Source of the DNA: Flagellimonas aequoris
GTDB taxonomy: Bacteria; Bacteroidota; Bacteroidia; Flavobacteriales; Flavobacteriaceae
DNA length: 64,000 bases
Direction: 5' to 3'
Assembly: GCF_003584165.1 (NCBI RefSeq)
Contig: NZ_QXFJ01000015.1
Span: 5,001-69,000, forward strand
In this document: in pieces, positions 1 through 64,000 of the stretch
How the letters are laid out: every line of letters starts with the position of its first letter
Position numbering within the stretch: position 1 is the first letter of the stretch
Notes under the pieces: generated by a model
What the model saw: the letters and a program-made list of their open reading frames with translations, nothing else
Databases searched by the model: none
What the model was told of the DNA's origin: nothing
Program-made: the position numbers and the translations under genes

Positions 1-878
1 GTATCACCTCCACCAATAACGATTACTTTTTTGCCTTTGGCAGTTAGTTCCTCGCCTTTGTAAGGTATTCCATCCACCTTGCGATTGTTCTGTGGAAGAA
101 AATCCATGGCCTGAACTACCCCTTTCAAATCGGAACCTGGTATGGGCAGCCCACGGCGTACTGTGGCACCACCACAAAGCACAATGGCATCAAAATCCTG
201 CTTTAGTTCAGTAGCTGTTACATCAACACCAACGTGAACTCCTGTTTTAAATTCGATGCCTTCCTTCTTCATTACCTTCAAACGTCTGTCGATGACATTT
301 TTTTCCATCTTAAAATCAGGAATGCCATAGCGCAATAGTCCTCCTATTTTTTCATCCCGTTCAAAAACTGTTACCTCGTGGCCGGCACGGTTTAGTTGTT
401 GTGCGGTTGCCAGACCTGCAGGTCCGGAACCAATGACGGCTACTTTTTTTCCAGTTCTTTTAGAAGGAGGTTCGGGTTGGATCCAACCGTTCTTGAAAGC
501 GGTCTCCACAATGTTCTTCTCGATATTTTCGATGGAAACGGGGTCTTCATTGATACCTAGAACACAAGCTTCCTCGCAAGGTGCGGGACATAATCTTCCT
601 GTAAACTCCGGAAAGTTATTGGTTGAATGCAGAATTTTGGCCGCTTTTTGCCATTTCCCTTGATAAACCGCATCGTTAAAATCGGGAATCAAATTACCTA
701 GTGGACATCCACTATGGCAAAAAGGGATACCACAATCCATGCAGCGCGCTCCTTGGTTCTTGAGCTCATTTTCTTTGAGTGGCTCCGTGAACTCCTTATA
801 GTTTTTGATGCGTTCTTCAACAGGGGCATAACCTTCCACTTTCCTGTCAAATTCCATAAATCCTGTAATCTTTCCCAT
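1..878 (-). CDS. gltD: glutamate synthase small subunit GltD (partial, C-terminus outside window)
   Basis: Beta subunit of NADPH-dependent glutamate synthase: it takes electrons from NADPH through FAD and Fe-S clusters to the large subunit. About 292 codons are visible from the ATG at 878; the C-terminal part lies left of the window. The N-terminal cysteine-rich region is intact (RCMDCGIPFCHSGCPLGN near residues 38-55 and LCPAPCEEACV near 95-105), followed by a nucleotide-binding glycine motif (AVIGSGPAGLATA) and, at the window edge, a second one (VIVIGGGDT). It starts 8 nt after the gltB stop, so gltB-gltD form one transcript. Identification is secure; only completeness cannot be judged. Confidence 0.95.
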   Translation of the reverse strand, partial: MGKITGFMEFDRKVEGYAPVEERIKNYKEFTEPLKENELKNQGARCMDCGIPFCHSGCPLGNLIPDFNDAVYQGKWQKAAKILHSTNNFPEFTGRLCPAPCEEACVLGINEDPVSIENIEKNIVETAFKNGWIQPEPPSKRTGKKVAVIGSGPAGLATAQQLNRAGHEVTVFERDEKIGGLLRYGIPDFKMEKNVIDRRLKVMKKEGIEFKTGVHVGVDVTATELKQDFDAIVLCGGATVRRGLPIPGSDLKGVVQAMDFLPQNNRKVDGIPYKGEELTAKGKKVIVIGGGD

Positions 879-886
879 CTGTCAAA

Positions 887-3800
887 TTATAAGGTTTGCA
901 TTTTTTCTTGCTCCAATCGGATAAGGGCCTGTCTGTATTCCTCAGGAAATACCTTGACGAACTTGGGTAGCACTTTTTCCCAGTTTTCCAATATATCCTG
1001 CGCCAATGGACTTAGTGTTGCATTGTAGTGGTTCTCGATTAATTCCCTAAGTTGTGCAATGTCGTTGGATTCCTCAACGGGAAGGAGGTTAAGTGCCTCA
1101 CCATTACATTTTTTCTCGAACGTACCATCTTTGTCATAAACATAGGCAATACCGCCACTCATACCAGCGCCGAAGTTTCTTCCAACGGCACCCAAGATTA
1201 CGGCGACACCACCGGTCATGTATTCGCATCCATGGTCACCGATGCCTTCCACCACCGCTTTGGCCCCTGAGTTTCGTACACAGAAACGTTCCCCGGCCTT
1301 ACCGTTGATATAGGCTTCTCCTGAAGTGGCCCCATAAAGTGCAACGTTTCCGATGATGATATTGTCCTCTGGTTTAAAGGTGGATTTAAACGGAACCTTG
1401 ATGACCAATTTTGCACCCGAAAGTCCTTTGCCCAAATAATCGTTGGTGTTTCCATTGACCACCATGGTGAGCCCTTTGGTGGCAAACGCACCAAAACTTT
1501 GTCCAGCGGAACCCGTAAAGTTCAATTTAAGGGTGTTGTCTGGTAAGCCATCTGCTCCATAGATTTTTGAGATTTCATTACTGATGATGGCCCCGACCGC
1601 CCTATCGGTGTTATGGATCGGAAAATCCAAAGACGTCTTTTCTTTCCTGAAAAGGGCAGGGTGCGCTTTCGCAATGATACCAAACTCAATGGAATCCATG
1701 ATATCGTGATGCTGTTTTTGTGTATTGTAGAATTTGGTCCCTTCGGGAACATCAACCTGATATAAAATAGGGGTTAGGTCGATACCTGCAGCTTTATAAT
1801 GGGCAATAGCCTTGTTTCTATCCAGTTTTTGTACTTGACCTACCATCTCATTAATGGTCCTAAAGCCAAGCTTGGCCATAATCTCTCTTAATTCTTGGGC
1901 TACAAAATACATATAGTTGACGACGTGTTCCGGTTTGCCCTGGAATTTTTTGCGTAGTTCAGGATTTTGGGTGGCGATGCCTACTGGACAGGTATTCAAG
2001 TGGCACACACGCATCATGATACAGCCCGATGCCACCAAAGGTGCCGTGGCAAAACCAAATTCCTCAGCTCCCAAGAGACAGGCTATGGCCACATCCCTTC
2101 CGGTTTTCAATTGTCCGTCACATTCTAGGACTACCCTATTTCGAAGATCGTTCAAGACAAGGGTTTGTTGTGCCTCGGCGATCCCAAGTTCCCATGGCAA
2201 GCCTGCATGTTTCAATGAGGTCAATGGAGATGCCCCTGTACCGCCATCAAAACCTGAGATCAATACCACATCAGCCTTGGCCTTGGCTACCCCTGCGGCT
2301 ACGGTACCCACGCCCACTTCGGAAACCAATTTCACATTGATCCTCGCTTCGCGGTTGGCCGATTTCAGGTCGTAGATCAATTGGGACAAATCCTCAATGG
2401 AGTAAATATCGTGGTGGGGTGGTGGAGAGATCAATCCCACATAAGGGGTTGAATTTCGTGTTTTGGCAATAGCGGGATCTACTTTTGGTCCTGGCAATTG
2501 ACCACCTTCCCCAGGTTTTGCCCCTTGGGCCATTTTTATCTGGATTTCTTGGGCATTGGCCAAATAATTGGAGGTTACCCCGAACCTGCCCGAAGCTACC
2601 TGTTTAATGGCGCTGTTTTTCCAGTCGCCAGTCTGACTTCTATAGAAACGAGCCGGGTCTTCTCCACCTTCACCTGAATTGCTTTTTCCACCGATACGGT
2701 TCATGGCAATCGCAAGATTTTCATGTGCTTCCTTGCTGATACTTCCGTAGGACATGGCCCCTGTCTTGAACCTTTTTACGATTTCGGTCCAAGGTTCTAC
2801 TTCCTCAATGGGAATGGGATCATAGTTTGAAAATTCAAACAAACCACGGATGGTCATCAAGTTTTTCGATTGCTCATTGACCAATTCGGAATACTCTTTG
2901 TAAGTCTCCGGCTCGTTATTGCGTACCGATTTCTGAAGTTTGGCAATAGTCAATGGGTTGAACATGTGTTTTTCACCATTCCTTCTCCAACGGTACTCGC
3001 CACCAACCTCAATGTCGAGATTGGCTGCTAATTCCTGATTCTTGAATGCCTTATTATGGCGTTTGGCAATCTCCTTCTCAATTTCATACAGTCCTATGCC
3101 CTGGATGCGAGTGGGGGTATTGGGGAAATACTTGTCCACCACCTTGGTGTTAATGCCGATGCATTCGAATAGTTGGGAACCTCGATATGAATTCAAGGTG
3201 GAAATCCCAATTTTGTTCATCACCTTTAAGATGCCTTTACCGATGGCTTTGTTGTAATTTTTGATGGCTTCCTCAAAAGTGAATTCTGTGATATTGTTCT
3301 CTGTGATCTGCTCCCCGATGATCTCATTGACCAAATAGGGGTTGATGGCACTTGCCCCAAAACCGAAAAGCAGTGCAAAATGATGCACCTCACGTGGTTC
3401 AGCAGATTCTATGATGATGCTCAACTTGGAACGTTTCCCCAGTTTTTGCAAGCCGCTGTTCACATATGAACAGGCCAAAAGTGCTGGAATAGCGGCCATT
3501 TCGGTGCTTACCATCCTATCGGAAAGGATGATGATGTTGGCACCCTCGTCAATGGCTTTTACAGCTTGTGAAAGAATGGAGTCCAAAGCCTCTTCCAGTC
3601 CATTGTGTCCTTTAGCTATTTCATAAAGGATGGAAATGGAGACCACTTTGTAATCTGGACTGGCATCGTAATTTTTGATTTTATCCAAGTCTTCTTTCGA
3701 GATGACCGGATTCTGGATCTTCAATTTTCGGCAGTGTAGTTCGGAAAATTCGAAAATATTGTGGTCACTACCCAAAGTAAGGCTGATGTCGGTGATCAAC

Positions 3801-5395
3801 TCTTCGCGGATTCCGTCCAAAGGTGGGTTGGTCACCTGTGCAAAAAGTTGCTTGAAATAATTATAGATCAATTGGGGCCTTTCAGAAAGAACAGCAATAG
3901 GTGTATCCGATCCCATGGATCCAATGGGCTCCTTGCCTTGCTTGGCCATAGGCATGATGATGGTGTTGATATCCTCATGCGTAAAACCAAAAGCGGCCCT
4001 TCTTGTTTTCAAAGGGAATTCGCCAAAGAAAACTGGGCAATCATTATAAGGAATATCGCGCAGGTGGACCAAATTGTCCTTCAACCATTTTTTATAGGGA
4101 TATTTCTTGGCAATGGCTTCCTTGATTTCCTCATCGTTCACGATCCTGCCTTCTTCCATGTTCACTAAGAACATTTTTCCGGGTTCCAACCTACCATGCA
4201 ATTCAATATCCTCGGGGTCCAATTCCACCACTCCGGTTTCGGAGGACATGATCACATAACCTTTTTTGGTTACCGAATATCTGGAGGGGCGAAGTCCGTT
4301 CCTGTCCAAAACCGCACCGATATAATTTCCATCGGTGAAGGGAATGGATGCCGGACCGTCCCAAGGTTCCATCAAACAGCTGTTGTATTCGTAAAATGCC
4401 TTTTTGGATTCGGACATTTCAGGGTTCTTTTCCCAAGCTTCGGGCACCAGCATCATCATCACTTCCGGAAGGGAACGACCTGTCATCAACAACAGTTCCA
4501 CCACCATGTCCATACTGGCAGAATCGGATTTGCCTGGGAGCACAATGGGAAGTATTTTTTTGATATCCTCCCCGAACCAATCACTTTTCATCAATTCTTC
4601 GCGGGAGCGCATACGCGATACGTTGCCCCTCAAAGTGTTGATCTCCCCATTGTGGCACATGTATCGGAAAGGTTGGGCCAAATCCCATGTAGGGAAGGTA
4701 TTTGTGGAAAAACGTTGGTGTACCAAGGCCAAACGGGTCACAACCCTTGGATCCAAAAGATCCTCATAATATTTGCTGATGTCCTTTGGTACCAAAAGTC
4801 CCTTAAAAATGATAATCTTGGTGGAAAGGCTGGGCAAATAGAAAAATGGACTTTGCGACAGTTTACTTTCTATAATGGTGTGCTCGGTAATCTTGCGGGC
4901 TATGAAAAGTTTCAAGTTGAATTGGAAATCGTCCAAGGCCTCTCCCTTGCCGATAAATACCTGCATGACATATGGTTCAGTTTCCGCAGCGATCCTGCCT
5001 GGAACGGAGCGGTTTACCGGTACATCCCTCCAGCCTAACAACTGTAGTCCTTGTTTTTCCATGTTCTCTTCAAGGACCTTGATGCAAAAATCGCGTTGAT
5101 TCGCCTTTTGGGGGAGAAAAACGTTACCCACGGCATATTCACCTGCTTCAGGGAGACTGAATTTGCAGACATCACTGAAAAAATCATGGGGAACATCAAT
5201 AAGGATACCTGCTCCATCGCCAGTTTTACCATCGGCGCTTACGGCTCCCCGGTGTTCCAATTTATCAAGAATCTCAAGGGCCTTATGAATTATATCGTTG
5301 GATTTTCTTCCTTTAAGGCTACAAATGAAACCTGCGCCACAGTTATCATGCTCAAATTCTGGTAGGTATAAACCCTGTCTTTCCAATTTCATCAT
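887..5395 (-). CDS. gltB: glutamate synthase large subunit GltB
   Basis: Large (alpha) subunit, 1502 residues, the usual length. It hydrolyses glutamine, channels ammonia and reductively aminates 2-oxoglutarate to glutamate. The class-II amidotransferase nucleophile should be Cys19 in [10 protein letters not shown], exposed after removal of an 18-residue propeptide starting with the first Met. The FMN-binding synthase domain contains [16 protein letters not shown], and the 3Fe-4S cysteines are in [17 protein letters not shown]. The C-terminal GXGXG repeat domain is present. The ATG at 5395 is preceded in frame by no better start and gives the expected propeptide. Several long reading frames on the opposite strand are shadows. 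Confidence 0.97.
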
Positions 5396-5700
5396 TAAGG
5401 TATTTCTTCAAAAATATCAAATATGATGAACAAACAATAAGATATTTACTGATTATCAGATAAATAATCAACGTATTGAAGTAAGGGTTGAATTATATTC
5501 AATTTAGGAATTAATGGAATGTTAAATTATCATTATCATAAATTCCCTGGTCAAATAGCTTCATATCCCTATGTCCAATGGAGGCTTTGCCACAATTTGG
5601 GATGCTATTTTGCCCTCTGCCTTTTCGGTAGTAGGGGTGAACCTAGTCAAAATGTCATTTTAAAAAAGAAACCCCTCTTTTTGGAGGGGTGTGAAAAATA
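5396..5700. other. intergenic region upstream of gltB
   Basis: About 305 bp between gltB and the acyl-CoA dehydrogenase gene. It must hold the gltB promoter and the terminator of the downstream-facing neighbour. A TATTTTTG match to the Bacteroidota -7 element lies on the minus strand at 5409-5416, but it is only 14 nt from the gltB start and has no clear -33 TTTG, so it is weak. Apart from the terminator at 5661-5690 no gene or RNA is recognisable; a 61-codon plus-strand frame here has no protein character. Confidence 0.5.
5661..5690 (-). terminator. rho-independent terminator of the acyl-CoA dehydrogenase gene
   Basis: On the minus strand a 7-bp stem (ACCCCTC 5671-5677 pairing with GAGGGGT 5684-5690) is followed by TTTCTTTTTT. 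It begins 10 nt after the stop codon at 5701. Confidence 0.8.
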
Positions 5701-6843
5701 TTAATCTTTTAAAATGCTCCTCGATATGACAATTTTCTGGATTTCCGAGGTTCCTTCATAAATCTGTGTGATCTTTGCATCGCGCATCAGACGCTCCACA
5801 TGGTAATCCTTTACATATCCATTCCCGCCATGTACCTGAACGGCTTCAATGGCGGTTTCCATGGCAACTTCGGAAGCATAAAGCTTGGCCATGGCCCCGG
5901 ATAAAGTGTAATCTCTTTTGGCATCCTTATCGCAGGCCGCCTGATATACCAGATGACGTGCTGCTTGGATCTTGGTATGCATATCGGCCAATTTGAAGGC
6001 TATGGCCTGATGGTTGGCAATTTCTGTTCCAAAGGCTTTGCGTTGCTTGGAATATTGAAGGGCCAGTTCATAGGCTCCAGCTGCAATACCCAGGGCTTGG
6101 GCAGCAATTCCGATCCTACCCCCAGCGAGTGTTTTCATGGCAAATTTGAACCCGAAGCCATCTTCGCCGATACGGTTTTCCTTAGGAACCTTAACATCGT
6201 TGAAGAGCAGGGAGTGCGTGTCACTTCCCCGAATGCCCAATTTATTTTCCTTGGGACCGATTTCGAACCCTTCCATGCCTTTTTCAACGATTAGGGCATT
6301 AATGCCATGATGGCCTTTTTCCACATGGGTTTGGGCGATTACGAGGTATACTTCGGCCCTGTTGCCATTGGTGATCCAGTTTTTGGTACCATTCAATATG
6401 TAATGGTCTCCCTTATCGATGGCCGTGGTTTTTTGTGAGGTGGCATCGCTCCCAGCTTCAGGTTCCGAAAGGCAAAATGCGCCAATGATCTCACCGGAGG
6501 CCAGTCGGGTCAAGTATTTTTCTTTCTGTGCTTCGGTTCCATAGGTTTCGAGCCCCCAACAGACCAATGAATTGTTCACGGATACCATAACAGATGCCGA
6601 GGCGTCCACTTTGGAAAGTTCTTCCATGGCCAAGACATAGGAAAGGGTATCGAGCCCGCTACCTCCATATTTTTCGTTGACCATCATTCCCAAAAAGCCC
6701 AGCTGTCCCATTTTTTGGACCAACTCATTGGGAAATGTTTGGGTTTCATCGCGCTCTATTACTCCAGGGAGAAGCTCGGATTGGGCGAAATCCTTGGCCG
6801 CCTGTTTGATCATCAATTGCTCTTCGGAAAGTGTAAAATCCAT
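5701..6843 (-). CDS. acyl-CoA dehydrogenase (short-chain/butyryl type)
   Basis: FAD-dependent acyl-CoA dehydrogenase, 380 residues, the standard length for the soluble homotetrameric family that makes the alpha-beta double bond in the first step of fatty-acid or branched-chain acyl-CoA oxidation. FAD/substrate signatures are visible: CLSEPEAGSDATSQ near residues 122-135, WITNGN near 157, and the C-terminal VQVHGGNGY. The catalytic base is Glu363 in IYEGTSEIQ, the position used by short-chain and glutaryl-type enzymes. Chain-length specificity cannot be read from sequence. The gene stands alone between its own terminator and a 236-bp gap shared with the divergent antiporter gene. Confidence 0.93.
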   Translation of the reverse strand: MDFTLSEEQLMIKQAAKDFAQSELLPGVIERDETQTFPNELVQKMGQLGFLGMMVNEKYGGSGLDTLSYVLAMEELSKVDASASVMVSVNNSLVCWGLETYGTEAQKEKYLTRLASGEIIGAFCLSEPEAGSDATSQKTTAIDKGDHYILNGTKNWITNGNRAEVYLVIAQTHVEKGHHGINALIVEKGMEGFEIGPKENKLGIRGSDTHSLLFNDVKVPKENRIGEDGFGFKFAMKTLAGGRIGIAAQALGIAAGAYELALQYSKQRKAFGTEIANHQAIAFKLADMHTKIQAARHLVYQAACDKDAKRDYTLSGAMAKLYASEVAMETAIEAVQVHGGNGYVKDYHVERLMRDAKITQIYEGTSEIQKIVISRSILKD

Positions 6844-7079
6844 AAAACTGAAAAATAACTAAAAATGACCCACAAATATACTTTTACAATGGGAATTTTA
6901 CATGATTTTCATCAATTAAATGAGAATGATGTAAATTACAATGGAGTATTTGTAGGCAATCTCCCAATTTCACAATATTTTATGCCAATAAGATTATGCG
7001 GAAAAACTCATTTTGAATATCTTTAGCACCATAGATAACTACTTCAAAAAAATAATTCCTTAATTAAACCAAACTTAAC

Positions 7080-8465
7080 ATGGAAACCCTCTTAGTTGTT
7101 GTTTTTGTCGTTGGATATTTGGCAATAACCCTCGAACACAACTTAAAAATAGATAAACTTATTCCTGCCTTGGCCATGATGGCCGTTCTTTGGGCCTTGA
7201 TTGCCTTTGGGTTGGATGGATTTACGAGTTGGTTCGATTCAAGTGAGCACCATTTGATGGAGAACTTCAATACTTTTGGGCATGCCGAAAAATTGGAGCT
7301 CTTGGAAGAAACCTTGCTCCATCATTTAGGTAAGACTTCCGAGATTTTGGTGTTCCTTTTGGGGGCTATGACCATTGTGGAAATCATTGACTATTTTGAT
7401 GGTTTCTCCACGATAAAGACTTTTGTAAAGACTAGGAGTAAGAAGAAAATCCTTTGGATATTTTCGTTCTTGGCCTTTATTCTTTCCGCAATCATTGACA
7501 ACCTTACCGCTACGATCGTTTTGATTTCCATTCTTCAAAAAATCGTTAAGGACAGGGATACCAGGATTTGGTATGCCGGTTTGATTATCATTGCTGCCAA
7601 TGCCGGAGGGGCATGGTCACCGATTGGTGATGTGACCACGACCATGCTTTGGATCGGTAAAAAGGTGACCACGGCCAATCTTATTGAACATTTATTGCTT
7701 CCCTCTATGTTGTGTATGGTCATCCCATCGCTTATTGCTTCGTTCCTTCCTGTTTTCAAAGGAAAGATCGATGCAGAAGAGGAAGAACCGCCAAAATCAA
7801 GGTTTGGTGCAAAAATGTTGTATTTAGGTTTGGGTGCCATCATTTTCGTGCCCATTTTCAAAACGATCACACACTTGCCCCCTTATGTGGGAATGATGCT
7901 TTCCCTTGCTGTGGTTTCTACTTTTGCAGAAATTTTCAGTAGTGCCAAATTCTCCATTTCCAATGTGGATGAGGAAAGCGATGCAGCCTCCCACCATAGT
8001 CCGGTGCACAAGGCTTTGACCAAGATCGAGTTGCCCAGTATTCTCTTTTTCTTGGGAATCTTGATGGCCGTTGCCGCGTTGGAATCCTTGGGCTTGTTGT
8101 TCAACTTTGCCGAAGGATTAAAGCAGGGGATGCCTATGATCGGTACTGAGATGTCCAGTACCCACGTATCGGATTTGGTCATTTTGTTACTTGGGGTTGG
8201 GTCTGCTGTAATAGACAACGTGCCTTTGGTGGCCGCCAGTTTGGGGATGTTCTCCGAGCCCATGAACGACCAATTGTGGCACTTCATTGCCTACTCTGCA
8301 GGTACCGGTGGTAGTATGTTGATCATTGGATCCGCAGCAGGGGTTGTGGCCATGGGTATGGAGAAGATTGACTTTTTCTGGTACTTGAGAAAAATCTCAT
8401 GGTTGGCCTTTTTAGGTTTTATCGGTGGGGCCATTTGCTTCATGATCATGCGAAATTTGTTCTAA
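7080..8465 (+). CDS. nhaD: NhaD-type Na+/H+ antiporter
   Basis: Integral membrane sodium/proton antiporter, 461 residues, with about 12 hydrophobic segments. The protein carries the NhaD family features of an ion-transporter fold: an acidic-rich AIIDNLTATIV helix break near residues 138-150, a repeated AVIDNVPLVAASLGMF segment near 378-395, and SAGTGGSMLIIGSAAG near 405-420. The repeated IDN signature in the two halves is typical of inverted-repeat transporters. It would extrude sodium in exchange for protons, fitting a marine organism. The gene is monocistronic in appearance; the next gene begins 59 nt downstream. Confidence 0.9.
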   Translation: METLLVVVFVVGYLAITLEHNLKIDKLIPALAMMAVLWALIAFGLDGFTSWFDSSEHHLMENFNTFGHAEKLELLEETLLHHLGKTSEILVFLLGAMTIVEIIDYFDGFSTIKTFVKTRSKKKILWIFSFLAFILSAIIDNLTATIVLISILQKIVKDRDTRIWYAGLIIIAANAGGAWSPIGDVTTTMLWIGKKVTTANLIEHLLLPSMLCMVIPSLIASFLPVFKGKIDAEEEEPPKSRFGAKMLYLGLGAIIFVPIFKTITHLPPYVGMMLSLAVVSTFAEIFSSAKFSISNVDEESDAASHHSPVHKALTKIELPSILFFLGILMAVAALESLGLLFNFAEGLKQGMPMIGTEMSSTHVSDLVILLLGVGSAVIDNVPLVAASLGMFSEPMNDQLWHFIAYSAGTGGSMLIIGSAAGVVAMGMEKIDFFWYLRKISWLAFLGFIGGAICFMIMRNLF

Positions 8466-8524
8466 AGAAAATACTTTAGGTCAAAAATCTCCGTTATTAT
8501 TGCAACTAAAATTGGGGATTCTAT

Positions 8525-9217
8525 ATGATTATTTTTCAAGAAGCAGCGGAGGGAGCTGAGGCAGTAGCCTCTATTTCAGAAGAAAAGACCCTTTCCGTAA
8601 TGGACCTTATTGTAAACGGGGGAACAGCAAGTATTGTAATTATTATGGTGCTTTTTGTACTTCTCTTCGTAGCATTGTACATTTATTTTGAACGTGTTTT
8701 TGCCATAAAGGCTGCGTCAAAGATTGACAAGAACTTCATGAACCAGATTCGTGACCATGTCATGAACGGTAAGTTGGAAGCAGCTAGATTGCTTTGTGCA
8801 CAGACCGATTCGCCTGTGGCCCGTTTGATCGAAAAAGGGGTTGCTCGAATAGGCAAGCCTTTGGATGATATCAACACGTCCATAGAAAATGCGGGAACAC
8901 TGGAAGTCTACAAGTTGGAGAAGAACGTCAGCGTTTTGGCAACGGTAGCAGGTGCTGCGCCCATGATCGGGTTTTTGGGTACCGTAATCGGTATGATTTT
9001 GGCTTTCCACGAAATGGCAAGCAGCGGTGGCCAGGCCGAGATGGGTTCTTTGGCGTCAGGTATCTACACGGCGATGACCACTACGGTGGCCGGTTTGGTT
9101 GTGGGTATCATTGCTTACATCGGCTATAACCACTTGGTGAACAGAACGGACAAGGTAGTCCACCAAATGGAAGCCAATGCCGTAGAGTTTTTGGATTTGT
9201 TGAACGAACCCATATAG
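8525..9217 (+). CDS. exbB: ExbB/TolQ/MotA-family proton channel subunit
   Basis: Inner-membrane proton channel subunit of a TonB energising complex, 230 residues. One hydrophobic segment near residues 35-60 is followed by a cytoplasmic stretch, then two C-terminal membrane helices containing APMIGFLGTVIGMILAF and SGIYTAMTTTVAGLVVGIIAYIGYN, both family hallmarks. It opens an operon whose next two genes encode ExbD and a TonB-like protein, so it powers uptake by TonB-dependent receptors such as the one at 30-32.5 kb. A TolQ role is possible, but the following C-terminal TonB-like protein favours ExbB. Confidence 0.92.
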   Translation: MIIFQEAAEGAEAVASISEEKTLSVMDLIVNGGTASIVIIMVLFVLLFVALYIYFERVFAIKAASKIDKNFMNQIRDHVMNGKLEAARLLCAQTDSPVARLIEKGVARIGKPLDDINTSIENAGTLEVYKLEKNVSVLATVAGAAPMIGFLGTVIGMILAFHEMASSGGQAEMGSLASGIYTAMTTTVAGLVVGIIAYIGYNHLVNRTDKVVHQMEANAVEFLDLLNEPI

Positions 9218-9226
9218 TATTCTGTT

Positions 9227-9613
9227 ATGAAACTAAAGGGAAGGAACAAAATCAGCCCGGAGTTTAGCATGTCGTCCATGACAGATATTGTGTTTCTGTT
9301 GTTGGTGTTCTTCATGTTGACTTCCAATGCGCCAAATGCCCTGGACTTACTTTTGCCCAAAGCGAAAGGGAAATCCACCAATACGCAAAATGTTTCGGTC
9401 ACCATTAACAAGGACCTGAAATATTTTGTGAACAACGAGCAGATCAACAAGGAATACATTGAAATTGAACTAAAAAAGGCACTTGAAGGTCAAGAAAAGC
9501 CTACTATCATCTTAAGGGCAGAAGAAAACGTGGCCATCAAAGAAGCGGTTAACGTGATGGATATTGCCAATAGGAACAATTACAAGGTTATCTTGGCAGT
9601 GCGGCCAAAATAA
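9227..9613 (+). CDS. exbD: ExbD/TolR-family biopolymer transport protein
   Basis: 128-residue partner of the ExbB channel with a short cytoplasmic N-terminus, a single membrane helix (MTDIVFLLLVFFMLTS, residues about 18-33) and a periplasmic domain. The Asp in the helix (TDIVF) is the conserved proton-carrying residue of ExbD/TolR. The stop codon overlaps the next start by one base, so translation is probably coupled. The gap from exbB is 9 nt. Confidence 0.93.
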   Translation: MKLKGRNKISPEFSMSSMTDIVFLLLVFFMLTSNAPNALDLLLPKAKGKSTNTQNVSVTINKDLKYFVNNEQINKEYIEIELKKALEGQEKPTIILRAEENVAIKEAVNVMDIANRNNYKVILAVRPK

Positions 9614-10491
9614 TGTCATTTTTAGATACGAGACACAAGAAAAAATCCTTTACACTCACAACACTTTTGTTGAGTGGGTTACTGCTATTGCTTTTCTACA
9701 TAGGCCTTACGTATTTAGACCCTCCCATTGAGAACGGTATTGCGGTAAATTTTGGCACCATGGACTTTGGAAGTGGTGAAGTACAGCCCAAGGAAAAAGT
9801 CAAATCTGAACCCAAAGAAGTGGTGAGCGAACCTGTGGAGCAGGTAGAGCCCGTGAAACCACAAGAAGTAGTTGCCGAAGAGGCACCTGTGGAGAAGGTT
9901 TTGACCAGTAACGATGAGGAATCCATAAAGATCAAACAACAGCAAGAGGCCAAGCGAAAAGCGGACGAAGCTGCAGAAAAGGCCAAAGTTGAAGCAGAAC
10001 GTATTGCAAAGGAAAAACGGGATGCGGAAGAAAAGCAACGTCAGGAACAGGAAGCCAAGAAAAAGAACATCGATGCCTTGATTGGTGGTATTGGTAAATC
10101 CGATGGGACCAGTACGGGAAGCGAGGGAGATGATAACAAACCTGGTGATAAGGGTAATCCGGATGGCGACCCCTATGCACCTACTTATTATGGTGCGCCA
10201 GGAGTTGGAAATGGAGGTTCTGGTTATGGGTTAAGTGGAAGAACTCTATCGAATCAGGGAAAAGTTTCGCAGGAATGTAATGAAGAGGGTGTAGTTTGGG
10301 TAAGAATTACTGTTGATAGGTCAGGTAAGGTAATCAAAGCTGAGCCTGGTGTTAAAGGAACTACCAACAATTCACCATGTCTTTTGGAACCAGCTAGAAA
10401 AACAGCATTACTCTATAAATGGAACTCCGATTCAAAAGCACCCGCCCAACAAATAGGTTTTGTGGTGATCAACTTTAAACTGGGGCAGTAG
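9613..10491 (+). CDS. TonB-like energy transducer
   Basis: 292 residues: one N-terminal membrane helix (about residues 13-32), a long periplasmic spacer rich in Glu, Lys, Pro and Val (residues 55-115) with a predicted coiled-coil stretch rich in KRKADEAAEKAK-type heptads (about 110-155), a Gly/Asp-rich linker, and a C-terminal domain beginning near residue 220 that reads VRITVDRSGKVIKAEPGVKG, typical of the TonB C-terminal fold. It should reach across the periplasm to the TonB boxes of outer-membrane receptors. It overlaps exbD by one base at its start and the folC GTG start by one base at its end. Confidence 0.88.
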   Translation: MSFLDTRHKKKSFTLTTLLLSGLLLLLFYIGLTYLDPPIENGIAVNFGTMDFGSGEVQPKEKVKSEPKEVVSEPVEQVEPVKPQEVVAEEAPVEKVLTSNDEESIKIKQQQEAKRKADEAAEKAKVEAERIAKEKRDAEEKQRQEQEAKKKNIDALIGGIGKSDGTSTGSEGDDNKPGDKGNPDGDPYAPTYYGAPGVGNGGSGYGLSGRTLSNQGKVSQECNEEGVVWVRITVDRSGKVIKAEPGVKGTTNNSPCLLEPARKTALLYKWNSDSKAPAQQIGFVVINFKLGQ

Positions 10492-11702
10492 TGACCTATA
10501 AGGAAACCTTAGACTGGATGTTTTCCCAGCTCCCCATGTACCAACAAAAAGGTATCGTAGCCCTGAATGCCAAATTGGATAACATCATCCACTTTTCCAG
10601 TTATTTGGCCAATCCGGAACATAAATTCAAGAGTATACATGTGGCGGGCACCAACGGCAAGGGTTCCAGCAGCCATATGTTGGCCTCTATTCTTCAGGAG
10701 GCAGGGTATAAAGTAGGTCTTTACACATCGCCACATCTTAAGGATTTTAGGGAACGCATCAAGATCAATGGCCAAATGGCGGATAAAGGTTTTGTGAAGG
10801 ATTTTATAGCCGATCACAGGGCTTTTTTGGAGTACCACAAGCTTTCTTTTTTTGAAATGACGGTTGGGATGGCCTTCACTTATTTTGCCATGGAGCAAGT
10901 AGATGTTGCCGTTGTGGAAGTCGGATTGGGCGGTCGTCTCGATTCAACCAATATCATAACCCCGGAAGTATCCCTGATCACCAATATTGGGCTGGACCAT
11001 ACCCATATTTTGGGAGATACCCTCGAAAAAATTGCTCTGGAAAAAGCAGGGATCATCAAACCAGGAATTCCTGTAGTGATCAGTGAACGCCAACCTGAAA
11101 CGGAGACCATCTTCACCTTGATTTCCCGACAGCTTCGGTCCAAAATTGTTTTTGCCGATACTTTGGGCCAATTGGAATATACCACTGATCTGCTGGGGGA
11201 TTATCAACAGAACAATATGAGGGGTGTGGTAGCCACGATTAAACAATTGGAACATTTTGATGTCCCCGAAAGGGCTATTTCGGAAGGCCTAAAGAACGTT
11301 GTGGCGAACACGGGACTCATGGGAAGGTGGCAGATATTGCAACAAAATCCTTTGGTGGTCTGCGATACGGCACATAACAAAGAAGGTCTGCAATGGGTAA
11401 TTTCGCAAATCGCCAAACAGCCGTTCAAGAAACTGCATATTGTACTTGGATTTGTGAGTGATAAGGATGTAAAGGGTGTACTGGCTCTCTTTCCAAAGGA
11501 TGCCCACTATTATTTTGTACGCCCCGACATCTCACGCGGGATGGATGTGGATATTTTGCAAAAATTGGCCGCCGAGGAGGAACTGCAAGGTAGGACCTAT
11601 AAATCCGTTAAAAAGGGTTTGAAAAAGGCCCTGGCCAACGCGGCAAAAGATGATATGATCTATGTGGGAGGAAGTACCTTTGTAGTCGCCGAGGTGGTTT
11701 GA
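10491..11702 (+). CDS. folC: bifunctional folylpolyglutamate/dihydrofolate synthase FolC
   Basis: 403-residue Mur-ligase-family enzyme that adds glutamate to dihydropteroate and to folates. The P-loop is HVAGTNGKGSSSHMLASIL near residues 45-64, and the folate synthetase signatures VEVGLGGRLDSTN (about 142-154) and ITNIGLDHTHILG (about 163-175) are intact. The C-terminal glutamate-ligase domain has VVCDTAHNKEGLQ. The GTG start at 10491 shares its first base with the preceding TAG, so translational coupling to the TonB-like gene is likely; no ATG lies nearby in frame. It ends 11 nt from the convergent response regulator gene. Confidence 0.94.
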   Translation: MTYKETLDWMFSQLPMYQQKGIVALNAKLDNIIHFSSYLANPEHKFKSIHVAGTNGKGSSSHMLASILQEAGYKVGLYTSPHLKDFRERIKINGQMADKGFVKDFIADHRAFLEYHKLSFFEMTVGMAFTYFAMEQVDVAVVEVGLGGRLDSTNIITPEVSLITNIGLDHTHILGDTLEKIALEKAGIIKPGIPVVISERQPETETIFTLISRQLRSKIVFADTLGQLEYTTDLLGDYQQNNMRGVVATIKQLEHFDVPERAISEGLKNVVANTGLMGRWQILQQNPLVVCDTAHNKEGLQWVISQIAKQPFKKLHIVLGFVSDKDVKGVLALFPKDAHYYFVRPDISRGMDVDILQKLAAEEELQGRTYKSVKKGLKKALANAAKDDMIYVGGSTFVVAEVV

Positions 11703-11713
11703 CCAAAGCTGTT

Positions 11714-12442
11714 TTATAGCCCCAGCATGTGGAAAAAACTGGATTTGTAGCTTTCCCCGATGGGAATCCTCACATCGTTGATGACAATCCGGTTGCGCTG
11801 TACTGTTCGGATGCAACTGATGTTCACCACAAACGATTTATGTACCCTTAAAAATTGATGGTTGGGGAGTTTGTCCAAAATTTCCTTGAAACTCATTAGG
11901 GTCAGAATGGCCTTATTGGTTCCAGTTACGTGGATTTTCAAATAGTCTTTCAGCCCTTGTATGTATTCGATATTGTCCAGATCAATTTTCACACTTTCAT
12001 ATTCCGCCTTCACAAAAATGTATTTTGGAGTGGTGCTCGCTGCTTCGCCATGGGAAGGAAAAACATTATCGTTTACCGATGTTTTTTTATAGGCCATAAT
12101 CTCCTTGGCACGTGATATGGCTTTTATGAAACGGTTGTACGGTATGGGTTTTACCAAATAGTCTATGGCATTCAGGTTGAAACCTTCCACGGCGTATTGT
12201 GAATAGGCCGTTGTAAAGATGAACATGGGAGTGTTGTCCAATGAAGTGATAAAATCGATACCGTTGATCTGTGGCATTTCAATATCACAGAAGATAAGGT
12301 CGATCTTTTTCTCCTTGATCACAGAAATGGCCTCCAAGGGATTGGTAAACGTGCCTTCCAGTTCCACAAAATCCAATTTTCGGCAATAATCCATCAAAAC
12401 ATCGATTGCCAAGGGCTCGTCGTCAATAATGATACACTTCAT
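11714..12442 (-). CDS. LytTR-family response regulator
   Basis: 242 residues: an N-terminal receiver domain with the acidic pair in IIIDDEP, the phospho-acceptor Asp53 in FCDIEMPQING, a conserved Thr/Ala pair in FTTAYSQYA and the Lys in YLVKPIPYNRF, then a C-terminal LytTR DNA-binding domain (FVKAEYESVKIDLDNIEYIQ to the end). It lies 28 nt after the histidine kinase gene and is almost certainly its partner. Target genes cannot be read from the sequence; the upstream kelch and DUF4907 genes are candidates for co-regulated functions. Confidence 0.93.
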   Translation of the reverse strand: MKCIIIDDEPLAIDVLMDYCRKLDFVELEGTFTNPLEAISVIKEKKIDLIFCDIEMPQINGIDFITSLDNTPMFIFTTAYSQYAVEGFNLNAIDYLVKPIPYNRFIKAISRAKEIMAYKKTSVNDNVFPSHGEAASTTPKYIFVKAEYESVKIDLDNIEYIQGLKDYLKIHVTGTNKAILTLMSFKEILDKLPNHQFLRVHKSFVVNISCIRTVQRNRIVINDVRIPIGESYKSSFFHMLGL

Positions 12443-12470
12443 GGGGTCACTTGGTTAGTTGCTCCTATTT

Positions 12471-13493
12471 TTACAAATTCAGGTTCAAATCTACCACATA
12501 CGTTTCTCCGTTGTCCGTAATCTGTAGCTTGTGCGAGTCGGGATATAACAACCGTAATCGGTTTTTGATGTTCTCCAATCCCACACCCGAGTCTTTGGTT
12601 TGCTTTCTATGTGCTCCTATTTTGTTTTCTACCCGTAGGTGAATATTCTTTTCGCTTATCAACAGACCAATGTTCACATAGGTTCTGCCTTTGTAATCCG
12701 TACCGTATTTGAATGCATTTTCGATAAAAGATATGAAAAGTAAGGGAGGAACCTCTTTTCCCCGCTCTTCCCCGGAGATTTTTAACTTAACATTGGCACT
12801 ATCCGAGAGTCTCAAGCGCTGCAATTGCACATAATTTTTGATGTACTCCAGTTCCTTTCCCAATTTTACCTTGTCCTTATCCGCTTCATAGAGCATGTAA
12901 CGCATCAATTCTGAAAGGGATATAATGGCTTCCGAAGTCTTGGAAGATCCCTTGACCGACAATGAATAAATGGCGTTGAGTGAATTGAACAAAAAATGGG
13001 GGTTCAATTGGGTCTTCAAGAACTGAAGCTCTGAACTTACCTTTTCGTTTTCCACTTTTTTTCTTAGGTCCTCGTTTCTGCGCCATTCCACATAAACTTT
13101 AAGAAGTGCACTGATAAAAAAGGGCGCGCTGAGACTCAACATCATGAATACCTGTCTGGTCCAGTCTCCATCCCTAAAATTCTCATTTCTGTGGAAATCT
13201 GGCGGCGGTTTTGGTTCAAATGAAAAATTCATGTTTATAACAACCCCTACTGAGATGATAATGGCAAGGCATATGAGGATGTAGGTCCATGTATTTTTTT
13301 TTAGAAGGAACTTGGGAACCAATAAAAAGTAATTGATGTAGAACAGGATAATGGTAAGCACCAGTCGTACTGGAAGGTCCGGGGGTACTTGTCTTAGTTG
13401 CAGGAAGAACGGATATAGAAAGAAACCATAGAACAGGGCCCAAATGGAAAAATGGATAAAAAATACCTGTATGTGCTTTCGTTCAATGGTCAT
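12471..13493 (-). CDS. LytS/YehU-type sensor histidine kinase
   Basis: 340 residues with four hydrophobic segments in the first 140, a short coiled-coil (KKVENEKVSSELQFLKTQL) and the histidine kinase domain whose phospho-acceptor His lies in LNPHFLFNSLNAIYS near residue 167. An ATPase N-box (FIENAFKYG) and a G-box (DSGVGLENIKNRL) are intact. There is no large extracellular sensory domain, so it may sense the membrane or a partner protein. It follows the DUF4907 gene by 9 nt and precedes the LytTR regulator by 28 nt. Confidence 0.93.
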   Translation of the reverse strand: MTIERKHIQVFFIHFSIWALFYGFFLYPFFLQLRQVPPDLPVRLVLTIILFYINYFLLVPKFLLKKNTWTYILICLAIIISVGVVINMNFSFEPKPPPDFHRNENFRDGDWTRQVFMMLSLSAPFFISALLKVYVEWRRNEDLRKKVENEKVSSELQFLKTQLNPHFLFNSLNAIYSLSVKGSSKTSEAIISLSELMRYMLYEADKDKVKLGKELEYIKNYVQLQRLRLSDSANVKLKISGEERGKEVPPLLFISFIENAFKYGTDYKGRTYVNIGLLISEKNIHLRVENKIGAHRKQTKDSGVGLENIKNRLRLLYPDSHKLQITDNGETYVVDLNLNL

Positions 13494-13502
13494 GGATGGG
13501 TG

Positions 13503-13841
13503 TTATTGGCCTAAAATTACAATTTCCATTTCTTTGAGTTCATCAATGGAAATCTTCGGACTGGTTCTGTTACGGATTTTATCGATAACCAATTTGGCTA
13601 CTTTTTCGGCGTCTTTTGCAGATTGAAAAGGTTGGTTTCCCCTAACCGCTGGTATGAACTCCTGTTGCACCAATAGCTTTTCACCACTGAAGATTTGATA
13701 ACCATACCCGTTGTGCACTTTAATGACCTCTTTCCTCAGTATGGGTTCCTGTACTTTTTCGTCAAACGAAAGATGTGTCACCCCATATAAGAACAGACCA
13801 AGTATCAGGATGGTGGCAACAATTATTGTAATTTTTCTCAT
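13503..13841 (-). CDS. DUF4907-like small membrane-anchored protein
   Basis: 112 residues with an N-terminal membrane anchor or signal (TIIVATILILGLFLYG) and a soluble domain containing NGYGYQIFSGEKLLVQQEFIPAVRG, which resembles the DUF4907 family of Bacteroidota. Function unknown. It lies between the kelch lipoprotein gene and the histidine kinase gene with short gaps (about 80 and 9 nt), so it is probably part of the same sensory operon; an exported partner of the kinase is one possibility. The start at 13841 is the only sensible one before the hydrophobic stretch. Confidence 0.75.
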   Translation of the reverse strand: MRKITIIVATILILGLFLYGVTHLSFDEKVQEPILRKEVIKVHNGYGYQIFSGEKLLVQQEFIPAVRGNQPFQSAKDAEKVAKLVIDKIRNRTSPKISIDELKEMEIVILGQ

Positions 13842-13921
13842 GACATATCCCTTTAACTGGAAGGGACCAAGGTTTTACCCTTGGCCCCGTAACACAAACT
13901 AAAACTGACTAGTTAAAAAAA

Positions 13922-14917
13922 TTAATCTTCGTCGTCATATTCATCAAAGGGAAAGAACTCGTCCAGGTCATCCAAGTAGAGTGTTCCGGTACGGCCCATG
14001 CCTATAAAGGCCCTTGATGAATTTGAGAATGCAATTGCATCTTGCCTGGTAGCTCCCTCAAAACTTGTCTTTTGTTCCCAGGTATCGGTGGATGGGTCGT
14101 ATTCCCAAACAGTGTTGGTAGCGCCGGATTGCTCCCCGCAGGCAATGTATCCATACCCGTTGAGTTCAAATCCCACGGCGTTGCTTCGGGCAACATCATA
14201 GTCATCTTCTTCATCGAGGTCCAATTTTTTGGTCCAGCTTTCGGTAGCAGGATCAAACACCCAAAAATCATCCAGATAAACCCCATTGGAAATCCCGGTC
14301 CCCAAATAGACCAATCCGTTTATGGTAAAAGTGGTGGCAGATCTTCTCTTGTTTCCGCCAAAACCTTCCAACTCTGTCCATGTATCGGCGGTAGGGTCGT
14401 ATTTCCAAAAATCCTTTAGATCGTTTTCCCCGTCGTAACCGGTTCCGAAATATCCATAGCCATTGGCTCCAAAAGCCACGGCGCTTCTTCTCTTGGTATC
14501 TGGCAAAGAGGCAATGGGTGACCAACTATTGCTTGAAGGATTGTAGGCATAGAAGTCGCTCAACTCGTCCACACCGTCATATCCCGACCCAATATATCCT
14601 GTTCCATCTACTTGGAACCCTACGGCAGCATTTCTGGGTACTCCGGGAAAATCAGCCTTTTGGGACCAATAATCTCCTTCCATATTGTAAGACCAAAAAG
14701 AATTTAGGTAGTCGTCACCGTCGTAGCCAACTCCCATGTAACCAATATTGTCGATCACAAAACCGGAAACACTGCTCCTAGGACTTCCGTCAAAAACGGA
14801 GCGGTCTACCCAGTTGCCTAATTCTTCATCATCGTCATCATTGGAACAACTATAAAAGGAAAGGATGGAGAGCGTAAAAATGAATGCCGATTTATATAGC
14901 CGTGCTGCTGTTTTCAT
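13922..14917 (-). CDS. kelch-repeat lipoprotein
   Basis: About 331 residues. The start at 14917 (MKTAARL) gives a good lipoprotein signal with Cys after LSFYS; an ATG nine bases upstream is possible. The mature protein opens with an acidic run (SNDDDDEE) and then shows six kelch-type blades of about 48 residues, each with a GYxGxGYDG-like strand, a DFWxYDP strand and a W-T/S strand. It should form a beta-propeller on the cell surface or in the periplasm. It heads the operon with DUF4907, histidine kinase and LytTR genes. A sensory or adhesive role is inference from context only. Confidence 0.88.
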   Translation of the reverse strand: MKTAARLYKSAFIFTLSILSFYSCSNDDDDEELGNWVDRSVFDGSPRSSVSGFVIDNIGYMGVGYDGDDYLNSFWSYNMEGDYWSQKADFPGVPRNAAVGFQVDGTGYIGSGYDGVDELSDFYAYNPSSNSWSPIASLPDTKRRSAVAFGANGYGYFGTGYDGENDLKDFWKYDPTADTWTELEGFGGNKRRSATTFTINGLVYLGTGISNGVYLDDFWVFDPATESWTKKLDLDEEDDYDVARSNAVGFELNGYGYIACGEQSGATNTVWEYDPSTDTWEQKTSFEGATRQDAIAFSNSSRAFIGMGRTGTLYLDDLDEFFPFDEYDDED

Positions 14918-15096
14918 GCCTGTCATTATAAGTTTTTGTCAAATGTAATTTTGATTGCAAAGAGGTTGAAAGAGAATATATGAAGCACAGGATTTAACAT
15001 ATGAACCATGGGAAACGATCTACGAACAGGGTATGGGGTTTGGTAGTGAAATTTGTCGGCTTTGTCCTAAAACTACAGGGGTTGGTCTATCGACAT

Positions 15097-15126
15097 TTTG
15101 AGCGTTTTGCAATGCATCTACTTTAG
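15097..15126 (+). promoter_or_regulatory. candidate Bacteroidota promoter for the DUF4270 gene
   Basis: TTTG at 15097-15100, 18-bp spacer, TACTTTAG at 15119-15126 (seven of eight to TAnnTTTG). Transcription would start about 8-10 nt before the ATG at 15142, a short but usual leader. Confidence 0.5.
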
Positions 15127-15141
15127 CTGCAAATAAATATT

Positions 15142-16473
15142 ATGGAAAGAATTTTGGTTCTCTTGATTGCCGTTGCATTGATGGCGGTGTCATGTAGTTC
15201 GGATAATTTCAACACCTCCGATTTTTTGGCGGGTGAAGCATTTACCGATAGCAATCTAAGGGTGGTTTTGGTGGATACCCTTACCGTGGATACCTCTACA
15301 ATGAAGTTCGATAGTATTGTCAGCAGTGAATCGACCAGAATTTTGGTGGGGAAATATATTGATCCCGTATTTGGAACCGTCAAAACGTCCAGCTACATGG
15401 GCATGTTGCCCTCTTCTTTTAGCATAGATTCTGAGGCGGAGTACGATAGTATCGCCCTGTACCTAAAACTGGACAAATATTATTATAACGATACGCTCCG
15501 GACCAATACCATCAAGGTAAAACGACTGACCAAGACCCTCAGGCCTAGAGAGGGAGATTATATCTACAATACCGATGTGGCCGAGTATATGGACGAGGAC
15601 CTGGCCATTTTTACTTACAATCCACGTCCTTTGGCTTCCGATACCTTGGAGATACGGCTAATGGATGAACTGGGTACCGATCTATTTACCAAGTTTCAGG
15701 AAAAGGAAATTACCTCTTCGGATCAGTTCAAGGATTATTTTAGAGGGATAGCCTTGCTTCCGGGAGATGATGACAATGGCTCCGTGATCGGATTTTCAAA
15801 AACTTCCGGGGCCAGTTATATGCGGATATATTTTAGCACGGCGGAAGAGGATGAACGTGTACAGGATTATTTGGATATCAATTTGGATGTTTCTTCAGAT
15901 CCTACTCCTTTTTTTAACCAAATACTCGCTGAAAACCCCATTGCTCCCCTTCAAACCTTAACGGATAAGGAAATCAATTTAAGCAGTGCCGATGCCGATA
16001 ATTTGAGTTTTGTACAATCTGGTATCGGAATCACGACCCGGGTTCAGATTCCTTACCTAAAAACCCTATATGACATTAAAGGGCAAGGAACTCTGTTGGA
16101 TGCCGTGCTCAAGATAAAACCCGCCACAGGCACTTTTGATGACCATTTGATTTTGCGAGATACCTTGTCGGTCTATATCGTAAATCAGAACAATGACCTC
16201 ACCTCGCAATTGTTGATCGGGGAATCTAACCCTGTCTATGGTATTTTGAACAGGGATGATGAGGAATTCAACAACATTTATTATGAAATCTCATTGGGGA
16301 GTTATCTGGAGGGATTGCTCACTACCGACAGGGATACCGATGACGCCCTTATTCTTTTGCCCGATAATTACAACTCAACCGTGGACCGCTTTATCCTTAC
16401 CGGTATGGATGGTTCGGAATTTAGCACGGTGTTGGAACTTATATATGCCATTTATGATGAAGATGATGAATAG
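15142..16473 (+). CDS. DUF4270 family lipoprotein
   Basis: 443 residues with a lipoprotein signal (LLIAVALMAVSC, lipidated Cys at about 18). The rest is beta-rich with the features of DUF4270: an early TVDTLTVDTS-like segment, YIDPVFGTVKTSSYMG near residue 73, and a DSIALYLKLDKYYYNDT strand pattern. DUF4270 proteins are common single-copy outer-surface lipoproteins in Flavobacteriia with no assigned function. The end of the gene overlaps the start of the outer-membrane protein gene downstream, so the two products are probably made together. Confidence 0.85.
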   Translation: MERILVLLIAVALMAVSCSSDNFNTSDFLAGEAFTDSNLRVVLVDTLTVDTSTMKFDSIVSSESTRILVGKYIDPVFGTVKTSSYMGMLPSSFSIDSEAEYDSIALYLKLDKYYYNDTLRTNTIKVKRLTKTLRPREGDYIYNTDVAEYMDEDLAIFTYNPRPLASDTLEIRLMDELGTDLFTKFQEKEITSSDQFKDYFRGIALLPGDDDNGSVIGFSKTSGASYMRIYFSTAEEDERVQDYLDINLDVSSDPTPFFNQILAENPIAPLQTLTDKEINLSSADADNLSFVQSGIGITTRVQIPYLKTLYDIKGQGTLLDAVLKIKPATGTFDDHLILRDTLSVYIVNQNNDLTSQLLIGESNPVYGILNRDDEEFNNIYYEISLGSYLEGLLTTDRDTDDALILLPDNYNSTVDRFILTGMDGSEFSTVLELIYAIYDEDDE

Positions 16474-17707
16474 GATTTTACTTGTTGTTTGTACTGTTCT
16501 GGTGCCCATTTTTGCCATGTCCCAATCCGAAGGATTGACCAGTTCCCCCTATTCCCTTTATGGACTTGGGATAATCAACCAGACCAGTATCGGGAAGACC
16601 AATAGTATGGGGTATTCCGGTATTGGACTGAAATCGGAGACAGACATCAATAACCTGAACCCCTCCAATTATTCCCTGGTTCCCAAAAACTCGTTTTTTT
16701 ATGATATCGGTGTGGTGGGTGAGTTCAACAGTTATAGCAACAGGGGGGATGATGAGTCAAAGACCACGCTTAACTTTTCCAACTTGGCCTTTGCCTTTCG
16801 TATTGCCGATCGGTTGGGGGCCGGGGTAACCTTGGTACCTTATAGTGATGTGGGGTACACGCTATTGGGACTGGTGAGCAATATTGAAGGTTCCAATGAA
16901 ACGTTCGAAAGCAACGTATCCGGTTTGGGAGGCCTCAACGACCTGAGTTTTAACTTGGGATATGGCATTACAGATCATTTTCGGTTGGGGGCCAGGGCAT
17001 CCTTTTTGTTTGGGAATATTGAGGAGACGGAAGCCTTTGTGATCAGCAATAGCTATTTCTCGCTAAGCGAGACCACCAATTACAGTGGATTACGATTGGG
17101 ACTGGGTATGCAATATGATATTACGGATGCATTTACTTTTGGAAGCACGGTACAACTCCCGGTAGGCCTTACCGGTCACTTGACCCGCTCGGTATATAAA
17201 ACTTTGGATGGTACAGAAGTGACCGTGGAAGACGATGAAGCGGACGATGTGTCCGATTTTAAGTTGCCGTTGGAATTGGGGTTTGGTTTTAGTGCCAAGA
17301 TCAAGGAGTCACTGACATTGACTGCCGATTACAAACGAAACCTATGGGATGCTACCGATCAATCTGAAAGTATCGGGACCTATAGGGACCAAGATATCTA
17401 CGCTTTTGGATTGGAGTTTCAGAGAAACCCCAAAGGCTATAAATATGGGCAGCGAATACGCTACCGGGCCGGTTTCAATTACGATAATGGGTATTTGGCC
17501 ATCAACGACAACAAGATCGATGGTTATACGATAACGGCCGGTATCGGTTTTCCTGTTGGGTTCGCCACCAATTCTGTGATTAATCTATCCTATGCATATG
17601 GATCAAAAGGTCAGATACAGAATATTTTGGTAAAGGAAAATTACCATACGCTCACCCTTAATTTCAGCTTGGAAGACCTTTGGTTCAGGAAAAGGGTGAT
17701 CGATTAA
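16457..17707 (+). CDS. outer-membrane beta-barrel protein downstream of DUF4270
   Basis: About 416 residues. ATGs at 16454, 16457, 16463 and 16466 are all in frame and all overlap the DUF4270 stop; 16457 gives MKMMNRILL, a good signal-peptide start, with cleavage probably after AMSQ. The mature chain alternates polar and hydrophobic residues, opens with SSPYSLYGLGI and NSMGYSGIGLKS, and ends in a strand containing TLNFSLEDLWF, as for FadL/OmpP1-like barrels. A reading frame reaching back to 16256 has no protein character before this point. Ligand unknown; co-translation suggests it works with the DUF4270 lipoprotein. Confidence 0.82.
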   Translation: MKMMNRILLVVCTVLVPIFAMSQSEGLTSSPYSLYGLGIINQTSIGKTNSMGYSGIGLKSETDINNLNPSNYSLVPKNSFFYDIGVVGEFNSYSNRGDDESKTTLNFSNLAFAFRIADRLGAGVTLVPYSDVGYTLLGLVSNIEGSNETFESNVSGLGGLNDLSFNLGYGITDHFRLGARASFLFGNIEETEAFVISNSYFSLSETTNYSGLRLGLGMQYDITDAFTFGSTVQLPVGLTGHLTRSVYKTLDGTEVTVEDDEADDVSDFKLPLELGFGFSAKIKESLTLTADYKRNLWDATDQSESIGTYRDQDIYAFGLEFQRNPKGYKYGQRIRYRAGFNYDNGYLAINDNKIDGYTITAGIGFPVGFATNSVINLSYAYGSKGQIQNILVKENYHTLTLNFSLEDLWFRKRVID

Positions 17708-17773
17708 CGCAGCGTTAGATTTTATGTGCGATGGCAGAAAAAAATAAATTATCTCTTTTTTGATTTTTTCTTT

Positions 17774-17802
17774 TTTGGAATTCAAAAACTATTTTATATT
17801 TG
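17774..17802 (+). promoter_or_regulatory. promoter of tRNA-Val(TAC)
   Basis: TTTG at 17774-17777, 17-bp spacer, TATATTTG at 17795-17802, a full match to the Bacteroidota -7 element. It sits 23 nt before the tRNA 5' end. Confidence 0.75.
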
Positions 17803-17825
17803 CACTCCCATTCAGGAAAATGAAT

Positions 17826-17900
17826 GGGCGCTTAGCTCAGCTGGTTCAGAGCACCTCGTTTACACCGAGGGGGTCGGGGGTTCGAATCCCTCAGCGCCCA
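17826..17900 (+). tRNA. tRNA-Val (anticodon TAC)
   Basis: 75 nt cloverleaf. Acceptor GGGCGCT (17826-17832) pairs with AGCGCCC (17893-17899), followed by discriminator A. The anticodon stem CCTCG/CGAGG encloses loop TTTACAC with anticodon TAC; the T loop is TTCGAAT. CCA is not encoded. A terminator follows directly. The A/T-rich accessory stretch begins just beyond. Confidence 0.95.
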
Positions 17901-17910
17901 CAACAGACAA

Positions 17911-17945
17911 AAGCGGTCATATCTTAAGATATGACCGCTTTTTTA
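17911..17945 (+). terminator. terminator of tRNA-Val(TAC)
   Basis: A perfect 30-bp palindrome (17911-17940, arm AAGCGGTCATATCTT) followed by a run of T. The perfect symmetry means it could also work on the other strand. Confidence 0.85.
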
Positions 17946-18241
17946 TTTCATAATACTCAGGAGCATCCAAAAAAGTTTCATTGACACCACATCAGCACAC
18001 GGGCTGGATTGAAAAACTTAAGACGGCGAGGCATAAAAATTACAAGAATGCCAGGTCTGGGCAATCAGACATTGCACAAGGCCATGTTGGCAGAACGATA
18101 CTACAGGGACAATAAACAAACCTTGGACACAGCATCTTGTAAAAGCACAAAAAGAAAATCAAAAAGTAATAATTGCTCGAATTGTAAGGATAATATGTAT
18201 TTTAAAGCGATGTAAACACCATAACCATTAATAAATACTCC
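17946..18241. other. gene-free region at left edge of accessory stretch
   Basis: Nearly 300 bp between the tRNA terminator and the thioredoxin-like gene. A 68-codon frame (18009-18215) is rich in Arg, Lys, Ser and Asn, matches no family I know, and has no consistent codon character. The first part (17975-18110) could be the remnant of an older gene because it is less A/T-rich than what follows, but I cannot name it. No repeat of the tRNA 3' end, which would mark an attachment site, was seen. Confidence 0.4.
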
Positions 18242-19240
18242 ATGAAAAAATTAATATATGGATTGATTCCATTTTTAATTATCGCTTGCAGTACAAAACC
18301 AGATAATCAATTTCAATTAATCGGCACTACCAATGGAATTGAAAACGGTACAGTTCTATATATTGATGACACTGGGACCGAAACCTCGGTGGATTCTACA
18401 ATTGTTGAAAACAATTCTTTCCATTTCCAAACAAAATTATCAAAAACACCCTTACAAGTGGTTTTGAGAACAAAGAACTACACTCATTATCGGTTTTTAT
18501 GGCTTGAAAACAATTCTATGTCCTTTGATGCCACTAATGCCGATTTCAGAAATGCACTTGTCACCGGTTCTGTTGAAGAGAACTTAAGCTACAGCTTGAG
18601 CAAGGAAACCGATACGCTTCCACGGGATGAAAGGATAAGAAAAGAACAACAATTTGTAGAGCGGCATCCAAACAGTATCCACAGTGCTTACATTCTATCA
18701 GTTTATGCCTCCACTTGGGGAAAAGAAAAAGCCAAAGAACTTTACGAAAATCTTTCAATCGAAATCAAGCAAACAGAGTACGGAAAGAAAATAGCAAACT
18801 TTATCAAGCTGAACAAAAACCCAAGGATGGGTGATAGTTATGTTGACTTTGAAATGGAGAGCCCCAATGGAGAATTAAAAAGGCTATCTGAGTTTAAAGG
18901 CAAATTGGTTTTATTGGAATTTTGGGGTTCAGGTTGCCTTCCATGCAGACAGGAAAATCCAAACTTGGTGAATACCTATAAAAAATACCAGCCTAAAGGA
19001 TTCGAGATTTTCGCTGTATCCCAGGATACAAAAAGAGAAAGTTGGCTGAAAGCAATTGAAGATGATCAATTGCCTTGGATTCAAGTCAGTGATTTAAAAG
19101 GGCATAATAACACAGCTTCTTTAATTTATGGGATAAATTATATTCCAGACAATTTTTTGATTGATCAAAAAGGTATCATAATAGAACGGGATATCCGGGG
19201 TGAAAGACTAATCGCAAAACTGGAAGAGTTGTTAAACTAA
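18242..19240 (+). CDS. TlpA/AhpC-TSA-type thiol-disulfide lipoprotein with N-terminal DUF4369-like domain
   Basis: 332 residues. Lipoprotein signal with Cys at about 16 (PFLIIACST). An N-terminal beta-rich domain (FQLIGTTNGIENGTVLYIDD) resembles DUF4369. The C-terminal half (from about residue 195) is a thioredoxin fold with the redox pair in WGSGCLPCRQEN and a cis-Pro loop near NYIPDNFLID. It probably reduces or isomerises disulfides at the periplasmic face. It is the first gene of the A/T-rich plus-strand stretch and ends 1 nt before the first weak copy of the 20-bp boundary repeat. Confidence 0.87.
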   Translation: MKKLIYGLIPFLIIACSTKPDNQFQLIGTTNGIENGTVLYIDDTGTETSVDSTIVENNSFHFQTKLSKTPLQVVLRTKNYTHYRFLWLENNSMSFDATNADFRNALVTGSVEENLSYSLSKETDTLPRDERIRKEQQFVERHPNSIHSAYILSVYASTWGKEKAKELYENLSIEIKQTEYGKKIANFIKLNKNPRMGDSYVDFEMESPNGELKRLSEFKGKLVLLEFWGSGCLPCRQENPNLVNTYKKYQPKGFEIFAVSQDTKRESWLKAIEDDQLPWIQVSDLKGHNNTASLIYGINYIPDNFLIDQKGIIIERDIRGERLIAKLEELLN

Positions 19241-19241
19241 A

Positions 19242-19261
19242 CAAGTTTAAATAAGTGATTA
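19242..19261 (+). repeat. boundary repeat copy 1 (divergent)
   Basis: CAAGTTTAAATAAGTGATTA, a weaker match to the AAAGTTYAAATAAACGATGA element found at five other gene boundaries in 19.9-24.2 kb. It lies immediately after the thioredoxin-like gene and 15 nt before the start of the next reading frame. Confidence 0.5.
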
Positions 19262-19276
19262 CAACCGAAGAACAGA

Positions 19277-19887
19277 TTGTTGAAAAAGCTAATATTAATA
19301 TTATTCTTTGGACTTTGTGCCTGTAAAACAGGATTTGATTCCACTTCAACCAATACAACTTCAAAAGAATGTGTTGAAAAGGAACAAATGAAAACTTTAG
19401 AAAAGGCGGTAGAATTGTTTGAATTTAAAATTGAGGACCAATATTCTGAGATTTCTAAGGAAGCAGCTTATTTTGAATTCATATCCGATTGGGCAAATAA
19501 TGAATTGCCTATGAATTTTTTCAAAGATTCATTGGAATTGAAGATTAGAAATTTGAATATATGGGTAGAGTCCAATCGCTCAGAAAAGGATTTGGACTTG
19601 GAGAAAAATTGTACAATGTTGACTCAATGAATCCCATTCGAGTCAAATTAAACCCTGATTTTTCAGTTTGCCTTGCGAATAAAATCGATTGGATGCTTGG
19701 GACTAGCAGTTTTTTGAGAGTGAATTCAAAATATCGGTTAAGTCCAAAGCTTGCTAAAAAGCAATTGTACAAAACAAGTGAATATGACTTAAAAATATTT
19801 GAAAATAGGTTGGCAATTGTTCTTGGAGTTTATTATCAAACTATGTTTAATATCAATACTACGGTTGTCTACACTTTAGATAATTAA
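19277..19887 (+). pseudogene. frameshifted hypothetical lipoprotein gene
   Basis: The first frame (19277-19630, start TTG, no ATG available) encodes a lipoprotein signal (ILILFFGLCAC) and an acidic alpha-helical stretch and stops at TGA 19628-19630. A second frame, one base over, continues from about 19600 to 19887 with good protein character (LYNVDSMNPIRVKLNPDFSV ... VYYQTMFNINTTVVYTLDN). The switch fits a one-base change in the A-run at 19604-19608. Joined, the product is about 200 residues of unknown function. It could be a true pseudogene, a sequencing error, or two overlapping genes; a single broken gene is most likely because the second frame has no start or signal of its own. Confidence 0.55.
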
Positions 19888-19894
19888 TTTTTTT

Positions 19895-19914
19895 AAAGTT
19901 TAAATAAACGATGA
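19895..19914 (+). repeat. boundary repeat copy 2
   Basis: AAAGTTTAAATAAACGATGA. Its ATG (19911) is the first start codon of the next reading frame. 7 nt separate it from the preceding stop. Confidence 0.7.
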
Positions 19915-20546
19915 TCATCAACTCAATGAAACGACATGATTTGAATGGAACCTGGTTAATGACCATGGATGGCCATACTTATGGAAGACAAATGTTCATT
20001 GAATTTGAGAATGAACAAATTGTGCATTACAAAGTTGCAGAACAGTCAACCAATGGAACTTTGGAAAGAGAACTTCTTTTCAAGGAGAAATTATCAGCAA
20101 CAAAAAATGAGCTTGTGAATGAAGATAGGATTCGTCTTTACAGAATGGGAGAAACACACTTTATAATTAGTGAAACCGAATCTAAATCAGAAGACACTGA
20201 ATTTGCTACAGATTATGTCAGAATTGAACCCACCATGACTTATCTGACAAAAGAAGAGATTCAAAAATTGAAGTTTAAAATTGTGTGGAACAATGAGGAA
20301 TTTAATTTCATTTTCAACCAAATATTGGATAACGAAACGATTCAAGAAATAAACCAAAGATTAGGGAGAAAGGGTAGTATGATGTTTTTGGAGGAAATGA
20401 ACGAAACCTATTTTGGTTCCATTTATGACAATGACATTAGAAGAACCATGATGGCCATCAAGGAAATTAATCCTGATAAGATTATTCTTTATGGCTTTCC
20501 TGCCAAACCATATGAAGTAGTAAGTTATAAAACAATAAAGACATAA
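19911..20546 (+). CDS. hypothetical protein, possibly lipocalin-like at the N-terminus
   Basis: 211 residues, no signal peptide or membrane segment. It starts inside boundary repeat copy 2; an internal ATG six codons on (MKRHDLNGTW) is an alternative. The N-terminal half (LNGTWLMTMDG ... ERELLFKEKLSATKNELVNED) has a G-x-W opening and beta-strand spacing as in small lipocalin-like domains; the C-terminal half is mixed alpha/beta. I do not recognise a family. It is A/T-rich like its neighbours and closed by the next repeat copy 13 nt after its stop, so gene plus repeat form a 665-bp unit. Confidence 0.7.
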   Translation: MIINSMKRHDLNGTWLMTMDGHTYGRQMFIEFENEQIVHYKVAEQSTNGTLERELLFKEKLSATKNELVNEDRIRLYRMGETHFIISETESKSEDTEFATDYVRIEPTMTYLTKEEIQKLKFKIVWNNEEFNFIFNQILDNETIQEINQRLGRKGSMMFLEEMNETYFGSIYDNDIRRTMMAIKEINPDKIILYGFPAKPYEVVSYKTIKT

Positions 20547-20559
20547 ATTACCATTAACA

Positions 20560-20579
20560 AAAGTTCAAATAAACGGTCA
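20560..20579 (+). repeat. boundary repeat copy 3
   Basis: AAAGTTCAAATAAACGGTCA; identical to copy 5 for the first 16 bases. It stands 13 nt after the stop of the preceding gene; here the ATG of the consensus is lost (GGTCA) and the following stretch holds only gene debris before the SGNH gene. Confidence 0.7.
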
Positions 20580-20732
20580 TCATAGTTCCTGGAAATTCTA
20601 CCATTTAAACCCTTAAAACTGCACTCATGTACTTTTACTAGGTTGGAAGATGCCCTTTTCATTGCTTTGTATGCTATTGTTCATCATAGATGTGAAACAT
20701 AAAAAACAAGTGTCGATCTTAAATACAGAGAA

Positions 20733-20910
20733 ATGGGAAAAAGAGTAATGATAAGTCTAACACTGGTATTGATGTTAGCTTGTTTTGCATCAACAAAAAC
20801 CAACTAACCCATTGCAAAAGATTACCAAATTGAGGAAAAATGGATTTGGGATGGGAACGAAAAGTAAATGGCGAAGTTAAGGACAAAGTATATGATATTC
20901 AATAAGTTAT
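20733..20910 (+). pseudogene. remnant of a small lipoprotein gene
   Basis: A 24-codon frame (20733-20807) begins with a credible lipoprotein signal (MISLTLVLMLACFAS) and stops at once after STKTN. Coding-like but frame-broken sequence continues to about 20910 (fragments such as YQIEEKWIWDGNEK and NGEVKDKVYDIQ in one frame). It reads as a decayed member of a family of short exported proteins. Family unknown. Confidence 0.4.
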
Positions 20911-21023
20911 AAAACGCAAAGGAACTTTTGAGAAAAAATGTTCTTGCAGGAATACAGTCACTTAATGTAATCTTCATACTTATATTTGAATCGCCTCGAT
21001 CAAAAAAAATCAAATTCAACAGA

Positions 21024-22682
21024 ATGATATATATAAAAAGGTTTTTTAGTCTTTTATTGTTGTTAATCGTAGTTTTCTCCTGTTCACAGCCTAAAGAACA
21101 AGATGATAAGATTAAGATTTTGTTTATCGGAAATAGTTATACGTATTATAACAGTACTCCGGAGTTATTAAAGGCATTGATAAAAGAGAAATTTCCGGAA
21201 CAGATAGTAGAAACCCAGTTGATTAGCGGTGGCGGCATGACACTTGCAGACCATTGGAAAAATGAAAGCACAAAAGAAACCATAAGGACAGGTGAATGGG
21301 ACTATGTCATACTTCAGGAGCAAAGCAATCTGGGAATGGGAGTGATAATTGACCACAACACATATTTTGGACAAACGGACCTATTTTATGACCACGCCAG
21401 AAAATTTGATGCCGAAATAATAAAATCAGGGGCTAAGACAGTATTCCTAATGACATGGTCAGTTAGAAATCAACCGCAAGAACAAGCGATATTGACTCAC
21501 GCATATGCGACTATTGCAAAGGAACTTGAGGCAATAGTAGCTCCAGTTGGCTTGGTGTGGGACAAGATGAGAACGAATCCAAAGATTGATCTATATGCTG
21601 ATGATGGAGGTCACCCATCACCAATGGGCTCCTATTTAGTGGCAACTACACTATACGGAACATTAATGGGCGAAAACCCTCTAGGGCTTTCAGGAGTTAT
21701 CACAGGAAATCGGCTGTCGAATAGCGGTGAACTTTTAGAAGACAAAGAATTGTTGGTCAATCTTTCTGACGAAGAAACTCAGTTGATTCAAGAAGCAAGT
21801 TGGGAAGTGGCCAAGACCATGCAAAATCCTTCCGATCACCTTGATTTCAAACGACCGGAACCTAGTTATACCATTCCTGTTATAGCCCAAGGCGAACCTA
21901 TTGAACTAAAAAATATTATCGGAAAATGGTATGGTACCAGCACTTATGGATCTGATTATCTTGGTCAAATAATGGAGGTTAATGATGTGGAAGGCAAACC
22001 TGAAGTGAGTCTATCATTTTTCTCGCCTCATGCAAAAGATCAAATGAGAGTGGATAGTTCAGTTATTAAAGGAGATCAATTGATTTTGACTCTTTATGAC
22101 TCTTTAAGAACCAGAAACTCTGAAGTATGCATTTCGCTTAGCGGAAGTAATATGGAGGGGATATTAAAATCCTCCGGTAATATTCAAATTTATAAGCATT
22201 TATATTTTTCTAAAAAACCTTCCCTTAACGAAATTGATCTTTCAGTTTTAGAATTGCTGATGGAATCCTTCCAATCCAACATTGTTAAGGAGGGTTATGC
22301 AAAAGCTGCATTAAAACACTATAAACAATACAGTAAACTGATAAGTGAAACGTATAAACCTGAAGAATTTTATCTGAATGCAGTTGGGTACAATTTGCTG
22401 CGGGATGAAAAAGTAAATGATGCACTTAACTACTTTCAATTGGCCATGATTTATTATCCTGAGTCTATAAATACATACCAAAGCTATGCAGAGGCTTTGA
22501 TTTTAGCAGGGCAGAAAGATAAAGCATTGGCCGTTTATATGAATGCATATGAGCTCGCCAAAAAGTCGGGCGATGAAAACCTTGCGTTTATCGAAGATAA
22601 TCTGAACAAATTGAAAAAAAATATTTCAGTTGATTTTGAGGGAGAAGGAAGTCCACCACCTCCACCACCCCCATCTCATTAG
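21024..22682 (+). CDS. SGNH-hydrolase lipoprotein with C-terminal TPR-like repeats and poly-proline tail
   Basis: 552 residues from the ATG at 21024, which gives a clean lipoprotein signal (LLLLIVVFSCSQ); a start 32 codons upstream would bury it. Residues about 30-225 form an SGNH-type esterase domain: nucleophile Ser in LFIGNSYT, then GGG, then QEQSN, and a catalytic Asp/His pair in DGGHPS. A middle beta-rich section (about 300-400) begins IIGKWYGTSTYG, and a C-terminal section (about 445-535) carries two TPR-like helical repeats. The protein ends in seven consecutive prolines plus SH. Substrate unknown; deacylation of a surface glycan or lipid is plausible. It fills the longest interval between boundary repeats. 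Confidence 0.8.
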   Translation: MIYIKRFFSLLLLLIVVFSCSQPKEQDDKIKILFIGNSYTYYNSTPELLKALIKEKFPEQIVETQLISGGGMTLADHWKNESTKETIRTGEWDYVILQEQSNLGMGVIIDHNTYFGQTDLFYDHARKFDAEIIKSGAKTVFLMTWSVRNQPQEQAILTHAYATIAKELEAIVAPVGLVWDKMRTNPKIDLYADDGGHPSPMGSYLVATTLYGTLMGENPLGLSGVITGNRLSNSGELLEDKELLVNLSDEETQLIQEASWEVAKTMQNPSDHLDFKRPEPSYTIPVIAQGEPIELKNIIGKWYGTSTYGSDYLGQIMEVNDVEGKPEVSLSFFSPHAKDQMRVDSSVIKGDQLILTLYDSLRTRNSEVCISLSGSNMEGILKSSGNIQIYKHLYFSKKPSLNEIDLSVLELLMESFQSNIVKEGYAKAALKHYKQYSKLISETYKPEEFYLNAVGYNLLRDEKVNDALNYFQLAMIYYPESINTYQSYAEALILAGQKDKALAVYMNAYELAKKSGDENLAFIEDNLNKLKKNISVDFEGEGSPPPPPPPSH

Positions 22683-23121
22683 TTGTTATTCGTTTCATGC
22701 CATATTCTGCTTCATTCAAAGTTGCAAGGTCTATGCAAATCGGCGACGTTTATTTTAGTATCAAGGATTTCATTTAATAAGCTTCAAGGACACATTGCAA
22801 TGCTAAAAGCAGTAGCGATTTGGCTATATACTCAAACAGTTTTTGTTATTAATAGGTAGCTTGCCAACGTAAGTGTTTTATCCGAAAACTGAGCTTATAC
22901 TTACCGTCACCAAAGTTTAATTAAACGATGAAAAGCTCAAAGATGCATTTCGCAAATGCCCAATGTCAGTCCCTTATAAAAGAAGATTTTAAGAAGGAAT
23001 TTTTCAGACGCTACAATTTTTGAGAATGACATTCTATAAATAATTGGGCGAGCTGGGGCGGTGGTCAAAAACTTTACCAACATTTACTTGCCTCCTACTC
23101 CAAAATGTCAATCTGATGGTT
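22683..23121. other. 439-bp region with repeat copy 4 and a short frame
   Basis: Contains an imperfect inverted repeat (GTAAGTG at 22869-22875 opposite TATACTTAC at 22896-22904, with an inner GTTTT/AAAAC) just upstream of boundary repeat copy 4 (22912-22931). A 31-codon frame starts at the ATG inside the repeat (22928) and ends at 23023 (MKSSKMHFANAQ...). It is too short to support as a gene. The remainder, up to the minus-strand DinB gene, holds nothing recognisable. Confidence 0.45.
22912..22931 (+). repeat. boundary repeat copy 4
   Basis: AAAGTTTAATTAAACGATGA; the ATG at 22928 opens a 31-codon frame. The core GTTTAATTAAAC is a perfect palindrome in this copy. Confidence 0.7.
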
Positions 23122-23685
23122 TTATTTCGGCAAGCGGTTCTTTATAGTGCCTATTTGCCCCATGTGGTTTGCCGAATGTTCCATGACATGGTACCAAATG
23201 TAACGGTAGTTCAAGCCCTCTTCAATGTTCGAGGCGAACCAGGCATCATCTTTGGTTTTGAGTCCGGCCAAGGTTTTTGCGCGCACTTCATCCCACAGAT
23301 CTAAATAGTGGCCAATAGGCTCTCCTTTGAGCATGTTATTTACTTTGGAGTTCAGTTCCCCCGCAACCCCAAGGCTTTCTATCTCCTCTGATGTCCATTC
23401 CCTGTCTTCTAAGGTAGCTACTTGGTAATACGACTCCGTAGATACCAAATGCATGATCAATGCCCCTATGCTATTCGCATCGGCATCATATTGGAAATCG
23501 GTTTGTGTTTGGTCCAAGTCCTTCACCTGTTCGGTAATTCGTTCCTTTAGGTCTTCCAACATATAGACCATGCTACCAATGTTCGGCGAATAGCCCGCTA
23601 CCGACTTTAATTCTCCCTGTGCCTGCAAAAATAGCATCGGTAAGCATAGCAATAAAAGGCTGTTTTTTGTTTTTAAAGATCTCAT
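23122..23685 (-). CDS. exported DinB-family (DUF664-like) protein
   Basis: 187 residues with an N-terminal signal peptide (NSLLLLCLPMLFLQAQG). The mature part is a four-helix DinB/YfiT-type bundle with the metal-binding His residues likely in ALIMHLVSTE (about residue 79) and YHVMEHSANHMGQI (about 165-175). Members bind divalent metal and include thiol transferases and damage-induced proteins; an exported form is common in Bacteroidota but its substrate is unknown. It is the only minus-strand gene between boundary repeats 4 and 5 and the only one of better G+C content there, so it may have arrived separately or be part of one 1.05-kb unit. Confidence 0.82.
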   Translation of the reverse strand: MRSLKTKNSLLLLCLPMLFLQAQGELKSVAGYSPNIGSMVYMLEDLKERITEQVKDLDQTQTDFQYDADANSIGALIMHLVSTESYYQVATLEDREWTSEEIESLGVAGELNSKVNNMLKGEPIGHYLDLWDEVRAKTLAGLKTKDDAWFASNIEEGLNYRYIWYHVMEHSANHMGQIGTIKNRLPK

Positions 23686-23978
23686 AGAGTCGGTTTCAAA
23701 TGAATAAGGGAAAATATATAGCTTTTTTAATAGTGCTATTCTCTGCCATCCCCAAATATGGGAAAAAGGTACTTTAATCCCTTCAAGTAGCCATAGGTAT
23801 ACACCATTTTGACAAGTTCTTAACAGTGTATCTATTCCTTTTGTAACCTTTAGAACATATTTATTCAGTTACCGGTAGTTATAAAAATGAATCCATGAGG
23901 CTTCGCATTTGTTGGCTTCCTGTTTTCAAACCATTGATAAACCAGAATTCTTACCTTTAAAGAAAGTTCAAATAAACG
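23686..23978. other. gene-free region upstream of small ORF
   Basis: About 290 bp. The part next to 23685 must contain the promoter of the DinB gene on the minus strand. No gene, hairpin terminator or RNA is recognisable; boundary repeat copy 5 closes it. Confidence 0.4.
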
Positions 23979-23982
23979 ATGA
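23963..23982 (+). repeat. boundary repeat copy 5
   Basis: AAAGTTCAAATAAACGATGA, taken as the consensus. Its ATG (23979) is the start codon of the following 66-codon gene. Confidence 0.75.
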
Positions 23983-24179
23983 AAAATAAACTTAGTAAAT
24001 GGACAAAAGAAATTGAGGAGGTTTCTATGTGTGTTTATAAAATTACTCTAACCCATGAACTTGGACCGTCAGTACAAAAAATAGGGCATGACTTAGAGAA
24101 ATTAGAGAGTGAAGTTGAGCTTTCGGCGATTGAAATAGACAATCAAATCGAGGAAATGATAAAAACTAAAAAAGCATAG
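23979..24179 (+). CDS. small hypothetical protein
   Basis: 66 residues, soluble, strongly helical, rich in Glu and Lys (WTKEIEEVSMCVYKITLTHE, KIGHDLEKLESEVELSAIEI). The start codon is the ATG of boundary repeat copy 5. It is followed after 3 nt by a short hairpin and then repeat copy 6, so repeat plus gene form a 244-bp unit, the smallest in the array. No family recognised; short charged proteins of this size are common as antitoxins or cassette genes, but nothing here proves either. Confidence 0.55.
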   Translation: MKNKLSKWTKEIEEVSMCVYKITLTHELGPSVQKIGHDLEKLESEVELSAIEIDNQIEEMIKTKKA

Positions 24180-24182
24180 CCG

Positions 24183-24198
24183 GTAAAAGCAATTTTAC
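24183..24198 (+). terminator. weak hairpin after the 66-residue gene
   Basis: GTAAAA (24183-24188) pairs with TTTTAC (24193-24198) around GCAA. The stem is A/T-rich and no clean T-run follows, so termination is uncertain. Confidence 0.3.
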
Positions 24199-24206
24199 AA
24201 CTTTAA

Positions 24207-24226
24207 AAAGTTCAAATTAACGATTT
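24207..24226 (+). repeat. boundary repeat copy 6
   Basis: AAAGTTCAAATTAACGATTT, matching the consensus at 17 of 20 positions. It lies 27 nt before the AraC-type regulator gene. Confidence 0.65.
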
Positions 24227-24253
24227 ATAGAGAGATCCTGTTAATTTTATAAG

Positions 24254-25330
24254 ATGTATTCAGTAATAAAGGGACTGTTATTTCTTGTTTTCATAATGGG
24301 GTCCATTCTGTCCTGGAAGTTGTTTTCCTTTCCTAGAAAAACAAAGTTTATCGCTTTTTACACGCTGTCCATTACATTGATAGCTTGCAATCAAATGCTG
24401 TCTTATTATAGTTCAAACATTGAAATTTTCCCCATTTTTAATACGTTCATAGGCTATTTTCTCTCACCCTTACTTTTTTTTCAATGTATTTCACTGTTTA
24501 AGATCAATGATTTTAAAAAGCTTTTTTATCGACATATCTTAGTCAGCATCCCCTTTTTGTGTATCATTATCTATTGGATTTTTGATGACTACCGAAGAAA
24601 ACTGCTGGGCTACGGCAACAATTCCTATATTACCATTTTACTGGTTGTTCAATATTTCGTTTATCTACTTCTTCTCATCCTATTTTTGGGCAAAAGGAAA
24701 GGATTGATGCGTGGGATCAAGCCCACTTTGCAATTTAAAAGAATACGTTTGACCGTCATACTTTTCTTGATCCAAGCCCTGATCACCATCGCTATGCTAT
24801 TTGAGAATTTTACTTCCTATGAAGGTCTGACCGAATATTTGGTATTCTTTATTTTCCTGTTGTTTATGGGCCAGTTGGTATTGATTTTTTACAACCATAA
24901 CAAATACCTGAATTTTTTTACGGGGAACGATGAGCCGATCCATTTTACCAATGAAGGATATGATAAAGTTGGGTGGGTTAAAAGTGAATCGTCCAAAGAG
25001 GTTTTGCTGGAACTCCAAAAGCTAATGTCTGAGCAAAAACTGTTCAAGGATTCCTCTTTGAATTTAAAACGTTTGGCAGATGAGTTGCATATGGCCGAGC
25101 ATACCTTATCTAAAATTTTAAAGGACTCCTATAACTTGACTTATTCCCAGTATATAAGTTTTCAACGGCTGGAGGAAGCGAAAAAATTGTTGATACAATC
25201 CAGGGACAATGGCGCTAGGATCAATGAGATTATGTTTGAAGTTGGATTTAACTCCAAGTCGGCTTTCAACACGTGGTTCAAAAAAAGGACAGGTTTTACC
25301 CCAACAGAGTTCAAAAAAGGTTCTGAATAA
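24254..25330 (+). CDS. membrane-bound AraC-family transcriptional regulator
   Basis: 358 residues. Seven or so hydrophobic segments fill residues 1-220 (7TM sensor-like region), followed by a cytoplasmic AraC DNA-binding domain with two helix-turn-helix units: SLNLKRLADELHMAEHTLSK near 270 and INEIMFEVGFNSKSAFNTWF near 325, ending RTGFTPTEFKK. The arrangement is common in Flavobacteriaceae and suggests a regulator that senses something at the membrane. It is followed after 84 nt by the broken hydrolase gene, which may be its target. Confidence 0.9.
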   Translation: MYSVIKGLLFLVFIMGSILSWKLFSFPRKTKFIAFYTLSITLIACNQMLSYYSSNIEIFPIFNTFIGYFLSPLLFFQCISLFKINDFKKLFYRHILVSIPFLCIIIYWIFDDYRRKLLGYGNNSYITILLVVQYFVYLLLLILFLGKRKGLMRGIKPTLQFKRIRLTVILFLIQALITIAMLFENFTSYEGLTEYLVFFIFLLFMGQLVLIFYNHNKYLNFFTGNDEPIHFTNEGYDKVGWVKSESSKEVLLELQKLMSEQKLFKDSSLNLKRLADELHMAEHTLSKILKDSYNLTYSQYISFQRLEEAKKLLIQSRDNGARINEIMFEVGFNSKSAFNTWFKKRTGFTPTEFKKGSE

Positions 25331-25414
25331 AAAAACAGTACCCTTTTTATCGCATATTTTGGACGTTTCTTTTTTCTGTTTTTTATTATTGCCCATGATT
25401 ACATAAATCTGGAA

Positions 25415-26722
25415 ATGAATGCAATAGTGAAACAACGGTTCGAAAAAAAAACCTTGATACTTGCCATGTTGCTCCTGGCCATTGGGTGTTGGGCCGATCA
25501 TTCCGATGAAAAAGGGTTGGCCGGAATCTATGAGGGCATGTTTGCCCACGGAAACTTTTCTACACCAATCCAAATTGAAATTAAAAAGGATTCTCTTGAC
25601 TATAAGGTTTATTTCACCAGTCCGGATCAAAATGCATACGGCATACCTACTTCCCAGGTCAAGAAAATGGGAGACTCTATTTCTTTTGAACTCAATAGCG
25701 ACTATTTCAGTTTTCGATTTGGAAGTAAATTATCCGAAGATGGCTCTGCGTTGAACTCTATTTTATTGGTTGACAGTATCGCACAAAACTTCACTTTAAA
25801 ACGGATGGATGATCTGGAAGACCCGACCCATGGCCAGGAAGAAGTATCTTTTAATTCAGAAGGATTTAATTTGAAGGGTACGGTTTACCACCCAAGTAAA
25901 CCTTCCAACAAGGCTATTTATTTTGTTACTTCTTCAGGGAATTCCGATAGAAGTGCCACTCGTGCCGAAGCCATTGCATTTACGGATAAAGGGTATGTGG
26001 CTTTTCATATGGACAAGCGTGGGACGGGTACATCAGAAGGGGATTGGGGAAGTTCTTCCATTGAGGATCTGGCCATGGATGATATCAATGCCATAAAATT
26101 TTTGGCCACCAAACTGGAAATACCGTTTGAGAATATCGGTATTAAAGGGAGTAGCCAAGGAGGGGCAAAGGTGCCGTACATCCTGTCCAAAATGAAAGAT
26201 TTGGCTTTCGGGATCGTGGTGAGTTGTCCATCCACTACATTATTGGAAAGTGATTTGAACTATTGGAAAAATAGAAATAGCTCCTTAATTGAGGACCATT
26301 ATTTTGATGAAGCGTTGGCTTTTGAACGTGGGGTCTTTCAATTTATTGGAGGGACGACATCTTTGGAAACTTTGAAGGGTTTGATAGCACAAAACTCGGG
26401 CAAACCTTGGTTTACAAAGGTCTGGGTGCCAGAATTGGACAAAGTGACGATTGATACGAAGTTGCAATATTCGCCGATGCCTTATTTTAAAATAATCGAT
26501 TAACCTCTGTTGATCATACAAGGAACCAAGGACGAAATTATTCCGAAAGAAAGTAGCTCCTCCATTTATGAAGTCATCAAAGGCCAACAAAAGTCCAAAT
26601 CCGTTATGTTGGTAAATGCGAATCATTCCATGCAACTGGTGGAAAACAACGATTTTCCATATTGGCCGATGCCGCATCCAAAGTATATGCCCACCATTAT
26701 GGAATGGTTGGATGGTTTATGA
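25415..26722 (+). pseudogene. alpha/beta hydrolase lipoprotein gene interrupted by an in-frame stop
   Basis: The first segment (25415-26503, 362 residues) has a lipoprotein signal (LAMLLLAIGC), a beta-rich N-terminal domain, an alpha/beta hydrolase core with YFVTSSGNSDRSATRAE and HMDKRGTGTSEG, and the nucleophile elbow GIKGSSQGG. It stops at TAA 26501-26503, but the same frame continues without a break to 26722 with PLLIIQGTKDEIIP and LVNANHSMQLVE, which carry the catalytic Asp and His. One base change (CAA to TAA) would explain it. The truncated product lacks two catalytic residues, so the gene is probably inactive; intact relatives are S9/S15-like peptidases or esterases. Confidence 0.82.
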
Positions 26723-26852
26723 TGCATCTCGAAGAAACCAAGGGAAGCGAGGTTCCCAAAATTTGAAAAGTAAATGACCTTATCCAAAAACCCAATGGGC
26801 ATATTGTTCAAATGCCCACTCATTTTGAAGATGCTCTTACCCTTTTGCGATG

Positions 26853-27272
26853 CTAAATGTCCAAAATGCCGCTAAGATTTTCTGAGGAAATGGGAGCGGA
26901 TATGTGTTGGTGGACCACTGTCCAACGATCCGCGCCTTTGGAGAACCCAACAGTAATCCTGTTTTTCATACTTCTTAGTACCGCTCCTTTCGGGGAAATC
27001 GCCTGAAATTTAATCAACCCACTGGCAAACCCTATGGTTTCTGACAGGTGGATTTTTATCATTTCAAAGTCAACCTTCACTTTTTCATCACCCAGGGAAC
27101 CTAACCAATTTTTGATCCCGGGTTTCCACTCCTCTAGGTTGGGATAAAAACCCCTGTCCCACATGTCAAATTGAACTGCTTCGGTGTCGTATAGCCCCAG
27201 TAGTGCGTTCGCATCTTTTTGCCATACGGCTTCTTGGTAGGCGGTAAAAAAGTCTTCAATGGTTTTTATCAT
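26853..27272 (-). CDS. NTF2-like (SnoaL/DUF4440 type) protein
   Basis: 139 residues, no signal peptide. The opening IEDFFTAYQEAVWQKDANALLGLYDTEAVQFDMW is typical of NTF2-fold domains, and the rest supplies the curved sheet (VKVDFEMIKIHL, GFASGLIKFQAI, WTVVHQHIS). Members bind small molecules or act as cyclases or isomerases; no catalytic residue set is clear enough to assign one. It is a single gene with no obvious operon partner. Confidence 0.82.
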   Translation of the reverse strand: MIKTIEDFFTAYQEAVWQKDANALLGLYDTEAVQFDMWDRGFYPNLEEWKPGIKNWLGSLGDEKVKVDFEMIKIHLSETIGFASGLIKFQAISPKGAVLRSMKNRITVGFSKGADRWTVVHQHISAPISSENLSGILDI

Positions 27273-27441
27273 GCAAATATCTTTTGGATGATTGGCTCAA
27301 GTTATTGGTTTTGTTGATTTCGATATGGGTAAGCATGGGACCATCTGAAGGCAAATGCCATGTTAATTAGGATATTCCCAATCAAGGTTCGTTCTGTATG
27401 GCCCCTCTAAAAAGCCTTGGAAATAGTATTATTTATATTAC

Positions 27442-27663
27442 TCAATCCGGTTTCTTCCCTTTGAGCAAGGCATAAATGGCCATGGCATGCCCGTGCCCCA
27501 ATTCAAATTCCTCTTTTAGCCAATCCGTGATCTGGGTAGCCTTAATTTCAGGTCTTATTATCCCATTTTGTGTAAATCCCTTCTTTTCTGCCATCGCTTT
27601 AAAATCGGAAGGGGATTTGCCCGTTTTCGCTTGAATATTATCTAGATATGCTTGAAACGACAT
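27442..27663 (-). CDS. DUF4287 domain protein
   Basis: 73 residues: SFQAYLDNIQAKTGKSPSDFKAMAEKKGF followed by ITDWLKEEFELGHGHAMAIYALLKG, the full DUF4287 pattern. A small soluble helical protein of unknown function, often fused to or next to DUF5655 in other bacteria. Its ATG overlaps the stop codon of the DoxX gene by one base, so the two are co-translated. Confidence 0.85.
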   Translation of the reverse strand: MSFQAYLDNIQAKTGKSPSDFKAMAEKKGFTQNGIIRPEIKATQITDWLKEEFELGHGHAMAIYALLKGKKPD

Positions 27664-28040
27664 TATTTGACCGTATTGAGTTTGTGAAATGTGTAGTAAG
27701 AGGCCATCAAGATTCCCAAAAATATCAGTGGGAAAAAGGATTGGAAATCCATCCCATCTACCGCAAAGTGACTAATGCAGGCAAAAATAAAATCGAACGC
27801 GAAACCGGCATAGGCCCATTCCTTGATGCGTTTCGGGACTTGCGGTATGATCAAGGCCAAGGCTCCCAAAACTTTGAATACCACCAGTGCATTTCCAAAG
27901 TAGTCTGGGTAGCCTAAGTGTCTAATGCCCTCTTTCGCAAGTTCGGTCTGTGAGGTTAGGGCAGGCATAAGTCCTTCCATTAAAAAAATGATGACGGTAG
28001 TGGTCCAGAAGATAATCTTGTTTGTTTTGGTTGTGGCCAT
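27663..28040 (-). CDS. DoxX-like membrane protein
   Basis: About 125 residues from the ATG at 28040 (MATTKTNKIIFW); an upstream ATG at 28109 adds an unlikely polar tail. Four membrane helices with the DoxX-like pattern (GIRHLGYPDYFGNALVVFKVLGALALI, KRIKEWAYAGFAFDFIFA, ISHFAVDG). Function in this branch of DoxX proteins is unknown; respiratory or thiosulfate roles described for archaeal DoxX should not be transferred. Translationally coupled to DUF4287. Confidence 0.8.
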   Translation of the reverse strand: MATTKTNKIIFWTTTVIIFLMEGLMPALTSQTELAKEGIRHLGYPDYFGNALVVFKVLGALALIIPQVPKRIKEWAYAGFAFDFIFACISHFAVDGMDFQSFFPLIFLGILMASYYTFHKLNTVK

Positions 28041-28155
28041 TTCTACGGTTTTAAGTGATGAAACAAAAATATTTGAATTTTGTTGATTGATAAGAGGGAA
28101 ATACGACAATATGGAAGGCTGATTGCGACAATATTGGGACGAAACCCTTTAAAGG

Positions 28156-28455
28156 TTACACCCAAACTTGCATCTGAAAATTATGGTCAACCTTTAGGTT
28201 GGTCTTTTTCCTAATCTCGGCCTTTAAGGGAAGAATATAAGTATCTGCCTTTGTATCGAACCAGATTGCGGTGTCCCACCGCACAACACCGATCTTGGCA
28301 GCCGCCTTCATTCTGCCCCAACCTTCTTCCTGCCATTTTAAATGTTCCCTGATTTCTTTGGAAATCACCATTGGCAAGGAAACAAAATACCAGCCTCCTG
28401 GGGCATTGTGTTGCCACATTTTGGTGGTGAATTCATATTTGATCTTTGTTTGCAT
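28156..28455 (-). CDS. DUF1905 domain protein
   Basis: 99 residues from the ATG at 28455 (MQTKIKYEFT). It shows the DUF1905 pattern: WQHNAPGGWYFVSLPMVISKEIR, then GWGRMKAAAKIGVVRWDTAIWFDTK and LPLKAEIRKK. A small beta-barrel-like soluble protein of unknown function. An ATG 36 bases upstream is possible but would add a Lys/Arg-rich tail. Single gene. Confidence 0.85.
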   Translation of the reverse strand: MQTKIKYEFTTKMWQHNAPGGWYFVSLPMVISKEIREHLKWQEEGWGRMKAAAKIGVVRWDTAIWFDTKADTYILPLKAEIRKKTNLKVDHNFQMQVWV

Positions 28456-28539
28456 TTTGATCAAGTTTCGACTCTTTTTTATGAGCTTCATTTATTTTTA
28501 AAATCAATGGTAACATTGATATACATAAAACGAAAGGCA

Positions 28540-29331
28540 TTAAAGATTTTTTAGACTTTCTTTCCATCCATAAATTATTTCAGATTCGGTTGTATTCAAT
28601 GCATTCAATAATTCTTGGATAGTATTGAATTTTAATAAGCTTATTAATTTTTCTCTGCCAAATTTTTCATCAAGGTACCATACTACGGTTCCAGAAAGGC
28701 CATATTTTAAGTTGCCTGTCCAGAATTCATCCAAAGTTTCCGGGATGTTATTTTCAGACAATGCTTTCTTGACTTCTGAAATTCTAATTGAATCACATTG
28801 TCCAGAAGTATAAACCGCAAGACCTTCAACAAACCAATCAATGCCGGTAACATTACTAAAATCGGGACTTTTATTTTGTTGGCCATGAAAAACATGTACC
28901 AATTCGTGTGTTATTAAGTGTTGTGTTTTGATTGAATCGGTATAGGAATGTTCACATGCAAGGCTATCCCACTTTTTTGGTGAAATAATATCAAGTTTAT
29001 TGGAAACGCCACTTGCTACCATCCAACATTGGGATTTGAAATCAGGCATATTCCAATCTTTCTGCCATGTACTGTCCAATGATGAACGGGATGGATGGAT
29101 ATAAATACTAAAATTATTTTTAAATGGACTTTGGAAGAACTCCTCTACTGTTGTTTTTCCAACCTGGAAATAGATGGTGTATTCAATTATATTTTGTTTG
29201 TCCATGGCTGTATAATACAAAGAGTATCCATTTTGCTCTTCAACCATCCATTTATTGTCAATAAGTGTCCAGCCCAAAAGTATTGGGATTAACAATACAG
29301 ATAACAGTAAGAATGAATATTGTTTTTTCAT
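28540..29331 (-). CDS. exported HExxH metalloprotease-like protein (gluzincin type)
   Basis: About 263 residues from the ATG at 29331 (MKKQYSFLLL), with an N-terminal signal or anchor (FLLLSVLLIPILLGW). The zinc motif is THELVHVFHG near residue 140, and the third ligand is probably Glu in WFVEGLAVYTSGQC about 30 residues later, as in peptidase-MA-like gluzincins. It probably acts outside the cytoplasm. The gene is A/T-rich and stands alone. Confidence 0.75.
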   Translation of the reverse strand: MKKQYSFLLLSVLLIPILLGWTLIDNKWMVEEQNGYSLYYTAMDKQNIIEYTIYFQVGKTTVEEFFQSPFKNNFSIYIHPSRSSLDSTWQKDWNMPDFKSQCWMVASGVSNKLDIISPKKWDSLACEHSYTDSIKTQHLITHELVHVFHGQQNKSPDFSNVTGIDWFVEGLAVYTSGQCDSIRISEVKKALSENNIPETLDEFWTGNLKYGLSGTVVWYLDEKFGREKLISLLKFNTIQELLNALNTTESEIIYGWKESLKNL

Positions 29332-29383
29332 ATCATATCCGATTTGTCCTTTTTCAAACAAGACGGTTCAGTGTCTTAAAATG

Positions 29384-29809
29384 TTACATATCTCTTGGCT
29401 TGTCGCGAACGGTTTTTTGGTTTAGGCCTCTTGTTGTCTTATTTTTTTTGTAATGCCTTATCGCTAAGATGGTTACGGTTAGAAATGGGATGATGGAAAT
29501 GATAATTTTATAGTTTAAACTCATTAATCCTATCACAAACATTAACACCAATAAAATCCCTAAACCTCCAATACTTATATATGTTAATGTTTTACTAGGT
29601 GTCTTTTGAAATAATGTGACCAATAATATTACTTGCCCTATCAAGGGTAATATTGTGAAAGGGTGAAGAGCAGAAATAGGGTCAGTGAAAATTTTCGAAA
29701 GAATTTCATATTCTACTTGGAATAAAAATGAACGGCTGTTCCCGCCCCACTCTAAATATCCTAAAAGCGATGTGATGATTAAGAGGGAATTAAGAATTTT
29801 ACTTTTCAT
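29384..29809 (-). CDS. hypothetical small membrane protein
   Basis: 141 residues with four predicted membrane helices (about 5-20, 48-66, 73-92, 95-118) and a basic C-terminal tail (RHYKKNKTTRGLNQKTVRDKP). It lies 53 nt upstream of the metalloprotease gene on the same strand and may share its transcript. No family recognised. Confidence 0.6.
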   Translation of the reverse strand: MKSKILNSLLIITSLLGYLEWGGNSRSFLFQVEYEILSKIFTDPISALHPFTILPLIGQVILLVTLFQKTPSKTLTYISIGGLGILLVLMFVIGLMSLNYKIIISIIPFLTVTILAIRHYKKNKTTRGLNQKTVRDKPRDM

Positions 29810-29986
29810 TTTCTTTGGTTTTTCTGTTTATGAGGTCGATTTATGCTGATTGTCAATTTGTCCATATATAGGACTTTTTTGGACATACATCCATTTGGTT
29901 GGCTTTATGAAACTTTTACGGTTCTATATGCGGATTTTTTATCCAACAAAATAATCATGTTTTTCAATATAATGTAGCTAAGAAGC

Positions 29987-32557
29987 TTACTTGAAAAATA
30001 GGCGAAAGGTAATGTTGGGTGTAAATCCTAGGGAACGTCGGTAGATGACCTGATCTAAGAGGAGTTCACCATTTTGTTGGGAGGTGCGATGCACGATGGA
30101 CAGGGGAACAACCCTGCTGTAGATGTTCAATGCCGAGAGACCGATCTGCATTCGGGAGTTTTTCCCGTCCAAATCGAACTCATAGATTGCAGAAGCATCC
30201 AACCGATGAAAATCTGGTAAACGTCCTGCATTCAAGGGCCCAAAATTGACCCTTCCGGTGTCTTCATCATAGCTTTCGATAAGGGTAACCGGTACGCCCG
30301 TTCGGTATTGCCACCCCAATGAAAATTGAAAATTGTTCAATTGTAGGCTGTTGGAGATCCTAAAACTATGGGTAATGTCGTTATTTCCGGAGAAACTACC
30401 TTCCTGTATTTCATCAAAAGTGAAATTCACGTCGTTGAACGAATACCCTGCCCAAAACCGATAGTTGTGGATGCGCTTTTTCAGGAGAAGGTCCATCCCA
30501 AAAATGCGGCTTTTTCCTTCACTAAGGTTGGGTTGTGGCAGAGTGAATCCCTGACTATAAGTGGTCAATCCCGTGAGGCGTTTATAATAGGCCTCCGCAT
30601 CCAAGGTCCAACCATTCTTGTCAAAAAGTAGCCCTGCGGAAAATTGTTTGCTCTGCAATAAGGGAAACTCAACATCGTCGGATAATCTCCAAAGATTGTT
30701 ATCCAACCGGAGTTCGGTCTGGTTAAATTCTATAAGTTGCGAAATGGGTTGGTTTCGCCTTTCCAATCCGGCCCTGAACCGTAAGGCTTTTGAAAGCGGG
30801 AGTTCCATGTTCAATCGGGGTTCTAGGTAAACCCTTGCCAAACTGCCGTAGTGAACCACCCTTAGCCCTATTTTAAATATGCCCGAGTTCTCCTTTTTTA
30901 AGGCATATTCCCCAAAGACCACATTTTTGAAATTACTCTCATGTACAGGCAGACTTATATTGTTTTCCGGTTCGGCATTGGATTCGGCACTCAGGTCAAT
31001 TTCGAGATTCGTGTTGGAAAGTTGGTAGCCAAAGGTCAATTGGTCATTGTTTTTTAGGGTTCTGTCCGATTTTAGTTCTACCCCAAAATCACTGATCCGG
31101 TTACCTCGGATATTAGTTTCTTCCAATGCGTCGCCAAACAACTCTTCATTGCGATAATAGGAGTCATAGGATGAGAAATAGGCAGTAATCTCTTCGGTTT
31201 GGTTAGGTGAGGTATGGTGGGTCCAGTTGGCACTGATCCCGCCATTTCCTGTGGTAAGGGAGTCCTTTTTGGTTTCCCCATCATGGGCAAAGGAAAATTG
31301 GGTGCGGTTTCTGGTCATTAGGGCACTCACGGAAACCTTGTCCTTGTGGGAAGGTTGGTACACATACTTCGCGTTCAGGTCGTAGAATCGAAAGTCGTTT
31401 TGACTGTTTTCATAGGTGTAGTCGTCATCCGTGTTCACGTTCAACGGGTTACCATCGCTATCGGTAATAGTGCCGGTGTTATTGAAGATTTTCCTTTCAT
31501 AGGCTTCGTAAGTGGGACCTTCAAATACATCCAGATAGGAACTCCTTGCAAAAAAGGATACCGATGATTTTGGGGACAAAGGTATTTTTATGTAGCCATC
31601 TGCACTCAATCCATCGATCCCAAGACCACCCGAGATTTTTTTTGCGACTTTATCATCTGTGCTGATGTTGATGACCCCTGAAACCCTATCCCCATAAACG
31701 GCACTCGTAGCCGTCTTGAAAATGGTTGCTTTTTCGGTGGCATAAGGGTTGAACCGAGAAAGCATTCCGTACAAATACCCTGTATTAAAAACTCGGATAT
31801 GATCAAAAAGTACCAAATTCTGGTCAGAGGTCCCGCCGTGTATTTGGATACCCGATGCCGTTTCGTCCAAACTGGAAACCCCTGGGATCATTTGTATACT
31901 CTGTAGGATGTCCGGTGTGGTCTGTCCAGGGATAGGCCCCAAAGGTTTTTGGGTCAGGGTGATGGAGCCGTCGCGGTTCCGGTCTATCCCCGTGGTGATG
32001 TATGAGGTGACCACTACTTCTTTGAGTTCTTTGTATACTGGGGAGAGATAGATGGAGGAACATGTTCCCGTTGGTTTTAGATGTACGGAACCATACCCTG
32101 AAACTTCCAACAGATAATCCGATTTTCCTGTGTCCTCAAACAGGATGGCCCCCTTACTATCAGTTTCCATAACAAAACTGGAGTCTATCACCACTTGATT
32201 TTCCGTTAGGGGTAAATGGGTCTCTTGGTCCAATAGAAAAACACAAACTTTGTTTGTTGTAGGGATGGGGGCAATGATCACCTGTGGCTGACCTTCAATT
32301 TTTTCAAAATGCAGTCCGGTCTGTGCTTCAAGGGCGGCCAAAAGTTTCTCCAGGGATATTCCCTCTACCTGCACCGTAACACTCTTGCCTTCAATGGCAT
32401 CATCGGCAAAGGAAAAACTAAGACCTAGATCCTTTTCCAGTTGTTGGATAAGGTCTTTCAAAGGAGTGTTCTCAAATCCGTAGAATAGATTTTCTTGGGC
32501 ATGGGAGGCACCAATGCCCAAAATGAACAATAGTAATACGAATACAATGTGCTTCAT
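29987..32557 (-). CDS. TonB-dependent receptor with N-terminal secretin/STN domain
   Basis: 856-residue outer-membrane receptor. Signal peptide (ending near SHAQ), STN domain at about 25-100 (LIQQLEKDLGLSFSFAD, GISLEKLLAALEAQTGLHFE), a carboxypeptidase-regulatory-like strand region (about 105-180), the plug at about 185-300 (TPDILQSIQMIPGVSSLDE, YGDRVSGVINIST) and a beta-barrel ending in FRLFFK with terminal aromatic Phe. The STN domain receives the FecR signal, so the receptor reports ligand binding to the sigma factor encoded two genes upstream. Substrate unknown: no SusD partner is present, so a siderophore or small ligand is as likely as a glycan. Confidence 0.92.
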   Translation of the reverse strand: MKHIVFVLLLFILGIGASHAQENLFYGFENTPLKDLIQQLEKDLGLSFSFADDAIEGKSVTVQVEGISLEKLLAALEAQTGLHFEKIEGQPQVIIAPIPTTNKVCVFLLDQETHLPLTENQVVIDSSFVMETDSKGAILFEDTGKSDYLLEVSGYGSVHLKPTGTCSSIYLSPVYKELKEVVVTSYITTGIDRNRDGSITLTQKPLGPIPGQTTPDILQSIQMIPGVSSLDETASGIQIHGGTSDQNLVLFDHIRVFNTGYLYGMLSRFNPYATEKATIFKTATSAVYGDRVSGVINISTDDKVAKKISGGLGIDGLSADGYIKIPLSPKSSVSFFARSSYLDVFEGPTYEAYERKIFNNTGTITDSDGNPLNVNTDDDYTYENSQNDFRFYDLNAKYVYQPSHKDKVSVSALMTRNRTQFSFAHDGETKKDSLTTGNGGISANWTHHTSPNQTEEITAYFSSYDSYYRNEELFGDALEETNIRGNRISDFGVELKSDRTLKNNDQLTFGYQLSNTNLEIDLSAESNAEPENNISLPVHESNFKNVVFGEYALKKENSGIFKIGLRVVHYGSLARVYLEPRLNMELPLSKALRFRAGLERRNQPISQLIEFNQTELRLDNNLWRLSDDVEFPLLQSKQFSAGLLFDKNGWTLDAEAYYKRLTGLTTYSQGFTLPQPNLSEGKSRIFGMDLLLKKRIHNYRFWAGYSFNDVNFTFDEIQEGSFSGNNDITHSFRISNSLQLNNFQFSLGWQYRTGVPVTLIESYDEDTGRVNFGPLNAGRLPDFHRLDASAIYEFDLDGKNSRMQIGLSALNIYSRVVPLSIVHRTSQQNGELLLDQVIYRRSLGFTPNITFRLFFK

Positions 32558-32560
32558 TTC

Positions 32561-33484
32561 TTATTCAGACAAGGTAACAATTCTTTTGTCTGCAGAAATG
32601 AGATATTTGATGCCCATGGGTTCCATGGTGGTCTTAAGGGCGTTTTCTAGATTATTGTGCGTGAATTTTCCTGTGAACAAACGATCCGTTTGAATGGAAT
32701 CCATGTTAAAGGTGACTGGGAATTGGAGTGCCAGCTCTTCCAATACCTTGGAGAAAGGTTGCTGCGAAAAACTGGAAAAACCATTCTTCCAATCGGGTAC
32801 TTGCCCTGAAAAGTCCATGGTGTTTATTTTACCTTCCCCATAGTACATTTCCCTACCTTCTGAAAGTTGGGAGGGAGAGAGTTCCGTATTTGTAGGGGTA
32901 AATACGATGGAGCCTTCATAACATTGGATCTTTAGGTCTTTGCGATCTCTTACATTGAATTTTGTGCCCAAAACCGAAATGGTTCCCTTTTGGGTCCTGA
33001 CCTTGAAATCCTTGCCGGAACGGATGTCAAAAAAAGCCTCTCCATCAAAATCTACGGCGCGGTCTTCTTCCCAACCAAATCGCTTGTATGATAGGGTTGA
33101 GTTTGCGTTCATCTCAATTAGGGAGCCATCGGCAAGGAGGACAGATTCTTTTTCGCCAATACCCGTGGAATAGGTCACATTTCCAAAGAAATAGGTATAA
33201 CCGGCAAACAACAATGCAATGGACGCCGCTGCCGCCGAAAACCACCATAAACGTTTTATCTGGGGCTCTTCTTTTATGGTTTGTCTGTTTTTTGCAGTAA
33301 CCAGTGCCAACGCTTTTTCCACATCGATTTCCGGACCGCCCAGTTTCTGGGCCTCTTGGTCAATGGCTATAAGCTGCCTGTAGACATCGGATGTCATGAA
33401 CCCGGCAAGCTCTTCTTCACTTAGCTCATCTGCCAGCCATCGGGCCAAAAAATCTTCATTGGCGTATTTTTCTTCCATAGGCAT
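32561..33484 (-). CDS. FecR-family anti-sigma factor
   Basis: 307 residues. The N-terminal cytoplasmic part is acidic (FLARWLADELSEEELAGF), one membrane helix lies at about 80-97 (LWWFSAAAASIALLFAGYTYFF), and the periplasmic FecR domain follows (TGIGEKESVLLADGSLIEMNANSTLSY, VDFDGEAFFDI, VLGTKFNVR). The C-terminus resembles an STN domain (FSKVLEELALQFPVTFN), the usual DUF4974 extension in Bacteroidota. It holds the sigma factor inactive until the receptor is occupied. The gap to the receptor gene is 3 nt and to the sigma gene 43 nt. Confidence 0.93.
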   Translation of the reverse strand: MPMEEKYANEDFLARWLADELSEEELAGFMTSDVYRQLIAIDQEAQKLGGPEIDVEKALALVTAKNRQTIKEEPQIKRLWWFSAAAASIALLFAGYTYFFGNVTYSTGIGEKESVLLADGSLIEMNANSTLSYKRFGWEEDRAVDFDGEAFFDIRSGKDFKVRTQKGTISVLGTKFNVRDRKDLKIQCYEGSIVFTPTNTELSPSQLSEGREMYYGEGKINTMDFSGQVPDWKNGFSSFSQQPFSKVLEELALQFPVTFNMDSIQTDRLFTGKFTHNNLENALKTTMEPMGIKYLISADKRIVTLSE

Positions 33485-33527
33485 TGACCTTCTTGATTAT
33501 AGGACAGTTATATTGTTGTTTACCCTA

Positions 33528-34049
33528 TTAAAATTTCAATTCTTTTCCCAAAACATCACGTAATTGTAACAAGGCTTTACTCATCCTCCGTTCTATGGCC
33601 TTTACGCCAAGTCCGGTCATCTCTGCAATTTCAGCATAAGTTTTTTTCTCGACGCGACTCAACAGATATACTTCCCTTTCTTTTTGGGGAAGGGATGCAA
33701 TGGCGTTTTTCAACTTTTCGTGGAACTCTTCCATTTGCATGAGGTATTCGGGATTTTCATGATCCACAGGATTGCTAGCTTTTTTTAAATGCTTCAATAC
33801 TATTTTTTCATGCTCTTTTTCATTGAGGAAAGCATTGTTGGACGCTCGGTAGAGGTATGCTTTCACTTTGGAAAAGGAAACCGATGAACACAGCCTCCAA
33901 AGTTTTACAAAAACATTCTGGACGATATCCTCGGCTTGTTGTAGGTCCCCACATTTATAATAGATGTATCGCGTCACGGCCTCGTAATGGGTCCGGAAAA
34001 TCCTCTCGTATACTTTTTGTTCACAAATGGAAGGCTCTTGCTCTGTCAT
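33528..34049 (-). CDS. ECF sigma-70 factor, FecI type
   Basis: 173 residues. Region 2 is visible as YEAVTRYIYYKCGDLQQAEDIVQNVFVKLW (first half) and region 4 as LPQKEREVYLLSRVEKKTYAEIAEMTGLGVKAIERRMSKAL, with the usual helix-turn-helix. It should transcribe its own fecR-receptor operon. The N-terminus at 34049 is preceded by a 109-bp divergent gap shared with the thioredoxin-like gene. Confidence 0.94.
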   Translation of the reverse strand: MTEQEPSICEQKVYERIFRTHYEAVTRYIYYKCGDLQQAEDIVQNVFVKLWRLCSSVSFSKVKAYLYRASNNAFLNEKEHEKIVLKHLKKASNPVDHENPEYLMQMEEFHEKLKNAIASLPQKEREVYLLSRVEKKTYAEIAEMTGLGVKAIERRMSKALLQLRDVLGKELKF

Positions 34050-34158
34050 GCTTGGCTTGGGGCAAAACGTTTTGCGTTGGTCACAAAAATAATTAGAAAA
34101 AAATAGGGTGCATGCCCATTTGCCTGTCTAAGTAGTAGAAAAAGAAATTTATATCTGG

Positions 34159-34605
34159 ATGATACACTACAAAAGATGGATGGCGGCCTTGTTCTTGGGC
34201 TGTTTTTTAGTGATACAAAACCTATCGGCCCAAGAGTGGCAAACCAACTTGGAGAAAGCCCAGGATTTGGCCCAAAAAAATAACAACCATATTGTTTTGG
34301 TATTTCAAGGTTCTGATTGGTGCGCACCCTGCATTAAATTGGATAGAGAGATCTGGAGCACCCAGGAATTCCAAAGTCTGGCCAAAGGCCATTTTGTCAT
34401 GTTGAAGGCCGATTTTCCGAGAAAAAAACAGAACAAATTGCCAGCGGTCCAAGAGGAACATAATAAAACGTTGGCATCCAAGTACAATCCGAACGGATAT
34501 TTCCCCTACGTGGTGGTGCTTGATGCCACCGGAAAAGTACTGGGGCAGGCAGGGTACGAAAAGACCACACCCAAGGCCTATTTCAATAAATTGAACTCAT
34601 TTTAA
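34159..34605 (+). CDS. periplasmic thioredoxin-fold protein
   Basis: 148 residues with a signal peptide (cleavage probably after NLSAQ). Thioredoxin fold with the redox pair Cys55-Ala-Pro-Cys58 (GSDWCAPCIKLDREIW), the form seen in the DUF255/thioredoxin_7-type exported proteins, and a cis-Pro loop in NPNGYFPYVVVLDATG. It opens an operon with apbE (11-nt gap), DUF4266 and DUF3570 genes. In that context it may keep the cysteines of the DUF4266 protein reduced, which is inference. Confidence 0.87.
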   Translation: MIHYKRWMAALFLGCFLVIQNLSAQEWQTNLEKAQDLAQKNNNHIVLVFQGSDWCAPCIKLDREIWSTQEFQSLAKGHFVMLKADFPRKKQNKLPAVQEEHNKTLASKYNPNGYFPYVVVLDATGKVLGQAGYEKTTPKAYFNKLNSF

Positions 34606-34615
34606 AGGACCGGAC

Positions 34616-35662
34616 ATGTTGCGATTAAAACAAATGATGTCCGGTGTAGCACTGTTCTTTTTGGTCATTTCGGTATGTGCCGGTAGATCAAACGAAACAT
34701 TGCCAGACACCACTTCCCAACTGCAGGTATTTCAACGTACCCTAAAACTGATGGGCAGTAGATTTGACCTCACCGTTGTCGCGGAAAATCAAGCCAAGGG
34801 TGATGAATATATGGACTTGGCCATTGCCGAAATCACTAGGATAGAGCGCCTGATTTCTTCTTGGGACCCGAATTCACAGACTTCCATGATCAATAAGAAC
34901 GCAGGTGTGGCCCCGGTGAAAGTGGACCGTGAACTTTTTAATCTGATCGAGAGGGCCATCAAAATTTCAAAATTGACCCAAGGGGCTTTTGACATTAGCT
35001 ATGCTTCCATGGACCGTATCTGGAAATTTGATGGTTCCGTGATGGAAATGCCATCCGAAGAAGCCATCAAGCAATCCGTTGCCAGGGTAGGCTATCAAAA
35101 TATACTATTGGATCCCGAGAACAGCACCGTTTTTCTAAAGAAAGAAGGAATGAAAATTGGCTTTGGTGCCATTGGTAAAGGATATGCAGCGGATATGGCC
35201 AAAGCATTGTTGTTGAAACACGGTGTAACCTCGGGAATCATCAATGCATCAGGGGACCTGAACGCTTGGGGCACCCAGCCCGATGGGAAGGACTGGATGG
35301 TGGCTATTGTGAACCCACTCAACAAGAACAAGGTCTTTTCTTGGTTGCCCGTGCGCGACCAAGCCGTAGTTACATCCGGGAATTATGAAAAATTCATCAT
35401 CCTGAACGGGGAACGCTACACCCATATCATCGACCCAAGAACCGGATATCCCAGCAAAGGGGTACGTAGTGCTACCATCTTTACCAAAAATGCCGAACTC
35501 GCCGATGCCCTGGCCACTTCAATTTTTGTGATGGGAGTGGAAACCGGTGTGGATTTCGTCAACCAATTAAAAGGGGTGGAGTGCATCATTGTGGATGATG
35601 ACAATAAGATTATTACCTCTGAGAACATCACCCTAAAAGGAATTGAAAAACAAAGCAAATAA
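34616..35662 (+). CDS. apbE: ApbE family FAD:protein FMN transferase
   Basis: 348 residues. Membrane or lipoprotein signal at the N-terminus, then ApbE domain motifs in order: MGSRFDLTVVAEN, SSWDPNSQTSMINKNAG, GAFDISYASMDRIWKF, KIGFGAIGKGYAADMA, INASGDLNAWG, RYTHIIDPRTGYPSKGV and AELADALATSIFVMG, the last with the metal-binding Asp and Thr/Ser. The enzyme cuts FAD and links FMN to Ser/Thr of exported flavoproteins. No NqrC/RnfG-type target lies in the window, so the target is probably one of the two products encoded directly downstream. All catalytic motifs look intact. Confidence 0.94.
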   Translation: MLRLKQMMSGVALFFLVISVCAGRSNETLPDTTSQLQVFQRTLKLMGSRFDLTVVAENQAKGDEYMDLAIAEITRIERLISSWDPNSQTSMINKNAGVAPVKVDRELFNLIERAIKISKLTQGAFDISYASMDRIWKFDGSVMEMPSEEAIKQSVARVGYQNILLDPENSTVFLKKEGMKIGFGAIGKGYAADMAKALLLKHGVTSGIINASGDLNAWGTQPDGKDWMVAIVNPLNKNKVFSWLPVRDQAVVTSGNYEKFIILNGERYTHIIDPRTGYPSKGVRSATIFTKNAELADALATSIFVMGVETGVDFVNQLKGVECIIVDDDNKIITSENITLKGIEKQSK

Positions 35663-35668
35663 TTGCAT

Positions 35669-35878
35669 ATGAAGAAAATATTGATTGCCCTGTGCGCCTT
35701 GACCAGTCTATCATCCTGCGTGGTATTGCACGAATATGAAAAGGTGGACATCAACGATCCCGATATGGTGCTGGCAGACAAGAAATTTGTGAAGTTCGAA
35801 ACTAATTATCAGGTGTACCGCGAAGGGGCATCTGGTGGAAATGGAGGAAAAACAGGAGGTGGTTGTGGTTGCAATTAA
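35669..35878 (+). CDS. DUF4266 lipoprotein with Cys-Gly-Cys tail
   Basis: 69 residues from the ATG at 35669, six bases after the apbE stop. Lipoprotein signal with Cys17 (LTSLSSC), then the DUF4266 core (LHEYEKVDINDPDM, VKFETNYQVYREGASGG) and a glycine-rich tail ending GGGCGCN. DUF4266 genes recur between apbE and DUF3570 genes in Bacteroidota and Proteobacteria; function is unassigned. The C-terminal CGC could bind metal, carry a redox disulfide served by the thioredoxin-like protein, or be a modification site. Ends one base before the DUF3570 start. Confidence 0.85.
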   Translation: MKKILIALCALTSLSSCVVLHEYEKVDINDPDMVLADKKFVKFETNYQVYREGASGGNGGKTGGGCGCN

Positions 35879-35879
35879 G

Positions 35880-37343
35880 ATGGACATATTCAGGTTGAGA
35901 TGGTTGTTGCTGCTCTTCCCCGTATTGGGTATGGCCCAACAGGAAAATGCCAATTCCTATAAAAAGAGGGTTTTGGAATCCACCGAAGTGGATATCCTTT
36001 CCAGTTATTACGAACAAACGGGTAACAACGCATCCGTTACCGGAGGTATCGGTACAGAACAGCTTACCGATATAGCACCCTCCATTGTAGTGAGCATTCC
36101 CTTGAATGATGATGATGTTCTCAATATTGATGCGGGGATTTCTACCTATACCTCGGCTTCTTCAAGTAATTTGAACCCATTTGATTTAACACATTCATCA
36201 GGCAATGTGAGTGGGGCATCCAGGGGAGCGGTTGTGCAGCAAGAAGATACTTATGGGGGGGTTATAGGAAGTCCTTGGGTGGCTTCATCGGGTGCCTCGC
36301 GCCAAGATACTTGGGGAAGTATTTCGGCGGGGTATTCACACAGTTCCGATGATCGCAACCAGATTGTAAACGGAAACGTTTCCTTTGCTGCGGAGTTCGA
36401 TTACATTTCCTTTGGCTTTGGAGGTGGCTATACCCGACTTTTCAATGAAAAAAACACGGAATTAAGCCTAAAGGGAAGCGTGTTCTTGGATAGCTGGTTA
36501 CCGAGATACCCTACTGAATTGGATAGTTATTTGGAAGTTGATGGCAATCTGAATTCCGGGTTTTTTAGCGGAGTCGATATCTTGGACCAAAACGGAAACA
36601 TTACCAACAAAAGCGGTTCCAATACTTGGAATCCCATCAATGGGTTTAGTTTGATTTCGGACAAAAAGCGTAACAGTTACGCCTTTTCGGTTTCCTTTTC
36701 CCAAATATTGGGCAAGAATACCCAAATGTCCATTTTTGCGGATGTGGTCCGTCAAGAGGGATGGCTTTCCAACCCCATGCAACGGGTGTATTTTGCGGAT
36801 GTCCCCAACTATTTTATCGGAAATCCGGCCAGTATTCCTTTTTATACTTCTTCGCAAAACAAGGAAGTCTTTATGCTGGCCGACGATATGGAGCGGTTGC
36901 CGAACAATAGGTTCAAGATTCCTGTGGGTATTCGACTGAACCATTACTTCAATGAGATTTTGACGATTCGTACCTATTACCGTTACTATTTTGATGACTG
37001 GGGATTACGGGCGCATACGGCCAGCGTGGAACTACCCATCAAGATTTCGCAAAATTTCACCTTATATCCGTCCTATCGCTATTATACACAGAACCAGATA
37101 GACTATTTCGCGCCCTTTGACACCCATTTGTCCACGGAGCAGTACTATACTTCGGACTATGACCTTTCGCAGTACGATGCGCATCAATATGGATTTGGTA
37201 TTTCGTACACCGACATTTTTACCAAGTTCAAAACGTGGCGGTTCGGGTTAAAGAGTATTGATTTAAAGTATAACAACTACCAACGGAGTACTGGCCTAAA
37301 GGCCAATTATTTTGGCATTGGATTCAAATTTGAAATGGATTGA
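35880..37343 (+). CDS. DUF3570 outer-membrane beta-barrel protein
   Basis: 487 residues from the ATG at 35880, one base after the DUF4266 stop; an earlier in-frame ATG (35835) would lie inside DUF4266 and spoil the signal peptide. Signal LLLLFPVLGMAQQ, then the DUF3570 N-terminus (KKRVLESTEVDILSSYYEQ, SIVVSIPLNDDDVLNIDAG) and an antiparallel beta-barrel to a C-terminal aromatic strand (GIGFKFEMD). Two SGAS sequences (about residues 111-114 and 137-140) loosely recall the ApbE acceptor pattern. It probably sits in the outer membrane and works with ApbE and DUF4266. Confidence 0.87.
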   Translation: MDIFRLRWLLLLFPVLGMAQQENANSYKKRVLESTEVDILSSYYEQTGNNASVTGGIGTEQLTDIAPSIVVSIPLNDDDVLNIDAGISTYTSASSSNLNPFDLTHSSGNVSGASRGAVVQQEDTYGGVIGSPWVASSGASRQDTWGSISAGYSHSSDDRNQIVNGNVSFAAEFDYISFGFGGGYTRLFNEKNTELSLKGSVFLDSWLPRYPTELDSYLEVDGNLNSGFFSGVDILDQNGNITNKSGSNTWNPINGFSLISDKKRNSYAFSVSFSQILGKNTQMSIFADVVRQEGWLSNPMQRVYFADVPNYFIGNPASIPFYTSSQNKEVFMLADDMERLPNNRFKIPVGIRLNHYFNEILTIRTYYRYYFDDWGLRAHTASVELPIKISQNFTLYPSYRYYTQNQIDYFAPFDTHLSTEQYYTSDYDLSQYDAHQYGFGISYTDIFTKFKTWRFGLKSIDLKYNNYQRSTGLKANYFGIGFKFEMD

Positions 37344-37390
37344 ACGAGGTCTTTGAACCCTCAAAGCTCTTGCACATATTGATTGCATAC

Positions 37391-39364
37391 ATGAAAACGA
37401 GTTTAAAATTATTTCCCTCACGCTACACCTTGGTAAATGCCTTCTCGGTACTATTTCTGGCGTTGTCCTTTTTGATGCGTTTGGCATTTTTGATGATGGA
37501 CTTCTCACAAGTGGACCACTCTTTTATGGGGTTATTGAAGGTGTTTTTTGTGGGACTGTTCTTTGACCTGGGCACGGTGTCCTTCTTCTATGTGGTTGCC
37601 ACCCTTTATTTTTTGTTGATGCCCAAACGGTTTTATGGGACTTTGGTTGACCGTATATTGGTTTACTTCGGGTTTTCATTGGCCTTGCTGGTGATTTACT
37701 TTTCCTTTTTTGCTGAGGTCACCTTTTGGGATGAGTTTCAACGGCGGTTCAATTTTATCGCTGTAGATTATCTCATCTACACCTACGAGGTATTCAAGAA
37801 CATCAACGAATCCTATCCTTTGCCCCTTTTAATTGGAGGAATGCTGCTCTTGGTAGTGGCCACCGTATGGCTTTTTAAACGAAAGGGACTGTTCCAAAAG
37901 ACTTTCAATGCTGGTGAAGGATTCAAACAAAAATGGATTCCTTTTACCATGGCGATTGCCATCATGTTGTTCTATGGAGCATCCATTGAGAACGATTTGG
38001 CGGAAACATCAAACAATAGATATAACAACGAACTATCCAAAGCGGGCATCTATTCCTTTTTTGCTGCTTTCAGGAACAACGAACTCAGCTACACCGATTT
38101 TTATAAGACCATCCCCGAAAAGCAGGCCTTGGCAAATGTCCAACATCAGATCAGTGGGCCGTTGGACAGTCTGTTGCATCCTGAAAAGAACATTCTCAGG
38201 GCCATTAAGGGAGGGGTAGAGAAAAGACCTAATGTGATCTTGATTTGTGTAGAAAGCTTGAGTGCCGGTTATCTGGGCATTTTTGGCAATGAAAAGCATA
38301 TTACCCCAAACCTGGATTCCATTGCACAGGCCCAGACCTATTTTACCAATCTATATGCAACCGGAACCCGAACGGTAAGGGGCATGGAAGCCATCACCTT
38401 GAGCATTCCACCAACACCGGGAAGGAGTATCGTAAAGCGCAAGCATAACCAAAACTTGTTTACCATTGGAGAGGTATTCAAGAGCAAAGGATACTCCCGA
38501 ACCTTTTTTTATGGTGGGGATGGATACTTCGACAATATGGATAAATTTTTTAGTGGAAACGGGTTCGATATTGTGGACCGCGGGCGAGGATTTTTACCAT
38601 CAGGGGATATTGTCACTACTCGAAAGAATATTGAAGATGATGAAGTCACTTTTGAAAATGCCTGGGGGGTTTGCGATGAGGATATTTTTAACAAAGTGAT
38701 AAAAGAAGCAGATGCTGCATCGGAACAGGGAAAGCCCTTCTTCGATTTTATCATGACCACTTCCAACCATAAACCCTATACCTATCCTGAAGGGAAAATC
38801 GACATTCCTTCGGGAACGGGACGGAGCGGAGCGGTCAAATACACCGACTTTGCCATAGGTCAATTCTTGAAGCAGGCAAAATCCAAACCTTGGTACAACA
38901 ATACCGTTTTTGTGATCATGGCCGATCATTGTGCCAGCAGTGCAGGCCGATGGGAACTGGATGTGGACAATTATCACATTCCGGCCATTGTGGTGAATTT
39001 GGAGGGAGGCAAAGGGTATCAGATTACCCAACAATGCTCCCAGATCGATGTGATGCCGACCCTATTTTCCATGTTGGGTTGGAGCTACGAAAACAATTTT
39101 TTTGGTAGAGATGTTTTCGGCATGAAACCCGAGGAGCAAAGGGCTTTTGTAGGCAATTATAGAAAATTGGGACTATTGAAATCCAATGAATTGATGGTGT
39201 TGGGCGATGGCAAAGTGGCCAATCAATATACTTGGAACAAAGAAGATAACAGCCTTTCCGGTGAACCCACGGACGACGCGTTTTTGACCGAGACCATATC
39301 GTATTATCAATTGGCCGATTATCTCTACAATCAAGGAGGACTGGATCTAAATGCAAAACCATGA
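37391..39364 (+). CDS. LTA synthase-like sulfatase/phosphotransferase membrane protein
   Basis: About 657 residues from the ATG at 37391; a TTG at 37340 overlapping the DUF3570 stop is the alternative. Five N-terminal membrane helices (to about residue 200) and an extracytoplasmic alkaline-phosphatase-fold domain with an early metal-site Glu in ILICVESLSAG, nucleophile Thr region in ATGTRTVRGMEAI, later metal residues in VIMADHCASS and the substrate region YHIPAIVVN. It resembles lipoteichoic acid synthase and OpgB-like phosphoglycerol transferases. In a Gram-negative it probably moves phosphoglycerol or phosphoethanolamine to a glycan or lipid. Ends with a 4-nt overlap with the lipid kinase gene. 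Confidence 0.86.
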   Translation: MKTSLKLFPSRYTLVNAFSVLFLALSFLMRLAFLMMDFSQVDHSFMGLLKVFFVGLFFDLGTVSFFYVVATLYFLLMPKRFYGTLVDRILVYFGFSLALLVIYFSFFAEVTFWDEFQRRFNFIAVDYLIYTYEVFKNINESYPLPLLIGGMLLLVVATVWLFKRKGLFQKTFNAGEGFKQKWIPFTMAIAIMLFYGASIENDLAETSNNRYNNELSKAGIYSFFAAFRNNELSYTDFYKTIPEKQALANVQHQISGPLDSLLHPEKNILRAIKGGVEKRPNVILICVESLSAGYLGIFGNEKHITPNLDSIAQAQTYFTNLYATGTRTVRGMEAITLSIPPTPGRSIVKRKHNQNLFTIGEVFKSKGYSRTFFYGGDGYFDNMDKFFSGNGFDIVDRGRGFLPSGDIVTTRKNIEDDEVTFENAWGVCDEDIFNKVIKEADAASEQGKPFFDFIMTTSNHKPYTYPEGKIDIPSGTGRSGAVKYTDFAIGQFLKQAKSKPWYNNTVFVIMADHCASSAGRWELDVDNYHIPAIVVNLEGGKGYQITQQCSQIDVMPTLFSMLGWSYENNFFGRDVFGMKPEEQRAFVGNYRKLGLLKSNELMVLGDGKVANQYTWNKEDNSLSGEPTDDAFLTETISYYQLADYLYNQGGLDLNAKP

Positions 39365-40248
39365 ACAAGGTCCATTTTATAGTAAATCCGATAGCAGGAA
39401 AGGGAGATGGTACTTTTAATGAGGCCTCTTTATCCGGGTATTTTGAGCCCGAGCAATATGAGCTTACCGTAAAAACGTCTGACTATCCCGGACATGCGAC
39501 TTTGCTGGCCAAGGAATCTTTGGCGGAAGGAGCAGGAATCATTGTGGCCTGTGGAGGCGATGGCACCATCAATGAGGTGGCCTCCTGTCTGGTGCATACC
39601 AAAGTACTGTTGGGAATCATCCCCATGGGTTCGGGCAATGGTCTGGCGGAAAGTCTGGACATTTCCCGAAACATAAAAAGGGCGGTGGAAATCATCAAAA
39701 GTGGAAAAACCAATAGAATTGATGTGGCCATGGTAAACGGCAAGCCGTTTTTCAGCAACATGGGTATCGGGTTTGACGCCACTGTGATTTCCAACTACAA
39801 CGCTTCGCAGCACCGAAGGTTTTGGGCGTACCTCAAAGCGGTGATAAAATCCATCAGGGATTTTAAGTACAACGAAAAGATTAATGTGGAAATGAACGGG
39901 AAGAGTTTTAAGACCAGACCCTTTATGTTTTTCATTTCCAATTCAAAAGTTATGGGCTATGATATTTCGCTTACCCGAATGGCTTCCCTTCAGGATGGAT
40001 TGTTGGATGTGGTCATCATCGATGATTTGAGCAAGTTTCAGATGCTCTTCATGGGTCTGTTCATTCTATTGCGGTTGGATCAATATTTGAAAAAAATACA
40101 ATACTACAAGGTCAAACACTTAAAATTGGCCTTTGAGGACAAGCAAAAGGAACATTTGATGCAAGCGGATGGAGAGCTGCACAATCTTATGGACAGGGAA
40201 ATCTTTGTCAATGTAGAGGAAAAGGCTCTCCATGTTTTGTGCCCTTAG
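39361..40248 (+). CDS. diacylglycerol kinase-family lipid kinase
   Basis: 295 residues: HFIVNPIAGKGDG opening, then the catalytic IIVACGGDGTINEVA with the GGDGT signature, and IIPMGSGNGLAESL. The C-terminal domain carries the second conserved region (MGIGFDATVI) and ends with QADGELHNLMDREIF. It phosphorylates diacylglycerol, or possibly a long-chain base, at the cytoplasmic face. The overlap with the phosphotransferase gene fits a cycle in which phosphoglycerol transfer releases diacylglycerol that this kinase returns to phosphatidic acid. Confidence 0.9.
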   Translation: MNKVHFIVNPIAGKGDGTFNEASLSGYFEPEQYELTVKTSDYPGHATLLAKESLAEGAGIIVACGGDGTINEVASCLVHTKVLLGIIPMGSGNGLAESLDISRNIKRAVEIIKSGKTNRIDVAMVNGKPFFSNMGIGFDATVISNYNASQHRRFWAYLKAVIKSIRDFKYNEKINVEMNGKSFKTRPFMFFISNSKVMGYDISLTRMASLQDGLLDVVIIDDLSKFQMLFMGLFILLRLDQYLKKIQYYKVKHLKLAFEDKQKEHLMQADGELHNLMDREIFVNVEEKALHVLCP

Positions 40249-40327
40249 ACGATTGTTTTTTGATTTATATGTATTTAAGTTGTTAAGATGGGTGTTCAAG
40301 TTGGTTTTAATTAACTAAGCTTGACGC

Positions 40328-40357
40328 AAGCCTCCGGGAAACCGGGGGCTTTTTTAT
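40328..40357 (+). terminator. terminator of the thioredoxin-to-lipid-kinase operon
   Basis: 10-bp stem (AAGCCTCCGG 40328-40337, CCGGGGGCTT 40342-40351) with a GAAA loop and a T-run after it. Confidence 0.85.
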
Positions 40358-40405
40358 TGGGAGATATTCTTTGGTGATTTCAAAGGTCATTTCAGTTGGA
40401 ATCAA

Positions 40406-40413
40406 TAATTTTG
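40406..40413 (+). promoter_or_regulatory. candidate -7 element for queD
   Basis: TAATTTTG, a full match to TAnnTTTG, 34 nt before the ATG at 40448. No TTTG was found at the right distance upstream, so the assignment is tentative. Confidence 0.4.
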
Positions 40414-40447
40414 TGAATCCAAAAACAACAGAGAATTCACTTGCAAT

Positions 40448-40858
40448 ATGATTGCCACCATTTGTAGAAAAGCCCATTTTAATGCCGCACACAGGCTCCA
40501 CAATCCCAATTGGAGCAAGGAAAAGAACGTGGAGGTTTTTGGTAAGTGCAATAGCCCAAGTTTTCATGGCCACAATTTTGATTTGGAGGTCCGGATCAGG
40601 GGAGAGGTGGATCCCAATACGGGTTTTGTGATGGATTTGGCGGAATTGGGTATTTTGATTAAGAACGAGATCGAGGAACGTTTCGATCATAAAAACCTGA
40701 ATGAGGATTGCCCCGAATTCAAGGATCTGTTACCTACTACGGAGTACTTTGTAAAGGTCATTTATGATATCTTGAAACCAAAATTGGCAAAGGGCCAGTT
40801 GCTGCACATTACCCTACACGAAACATCAAAAAATTCGGCAGAGTATGGGGATTGGTAA
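40448..40858 (+). CDS. queD: 6-carboxy-tetrahydropterin synthase QueD
   Basis: 136 residues of the 6-pyruvoyl-tetrahydropterin synthase fold. Zinc ligands are the His residues in ICRKAHFNAAHRLHN and PSFHGHNFDLEVRI; a catalytic Cys lies in GKCNSPSFHGH. A C-terminal Glu (LHITLHETSKNSAEYGDW) binds the pterin. The CxxxHGH spacing favours queuosine biosynthesis (QueD) over the animal-type PTPS. It follows the terminator and lies 29 nt upstream of tRNA-Val(GAC), with no terminator between. Confidence 0.9.
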   Translation: MIATICRKAHFNAAHRLHNPNWSKEKNVEVFGKCNSPSFHGHNFDLEVRIRGEVDPNTGFVMDLAELGILIKNEIEERFDHKNLNEDCPEFKDLLPTTEYFVKVIYDILKPKLAKGQLLHITLHETSKNSAEYGDW

Positions 40859-40887
40859 TAATTTCCGATATTGCACCGCTTTTTAAT

Positions 40888-40962
40888 GGGATATTAGCTC
40901 AGTTGGTTTAGAGCGCTGCCTTGACAGGGCAGAGGTCACTGGTTCGAATCCAGTATATCCCA
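40888..40962 (+). tRNA. tRNA-Val (anticodon GAC)
   Basis: 75 nt cloverleaf: acceptor GGGATAT (40888-40894) pairs with ATATCCC (40955-40961), discriminator A. Anticodon stem CTGCC/GGCAG encloses loop TTGACAG with anticodon GAC. T loop TTCGAAT. CCA not encoded. A possible weak promoter-like sequence (GATATTGCACC) lies just upstream, inside the queD-tRNA gap. Confidence 0.95.
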
Positions 40963-40977
40963 CTCTTTTTCACTTCC

Positions 40978-42252
40978 TTACAAGTTTTCCAAGACCCGCT
41001 CCAAAGCCATTCCACGTGATCCCTTGATCAAAAGCGTTCCTTTTTTTAAAGGTTGATGGTTCAAATATTCCTTGAAATCTGTAAATGATCTGAACTTTTG
41101 GAAGGGAGTATCCACGCCAAAGAAGTTTTCCCCAACCAAATACACCTGTTCAAAATTCAATTGTTCGGCTAAGTCTGCAATACCCTGATGCTCTTCCGCG
41201 GCCGTCGGTCCCAATTCGAACATGTCGCCAATGATTACTATTTTATCAAGGGCATCCATGGCATGAAAGTTTTCCAAGGCAGCCTTCATACTGGTCGGGT
41301 TGGCATTATAGGCATCCAAGATTACCTTGTAGCCGTTCTTCTCCATGATCTGGGAACGGTTGTTCTTGGGTTGATAAGATTCAATTGCAGCTTTGATGTC
41401 CTCCAAAGGCACATTGAAATATTTTCCCATGAGAACGGCGGCACAACAATTCGTAAAATTGTATTTGCCGATGAGTTGGGATTCCATTCGAAGACCTTCA
41501 GCTTCCAAAACAACATAGGGATTGGCCTCTACAAATGCAATGTTGTAATACTTGCGGTCCGAAATACTGAATCCAATTTTTTTGGTGTATGTCGCTAGCT
41601 TTTTCCGTTGGATGGGATCATCACCATTCATGAATATGTGCTTGCCGTTGGAAATGAGGTAGTCATAAAGCTCGCTTTTGCCCTGTATAACACCCTCCAC
41701 ACCACCGAACCCTTCCAAATGGGCCTTGCCAAAATTGGTAATGTACCCAAAGTCGGGTTGTGCAATTTGACACAAATGGGCAATCTCGCCTTTATGGTTG
41801 GCACCCATTTCCACAATGGCCATTTCTGTGTCTTCCTTGATGGATAGAAGCGTCAGGGGCACCCCGATATGGTTGTTGAGGTTCCCTTGTGTGGCAATGG
41901 TCCTGTATTTTTTTGAAATCACCGCATTGATCAGCTCCTTTGTGGTGGTCTTGCCGTTGCTGCCGGTCAAGGAAATAATCTTGGCCTTGTTGTGGTTTCT
42001 ATGGTAGGTGGATAATTGTTGAAGGGTTTCCAACACATCATTCACCAAAATCGTCCTATTCGATGTTCTATGTTCTTCTTCATCTACGACGGCATATGCA
42101 GCCCCTTTTCCCAGTGCATCCTTTGCAAAGGCATTGCCATTGAAGTTGGGCCCCTTAAGGGCAAAGAATATACAGTTTTCCTCAATTTTTCGGGTATCGG
42201 TGCAAATGATAGGATGCTCTAAAAATAGAGCATGAAGCTTTTCCAATGTCAT
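40978..42252 (-). CDS. murF: UDP-N-acetylmuramoyl-tripeptide-D-alanyl-D-alanine ligase MurF
   Basis: 424 residues. Last cytoplasmic amino-acid ligation of the peptidoglycan precursor. ATP loop ISLTGSNGKTTTKELINAVI near residues 92-111, Mur-ligase centre IVEMGANHKGEIAHLCQIA (about 143-162), NFTNCCAAVLMG, and the C-terminal domain with VILDAYNANPTSMKAALE and IVIIGDMFELG. N-terminal uridine-binding domain present (ICTDTRKIEENCIFFALKG). It is preceded by the gldJ terminator and runs towards tRNA-Val. Confidence 0.95.
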   Translation of the reverse strand: MTLEKLHALFLEHPIICTDTRKIEENCIFFALKGPNFNGNAFAKDALGKGAAYAVVDEEEHRTSNRTILVNDVLETLQQLSTYHRNHNKAKIISLTGSNGKTTTKELINAVISKKYRTIATQGNLNNHIGVPLTLLSIKEDTEMAIVEMGANHKGEIAHLCQIAQPDFGYITNFGKAHLEGFGGVEGVIQGKSELYDYLISNGKHIFMNGDDPIQRKKLATYTKKIGFSISDRKYYNIAFVEANPYVVLEAEGLRMESQLIGKYNFTNCCAAVLMGKYFNVPLEDIKAAIESYQPKNNRSQIMEKNGYKVILDAYNANPTSMKAALENFHAMDALDKIVIIGDMFELGPTAAEEHQGIADLAEQLNFEQVYLVGENFFGVDTPFQKFRSFTDFKEYLNHQPLKKGTLLIKGSRGMALERVLENL

Positions 42253-42263
42253 GAATCGAAGAT

Positions 42264-42296
42264 AAAAAAAAGCCCCGATTTTTGGTCGGAGCTTTT
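42264..42296 (-). terminator. terminator of gldJ
   Basis: 11-bp stem (AAAAGCCCCGA 42268-42278 opposite TCGGAGCTTTT 42286-42296, one mismatch). On the minus strand it is followed by a run of T, 20 nt after the gldJ stop. Confidence 0.85.
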
Positions 42297-42315
42297 AAAA
42301 ATATGCTTACAGTTC

Positions 42316-43968
42316 TTATTTGGCTTTTTTGTGCCTAACCGTTTTGTTTTTGATCTTGGATTTGGAACCCACTCTGGACATGGCACATCTAAAACCGATG
42401 TCGTCCGTGGCCATATATTGTGGCAGATACCTTCTTTGGGCAGGGTCTAACCAATAGGCCCTGTCTCTCCAAGAACCACCTTTGTAAACCCTCACTTCAT
42501 CATTGATCAACGAGGTCCTGTAGTTGGATGTATCGTATTTACGAATAAGTTTACCGGTTGAGTCACGCTCAGCTTTGAACTGTGGTGAATCGTACATTTT
42601 TCTGTTGTCCTCTTCATCGCTGAAACGGTCAAAGAATCTTGAGGATCCTGGGTCACCATCCCTATACCCACGGTTGTCGCTCTTGTCAAAGTTGGTCCTT
42701 AGGTAAGTTTCTTCCTCACCAACAGGAACTTCTTTGATTTCTCCTGGAAGGTTCATGGCTACTACTTTACCGTTGGGTAAGGTGTCATAAACAATCTGGT
42801 CGGTCAATATTTCAACTTTACCATCTTCACCAATGGCTTTCTTCATGAAAACGTTACCACGGTAATAGTTAAAGTCACTGATCTCATCATCCACAATGGG
42901 GCGATATACGTCGGCAACCCATTCGCTTACGTTACCGGCCATGTCGTACAGACCAAAATCGTTGGGTTTATAGGATTTCACCTGGGCGGTAATGTCGGCA
43001 CCGTCATCGGACCACTCGGCAATACCACCGTAGTCACCTTTACCTTGTTTAAAGTTGGCCAACTGATCACCACGTCCCACACGTTGTCCGTTACGGGTGT
43101 AGTCACCTTCCCATGGGTATTTTTTTCTACCTCTGTAGTTGTTGTACTCTCTTGATCCAACCAAAGCTTGAGCAGCATATTCCCATTCGGTTTCGGTAGG
43201 AAGTCTATATTCGGGCATGATCACACCGCTGCTTCTTTTGGCAAATACGTTCACGGAGTCACGCTTTTGCTTTCCTTGCAACGAATCGATCTCACCACCA
43301 TAGACGGAAGTAGGGTTGTTCAAGTAAGCTTCGGTGCTAAAAGTACCGTCCACTTCCCCATTCAATACTTTATATTTGGTGTCATCGGCCAAATAACCTT
43401 CCCTTTCCAACATGGCTTCGTTCACCCTGTCGGTTCTCCATTCGGCGTATTGGGTAGCCTGTACCCAATTCACACCCACAACAGGATATTCCGCATAGGC
43501 TGGGTGCCTTAGGTAGTTGTTGGTCATGGTCTCGTTAAAGCCCAATCGGTTCCTCCACACCAAAGTATCAGGTAGGGCACCGGTATAAATATTGGTGTAG
43601 TTGGGGTTTTCCGGTGGATATACTTCCTTAAGATAATCAAGGTACTCCAAGTACATCACATTGGTTACCTCCGTTTCATCCATGTAGAAGGACTGTACGT
43701 GTTGTTGCGTAGGTGTGTTGTTCCAATCGTGCATAATGTCATCTTGGACCTTACCTTTGGTAAAGGTTCCACCTTCAACAAATACGGTTCCTGGAGGAGT
43801 TTCCTGCTCCTTGAAGTCGGAATTGTATTGGAACCCTCCTTCTTTGGCGTTGATTTTCCAACCAGTGGCTCTGGAAACGTTCTTGGAAGATGAAGAGTTT
43901 TTACAACTTGAAAAACTTCCCATCACAATAGCGCAAGAAAGGACAACTTTGATAAAGTGTTTTTTCAT
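42316..43968 (-). CDS. gldJ: gliding motility lipoprotein GldJ
   Basis: 550 residues. Lipoprotein signal (VVLSCAIVMGSFSSC, Cys at about 22). It has an FGE/SUMF1-type fold: GTVFVEGGTFTKG near residue 60, TEVTNVMYLEYLDYL, PVVGVNWVQATQYAEW, EYRLPTETEWEYAAQA, VSEWVADVYRP and near the end VRVYKGGSWRDRAYWLDPAQRRYL. The sulfatase-modifying activity is not expected here; GldJ is an essential part of the gliding/type IX secretion apparatus. It ends in a basic tail (KSKIKNKTVRHKKAK). It faces away from porV across a 384-bp gap. Confidence 0.94.
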   Translation of the reverse strand: MKKHFIKVVLSCAIVMGSFSSCKNSSSSKNVSRATGWKINAKEGGFQYNSDFKEQETPPGTVFVEGGTFTKGKVQDDIMHDWNNTPTQQHVQSFYMDETEVTNVMYLEYLDYLKEVYPPENPNYTNIYTGALPDTLVWRNRLGFNETMTNNYLRHPAYAEYPVVGVNWVQATQYAEWRTDRVNEAMLEREGYLADDTKYKVLNGEVDGTFSTEAYLNNPTSVYGGEIDSLQGKQKRDSVNVFAKRSSGVIMPEYRLPTETEWEYAAQALVGSREYNNYRGRKKYPWEGDYTRNGQRVGRGDQLANFKQGKGDYGGIAEWSDDGADITAQVKSYKPNDFGLYDMAGNVSEWVADVYRPIVDDEISDFNYYRGNVFMKKAIGEDGKVEILTDQIVYDTLPNGKVVAMNLPGEIKEVPVGEEETYLRTNFDKSDNRGYRDGDPGSSRFFDRFSDEEDNRKMYDSPQFKAERDSTGKLIRKYDTSNYRTSLINDEVRVYKGGSWRDRAYWLDPAQRRYLPQYMATDDIGFRCAMSRVGSKSKIKNKTVRHKKAK

Positions 43969-44352
43969 AATTTGGGCTTGAGTACTTTAATACTTAGGGC
44001 TTTATGCCCTTGGTAACTTCAACTTGTTTAGATTTTTTTAATCCTTCAATGGCATTAAAACGACATTTTTGCCATTATATTTTGTGCTCATCAAATAATT
44101 CTGGCCACGCCTGCTTTGGCACTGGCTACACTTTTGTAACGGAGATGGTTGTAAATTAGTATGGAAGATGCACTTTTTAACGGTCGTGCCACCTTGTAAT
44201 AGTGGGCTATTTCATATATAGGTATGCCTAACATCGAAAAAGGAACAAAAAATATGCACCTTGCCACAAGAATTTGCTCAAAAGACCGTTAACAGGTAAT
44301 ACATCCAAAACTATTTTGGACCGTGAACTTTACTAAACGCTAAAAACTTCGA
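43969..44352. other. divergent intergenic region between gldJ and porV
   Basis: 384 bp that must hold both promoters. In the gldJ leader there are small hairpins: AGTA/TACT around CTTTAA at 43981-43994 and AGGGC/GCCCT at 43996-44010. A partial -7-like sequence (TATTTTGG) lies at about 44313-44320 on the porV side. No reading frame has protein character. The length and hairpins leave room for regulation of both gliding/secretion genes. Confidence 0.5.
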
Positions 44353-45498
44353 ATGAAAAAGTTACTCATTTTGGTAGTGTTTCTTATCGTGGCCCCAAGG
44401 ATAAGTGCACAGCAAGAAAGAGCGATCACCACAGCTGTACCCTTTTTGACCATAGCAGCCGATGCAAGGGCATCGGGTATGGGCGACATGGGTGTTGCCA
44501 CTTCCTTTGATGCGTATTCCCAGCAATGGAACCCTGCAAAGTATGCCTTTGCCACGCAAAAAATGGGTGTTGGGGTGAGCTATACGCCCTACTTGGAAAC
44601 AATCGTGAACGATGTATCGTTGTTGAACGCCACTTTTTATAACAAACTTAACGATCGAAGTGCCTTTGCCTTTGGCTTGCGCTATTTTGGTCTTGGTGAA
44701 ATTGAGTTGAGACAAACTATCGATCAAGAGGCAACTTTGGTAAAACCCAATGAATTTGCCTTGGATGGTTCTTACTCGCTGAAATTGAGCCAAAGCTTTT
44801 CAATGGCTGTTGCGGGTAGGTTCATCAGTTCCAATCTGAGATTTCAGGATGGAACACAGGATTCCCAGGCAGCCAATGCTTTTGCGGTGGATGTGGCCGG
44901 TTTTTACCGATCACCCGAAATTGCGTACAGCAATTTTGATGGCCGTTGGAGATTGGGTTTCAACATATCCAATATCGGTGGGTCCTTGCAATATGATGAA
45001 GGCGGACAGCAAAACTTTTTGCCTACCAACTTAAAGGTGGGAACAGGTTTCGATTTCATTTTTGACCAAGACAATGTATTGGCCATCAATACGGAATTCA
45101 ACAAACTGTTGGTGCCTACCCCTAGGGATTTTAATGGGGATGGACAGATTACTTCGGAAGACAACGACGAATATCAGAATATCAGTTTCTTCAGTGGAAT
45201 TTTTGAATCTTTTGGCGATGCGCCGGATGGTTTCAGTGAAGAATTGAAAGAGATTACCTGGGCGCTCGGTACCGAATACCGTTTTAGGGAAGCATTCATG
45301 TTGCGTGGAGGGTATTTCAATGAGAGTGCGGAAAAAGGTGCCCGAAAGTATTTCACCTTGGGTGCAGGGTTTAAATATAAGTCTGCACAGATTGACTTAT
45401 CTTACCTTTTCTCTACCTCGCAGGTCAAAAATCCTTTGGAGAATACATTGCGTTTTTCCTTGACCTTCAATTTCGGGGAGGAATTTTTAAACGACTGA
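44353..45498 (+). CDS. porV: type IX secretion system outer-membrane protein PorV
   Basis: 381 residues. Signal peptide (LLILVVFLIVAPRISAQ), then the PorV opening TTAVPFLTIAADARASGMGDMGVATSFDAYSQQWNPAKYAF, a FadL-like beta-barrel, and a C-terminal strand ending in RFSLTFNFGEEFLND. PorV shuttles type IX cargo proteins and is needed for attaching many of them to the surface. The strict N-terminus is the family hallmark. It forms a divergent pair with gldJ. Confidence 0.95.
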   Translation: MKKLLILVVFLIVAPRISAQQERAITTAVPFLTIAADARASGMGDMGVATSFDAYSQQWNPAKYAFATQKMGVGVSYTPYLETIVNDVSLLNATFYNKLNDRSAFAFGLRYFGLGEIELRQTIDQEATLVKPNEFALDGSYSLKLSQSFSMAVAGRFISSNLRFQDGTQDSQAANAFAVDVAGFYRSPEIAYSNFDGRWRLGFNISNIGGSLQYDEGGQQNFLPTNLKVGTGFDFIFDQDNVLAINTEFNKLLVPTPRDFNGDGQITSEDNDEYQNISFFSGIFESFGDAPDGFSEELKEITWALGTEYRFREAFMLRGGYFNESAEKGARKYFTLGAGFKYKSAQIDLSYLFSTSQVKNPLENTLRFSLTFNFGEEFLND

Positions 45499-45522
45499 TC
45501 ATCAGTAAATATATATGGAAAG

Positions 45523-45548
45523 ACCTGTCCCCGTGGACAGGTTTTCTT
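45523..45548 (+). terminator. terminator of porV
   Basis: 8-bp stem (ACCTGTCC 45523-45530, GGACAGGT 45535-45542) with a CCGT loop, followed by TTTCTTA. Confidence 0.8.
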
Positions 45549-45555
45549 ATTTTTG
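45548..45555 (+). promoter_or_regulatory. candidate -7 element for cytidine deaminase gene
   Basis: TATTTTTG, full match to TAnnTTTG, directly after the porV terminator and 18 nt before the ATG at 45574. Its -33 region would fall inside the terminator stem, so the promoter is uncertain. Confidence 0.35.
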
Positions 45556-45573
45556 GGTAATACGCAATATCAA

Positions 45574-46065
45574 ATGGAAAAAAAGCGAATCGGTTTTGAT
45601 CTTCTCATTTTTGAAGATGAAGCGGAGTTGTCACAAAATGATCAAAAATTGTTACGTGCCGCTGAGGAAGCCCGCAAAAATGCCTATGCGCCCTATTCCC
45701 GTTTTAAGGTAGGTGCTGCGGCTTTGTTGGAAAATGGTGAGACCGTTATCGGCAACAATCAAGAGAACGCTTCTTATCCTTCGGGCCTTTGCGCCGAACG
45801 GGTTGCCGTATTTCAGGCTGGGGCAAGGTTCCCAGATGTGGCCATTGTTTCTATCGCTATTAGTGCGGCTTCCGAAGAACATGTAGTGGATATGCCCGCC
45901 GCTCCGTGTGGCAATTGCAGGCAGTCCATCATGGAGTACGAACACAAGCAGCAATCGCCTATTTCTCTCTTAATGAAAGCGGAAATAGGCCCCATATTCA
46001 AATGCAGTTCCATGACCGATATTTTGCCATTGGCCTTTGATAACTCATTTTTGGGTGATTCTTAA
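45574..46065 (+). CDS. cdd: cytidine deaminase
   Basis: 163 residues from the ATG at 45574; a TTG start seven codons upstream is less likely. Zinc-binding motif CAERVAVFQ (Cys-Ala-Glu, the catalytic Glu) and PCGNCRQSIMEY (two Cys ligands). Family opening YAPYSRFKVGAAALL present. It deaminates cytidine and deoxycytidine in pyrimidine salvage. The N-terminal extension (about 30 residues) is helical and longer than the usual 130-residue enzyme but normal for flavobacteria. Confidence 0.92.
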   Translation: MEKKRIGFDLLIFEDEAELSQNDQKLLRAAEEARKNAYAPYSRFKVGAAALLENGETVIGNNQENASYPSGLCAERVAVFQAGARFPDVAIVSIAISAASEEHVVDMPAAPCGNCRQSIMEYEHKQQSPISLLMKAEIGPIFKCSSMTDILPLAFDNSFLGDS

Positions 46066-46096
46066 ACCAATTCTTTTTCCAAAACAGATATATATG

Positions 46097-46104
46097 TATT
46101 TTTG
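46097..46104 (+). promoter_or_regulatory. candidate -7 element for pdhA
   Basis: TATTTTTG (full TAnnTTTG match) 42 nt before the pdhA ATG, with a T-rich stretch about 18 nt upstream in the -33 position. Confidence 0.45.
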
Positions 46105-46146
46105 CTCTTCCCCAGCACAGGGAAATTTCAATTAATACTACAGTTG

Positions 46147-47145
46147 ATGAAAAAAATCACCAAAGAAGTTTACCTAAAATGGTATGAGGACATGTTGTTC
46201 TGGAGAAAGTTCGAGGACAAATTGGCCGCCGTATATATTCAACAAAAGGTCAGGGGATTTCTCCACCTGTACAATGGCCAAGAAGCCGTTTTGGCGGGTT
46301 CCCTGCATGCCATGGACCTTACCAAGGACCGCATGATCACTGCCTATCGTAACCACGTTCAACCTATCGGTATGGGTGTGGATCCAAAAAGGGTGATGGC
46401 AGAGCTTTACGGGAAGGTGACCGGAACCTCCAAAGGTATGGGCGGCTCCATGCACATTTTCTCCAAGGAACACCGCTTTTATGGCGGTCATGGTATCGTG
46501 GGGGGACAGATTCCTTTGGGTACAGGTTTGGCTTTTGGTGATAAATACTTCAAAAGGGATTCCGTTACCCTTTGTTATATGGGCGATGGTGCGGTAAGAC
46601 AAGGTTCCCTGCACGAATCGTTCAACTTGGCCATGTTGTGGCAATTGCCCGTAGTTTTCATTTGTGAGAACAACGGTTATGCCATGGGAACATCGGTTGC
46701 CCGTACATCACACACCACCGATATTTGGAAATTGGGCTTGGGCTATGAAATGCCTTGTGGCCCAGTTGATGGTATGGATCCAGCGGCCGTGGCAAAAGAA
46801 GTGGACAAGGCCATTGAGCGTGCACGTTCCGGTGGAGGACCAACTTTCTTGGAAATGAAGACGTACCGTTACCGTGGTCACTCTATGTCAGATGCGCAAC
46901 ATTACCGAACTAAGGAAGAAGTAGAGGAATACAAAAAAATAGATCCCATCACCCAAGTAAAGGACATTATCTTTGAAAAAGGGTATGCCAGCGAGGATGA
47001 GATCAAAGAAATCGATAAAAAGGTAAAGGATTTGGTCGACGAGTGCGAGAAGTTCGCCGAAGAGTCTGATTTTCCACCGATCGAGCAATTGTACGACGTT
47101 GTTTACGAACAGGAGAACTATCCATTTTTACCACATAAATTATAA
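46147..47145 (+). CDS. pdhA: pyruvate dehydrogenase E1 component alpha subunit
   Basis: 332 residues from the ATG at 46147, the proper start for E1-alpha; a further 15 codons upstream are in the leader. The thiamine pyrophosphate and magnesium motif is GDGAVRQGSLHESFNLAMLWQLPVVFICENNGYAMG. FYGGHGIVGGQIPLGTG and the phosphorylation-loop region YRYRGHSMSDAQHYR are intact. Partner E1-beta (pdhB) is not next to it. pdhC follows after 4 nt. Confidence 0.95.
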   Translation: MKKITKEVYLKWYEDMLFWRKFEDKLAAVYIQQKVRGFLHLYNGQEAVLAGSLHAMDLTKDRMITAYRNHVQPIGMGVDPKRVMAELYGKVTGTSKGMGGSMHIFSKEHRFYGGHGIVGGQIPLGTGLAFGDKYFKRDSVTLCYMGDGAVRQGSLHESFNLAMLWQLPVVFICENNGYAMGTSVARTSHTTDIWKLGLGYEMPCGPVDGMDPAAVAKEVDKAIERARSGGGPTFLEMKTYRYRGHSMSDAQHYRTKEEVEEYKKIDPITQVKDIIFEKGYASEDEIKEIDKKVKDLVDECEKFAEESDFPPIEQLYDVVYEQENYPFLPHKL

Positions 47146-47149
47146 TTAG

Positions 47150-48766
47150 ATGGCAGAAGTAATCACCATGCCTAGATTGAGCGATACCATGGAAGAAGGT
47201 ACCGTGGCAAAATGGCTCAAAAAATTAGGGGACAAAGTAGAAGAAGGGGATATATTGGCCGAAATCGAGACCGACAAGGCCACCATGGAGTTCGAATCCT
47301 TTCATGAGGGAACGTTGCTCCACATAGGAATTCAGGAAGGGGAAGGTGCTCCGGTGGATTCACTTTTGGCCATTATAGGTAAGGAAGGAGAGGATATTTC
47401 TTCGCTTTTGAACGGTGGGGCAGCCCCTGCCAAGGAAGAAGCCAAGGAAACCCCTGCTCCCAAAACTGAAGAAAAAGCCGCTGCTTCCATTCCAGAAGGA
47501 GTGGAAATCGTGACCATGCCCAGGCTAAGCGATACCATGGAAGAAGGTACCGTGGCCAGTTGGTTGAAGAAAGTTGGAGATAAAGTAGAGGAAGGCGATA
47601 TTTTGGCTGAAATCGAGACCGATAAGGCCACGATGGAGTTCGAATCTTTTTATTCAGGCGTACTCCTGTATATAGGAATTAAGGAGGGTGAAGGCGCTCC
47701 CGTGGATGCCCTTTTGGCCATTATTGGACCAGAAGGAACCGATGTGGATGCCGTTTTGAATGCCCAAACCAGTGGAGGTACCTCTGCTAGTGCTCCTGAA
47801 GAAGAGACTCCAAAAACCGAAACGTCCAAGGCTGAAATAACCAGCACTGAAACAGCTGCTGTTTCCCAAGATGGCCATCGTATTTTGGCTTCACCGCTGG
47901 CCAAAAAGATAGCCAGTGATAAAGGAATCAACTTAGCCGATGTAAAAGGTTCAGGTGATCACGGTAGGATCGTGAAAAAGGATGTTGAGAACTATCAACC
48001 TTCTACAGCACCTGCAACTGCGCCTGCTGCCCAAACCACTGCAGCCGCTGCAACAGTGGCTCCGATGAACTTGCCGGTAGGACAGGAAAGTATGGAAGAG
48101 GTGAAAAACTCCACCATGCGTAAGGTCATCGCCAAGCGTTTGGGTGAATCCAAGTTTACCGCGCCACATTATTACCTGACCATTGAAGTGGACATGGACA
48201 ATGCCAAGGCTTCGAGGGAACAAATCAATAATTTGCCGGACACCAAAGTGTCTTTCAACGATATGGTTTTAAAGGCCTGTGCCATGGCCCTTAAAAAGCA
48301 TCCACAGGTAAACACCTCTTGGAATGGCGATACCACCGTGTACAAACATCATGTGCATATGGGTGTGGCCGTTGCCGTAGAAGATGGATTGGTAGTGCCC
48401 GTGATCAAATTTGCCGATCAATTGACCCTTTCCCAATTGGGTACAGCGGTAAAAGATTTGGCAGGTAGGGCAAGGACCAAGAAAATCAAACCGGACGAAA
48501 TGGAAGGAAGCACGTTTACCGTTTCCAACTTGGGCATGTTCGGGATTTTGGAATTCACTTCCATCATCAACCAACCCAATTCGGCCATTTTATCCGTTGG
48601 AGCCATCGTGGAAAAACCCGTGGTTAAAAATGGACAGATTGTTGTTGGGAATACCATGACGGTTACTTTGGCCTGCGATCACAGAACGGTTGATGGTGCT
48701 ACAGGTGCCCAGTTCCTTCAAACCTTGAGGGCCTATTTGGAGAACCCAGTGACCATGTTGGCTTAA
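47150..48766 (+). CDS. pdhC: pyruvate dehydrogenase E2, dihydrolipoamide acetyltransferase, two lipoyl domains
   Basis: 538 residues. Two nearly identical N-terminal lipoyl domains (about 1-78 and 118-195), lipoyl Lys at 43 and 159, each in EIETDKATMEFES. The domains are joined by Ala/Pro/Glu-rich linkers. The E1/E3-binding domain is at about 244-282 (ILASPLAKKIASDKGINLADVKGSGDHGRIVKKDV). The catalytic domain runs to the end with DHRTVDG near residue 508. It moves the acetyl group from E1 to CoA. The near identity of the two lipoyl domains at the DNA level suggests a recent or gene-converted duplication. Confidence 0.95.
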   Translation: MAEVITMPRLSDTMEEGTVAKWLKKLGDKVEEGDILAEIETDKATMEFESFHEGTLLHIGIQEGEGAPVDSLLAIIGKEGEDISSLLNGGAAPAKEEAKETPAPKTEEKAAASIPEGVEIVTMPRLSDTMEEGTVASWLKKVGDKVEEGDILAEIETDKATMEFESFYSGVLLYIGIKEGEGAPVDALLAIIGPEGTDVDAVLNAQTSGGTSASAPEEETPKTETSKAEITSTETAAVSQDGHRILASPLAKKIASDKGINLADVKGSGDHGRIVKKDVENYQPSTAPATAPAAQTTAAAATVAPMNLPVGQESMEEVKNSTMRKVIAKRLGESKFTAPHYYLTIEVDMDNAKASREQINNLPDTKVSFNDMVLKACAMALKKHPQVNTSWNGDTTVYKHHVHMGVAVAVEDGLVVPVIKFADQLTLSQLGTAVKDLAGRARTKKIKPDEMEGSTFTVSNLGMFGILEFTSIINQPNSAILSVGAIVEKPVVKNGQIVVGNTMTVTLACDHRTVDGATGAQFLQTLRAYLENPVTMLA

Positions 48767-48773
48767 TTTTAAG

Positions 48774-48799
48774 TGCCCTGAGCGTAGTCTAAGGGACAA
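48774..48799. repeat. flavobacterial interspersed repeat fragment
   Basis: TGCCCTGAGCGTAGTCTAAGGGACAA contains the CCCT...AGGG arms with the GAGCGTAGTC core, related to the GACTGCGCTC-type intergenic element of this family. Too short to be a whole element. Confidence 0.5.
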
Positions 48800-48811
48800 T
48801 AACATATAATG

Positions 48812-48840
48812 AAAGCATCCTTAAAAGGATGCTTTTTTTA
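48812..48840 (+). terminator. terminator of pdhA-pdhC
   Basis: 9-bp stem (AAAGCATCC 48812-48820, GGATGCTTT 48827-48835) with a T-run, 46 nt after the pdhC stop. Confidence 0.85.
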
Positions 48841-48868
48841 TCTTTAGAAAGTTCAAAAAACGAAAAAC

Positions 48869-49849
48869 ATGAAGACCTTTTTCTATGCTCTGGTAACCCT
48901 TTTGACGATGCACTGTGGATTGTCACAGAATATGGCGAGTCCGACTGTCGAGCCTATAACTGTTGAGGATTCCAAGAGCGCCTTTACCGATGTGGAACGT
49001 ATTGGCGACATGATGAACTTTTTGGCATCCAACGATATGAAAGGTAGGGATGCTGGAACAGAGGGAATCGAATTGGCTGCGACTTATATTGAGAACTACC
49101 TAAAATCCTATGGAATAAAGCCCTATTTCCAAACCTATCGGGATACCTTGTCCAATTTTAACAAGCCAGCCTATAACATTGTGGGCATTGTGGAAGGGAA
49201 TGATCCCAGTCTAAAAAATGAATTCATCGTGATAGGAGCCCATTACGATCACATCGGTATCGTAAAAATGGAGAACGGTGATGCGATTGCCAATGGAGCC
49301 AACGACAATGCCTCGGGTACCACAACTGTACTTGAGTTCGCTAGATATTTTGGAACCCACAAGACCAACAAGCGTAGTTTGATCTTTGCACTCTTCAGTG
49401 CTGAGGAAAAAGGGCTGTTGGGATCCAAGCATTTGGCCAAAGAATTGAAGGAGCAAGGTTTGAACTTGTATACCATGCTCAATTTTGAAATGACCGGTGT
49501 ACCCATGAAGGATAAAGATTATTTGATGTACCTCACGGGCTATGAAATGTCGAATCTGGCGGAAGTGAGCAATGCCTATGCAAAGGAAAAGTTGGTAGGC
49601 TTTTTGCCGACGGCCAAGGAATACAGTTTGTTCAAGCGTTCTGACAATTATGCGTTCCATTTGGAATTGGGATTGCCATCCCATACCTTCAGTACCTTCG
49701 ACTTTACCAATTTTGACCATTATCACAAAGTTGGGGATGAAGCGGATAAGATGGATTTTGAACATATGGCCCATTTGGTGAACAAGACTATTCCCGTGTT
49801 GGAAGGGATAGCCAATGCACCGACTCAGGAAATTAAATTAAACGAGTAA
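48869..49849 (+). CDS. exported M28-family metallopeptidase
   Basis: 326 residues with a signal peptide (ALVTLLTMHCGLSQN; a lipoprotein Cys is possible in TMHCG). M28 zinc motifs: IVIGAHYDHIG (first His, Asp), GANDNASGTTTVLEFA (bridging Asp), FALFSAEEKGLLGSKHLA (Glu pair), then a later Asp/His region (LGLPSHTFSTFDFTNFDHYH). It removes amino acids from peptides outside the cell or in the periplasm. A short AAAGTTCAAAAAACG sequence before the ATG recalls the boundary repeat at 19-24 kb but is one base short. Confidence 0.9.
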   Translation: MKTFFYALVTLLTMHCGLSQNMASPTVEPITVEDSKSAFTDVERIGDMMNFLASNDMKGRDAGTEGIELAATYIENYLKSYGIKPYFQTYRDTLSNFNKPAYNIVGIVEGNDPSLKNEFIVIGAHYDHIGIVKMENGDAIANGANDNASGTTTVLEFARYFGTHKTNKRSLIFALFSAEEKGLLGSKHLAKELKEQGLNLYTMLNFEMTGVPMKDKDYLMYLTGYEMSNLAEVSNAYAKEKLVGFLPTAKEYSLFKRSDNYAFHLELGLPSHTFSTFDFTNFDHYHKVGDEADKMDFEHMAHLVNKTIPVLEGIANAPTQEIKLNE

Positions 49850-49851
49850 AG

Positions 49852-49924
49852 TTTCATTTCGAATCCCTTGAAGGGGTTGAGAAATCAATAGATTAACAGA
49901 TTTCTTCCATCCGGTCGAAATGAC
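49852..49924. repeat. intergenic inverted-repeat element (flavobacterial REP-like)
   Basis: Outer arms CATTTCGA (49855-49862) and TCGAAATG (49914-49921) and inner arms GAGAAATC / GATTTCTT form a 73-nt imperfect palindrome. It belongs with the element at 59672-59765 and lies between the M28 peptidase and SDR genes. Confidence 0.65.
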
Positions 49925-49939
49925 TTAGAAAATTGAACC

Positions 49940-50617
49940 ATGGCAAATATTGTAATCACAGGGACAAGTAGGGGTATTGGTTTTGAATTGGTGAAACTCT
50001 TTGCCCAAGAAGGGCATCAGGTTTTGGCCCTTTCCCGAAATTCGAAACCCGTTGAAAGTTTAGACCTTTCCAATGTCCATACTTTTCCTTTCGATTTGGG
50101 AAACCCGACCGATTTTCAAAAATTAAAGGACTTTCTTGGGAGATGGCATGTGGTGGATGTGCTGATCAATAATGCGGGAAAACTGGTAAACAAACCATTT
50201 CAGGATATTTCAGCAGAGGCATTTGAAGAAGTTTACAAAGTAAATGTGTTCGGTGTGGCGGAGATGACCAAGGCTATACTTCCCCAAATGGGTAAAAACG
50301 GACATGTGGTGACCATCAGTTCCATGGGAGGTGTGCAAGGTAGTGCCAAGTTTCCTGGTCTGTCCGCCTATAGTTCCAGTAAAGGGGCCGTGATCACGTT
50401 GACCGAACTTTGGGCGGAGGAATTCAAGGAAACGGGTCCTAGTTTTAATGTGTTGGCCTTGGGGGCTGTACAGACCGAAATGTTACAAGAGGCTTTTCCG
50501 GGATACCAAGCTCCCGTGACCGCTCTTGAAATGGCTACCTATATTAAAGACTTCGCCTTGACGGGACAAAAACTCTATAATGGCAAGTTGTTGCAGGTGA
50601 GTAATAGTACGCCATAA
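49940..50617 (+). CDS. short-chain dehydrogenase/reductase
   Basis: 225 residues: NAD(P) motif TGTSRGIGFELV, NNAGK near residue 78, catalytic Ser in ISSMGG near 131, and Tyr/Lys in YSSSKGAV near 146-153. The sequence FPFDLGNP gives the nucleotide-binding Asp. Substrate cannot be read. Single gene. Confidence 0.9.
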   Translation: MANIVITGTSRGIGFELVKLFAQEGHQVLALSRNSKPVESLDLSNVHTFPFDLGNPTDFQKLKDFLGRWHVVDVLINNAGKLVNKPFQDISAEAFEEVYKVNVFGVAEMTKAILPQMGKNGHVVTISSMGGVQGSAKFPGLSAYSSSKGAVITLTELWAEEFKETGPSFNVLALGAVQTEMLQEAFPGYQAPVTALEMATYIKDFALTGQKLYNGKLLQVSNSTP

Positions 50618-50664
50618 CACTTGTATTTCATAAAGTTGTCCACGAAACAACTACCTTTGTTCAA

Positions 50665-51288
50665 GTGAGCAATACCCTTCAAAAATATTTACCAGATAGA
50701 GCCGTGGAACCCTGTTTTGAGTTGATCAAAACATACGGCGTCCATCTGAAGATCGTGAACCATAGGGTTACCCGTCATGGGGATTACAGAAGAATGCCCG
50801 ATGGATTGCATTTGATTACGGTAAATGCATCCCTCAATAAATACCGATTTTTAATTACACTCGTCCACGAGATAGCACATTTGGTGGCCTTTGAAACGTA
50901 CGGCCGTCGAATAAAACCCCATGGGGAGGAATGGAAGCGTACTTTTCAACATTTGATGGTACCTTTTATACGGCCCGAAGTGTTTCCAAATCAATTATTG
51001 CCTATCATTGCGAGCCATTTCAAGAACCCAAAGGCCAGCAGCAGTACAGATGCCAGGTTGTCCATCGCACTAAAGGCTTTTGATGCTGAGGAAAGAAGCA
51101 ATAGTTATGTGTATGAGTTGCCCCATGGCAGTATTTTTAGGTTGTACAATGGCAGGTTGTTCAAGAAAGGAGACAAAAAGATAAAACGTTACGAATGCGT
51201 GGAATTGTCCACGGGCAGAATGTATCTGTTTCAACCCAACGCAGAGGTGGAGTTGGTCCGTGATAAGCCCATGGAGCCACCATTTTAA
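50665..51288 (+). CDS. SprT-like zinc metalloprotease domain protein
   Basis: 207 residues from a GTG at 50665. HEIAHLVAFETYGRRIKPHGEEWKRTFQHLM carries HExxH and the third His, as in SprT/Spartan-type domains. The C-terminal part (GRLFKKGDKKIKRYECVELSTGRMYLFQ) resembles the zinc-ribbon end but lacks the Cys pair seen in many SprT proteins, so it may not bind a second zinc. Neighbour genes suggest no partner. Confidence 0.85.
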   Translation: MSNTLQKYLPDRAVEPCFELIKTYGVHLKIVNHRVTRHGDYRRMPDGLHLITVNASLNKYRFLITLVHEIAHLVAFETYGRRIKPHGEEWKRTFQHLMVPFIRPEVFPNQLLPIIASHFKNPKASSSTDARLSIALKAFDAEERSNSYVYELPHGSIFRLYNGRLFKKGDKKIKRYECVELSTGRMYLFQPNAEVELVRDKPMEPPF

Positions 51289-51302
51289 AAGGAACAATAC
51301 AG

Positions 51303-52382
51303 ATGAACAAGAATTATTACGCAGTTTTGATGGCCGGAGGGGTAGGTTCCCGATTTTGGCCCGTAAGCACAACAGCAAACCCCAAACAGTTCCATGACAT
51401 GTTGGGAACCGGGAAAACCTTGATTCAAAAAACCTTTGATCGATTGAATCGTTTTATTCCCACCGAGAATATTTTGGTTTTGACCAATGAACGATACAAT
51501 GATTTGGTACTGGAGCAATTACCAAAGGTAAAACAAGAACAGGTCGTATTGGAACCTGCCATGCGGAATACGGCACCCTGTATTCTATATGCCTCCTTGA
51601 AAATTCAAAAAATGAATCCCAATGCGGTGATGATTGTGGCACCCAGCGATCATTGGATCGAGGATGAGGCCGCTTTTGAAAAGGACGTCATCGCTTGTTT
51701 TGATAAGTGCGAAAAGGAAAACGTACTTTGTACCTTGGGAATCCAGCCCACTTTCCCCAATACCGGTTTCGGTTATATCGAGTTTGAAAAGGGAAGTGAC
51801 GCAAAACTAAAGAAGGTGTCACAATTCAGGGAAAAACCGGATTATGAAACGGCAAAAGAGTTTTTGGCCCAAGGTAATTTTCTATGGAATGCAGGCATCT
51901 TTATGTGGAGTGTAGAAACCATTGTGGGAGCCTTTAAAGCCTATCAACCGAGTCAATATGAACTGTTCGGTGGTGGGATTTCGTGTTACAACACCATGGA
52001 AGAAACGGCGTTCATTAAGGAAAACTACGCCAAGGCCGATAACATATCCATAGATTATGCTATCTTGGAACAATCCAAATCCATCTATACCTTGCCTGCT
52101 ACCTTTGACTGGAACGATCTTGGAACCTGGGGTGCCTTGTATGATAAATTGGACAAGGATCCTTCCGATAACGCCGTGGTCAATGCCCAGGTGGTACTTG
52201 AAAATGCAAAAGGCAATATGATCAGGTCCCCAAAAGGTAAAATTGTAGTGGTAGACGGATTGGAAGACTACATTATCGTCGATAAGGAAGATGTGCTGTT
52301 AATCTATCCAAAATCAAAACAACAGGATATTAAAAAAGTCCTTGGAGAGGTAAAAGAAAAATTTGGAGAGCAGTTTGCGTAA
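51303..52382 (+). CDS. manC: mannose-1-phosphate guanylyltransferase
   Basis: 359 residues. Nucleotidyltransferase opening LMAGGVGSRFWPVSTTANPKQF with the GxGxRxWP and PKQF motifs, FVEKP-equivalent FREKPDYETA, and NAGIFMWSVE. It makes GDP-mannose for surface glycans and glycolipids. No second PMI domain is present, so it is the monofunctional form. It follows the SprT-like gene by 14 nt and precedes DUF389 by 3 nt, which suggests one transcript. Confidence 0.9.
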   Translation: MNKNYYAVLMAGGVGSRFWPVSTTANPKQFHDMLGTGKTLIQKTFDRLNRFIPTENILVLTNERYNDLVLEQLPKVKQEQVVLEPAMRNTAPCILYASLKIQKMNPNAVMIVAPSDHWIEDEAAFEKDVIACFDKCEKENVLCTLGIQPTFPNTGFGYIEFEKGSDAKLKKVSQFREKPDYETAKEFLAQGNFLWNAGIFMWSVETIVGAFKAYQPSQYELFGGGISCYNTMEETAFIKENYAKADNISIDYAILEQSKSIYTLPATFDWNDLGTWGALYDKLDKDPSDNAVVNAQVVLENAKGNMIRSPKGKIVVVDGLEDYIIVDKEDVLLIYPKSKQQDIKKVLGEVKEKFGEQFA

Positions 52383-52385
52383 TAT

Positions 52386-53840
52386 ATGAGCGAGGAACAA
52401 CTACAAGGGACTGCCATGCCCGAACAAGACAGTGGCGACGAGGTAAAGAAGGATTTTAAGGGACTTTTGGGGAGTATAAGGAAGTTTCTTTCCGAACTTT
52501 TGGAAATACGTTCCAATACCGATGCCGTGGCCACCAAAGAGTCCATTATTGCGGACATCCCGTTTAAGGGCCACACCTCATGGATCCTTATTTGTTCCAT
52601 TTTCATTGCCTCCATTGGTCTCAATGCGAACTCAACCGCAGTGGTTATCGGAGCCATGTTGATTTCACCCTTAATGGGTCCTATTTTGGGCATGGGGCTG
52701 TCTTTGGCCATCAACGATATTGATACCTTGAGAAGATCGCTCAAGAATTTCGGTGTTATGGTCGTTTTGAGTGTGATCACCGCTTTTTTGTTCTTTTATC
52801 TTTTCCCGTTGAGGGATGAATCCTCGGAATTGTTGGCACGGACCAAACCTGATATCCGCGATGTACTTATCGCATTTTTTGGTGGGTTGGCATTGGTTAT
52901 TGCGCGAGCAAAAAAGGGAACCATTGCCAGTGTTATCTTTGGTGTGGCCATTGCCACGGCATTGATGCCACCACTCTGCACAGTCGGTTTTGGATTGGCT
53001 ATTGGAAAACCTTGGTATGCGGCAGGTGCCATGTACCTATTCACCATCAACACCATATTTATTGGGCTGGCCACATTTTTGGTAATCAAGTTCTTGCGTT
53101 TTCCCATGGTGCGTTATGCCAACTCGCACAGGAGAAGGTTGATTGCCCGGATTGCTTCCATTACCGGTATTTTGGTTATGATACCAGCAGGATTTACATT
53201 TTACAAGGTGTTCCAGGAATCGCTCTTCAATAAACAGGCCCAGGAATTTTTAAAGGAAACCATAGAGATGTACCAATTTAATGGTGCGGGCAGGTATGTG
53301 GACAACCTGACCAAGATTGAATATAATGATGGCAAGACACCATTGATCGAGCTGGTATGTATGGGGGATGAACTGATTCCTGACAATGTGGTGAACACAT
53401 GGAGGACCCAAAAAAATCAATATTCCCGATTGAAGGATGCCGATTTGCATATCATTCAGGGTGGTAAGGATGATTCGGAAGAAAAGTTCAATTATGTGAG
53501 CGAGCTTTATGAAAAGAACAAGGCTGAATTGCTCAACAAGGATGAACAGATCAAGATGCTGAAGGAGGAAGTGTCCCATCTATCAAAAAATGCCGAAAAG
53601 CAGATTCCGTTTAAGGAGATTAGTGCTGAGGCCAGGGCCAATTATGAAAATTTGGCAGAGATGGGATTTTCGTATCAAATCAGCACAGATTTTAAGAAAC
53701 TGGACACGGTTCCCGTTTTCAGTATCAAATGGAAAGAGGGAATACGTTCCCCCCAAAAGGAGGCCGATGCCAAAAAAATGTTGGTCTGGTTAAAGTTGAG
53801 GCTTCAGGATTCCACCCTAGTGGTTAAAGAAGTAGAGTGA
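52386..53840 (+). CDS. DUF389 membrane protein
   Basis: 484 residues. A short cytoplasmic N-terminus is followed by about six membrane helices with the DUF389 hallmark ANSTAVVIGAMLISPLMGPILGMGLSLA (near residues 78-105), FFGGLALVIARA and ATALMPPLCTVGFGLAIG. The C-terminal 200 residues are soluble with a coiled-coil stretch (ELYEKNKAELLNKDEQIKMLKEEVSHL). Function unknown; proteins of this family are widespread and may transport or sense small molecules. It ends near a low-complexity CTGA repeat. Confidence 0.88.
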   Translation: MSEEQLQGTAMPEQDSGDEVKKDFKGLLGSIRKFLSELLEIRSNTDAVATKESIIADIPFKGHTSWILICSIFIASIGLNANSTAVVIGAMLISPLMGPILGMGLSLAINDIDTLRRSLKNFGVMVVLSVITAFLFFYLFPLRDESSELLARTKPDIRDVLIAFFGGLALVIARAKKGTIASVIFGVAIATALMPPLCTVGFGLAIGKPWYAAGAMYLFTINTIFIGLATFLVIKFLRFPMVRYANSHRRRLIARIASITGILVMIPAGFTFYKVFQESLFNKQAQEFLKETIEMYQFNGAGRYVDNLTKIEYNDGKTPLIELVCMGDELIPDNVVNTWRTQKNQYSRLKDADLHIIQGGKDDSEEKFNYVSELYEKNKAELLNKDEQIKMLKEEVSHLSKNAEKQIPFKEISAEARANYENLAEMGFSYQISTDFKKLDTVPVFSIKWKEGIRSPQKEADAKKMLVWLKLRLQDSTLVVKEVE

Positions 53841-53850
53841 TTTTGAAGTT

Positions 53851-53888
53851 GTCAGAAGTCTGAAATCTGAACTCTGATGTCTGAAGAA
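53851..53888. repeat. low-complexity near-tandem repeat
   Basis: About four imperfect copies of a 7-9 base unit (GTCTGAA, ATCTGAA, CTCTGAT, GTCTGAA) between the convergent DUF389 and MlaF genes. Similar strings are seen at convergent gene ends in flavobacteria; no function is shown. Confidence 0.6.
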
Positions 53889-53901
53889 GCCTACAGGTTG
53901 C

Positions 53902-54669
53902 TTAGTTGCGCTCCTCAATATACATTTGGCGTACTTTTTTGAAAAGTTCCGAGGAGTAAACAAAATCCGTTACGGCTTGGTTGTCCGTTTTAAAGATTTC
54001 CTTATTGGTCCCTTCCCATTCCTTAAAACCATTTTTCAAAAAAATAATCTTTTCCCCGATTTCCATCACCGAGTTCATATCATGCGTGTTGATCACAGTG
54101 GTAATGTCGTATTCCTGGGTAATCTCGTGGATGAGGTTGTCAATCAAAATAGCGGTCTTGGGATCAAGTCCAGAGTTGGGCTCATCACAGAAAAGGTATT
54201 TGGGGTTCATCACAATGGCACGTGCAATGGCGACCCGTTTTTGCATTCCGCCGGAGATTTCTGCCGGAAATTTTTTATGGGCATCGATAAGGTTCACCCG
54301 TTTCAAAACAAAATCCACACGGTCCTGCATTTCGGATTTGGATTGGTTGGTGAACATGTCCAAGGGGAACATTACATTGCCTTCCACCGTCATGGAGTCA
54401 AAAAGTGCACTGCCCTGGAATACCATGCCCATTTCCTGCCTTAGGTTACGACGTTCCTTTATTGAAAGCTCGGAATAATATTGCCCATTGTAACAGATCT
54501 GGCCTTCATCCGGCTCGAATAATCCCAACAGGCATTTTAAAAAGACTGTTTTTCCAGAGCCACTTTGTCCGATAATCAGATTGGTCTTTCCTTTTTCAAA
54601 AGTGGTGGAAATACCTTTGAGCACATGATGGTCCCCGAATGATTTGTGTATGTTGTCTACTTCGATCAT
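53902..54669 (-). CDS. mlaF: ABC transporter ATP-binding protein, MlaF type
   Basis: 255 residues from the ATG at 54669, which overlaps the permease stop by one base; an upstream ATG at 54729 lies inside the permease gene. Walker A IGQSGSGKTVFLKCLL, ABC signature EISGGMQKRVAIARAI, Walker B YLFCDEPNSGLDP and a D-loop. The GLDP and EISGGMQKR forms match MlaF/Ttg2A of the Mla lipid-transport system. MlaD and the other components are not in the window. Confidence 0.88.
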   Translation of the reverse strand: MIEVDNIHKSFGDHHVLKGISTTFEKGKTNLIIGQSGSGKTVFLKCLLGLFEPDEGQICYNGQYYSELSIKERRNLRQEMGMVFQGSALFDSMTVEGNVMFPLDMFTNQSKSEMQDRVDFVLKRVNLIDAHKKFPAEISGGMQKRVAIARAIVMNPKYLFCDEPNSGLDPKTAILIDNLIHEITQEYDITTVINTHDMNSVMEIGEKIIFLKNGFKEWEGTNKEIFKTDNQAVTDFVYSSELFKKVRQMYIEERN

Positions 54670-55406
54670 TAGCCCAATAGCATTTGCGTTAACACATAGT
54701 TCAAAATAATGATGACCACACTGGTCCAAACAAAAGAGGTGGTGCTGGCCTTGCCCACTTCCAATGCCCCACCTTTCATATAAAAGCCATGAAAGGAAGG
54801 AACGGTGGCGATCACGAAGGCAAATACTACGGATTTGATAAAGGCGTAGGTGACATGGAATGCATCAAAATCCATTTGAAGCCCTTTAATAAACTCGCCG
54901 CTGGGAGCGTAGCCTCCAAAAACAGCGGCCACCCATCCGCCCAAAATACCAACGAACATGGATACGGCTACGGCAAATGGATACATCATGGTCGCGATGA
55001 TCTTGGGGAATACGAGATAGTTCAGGGAATTCACCCCCATGACCTCCAAGGCATCTATCTGTTCCGTGACCCGCATGGTGCCGATACTGGAGGTGATGTA
55101 CGACCCCACTTTACCCGCCATGATGATAGAGGTAAAGGTCGGGGCAAATTCCAGGATCACCGATTGACGTGTGGCAAAACCGATAAGGCTTTTGGGTAAA
55201 AAGGGACTGTTCAGGTTAAGCGCGGTCTGTATGGTAACCACACCTCCGATAAAGAAGGATATGAATATGATGATGCCCATGGCCCCGAATATAAGCTCAT
55301 CTATTTCCTTTAAGATCAGAGATCTCATGATGGGCCATTTGGTTGGTTTTTTAAATACTTCCCAGATCATGATGAAGTATTTTCCAATCGCTTCTAGGTA
55401 TTTCAT
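54669..55406 (-). CDS. mlaE: ABC transporter permease, MlaE type
   Basis: About 245 residues from the ATG at 55406 (MKYLEAIGKYF); a start at 55466 would add a hydrophobic tail of poor character. Five or six membrane helices with the MlaE/Ttg2B pattern: IFGAMGIIIFISFFIGGVVTIQTALNL, TSIIMAGKVGSYITSSIGTMRVTEQIDALEVMGVNSLNYLVFPKIIA. It forms the inner-membrane channel for retrograde phospholipid transport with MlaF. Confidence 0.88.
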   Translation of the reverse strand: MKYLEAIGKYFIMIWEVFKKPTKWPIMRSLILKEIDELIFGAMGIIIFISFFIGGVVTIQTALNLNSPFLPKSLIGFATRQSVILEFAPTFTSIIMAGKVGSYITSSIGTMRVTEQIDALEVMGVNSLNYLVFPKIIATMMYPFAVAVSMFVGILGGWVAAVFGGYAPSGEFIKGLQMDFDAFHVTYAFIKSVVFAFVIATVPSFHGFYMKGGALEVGKASTTSFVWTSVVIIILNYVLTQMLLG

Positions 55407-55524
55407 GCGTTTGTTATGGACTTGAGGTGATAAAAATAAGAATATTGTGGAGCATTTAACCTTCATTTAAATTTTTAAACACGATAAATGAATAGCTTTG
55501 TTGTTGTTTTACTAATTCCATTCC

Positions 55525-57201
55525 ATGAAAAGGACCAACCTTATTTTATCGTTTCTATTATTATGTATGATCAGTCTGTCCTATGGACAGCGAAAGAAAA
55601 AGACAGTCGAAGAAGTCCAATCTGAACGTATTGCCCAATCACCCAAATTGGTAGTGGGAATCGTGATAGACCAAATGCGGTTCGATTATCTCACCCGATT
55701 TTGGGACCAATACGGGGAAGGTGGCTTTAAACGGATGGTGAATGAGGGGTTCAACTGTAAAAATAACCATTATAACTATGCGCCGACCAGCACAGGCCCC
55801 GGACATACCTCAGTATATACAGGTACTTTTCCGGCCATGCATGGAATCATTGGAAATGATTGGTATGACAAGGAATCCGGTAAAATGGTTTATTGTGCTG
55901 GGGATGATAGCGTTGCTTCTGTAGGTACCACTTCGGATGCAGGGAAAATGTCGCCCCATCGTATGTTGACCACTACCATAACCGATCAATTGCGTTTACA
56001 TACGCAACAAATGGGTAAGGTCATAGGGATTGCCCTGAAAGATCGTGGTGCCATTTTGCCTGCAGGGCACTCTGCTAATGGGGCTTTCTGGTATGAGGGT
56101 GGTGAAACAGGAAACTGGATTACGAGCTCTTACTATATGGATGCCCTTCCACAATGGGTAGTCGACTTTAATGACTCCGATGCCGTGGAGGTGTATAAAA
56201 AATCTTGGACTACCCTTAAACCAATAGGAACTTATCTGGAAAGTGGGACGGATGCCAATACATATGAAGGTATGTTCAAAGGGGAAACCACTACGGCTTT
56301 TCCACATGACCTCCCAGCCATATGGGATGCCAATGGGCAGTTCAGTTTGTTGAGGAGCACGCCTTACGGAAATAGCATTACGGCCGATTTTGCCTTGGCC
56401 GCTTTGGAAGGAGAAGACTTGGGAACCGATGCCATAACCGATTTTCTGGCCATTAGTTTTTCCAGCACTGATTATGTCGGACACTTTTTTGGGGTGAATT
56501 CCAAGGAAATAGAGGATACGTACATTCGATTGGATCAGGACTTGGCCCGATTGTTTACTGCCTTGGATGCCAAGGTGGGAGCAGGGGAGTATACGGTTTT
56601 CTTGACCGCAGACCATGCGGCCATCAACGTTCCAGCATATCTACACGATCAAAAATTACCAGGAGGCTATCTCGACATGAAGGGTATGAAAGAGAAGTTT
56701 GATGAATTTCTGAAATATAAATATGGAACTACTGACGTGGTAAAAAACCAATCCAACTCCCAACTCTTTTTGGATCATAAAATTTTGGCCAACTTGGACA
56801 TTGACTTGGATGATGCCCAGGAAGACATCGCCAAAGAACTTCTAAGTTATGAAGGCATTAGCCAAGTGTACACAGGACATCAAATGTGGGAGAACGACTA
56901 TACCGAAGGCATTCCCTATATTCTGCAGAACGGATATAACCAAAAGCGTTCGGGGGATGTGTTGATTGTACCCAGTCCTGGTTATATCTCGTATAGCAGA
57001 ACTGGTTCCACCCATGGATCTCCACAGATTTATGATACCCATGTGCCCCTCCTTCTTTTTGGGAAGGGTATTAAGCATGGTAGCACCGTGAACAGGACCG
57101 AGATTCCAGATATTGCGCCAACGATAGCATCTCTATTGGGTATTGCATTCCCAAGCGGTACCACAGGGAAACCTATTGGAGAGGTTTTGGATTTTAATTG
57201 A
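55525..57201 (+). CDS. pafA: alkaline phosphatase PafA
   Basis: 558 residues with a signal peptide (ending near LSYGQ). Alkaline-phosphatase-fold enzyme of the PafA type. The nucleophile is Thr90 in APTSTGPGH, with Asn111 in HGIIGNDWY 21 residues later, the spacing of PafA. Lys172 and Arg174 (ALKDRGAILP) complete the PafA signature that distinguishes it from nucleotide pyrophosphatases. Metal ligands are Asp in VIDQMRFDYL and the later DH in TADHAAINV and the His in STHGSPQIYD. It releases phosphate from monoesters outside the cell. Confidence 0.93.
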   Translation: MKRTNLILSFLLLCMISLSYGQRKKKTVEEVQSERIAQSPKLVVGIVIDQMRFDYLTRFWDQYGEGGFKRMVNEGFNCKNNHYNYAPTSTGPGHTSVYTGTFPAMHGIIGNDWYDKESGKMVYCAGDDSVASVGTTSDAGKMSPHRMLTTTITDQLRLHTQQMGKVIGIALKDRGAILPAGHSANGAFWYEGGETGNWITSSYYMDALPQWVVDFNDSDAVEVYKKSWTTLKPIGTYLESGTDANTYEGMFKGETTTAFPHDLPAIWDANGQFSLLRSTPYGNSITADFALAALEGEDLGTDAITDFLAISFSSTDYVGHFFGVNSKEIEDTYIRLDQDLARLFTALDAKVGAGEYTVFLTADHAAINVPAYLHDQKLPGGYLDMKGMKEKFDEFLKYKYGTTDVVKNQSNSQLFLDHKILANLDIDLDDAQEDIAKELLSYEGISQVYTGHQMWENDYTEGIPYILQNGYNQKRSGDVLIVPSPGYISYSRTGSTHGSPQIYDTHVPLLLFGKGIKHGSTVNRTEIPDIAPTIASLLGIAFPSGTTGKPIGEVLDFN

Positions 57202-57227
57202 CCAAACAGCTAGGTTGAATATTGAAT

Positions 57228-58160
57228 TTATTGGCTTAACATTTCTGCGATCTTGGATGCAAAATTTGAAAAATCAGGGTCTCGTAAAATAAAGTTTTCG
57301 ATTCCGATTTGTTTTGGTGCCATGGCAATAGTTTTTTTTATGGTGTCCATGGTTTCCTTCTCCAGACCCAGTCCTGCATAAACACAGGCCAGATTGTAGT
57401 AGCCCTGATAATTTGTTGGGTTTAAACGGATGGCTTCCAAAATAAATTCCAATGCCTCCTTATACTTTTTGGTGTGTATATAGGTACAAGCTTTTCCTTG
57501 ATAAGCTTGGGCTTCCTTTGGGTCTAGCTCTATTGCCCTTTCGTAAAAGAGTAGGGCTTCATCATATTCCTTGAACATATCTGAAATAAAGCCGATATTG
57601 TAACACGAGTGATAGTCTTTGTCATTTAGTTCAAGTGCCAGATTAAAGTGATCATAAGCATCTTGGATGTGGTTGGTGTTCATCAAAGCAAAACCAAGTT
57701 CCCTGTTGATCAGCGAATAGAATTTATCATCAATGTCCAAACCTTGTACTTCATCGAATAATGAGTCGAGAAGGGTAAGGGCCTCTTGAAAACCATTCAG
57801 TCTGTTCAGGGTATAGGCAATGCCGTATTTAGGGTAAAGTTCGTTGGGCGCCGCTTTGTGGGCGTTTTCAAATTTTTCCTTGGCTTTTCCATACTCATCG
57901 AAAGAACATAGCAGGTTTCCCCAGTCGTGCCATGCATGAAAATAGGTAGGTTCCAACTGGGTGGCCATTTCATAGCATTCAATTGCTTCCTGTTTTTTAT
58001 TAAATTGTTCGAGTAATACCCCCTTGTTGTAATATGCCCGATGCAATTCTGGCCCTTTTAAATTAATTGCCCGATCATATAGATCAAAAGCTTCATTGTA
58101 ATTTCCTTGATGCTTATGGTGAATGGCATTAGAAATTAATTCGGAATCGTTTTCTTGCAT
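57228..58160 (-). CDS. tetratricopeptide-repeat protein
   Basis: About 310 residues from the ATG at 58160 (MQENDSELISN), without a signal peptide. At least seven TPR motifs, e.g. LHRAYYNKGVLLEQFNKKQEAIECYEMATQL, PTYFHAWHDWGNLLCSFDEYGKAKEKFENA, YHSCYNIGFISDMFKEYDEALLFYERAIEL. A scaffold for protein interactions; partner unknown. It lies between convergent pafA and a small unknown gene on the same strand. Confidence 0.9.
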   Translation of the reverse strand: MQENDSELISNAIHHKHQGNYNEAFDLYDRAINLKGPELHRAYYNKGVLLEQFNKKQEAIECYEMATQLEPTYFHAWHDWGNLLCSFDEYGKAKEKFENAHKAAPNELYPKYGIAYTLNRLNGFQEALTLLDSLFDEVQGLDIDDKFYSLINRELGFALMNTNHIQDAYDHFNLALELNDKDYHSCYNIGFISDMFKEYDEALLFYERAIELDPKEAQAYQGKACTYIHTKKYKEALEFILEAIRLNPTNYQGYYNLACVYAGLGLEKETMDTIKKTIAMAPKQIGIENFILRDPDFSNFASKIAEMLSQ

Positions 58161-58264
58161 TTTTTGAAAATTTGGCGACAAAATAGGACTTGTTGTACAT
58201 CAACTCCATCAAGGATTGATGGATGGGGTATTTAAATTGATGGATCAAGACCCATCATATATCA

Positions 58265-58588
58265 TCAAATGATAATGTTAAAAACCTCTTTTACCTTATT
58301 GATGTTCCGAATACCATTACCACGGTTGAACAAGCTGGTCAATAGATGGGGTTTGCTCTGAACTTCAATAAGACTTTGATTTTCATCTATCTCGGATATA
58401 TGGATCACTATGGTTTCGCTGCACGATGCAAAGGAAGACTTCACTTTATATTTAAGACTGAGTTCTGACCCATGGTCCAATAATCGATACCACCCTTTAA
58501 AGGTGAGACCTTTGTCCAATCTGGCTAAGATTTCGCTGGCACTGAGTTCAATCTCAAATTTTGATGCCTCCTGAACGACTGGTTTCAT
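58265..58588 (-). CDS. small hypothetical protein
   Basis: 107 residues, soluble. The segment ELSASEILARLDKGLTFKGW followed by alternating strands (ELSLKYKVKSSFASCSETIVIHISEID, LIEVQSKP) and a final helix suggests a small alpha/beta sheet protein, perhaps SRPBCC-like, but I do not recognise a family. It is about 100 nt upstream of the TPR gene on the same strand, so the two may be co-transcribed. Confidence 0.6.
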   Translation of the reverse strand: MKPVVQEASKFEIELSASEILARLDKGLTFKGWYRLLDHGSELSLKYKVKSSFASCSETIVIHISEIDENQSLIEVQSKPHLLTSLFNRGNGIRNINKVKEVFNIII

Positions 58589-58756
58589 GATGAGGTTTTG
58601 TTTTTTCTACCATTATCAATGATTTGTAGGAAAATCTGGCAACGTTTTAAAATACAGATTGTTTGCTCATTTCATCAGCACGATTGATGAAGGTCTATTC
58701 TGAATTGATGAATATTATTTTTGGATTGATGAATGGGAAATATGGTGTAGGATACA

Positions 58757-59599
58757 TCAGAGTTTTGATACGATTCCCTCCCATCTATATTTTCGGATGA
58801 ATCTCCCCTCTTGTTTGTTCACGTAATAAGGTTTTTGCCTTAGGAAAGCGTTCAGAAAACCAAAAATCATTTGAATATATAGTCTTGGACTTTTGGCTTG
58901 CCAAGCCATTTTTAGGGCAGCTATTTTGGCAAGGACAATTCCATACCGCATTTTATAAAGTGCTTCACCCTTTGCTTGATAGTTTTTGGAACTGTACCCA
59001 TGTCCGGTAGGGCGAAGGTGCTTTACAAGGAGGTCCTGAACGGTTTGCGTTTCAAAATCATGGTATTTGGCCAATAACGTATCCACGGTATCCCAACCAA
59101 TACCAGTTCGCAATCCACCAATTTTATGGAAACAGGCTTTGTGGTACAATTTTATAGGACCTCGGATATGGCCTTTGTCCGCAATGCTTTCATAAATCCA
59201 ATCATTACCTTTTTTGATGTAGAGAAGTCCAGAGCACATTCCCAGCTTCCAGTTGGCCTGAAAATGATTGACTATGATTTCGAAATAATCGGGCGGTAAA
59301 ATAATATCGGCATCGAACTTGCCGATAAGATCAAAATCAGAAGTTTGTGCCAGCCCAAAGTTAAAGGTGTCCACCACTTTTTTGCCGGGGATATGTTCAT
59401 CCACTGATTTCCGTTGAAACACTTTGATCCATGGATGATTTTGAGCAAAACCTTGGGCGATTTCAAAAGTGGCATCAGAAGAATTGTCATCCACCACAAT
59501 GACTTCGTTGGGTAGATAGGTTTGGGCTACAAAAGAATCCAAACAGTCTTTTAAATAGGCTGCTTCATTATGGGCCGGGATAACAATGCTGATTTGCAT
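58757..59599 (-). CDS. family 2 glycosyltransferase
   Basis: 280 residues: SIVIPAHNEAAYLKDCLDSFVAQT opening, DD motif in VVDDNSSD, a second acidic motif in IGKFDADIILPP, and WDTVDTLLAKYH near residue 167. GT-A fold, one possible short C-terminal hydrophobic stretch (LYIQMIFGFLNAFL). Probable inverting glycosyltransferase making a glycolipid or surface glycan. It lies on the minus strand downstream of the methyltransferase and KASIII genes, but an interspersed repeat separates them by 170 bp. Confidence 0.88.
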   Translation of the reverse strand: MQISIVIPAHNEAAYLKDCLDSFVAQTYLPNEVIVVDDNSSDATFEIAQGFAQNHPWIKVFQRKSVDEHIPGKKVVDTFNFGLAQTSDFDLIGKFDADIILPPDYFEIIVNHFQANWKLGMCSGLLYIKKGNDWIYESIADKGHIRGPIKLYHKACFHKIGGLRTGIGWDTVDTLLAKYHDFETQTVQDLLVKHLRPTGHGYSSKNYQAKGEALYKMRYGIVLAKIAALKMAWQAKSPRLYIQMIFGFLNAFLRQKPYYVNKQEGRFIRKYRWEGIVSKL

Positions 59600-59671
59600 G
59601 GCTTAAAATTCCTAAAAACAATTTACAATTCCCAATAGGTTTTAACCGCTGATAGGAATTTAATGGGCTTG

Positions 59672-59765
59672 GTCATTCTGAAAGAGTGAAGTGATGGAAG
59701 AATCTTTGAAAATCCTTCATCGAAAGCTAGTGCACTTGAGATTTCTCGACTGCGCACGAAATGAC
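59672..59765. repeat. intergenic inverted-repeat element (flavobacterial REP-like)
   Basis: 94-nt element bounded by GTCATT (59672) and AATGAC (59765), with the inner GAGATTTCTCGACTGCGCACG core. The outer arms and core match those of the 49852-49924 element and the core of 48774-48799. It sits between the GT2 and methyltransferase genes. Confidence 0.7.
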
Positions 59766-59768
59766 AAA

Positions 59769-60293
59769 CTAATCATTTCTTTCTGCGTAAACAATGTAAT
59801 ATCGATTAGTGAAGTACCGTAACAATGGTCGAATTCCAATTTTTTTGGCGGGATTGGTCCATTTGGCGGTATCCTTTATTGTCCATCCAGCTTTTTCCAA
59901 CAACCAATCGAACTGCCAATCCTCAAATTCATGATAATGTCGGTCCCAAGGGTCGGTTTTGCTTCTATAAGCAGAAGAAAACCATAAACGCATGGGAATA
60001 CTGGCCACCAATTTTTTGGCTTTCATCTCCTTCAGCACATTGAAAGGGGCCACCAAATGTTCAAAAATTTCGAAAGCTGTCACCACATCGGCATCGGATT
60101 GGACAACTGCTGCAAAGTCAATGTCCAAATCCTCACCTTTGGTGTTCTCGACCTTGTAGCCATTGGCTTTCATGATCTCTGAAAAGGGGTTCTCTACCCC
60201 AAGATCCAAAATGGATTCGGAGGTGGGGACGTGTTTTTGCAGAAACGCCAAGGTGTGCCTGTAGCGTTTGTTCGGAAAGTTGTTTTCGTACAT
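59769..60293 (-). CDS. SAM-dependent methyltransferase-like protein
   Basis: 174 residues. ILDLGVENPFSEIMKANGYKV looks like a degenerate class-I SAM-binding loop (D-L-G-V-E instead of D-x-G-x-G), followed by the acidic AFEIFEHLVAPFNVLKEM and a hydrophobic KKLVASIPMRLWF. It may be a methyltransferase that uses a different loop or an inactive relative. Its ATG follows the KASIII TAG directly (no spacing), so the two are translated as a unit. Confidence 0.72.
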   Translation of the reverse strand: MYENNFPNKRYRHTLAFLQKHVPTSESILDLGVENPFSEIMKANGYKVENTKGEDLDIDFAAVVQSDADVVTAFEIFEHLVAPFNVLKEMKAKKLVASIPMRLWFSSAYRSKTDPWDRHYHEFEDWQFDWLLEKAGWTIKDTAKWTNPAKKIGIRPLLRYFTNRYYIVYAERND

Positions 60294-61352
60294 CTAGTAT
60301 CTATATACAATGGCATTGACGTTCATTCCGGCGCCAACGCTTGCAAAGATAACAACATCTCCCTTTTTTAGTTCATGTTCTGGAAGTTCCCCGTTCAAGA
60401 CCTTGTCCAACAACGTGGGCACCGTGGCCACGGAGCTATTTCCCAATTCATGGATGCTCATCGGCATCACGTTTTCAGGGACTTCCTTACCATAAATTTT
60501 ATAAAACCTTTTGATGATGGCCTCGTCCATTTTTTCATTGGCTTGGTGGATGAAGATTTTTTTTACTTCATCGATACTTACCCCGCTTTTATCCAAACAA
60601 GTGGCCATCGCCTTTGGAACATTGATACAGGCAAACTCATAGATTTTGCGCCCTTGCATTTTTATATAGCGGGTATCCTTGCAACCGCTGGAACTATTAC
60701 TTTTGTCGAAATAGAGATAGTAAGCCTCTTCATTGGCAAAGGTCATGGAGGCATGGGAAAGGATTTCACCCGAAGCAGGATTGGCCTCTAGAACAGCTGC
60801 CCCTGCACCATCGGAAAAGATCATACTGTCGCGATCGTGTGGATCTATGATCCTTGAAAGGGTTTCCCCACCAATGACCAAACATTTTTGGGCCATGCCA
60901 CTTTTCATAAAGGCCGTGGCTTGGATGACACCCTCTATCCAACCTGGGCATCCAAAAATCACATCATAGGCCACACAATTTGGATTTTTTATTTTTAGCA
61001 AATGCTTTACCCGTGTTGCCAAACTGGGCAGGGTGTCCCCTTGGATTTTCCCTGGGGTGAGATCACCAAAATTATGGGCAAAAATGATATAATCCAGTTC
61101 TTCCCTATCAATACCAGCATTGGCAATGGCCTTTTCGGCGGCCAGATATCCCAAATCAGATGTTTTTAGTTCCGGTTCGGCATAGCGCCGTTCGGCAATT
61201 CCCGTGATAGCCTTGAATTTTTCAATGATGACCGTGTTCTCCTGTCCAAAAGAAGAGCCATCGGTTTCCATAAACCGATGTTCAAGAAAAGCATCATTTT
61301 TAGTGACGATGGTTGGGATGTAACTTCCAATGCCTGTAATGCCAATTTTCAT
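60294..61352 (-). CDS. beta-ketoacyl-ACP synthase III family protein
   Basis: 352 residues, FabH fold. Catalytic triad Cys135 (FGCPGWIEG), His269 (FIHQANEKM) and Asn305 (ELGNSS). Family motifs ITGIAERR and SDGAGAAVLE are present. The protein is about 20-30 residues longer than housekeeping FabH and lies with methyltransferase and glycosyltransferase genes rather than plsX/fab genes, so it may start a special lipid or secondary metabolite rather than general fatty-acid synthesis. That is inference from context. Confidence 0.88.
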   Translation of the reverse strand: MKIGITGIGSYIPTIVTKNDAFLEHRFMETDGSSFGQENTVIIEKFKAITGIAERRYAEPELKTSDLGYLAAEKAIANAGIDREELDYIIFAHNFGDLTPGKIQGDTLPSLATRVKHLLKIKNPNCVAYDVIFGCPGWIEGVIQATAFMKSGMAQKCLVIGGETLSRIIDPHDRDSMIFSDGAGAAVLEANPASGEILSHASMTFANEEAYYLYFDKSNSSSGCKDTRYIKMQGRKIYEFACINVPKAMATCLDKSGVSIDEVKKIFIHQANEKMDEAIIKRFYKIYGKEVPENVMPMSIHELGNSSVATVPTLLDKVLNGELPEHELKKGDVVIFASVGAGMNVNAIVYRY

Positions 61353-61456
61353 ATTGAGGTTTTTAAAATTGATTTAAGATAGCAACTTTTTCATTTAGTT
61401 ATTATGCATGCATAATAAATGCTACAATGTCCAAAACACGGTTTCCAAATATTTGA

Positions 61457-61499
61457 AAAAAGAAAAAGCCTTGATGGAAAATCCCAACCAAGGCTTTTT
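61457..61499 (-). terminator. terminator of gcvP
   Basis: 11-bp stem (AAAAAGCCTTG 61463-61473, CAAGGCTTTTT 61489-61499) with a short loop; on the minus strand a T-rich tail follows. Confidence 0.85.
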
Positions 61500-61519
61500 A
61501 TCAATATTTATAGAGGTTT

Positions 61520-64000
61520 TTAGGCTTCCATATACTCTTCGATAGGGGTACAAGTACAGATCAAATTACGATCCCCAAATGCCTCATCGGTTCTTCTAAT
61601 GCTGGGCCAAAATTTATTTTCGGCCACAAAAGGCAACGGGAAGGCAGCTTTTTGTCTGCTGTATGCATGGTCCCAAGTATCACTGGTGATCATACCCAAT
61701 GTATGTGGAGCATTTTTGAGCACGTTGTCCGTTTCTTCGGCACTGGCTTCATCAATCTCACTTCGGATGGAAATCATGGCATCACAGAACCTGTCCAATT
61801 CGGCAAGGCTCTCACTTTCCGTGGGTTCGATCATCAAAGTACCGGCAACCGGGAAGGAGACCGTTGGCGCATGGAAACCATAGTCCATCAATCGTTTGGC
61901 AATGTCCGTGACCTCAATTCCATTGGCCTTGAAAGGACGGCAATCAATGATCATTTCGTGTGCGGCCCGACCTCTTTCACCGGCATAGAGTACATCAAAT
62001 TTTCCTTTCAACCGGTCCTTGATGTAGTTGGCGTTCAAGATGGCCGCTTTGGTAGCATTGGTGAGTCCTTCGGCTCCCAACATCTTGATATATCCATAGG
62101 AAATCAAACAGACCAAGGCACTGCCCCAAGGAGCAGCGGAAATAGCTGTAATGGCCTCTTCTCCTCCTGTTTTTACCACTGGATTGGAGGGTAGGAACGG
62201 TTTTAGTTGTTCCGCCACACAAATAGGCCCAACACCTGGTCCACCACCCCCGTGTGGTATGGCGAAGGTTTTGTGAAGGTTCAAGTGGCATACGTCGGCA
62301 CCAATGGTCGCAGGGTTGGTCAACCCGACCTGGGCATTCATATTAGCCCCGTCCATGTATACTTGTCCACCGTTGTCATGGATCAATTTGGTGATTTTTT
62401 TAATGGATGACTCAAATACTCCGTGGGTGGAAGGGTAGGTCACCATCAAAGCTGCTAAATTTTCGGAATGCTGCTTGGCTTTTTCTTCCAAATCGGCCAT
62501 ATCAATGTTTCCTTTTTCATCGGTCTTGGTCACCACCACTTTCATGCCCGCCATTACTGCGGAAGCTGGATTGGTTCCGTGTGCCGAGGCAGGAATTAGG
62601 CAGATATCACGATGTCCCTCACCACGGGATTCGTGATAGGCACGGATGACCATCAATCCGGCATATTCCCCTTGTGCCCCAGAGTTGGGTTGCAACGAAG
62701 TGGCGGAAAAACCGGTGATCACATTCAAATACGATTCCAAGGACTTCAACACTTCTTGGTAGCCCTCAGCTTGTTCCAAAGGAACAAAAGGGTGGATATT
62801 GCCCCAATGGGGCCAACTCAACGGAAGCATTTCCGAGGCGGCATTCAATTTCATGGTACAGCTTCCCAAAGAGATCATGGAATGGTTCAGTGCCAAATCC
62901 TTGCGCTCCAATTTTTTGATGTAACGCATCAATTCGGTTTCGGAATGGTAGGAGTTGAACACGTCATGCTGCAAAAAGGCAGTGTTGCGTTGTAGGGATG
63001 CAGGAATCACCTCTTTGATTCCACTTTCGAACGAAAACTCCTTTTTATCCTCTTGGGAAACAATAAAACAGGAAAGCAATAACTTCAAATCCTCTTCGGA
63101 AGTAGCTTCGTTCAATGAAATGGAAACGGTTTCCTGATCAATATAATTCAGGTTGATGCCACGGGTCTCGCAAACCTCCTTTAATTTTCCAATGCTGGAA
63201 AATTTCACCTTGATGGTGTCAAAGAAGCTTGTGTTCAATTGTTCAAGTTCTATGGCTTCGAGGCCTTTCGCCAATAGTTTGGTAAGGGTATGCACCTTGT
63301 TGGCTATGTATTTTAATCCATTTGGGCCATGATACACGGCATACATCCCCGCCATTACGGCCAATAAAACCTGGGCAGTACAAATGTTGGATGTGGCCTT
63401 GTCCCTTTTAATATGCTGTTCCCTGGTCTGGAGTGCCATTCGCAGGGCACGGTTGCCATCGGTGTCTTTGGTCACCCCAATGATTCTTCCGGGCAAACTT
63501 CTTTTATATTCTTCCTTGGTGGCAAAAAAGGCCGCATGAGGTCCACCGTATCCCAAAGGGATACCAAATCGTTGGGTGGTACCCACTACAACATCAACAC
63601 CCCATTCACCGGGAGCTTTCAGCAGAACCAAGCTTAGGATATCCGCAGCAACGGCTACCTTGATTTCTTTTTCTTTGGCCTTCTCCACAAACCCGGCATA
63701 GTCATGGATTTGACCGTGTTTTCCGGGGTATTGCAACAAAGCGCCATAGAATTCAGAAGCGAAATCGAAAGTTTCGTGATTGCCAACTACCAACTCTATT
63801 CCTAAAGGAATAGCCCTTGTTTTAAGGAGGTCCAATGTTTGAGGCAATACTTCCTCCGAAACAAAAAACTTAGAGGCACCATCCTTTTTCTGTTGTCTTC
63901 CACGAACATCGTACAACATGGTCATGGCCTCGGCCGCGGCCGTACTTTCATCCAAAAGGGATGCATTGGCAATTTCCATTCCGGTCAAGTCGGTGATCAT
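61520..64000 (-). CDS. gcvP: glycine dehydrogenase (decarboxylating) GcvP (partial, N-terminus outside window)
   Basis: P-protein of the glycine cleavage system; about 827 codons are visible and the first 100-130 residues lie beyond the right edge (family length is about 950). The Met at 64000 is internal. The PLP-binding Lys is in [18 protein letters not shown] in the C-terminal half; [14 protein letters not shown], the glycine-rich [12 protein letters not shown] and [16 protein letters not shown] are also intact. The N-terminal half resembles the paralogous inactive domain, as expected of the fused bacterial form. It releases CO2 from glycine and loads the aminomethyl group on the H protein. 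Confidence 0.96.

Follow-up and report, generated by a model that had tools for sequence, protein, structure and literature searches.

A probable relic gene-cassette array in Flagellimonas aequoris, and intact arrays of related marine bacteria with a non-integron recombinase at their head

Introduction

The conserved boxes of attC sites read RYYYAAC and GTTRRRY, and the integron integrase gene, intI, is usually oriented divergently from the cassette array; in dif modules, site orientation alternates. Enzymes of the resolvase/invertase family mostly resolve or invert DNA within one molecule and seldom integrate. According to two papers, integrons hold mostly one-gene cassettes in uniform orientation with the recombinase gene at one end, carry diverse cargo, leave recombinase-less relics, and rely on an unusual tyrosine recombinase whose substrate is folded single-stranded DNA (PMC9024848, PMC8946536). 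The dif modules of Acinetobacter (XerC/XerD, pdif) are adaptive genes lying between short recombination sites and spread as modules (PMC6449649).

Here, we set against these systems a 64,000-nucleotide stretch of the Flagellimonas aequoris genome (contig NZ_QXFJ01000015.1, positions 5,001–69,000), hereafter the window. An initial annotation had noted a repeat at gene boundaries in it and had weighed a new recombination site, an atypical attC array, and a conserved translation-initiation region. The window contains a relic array, consisting of recombinase fragments (17950–18128), a TlpA-like gene, six sites, and five units, and intact arrays occur in related marine bacteria, where the recombinase encoded at the head bears no relation to the integron enzyme. 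We consider it probable (roughly 0.8) that the array region is what remains of a set of mobile cassettes whose recombinase gene was lost, the serine recombinase at the head of the relatives' arrays being the likely enzyme.

Results

When the window was searched with the 20-mer, allowing up to three mismatches, exactly five matches were obtained, all on the + strand, at 19895 (0 mismatches), 20560 (2), 22912 (1), 23963 (0), and 24207 (3). The count expected by chance was 0.02, and at least five copies occurred in 0 of 100 shuffles. The same-direction repeat of the initial annotation is therefore real, and its spacings (653, 665, 2352, 1051, and 244 bp) and the three ATGs that it supplies to the next frame (19911, 22928, and 23979) are as reported there. 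That full copies occur nowhere else was correct for the window, but the rest of the host genome holds one further copy, with three mismatches, on another contig. Similarly, the repeat stands, but its length of ~20 bp does not: the conserved site in the site matrix is the 18-bp AAAGTTCAAATAAACGAT, and the final GA of the 20-mer is not part of it. This matrix was built from copies with at most two mismatches, which exaggerates the conservation within the site. The site is a quasi-palindrome, GTTYA-AA-TAAAC, whose centre (AA) is usually asymmetric. The weak copy at 19242 has a matrix score of 8.6, against a maximum of 31.4; we read it as a probably decayed site because it lies directly behind the TlpA-like gene, and the homologue of that gene (73% identical, at the same position in locus L065 of G010, another species of the genus) has a clear site there.

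Table 1. Features of the array region in the window
Feature	Position	Strand	Site sequence	Basis or remark
tRNA-Val (tac), edge of array region	17826..17901	+		ARAGORN, Rfam
Serine recombinase gene remnant, two matching pieces	17950-18003 and 17997-18128	+		tblastn of P0001, frames
Gene for a TlpA-like lipoprotein (AhpC-TSA/thioredoxin), after the recombinase remnant and before site 1	18242..19240	+		Pfam
Site 1, probably decayed	19242..19259	+	CAAGTTTAAATAAGTGAT	Matrix 8.6; place matches first array site of G010
Cassette 1, overlapping ORFs 19277-19630 and 19561-19887	19260..19894	+		ORF list
Site 2, last bases supply next ATG	19895..19912	+	AAAGTTTAAATAAACGAT	20-mer search, matrix
Cassette 2, ORF 19911-20546 (211 aa)	19913..20559	+		No Pfam match
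Site 3	20560..20577	+	AAAGTTCAAATAAACGGT	20-mer search, matrix
Cassette 3, debris then ORF 20928-22682 with DUF4886 match	20578..22911	+		ORFs, Pfam
Site 4, AT centre	22912..22929	+	AAAGTTTAATTAAACGAT	20-mer search, matrix
Cassette 4, short truncated ORF after site	22930..23962	+		ORF list
DinB-like ORF inside cassette 4	23122-23685	opposite to site		Pfam
Site 5, consensus	23963..23980	+	AAAGTTCAAATAAACGAT	20-mer search, matrix
Cassette 5, ORF 23979-24179 (66 aa)	23981..24206	+		No Pfam match
Site 6, last recognised	24207..24224	+	AAAGTTCAAATTAACGAT	20-mer search, matrix

The two pieces of the recombinase remnant (Table 1) matched P0001 with 72% identity over residues 87–104 and 66% over residues 126–169, and the catalytic N-terminal part is missing. 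The earlier statement that no integrase is present thus holds for tyrosine integrases, none of which was seen, but not for the serine recombinase fragments just upstream of the array. The ORFs of cassette 1 apparently represent one broken gene, and cassette 3 is perhaps more than one unit whose sites were lost. Cassette 2 has homologues with 65–67% DNA identity in other species, without sites, and in the loci examined no other array contained any of the window cassettes. In G030, the closest relative found, homology runs to 17948 and then ends; a clean empty site was not found there, the tRNA and the next conserved gene being separated by a different gene. When the region to the right of the array (24001–27500) was searched for the 20 bases at the end of the tRNA with up to five substitutions, no copy was found.

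Across the genus, for which the site counts per genome are complete, the 20-mer with at most two mismatches occurred in 62 of the 71 genomes, the reversed pattern occurred once each in three genomes, and the 18-bp site formed arrays in many genomes. The units between the sites are ~0.6 kb long. The longest ORF lay on the strand of the site in 356 of 373 cassettes, with a median coverage of 86% within those 356. In a sample of 387 distinct cassettes, 347 ORFs fell into 284 families, and the cargo scan took in the representatives of 140 of these. G027 has a site count of 24.

Comparison between species showed that cassettes are exchanged singly, with their ends at the site. Among 43 arrays, 230 of the 270 ends of inter-genome homology (matches of at least 150 bp and at least 78% identity, several of which share a cassette, so that they are not all independent; pairs from one genome were excluded, as were the identical arrays L127/L128) lay within 12 bp of a site, whereas random shifting of the sites (500 trials) gave a mean of 15.1 and a maximum of 35. 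From a first set of 48 pairs, seven same-locus pairs were dropped; in the count used here, for which identical cassette sequences were merged beforehand, there were 43 pairs of homologous whole cassettes among the 387 distinct cassettes. In 42 of these 43, both neighbours were unrelated, and in the remaining one the left neighbour was related. The suggestion of cassette-like units at a new recombination site is borne out by these single units, whose homology to counterparts elsewhere stops at the repeat, and the anticipated unit-sized exchange with junctions at the repeat is seen between species rather than strains. The copies also cluster: the host genome has one cluster plus the three-mismatch copy, and the site does not stand before many genes. 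In crossover mapping, positions 9–10 of the site behaved as unlinked on both sides, position 14 was at odds with a crossover at the centre, and the 3′ end was the position preferred by a simple likelihood; these signals were contradictory, and the mapping did not settle on the centre of the palindrome.

Many arrays begin with the gene of a small serine recombinase (resolvase/invertase family), which points the same way as the array. Among the 41 recombinase loci with at least 54% identity and at least 5 kb of downstream sequence, same-strand sites followed in 33 and no site followed in eight; in the seven of these eight that were scanned (L200 excepted), no variant site was recognised. Downstream sites accompanied 0 of 31 more distant recombinases, and all four unrelated resolvases of the genus (41% identical), which served as the negative control, lacked sites in the region examined. 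In the tree, the 41 array-type recombinases formed one clade (support 99/86). The enzyme has a resolvase N-terminal catalytic domain (PF00239, E = 1.1e−41), the Ser and Arg catalytic motifs (YARVS and DR..R) are invariant in 14 aligned recombinases, and its C-terminal region, where a helix-turn-helix DNA-binding domain would be expected, had no Pfam match at 0.001. Eight of the 41 type A/B genes with a match from residue 1 were broken or short. The most similar solved structures were 4m6f and 3uj3, two chains named DNA-invertase, which we take to be Gin; the Mpi model gave 63.7 of 272 bits, far under its cut-off. A plasmid- or phage-borne system was ruled out, because no plasmid or phage record was more than 60% identical to the recombinase and the exact site occurred in eight viral-contig stretches, once in each.

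The array sites are direct repeats, and the recombinase gene has one or two inverted sites upstream. An inverted site lay 87–93 bp before the recombinase start in 33 of the 47 loci reaching the N terminus, on the side of the gene away from the array, with extra half-sites between it and the start codon. Upstream conservation did not run strictly from the inverted site, and two further flanks were common to nine and six loci. As a separate observation, contigs C2, C4, C11, and C44 of G026 start 103–109 bp before a site, and the contig with the recombinase, C7, stops precisely at the inverted site on one side, while the 127 bp at its opposite end also occur at the start of C2; at the contig ends examined, a subset of the total, no rival continuation (alternative branch) was found.

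Discussion

Genome comparison establishes the sites, the arrays, their linkage to one recombinase clade, and the exchange of single units between species with ends at the site. Beyond the window, we favour, with reasonable though lesser confidence, an independently evolved integron-like system in which a dedicated small serine recombinase uses an 18-bp double-stranded site to take up, cut out, and rearrange cassettes and which has spread through the Flavobacteriaceae, partly on integrase-bearing islands. A cassette usually consists of a single gene flanked by copies of this directional 18-bp site. The linked recombinase would pair two directly repeated sites and release the intervening DNA as a circle bearing a single site; insertion of such a circle at another site, the least certain step, might follow. 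Several points weigh against this reading: the unsettled crossover position, the eight recombinase loci without downstream sites, the eight broken or short type A/B genes, the arrays in genomes with no type A or B match, the rarity of integration in the enzyme family, and the absence of the window cassettes from other arrays among the loci examined. Because the centre of the site (AA) is usually asymmetric, one cassette orientation would be enforced. The inverted site ~90 bp upstream, together with the half-sites, resembles a resolvase-type control and accessory region and may act as one.

Alternatively, the short repeats could have served ordinary homologous or illegitimate recombination, or an enzyme whose gene lies elsewhere could have moved the units, with the linked recombinase acting only to invert or control its own segment by way of the inverted site. 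The resemblance of the inverted site beside the gene to an invertase or resolvase control region fits this explanation, as do the rarity of integration in this enzyme family and the frequency of arrays without a type A or B recombinase (at least three sites in 15 of 35 genomes with no match to either). We nevertheless regard it as unlikely: the linked recombinases form one clade and stand at array heads in most testable loci (33/41), 18 bp is short for homologous exchange, homology ends nearly always at the site, and the orientation is uniform. Recognition of the sites by the tyrosine integrase of a carrier island is very improbable. Such an enzyme, related to L064:1337-2608, is encoded upstream of the recombinase in six of the 49 named loci (one a weak partial match), as well as in L064 and L238, but a search with this one query protein, which other integrase families could escape, revealed none near the remaining 43. 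The common partner of the arrays is a serine recombinase rather than the tyrosine recombinase for which the initial annotation had proposed to look.

An atypical, CALIN-like integron remnant with its integrase located elsewhere would account for the one-gene units, uniform orientation, diverse cargo, and relic arrays, and yet we give it hardly any credence. The attC core box was present in five and absent from 382 of the 387 sites, 60 sampled sites showed no folding excess (mean z of −0.21 and −0.20 for the two strands), and no protein exceeded the cut-off of the integron integrase model TIGR02249 in any of ten array-bearing genomes (nine with type A/B loci or large arrays, plus the host). The attC identity that had been considered was rejected on these three grounds, as far as the sequence allows a judgement. 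It is scarcely conceivable that the site is a conserved promoter, ribosome-binding, or start-codon element preceding genes. Although three copies in the window supply the next ATG, the site does so in only 110 of 387 units, and in 68 the longest ORF begins there. These counts and the single cluster in the host genome speak against such an element, including the proposed translation-initiation region, and the ending of inter-genome homology at the site refutes it.

In the literature searched, which excluded most subscription journals and preprints, we found no description of serine-recombinase cassette arrays and no paper containing the site sequence. If the dedicated serine recombinase is indeed the agent, arrays of this kind, with much the same layout as an integron, would point to more than one origin of the cassette strategy; our results suggest that an integron-like gene-collecting device has evolved repeatedly in bacteria. 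Such arrays would also give access to a pool of marine Bacteroidota genes that is as yet unexplored, with 284 families among the 347 cassette ORFs sampled, and make it testable whether a resolvase/invertase-type enzyme integrates circular cassettes between molecules.

These arrays resemble integrons in their one-gene, same-orientation cassettes exchanged singly, the recombinase at one end, the diverse cargo, and the relic arrays, but a serine recombinase and a conserved 18-bp site take the place of the tyrosine recombinase and the structured attC. The recombinase is co-oriented with the array, unlike the divergent intI. In integrons, cassettes enter at attI, beside the integrase; here a site lies ~90 bp before the recombinase (33/47 loci), but it is inverted and the gene stands between it and the array. 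The small serine DNA invertases Gin, Hin, and Mpi share the protein family and an inverted site beside the gene; however, inverted repeats surround a switch in those systems, and direct repeats bound exchangeable units in this one. With the Tn3/gamma-delta resolvases, the catalytic domain is shared, and the full site and additional half-sites upstream of the gene recall the sub-sites of res, but those elements have one res, in contrast to the many sites found here. The dif modules of Acinetobacter likewise consist of genes bounded by short recombination sites; they use the XerC/D tyrosine recombinases of the host, mainly on plasmids, and alternate in site orientation, whereas the present arrays have uniformly oriented sites and a linked, dedicated serine recombinase.

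The site and the units that it bounds

Scanning the window for the 20-mer of the initial annotation with at most 3 mismatches recovered five copies, all in one orientation (0.02 expected), and the host genome outside the window held one further copy (3 mismatches) on another contig. The initial annotation had counted six copies; five of these are clear, and the sixth is weak and was taken as a decayed copy because it lies directly behind the TlpA-like gene, whose homologue in another genome (G010) has a clear site at the same place. Among the 71 genomes of the host's genus, 62 contained the 20-mer with at most 2 mismatches, the highest counts being 35 (G026) and 29 (G044). A matrix from 349 distinct copies confined the sharply conserved block to 18 bp, AAAGTTCAAATAAACGAT, with flanks that carry little information; as the copies were chosen by similarity, conservation inside the block is inflated. 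The block is a quasi-palindrome in which the half-sites AAAGTTCA and ATCGTTTA flank a centre; among 387 array sites this centre read AA 325 times and AT 43 times. At the family level, 71 of 349 genomes contained one or more copies when 1 mismatch was allowed and 14 of 349 contained at least 4; isolated copies were about as frequent as in the reversed control, which gave no more than 2 per genome.

Taking a unit as the stretch between neighbouring same-strand sites 100–4500 bp apart, we obtained 387 distinct units in 87 loci, with a median length of 579 bp. The longest ORF was on the strand of the site in 356 of the 373 units having an ORF of at least 50 aa; these 356 ORFs covered a median of 86% of the unit and started a median of 39 bp after the first base of the site, and 14 units had no ORF of that length. 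The 347 unit ORFs of at least 80 aa formed 284 families. When 140 of the 284 family representatives were scanned, no Pfam family occurred more than three times, and the matches included TPR, DinB, hydrolases, an immunity-like domain, and a ParE-like toxin.

Exchange of single units

Comparison of 43 arrays of the genus yielded 74 blastn matches between different genomes. Match ends lay within 12 bp of a site in 230 of 270 cases, against a mean of 15.1 and a maximum of 35 for randomly shifted sites (500 trials); left ends peaked at a site's first base and right ends at its last. In 42 of the 43 whole-unit homologous pairs the neighbouring sequence was unrelated to the left and to the right, and in the remaining pair the left neighbour was related. 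Homology that ends at sites amid unrelated neighbours is the strongest evidence that the units move singly; the unit-sized exchange bounded by the repeat, for which the initial annotation had proposed a comparison of strains, was found between species.

The sites bounding shared units also bear on the position of the crossover. At left sites, position 0 differed in 14/42 (about 8 expected if unlinked) and position 6 in 8/42 (about 10 expected), that is, about as often as in unlinked sites or more; at right sites, both positions differed less (3/43 each). Position 18 reversed this pattern (7/42 left and 26/43 right sites), and the opposite behaviour of positions 0 and 6 versus 18 places the exchange inside the site or at its edge. 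Positions 9–10 looked unlinked on both sides alike, position 14 counted against a central crossover, and a likelihood scan favoured a crossover at positions 15–18.

A serine recombinase at the array heads

Inverted copies of the site at array heads led to the gene for a protein, P0001, in which the Resolvase N-terminal domain was recognised (E 1.1e-41); among solved structures, DNA invertases and gamma-delta resolvase match it best. Of the 71 genomes of the genus, 39 had a match with an E-value of 1e-20 or lower, the closer matches being of type A (80–97% identity) or type B (54–59%). According to the match table, 36 genomes carried type A or B, fragments counted; the median number of sites per genome was 8.5 in these versus 2.0 in the 35 others, and at least 3 sites occurred in 28/36 versus 15/35. 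Among the best 80 matches in named genomes, 49 loci showed at least 54% identity, all Flavobacteriaceae by name except one Cytophaga record and one Oleispira bin. Same-strand sites (matrix score at least 16) followed downstream in 33 of the 41 loci with at least 5 kb of downstream sequence (two or more in 30; one locus has one upstream). A recognisable array was absent at 8/41 recombinase loci, and many arrays had no recombinase nearby. The 31 more distant recombinases among the best 80 matches (at most 52% identity, some with less than 5 kb downstream) had no sites, nor did the regions examined around four resolvases of the genus at 41% identity. A branch with 99/86 support separated the 41 array-type proteins, labelled by locus group and not by array presence, from the others in a tree of 71 recombinases. 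The catalytic Ser and Arg motifs were invariant in 14 aligned recombinases, and 8 of the 41 type A/B genes with a match from residue 1 in the regions examined were broken or short.

Position 14 of the site is often G, not C, in Maribacter and Arenibacter loci with both recombinase types (L167–L169, L172, L177, L182–L185, L188, L198), so that site variants track host lineage more than enzyme type. One recombinase (L117:17284-17958, in G016) looks chimeric, with a type B-like N-terminal third and the rest type A-like. Type A recombinases carry a C-terminal tail, seen in P0001, with a CxxC and a CxxxH pair; type B lacks this tail, which may be a metal-binding extension.

The recombinase gene is co-oriented with the array. 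Where the match reached the N terminus, an inverted site lay 87–93 bp before the gene in 33/47 loci, and in several of the remaining loci this position held a diverged copy. The alignment extends through all 33 rows from the inverted site to the start codon, with additional AGTTYA half-sites; beyond the inverted site, most rows lack similarity. Upstream of it, nine loci spanning genera and both recombinase types (L157, L158, L162, L165, L168, L174, L183, L184, L188) share a flank 162–169 bp before the recombinase, about TTTTTAGTAGTTTCGTTAATT, and another flank, at 217–221 bp, is common to six loci. Resolvase control regions comprise a full site plus accessory sites, a layout that the array head resembles.

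Upstream of 6 of the 49 named loci (among the best 80 matches) lay a relative of the L064 tyrosine integrase, one of the six being a weak and partial match, and such an integrase is also present at L064 and L238, suggesting that some arrays ride on islands. Among contigs C2, C4, C7, C11, and C44 of G026 (L048, L050, L102, L051, and L054), C7, which carries the recombinase, stops on one side exactly at the inverted site, and the other four start 103–109 bp ahead of a site; these ends could reflect rearrangement in culture or repeated units.

The array of the window

G010 (L065) shares the head of the window array; its recombinase is full-length, and it has eleven sites. In G055, at a contig end, the same tRNA precedes a tyrosine integrase and then the first part of a type A recombinase, whose inverted site is present. 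A parallel relic in G027 (L055:10690-12737) has 24 sites after two inverted sites, and its recombinase is gone right behind the start codon. The window array has thus lost its enzyme and is in decay, cassette 1 being apparently split and cassette 4 disrupted. Among the array loci compared, no window cassette had a copy in another array; cassette 2 has homologues without sites in other species. The closest relative found was G030; its homology to the window ends at 17948, and no site occurred in the 19.9 kb examined. The AraC-type regulator and hydrolase to the right of the array may be part of the same insertion.

Features of the window array and its surroundings
Feature	Position in window	Remark
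Site-like sequence	1517-1534	lone, weak (matrix 15.9), far from array
tRNA-Val(tac)		adjoins array region
Block missing in G030	17949-26857	entire; another gene in its place
Recombinase fragment	17950-18003	
Recombinase fragment	17997-18128	TlpA-like gene follows, then six sites
TlpA-like gene	18242-19240 (+)	
Weak sixth copy	19242	
Five clear 20-mer copies	19895-24226 (+)	

Comparison with known systems

According to PMC9024848 and PMC8946536, an integron requires IntI, attC, and attI. IntI exceeded the cut-off in none of 10 genomes tested, and the sites do not fit attC; an atypical attC array, one of the possibilities in the initial annotation, is not supported. The system works like an integron, yet by these tests it is not one. 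Recombinase and array are not co-oriented in typical integrons, whereas here they are.

The sequence comparisons establish the sites, the arrays, single-unit exchange ending at sites, and linkage to one recombinase clade; the linked serine recombinase probably catalyses the exchange. On this reading, circles of cassette DNA would form and integrate at sites, and the asymmetric site centre would set orientation. The nearest analogue of such site-bounded modules is the dif modules of Acinetobacter (PMC6449649), which employ Xer recombinases. The papers searched held no recognised description of serine-recombinase cassette arrays. Each part, serine recombinase and cassette-like array, is of a known sort, while the system as a whole fits none of the families tested.
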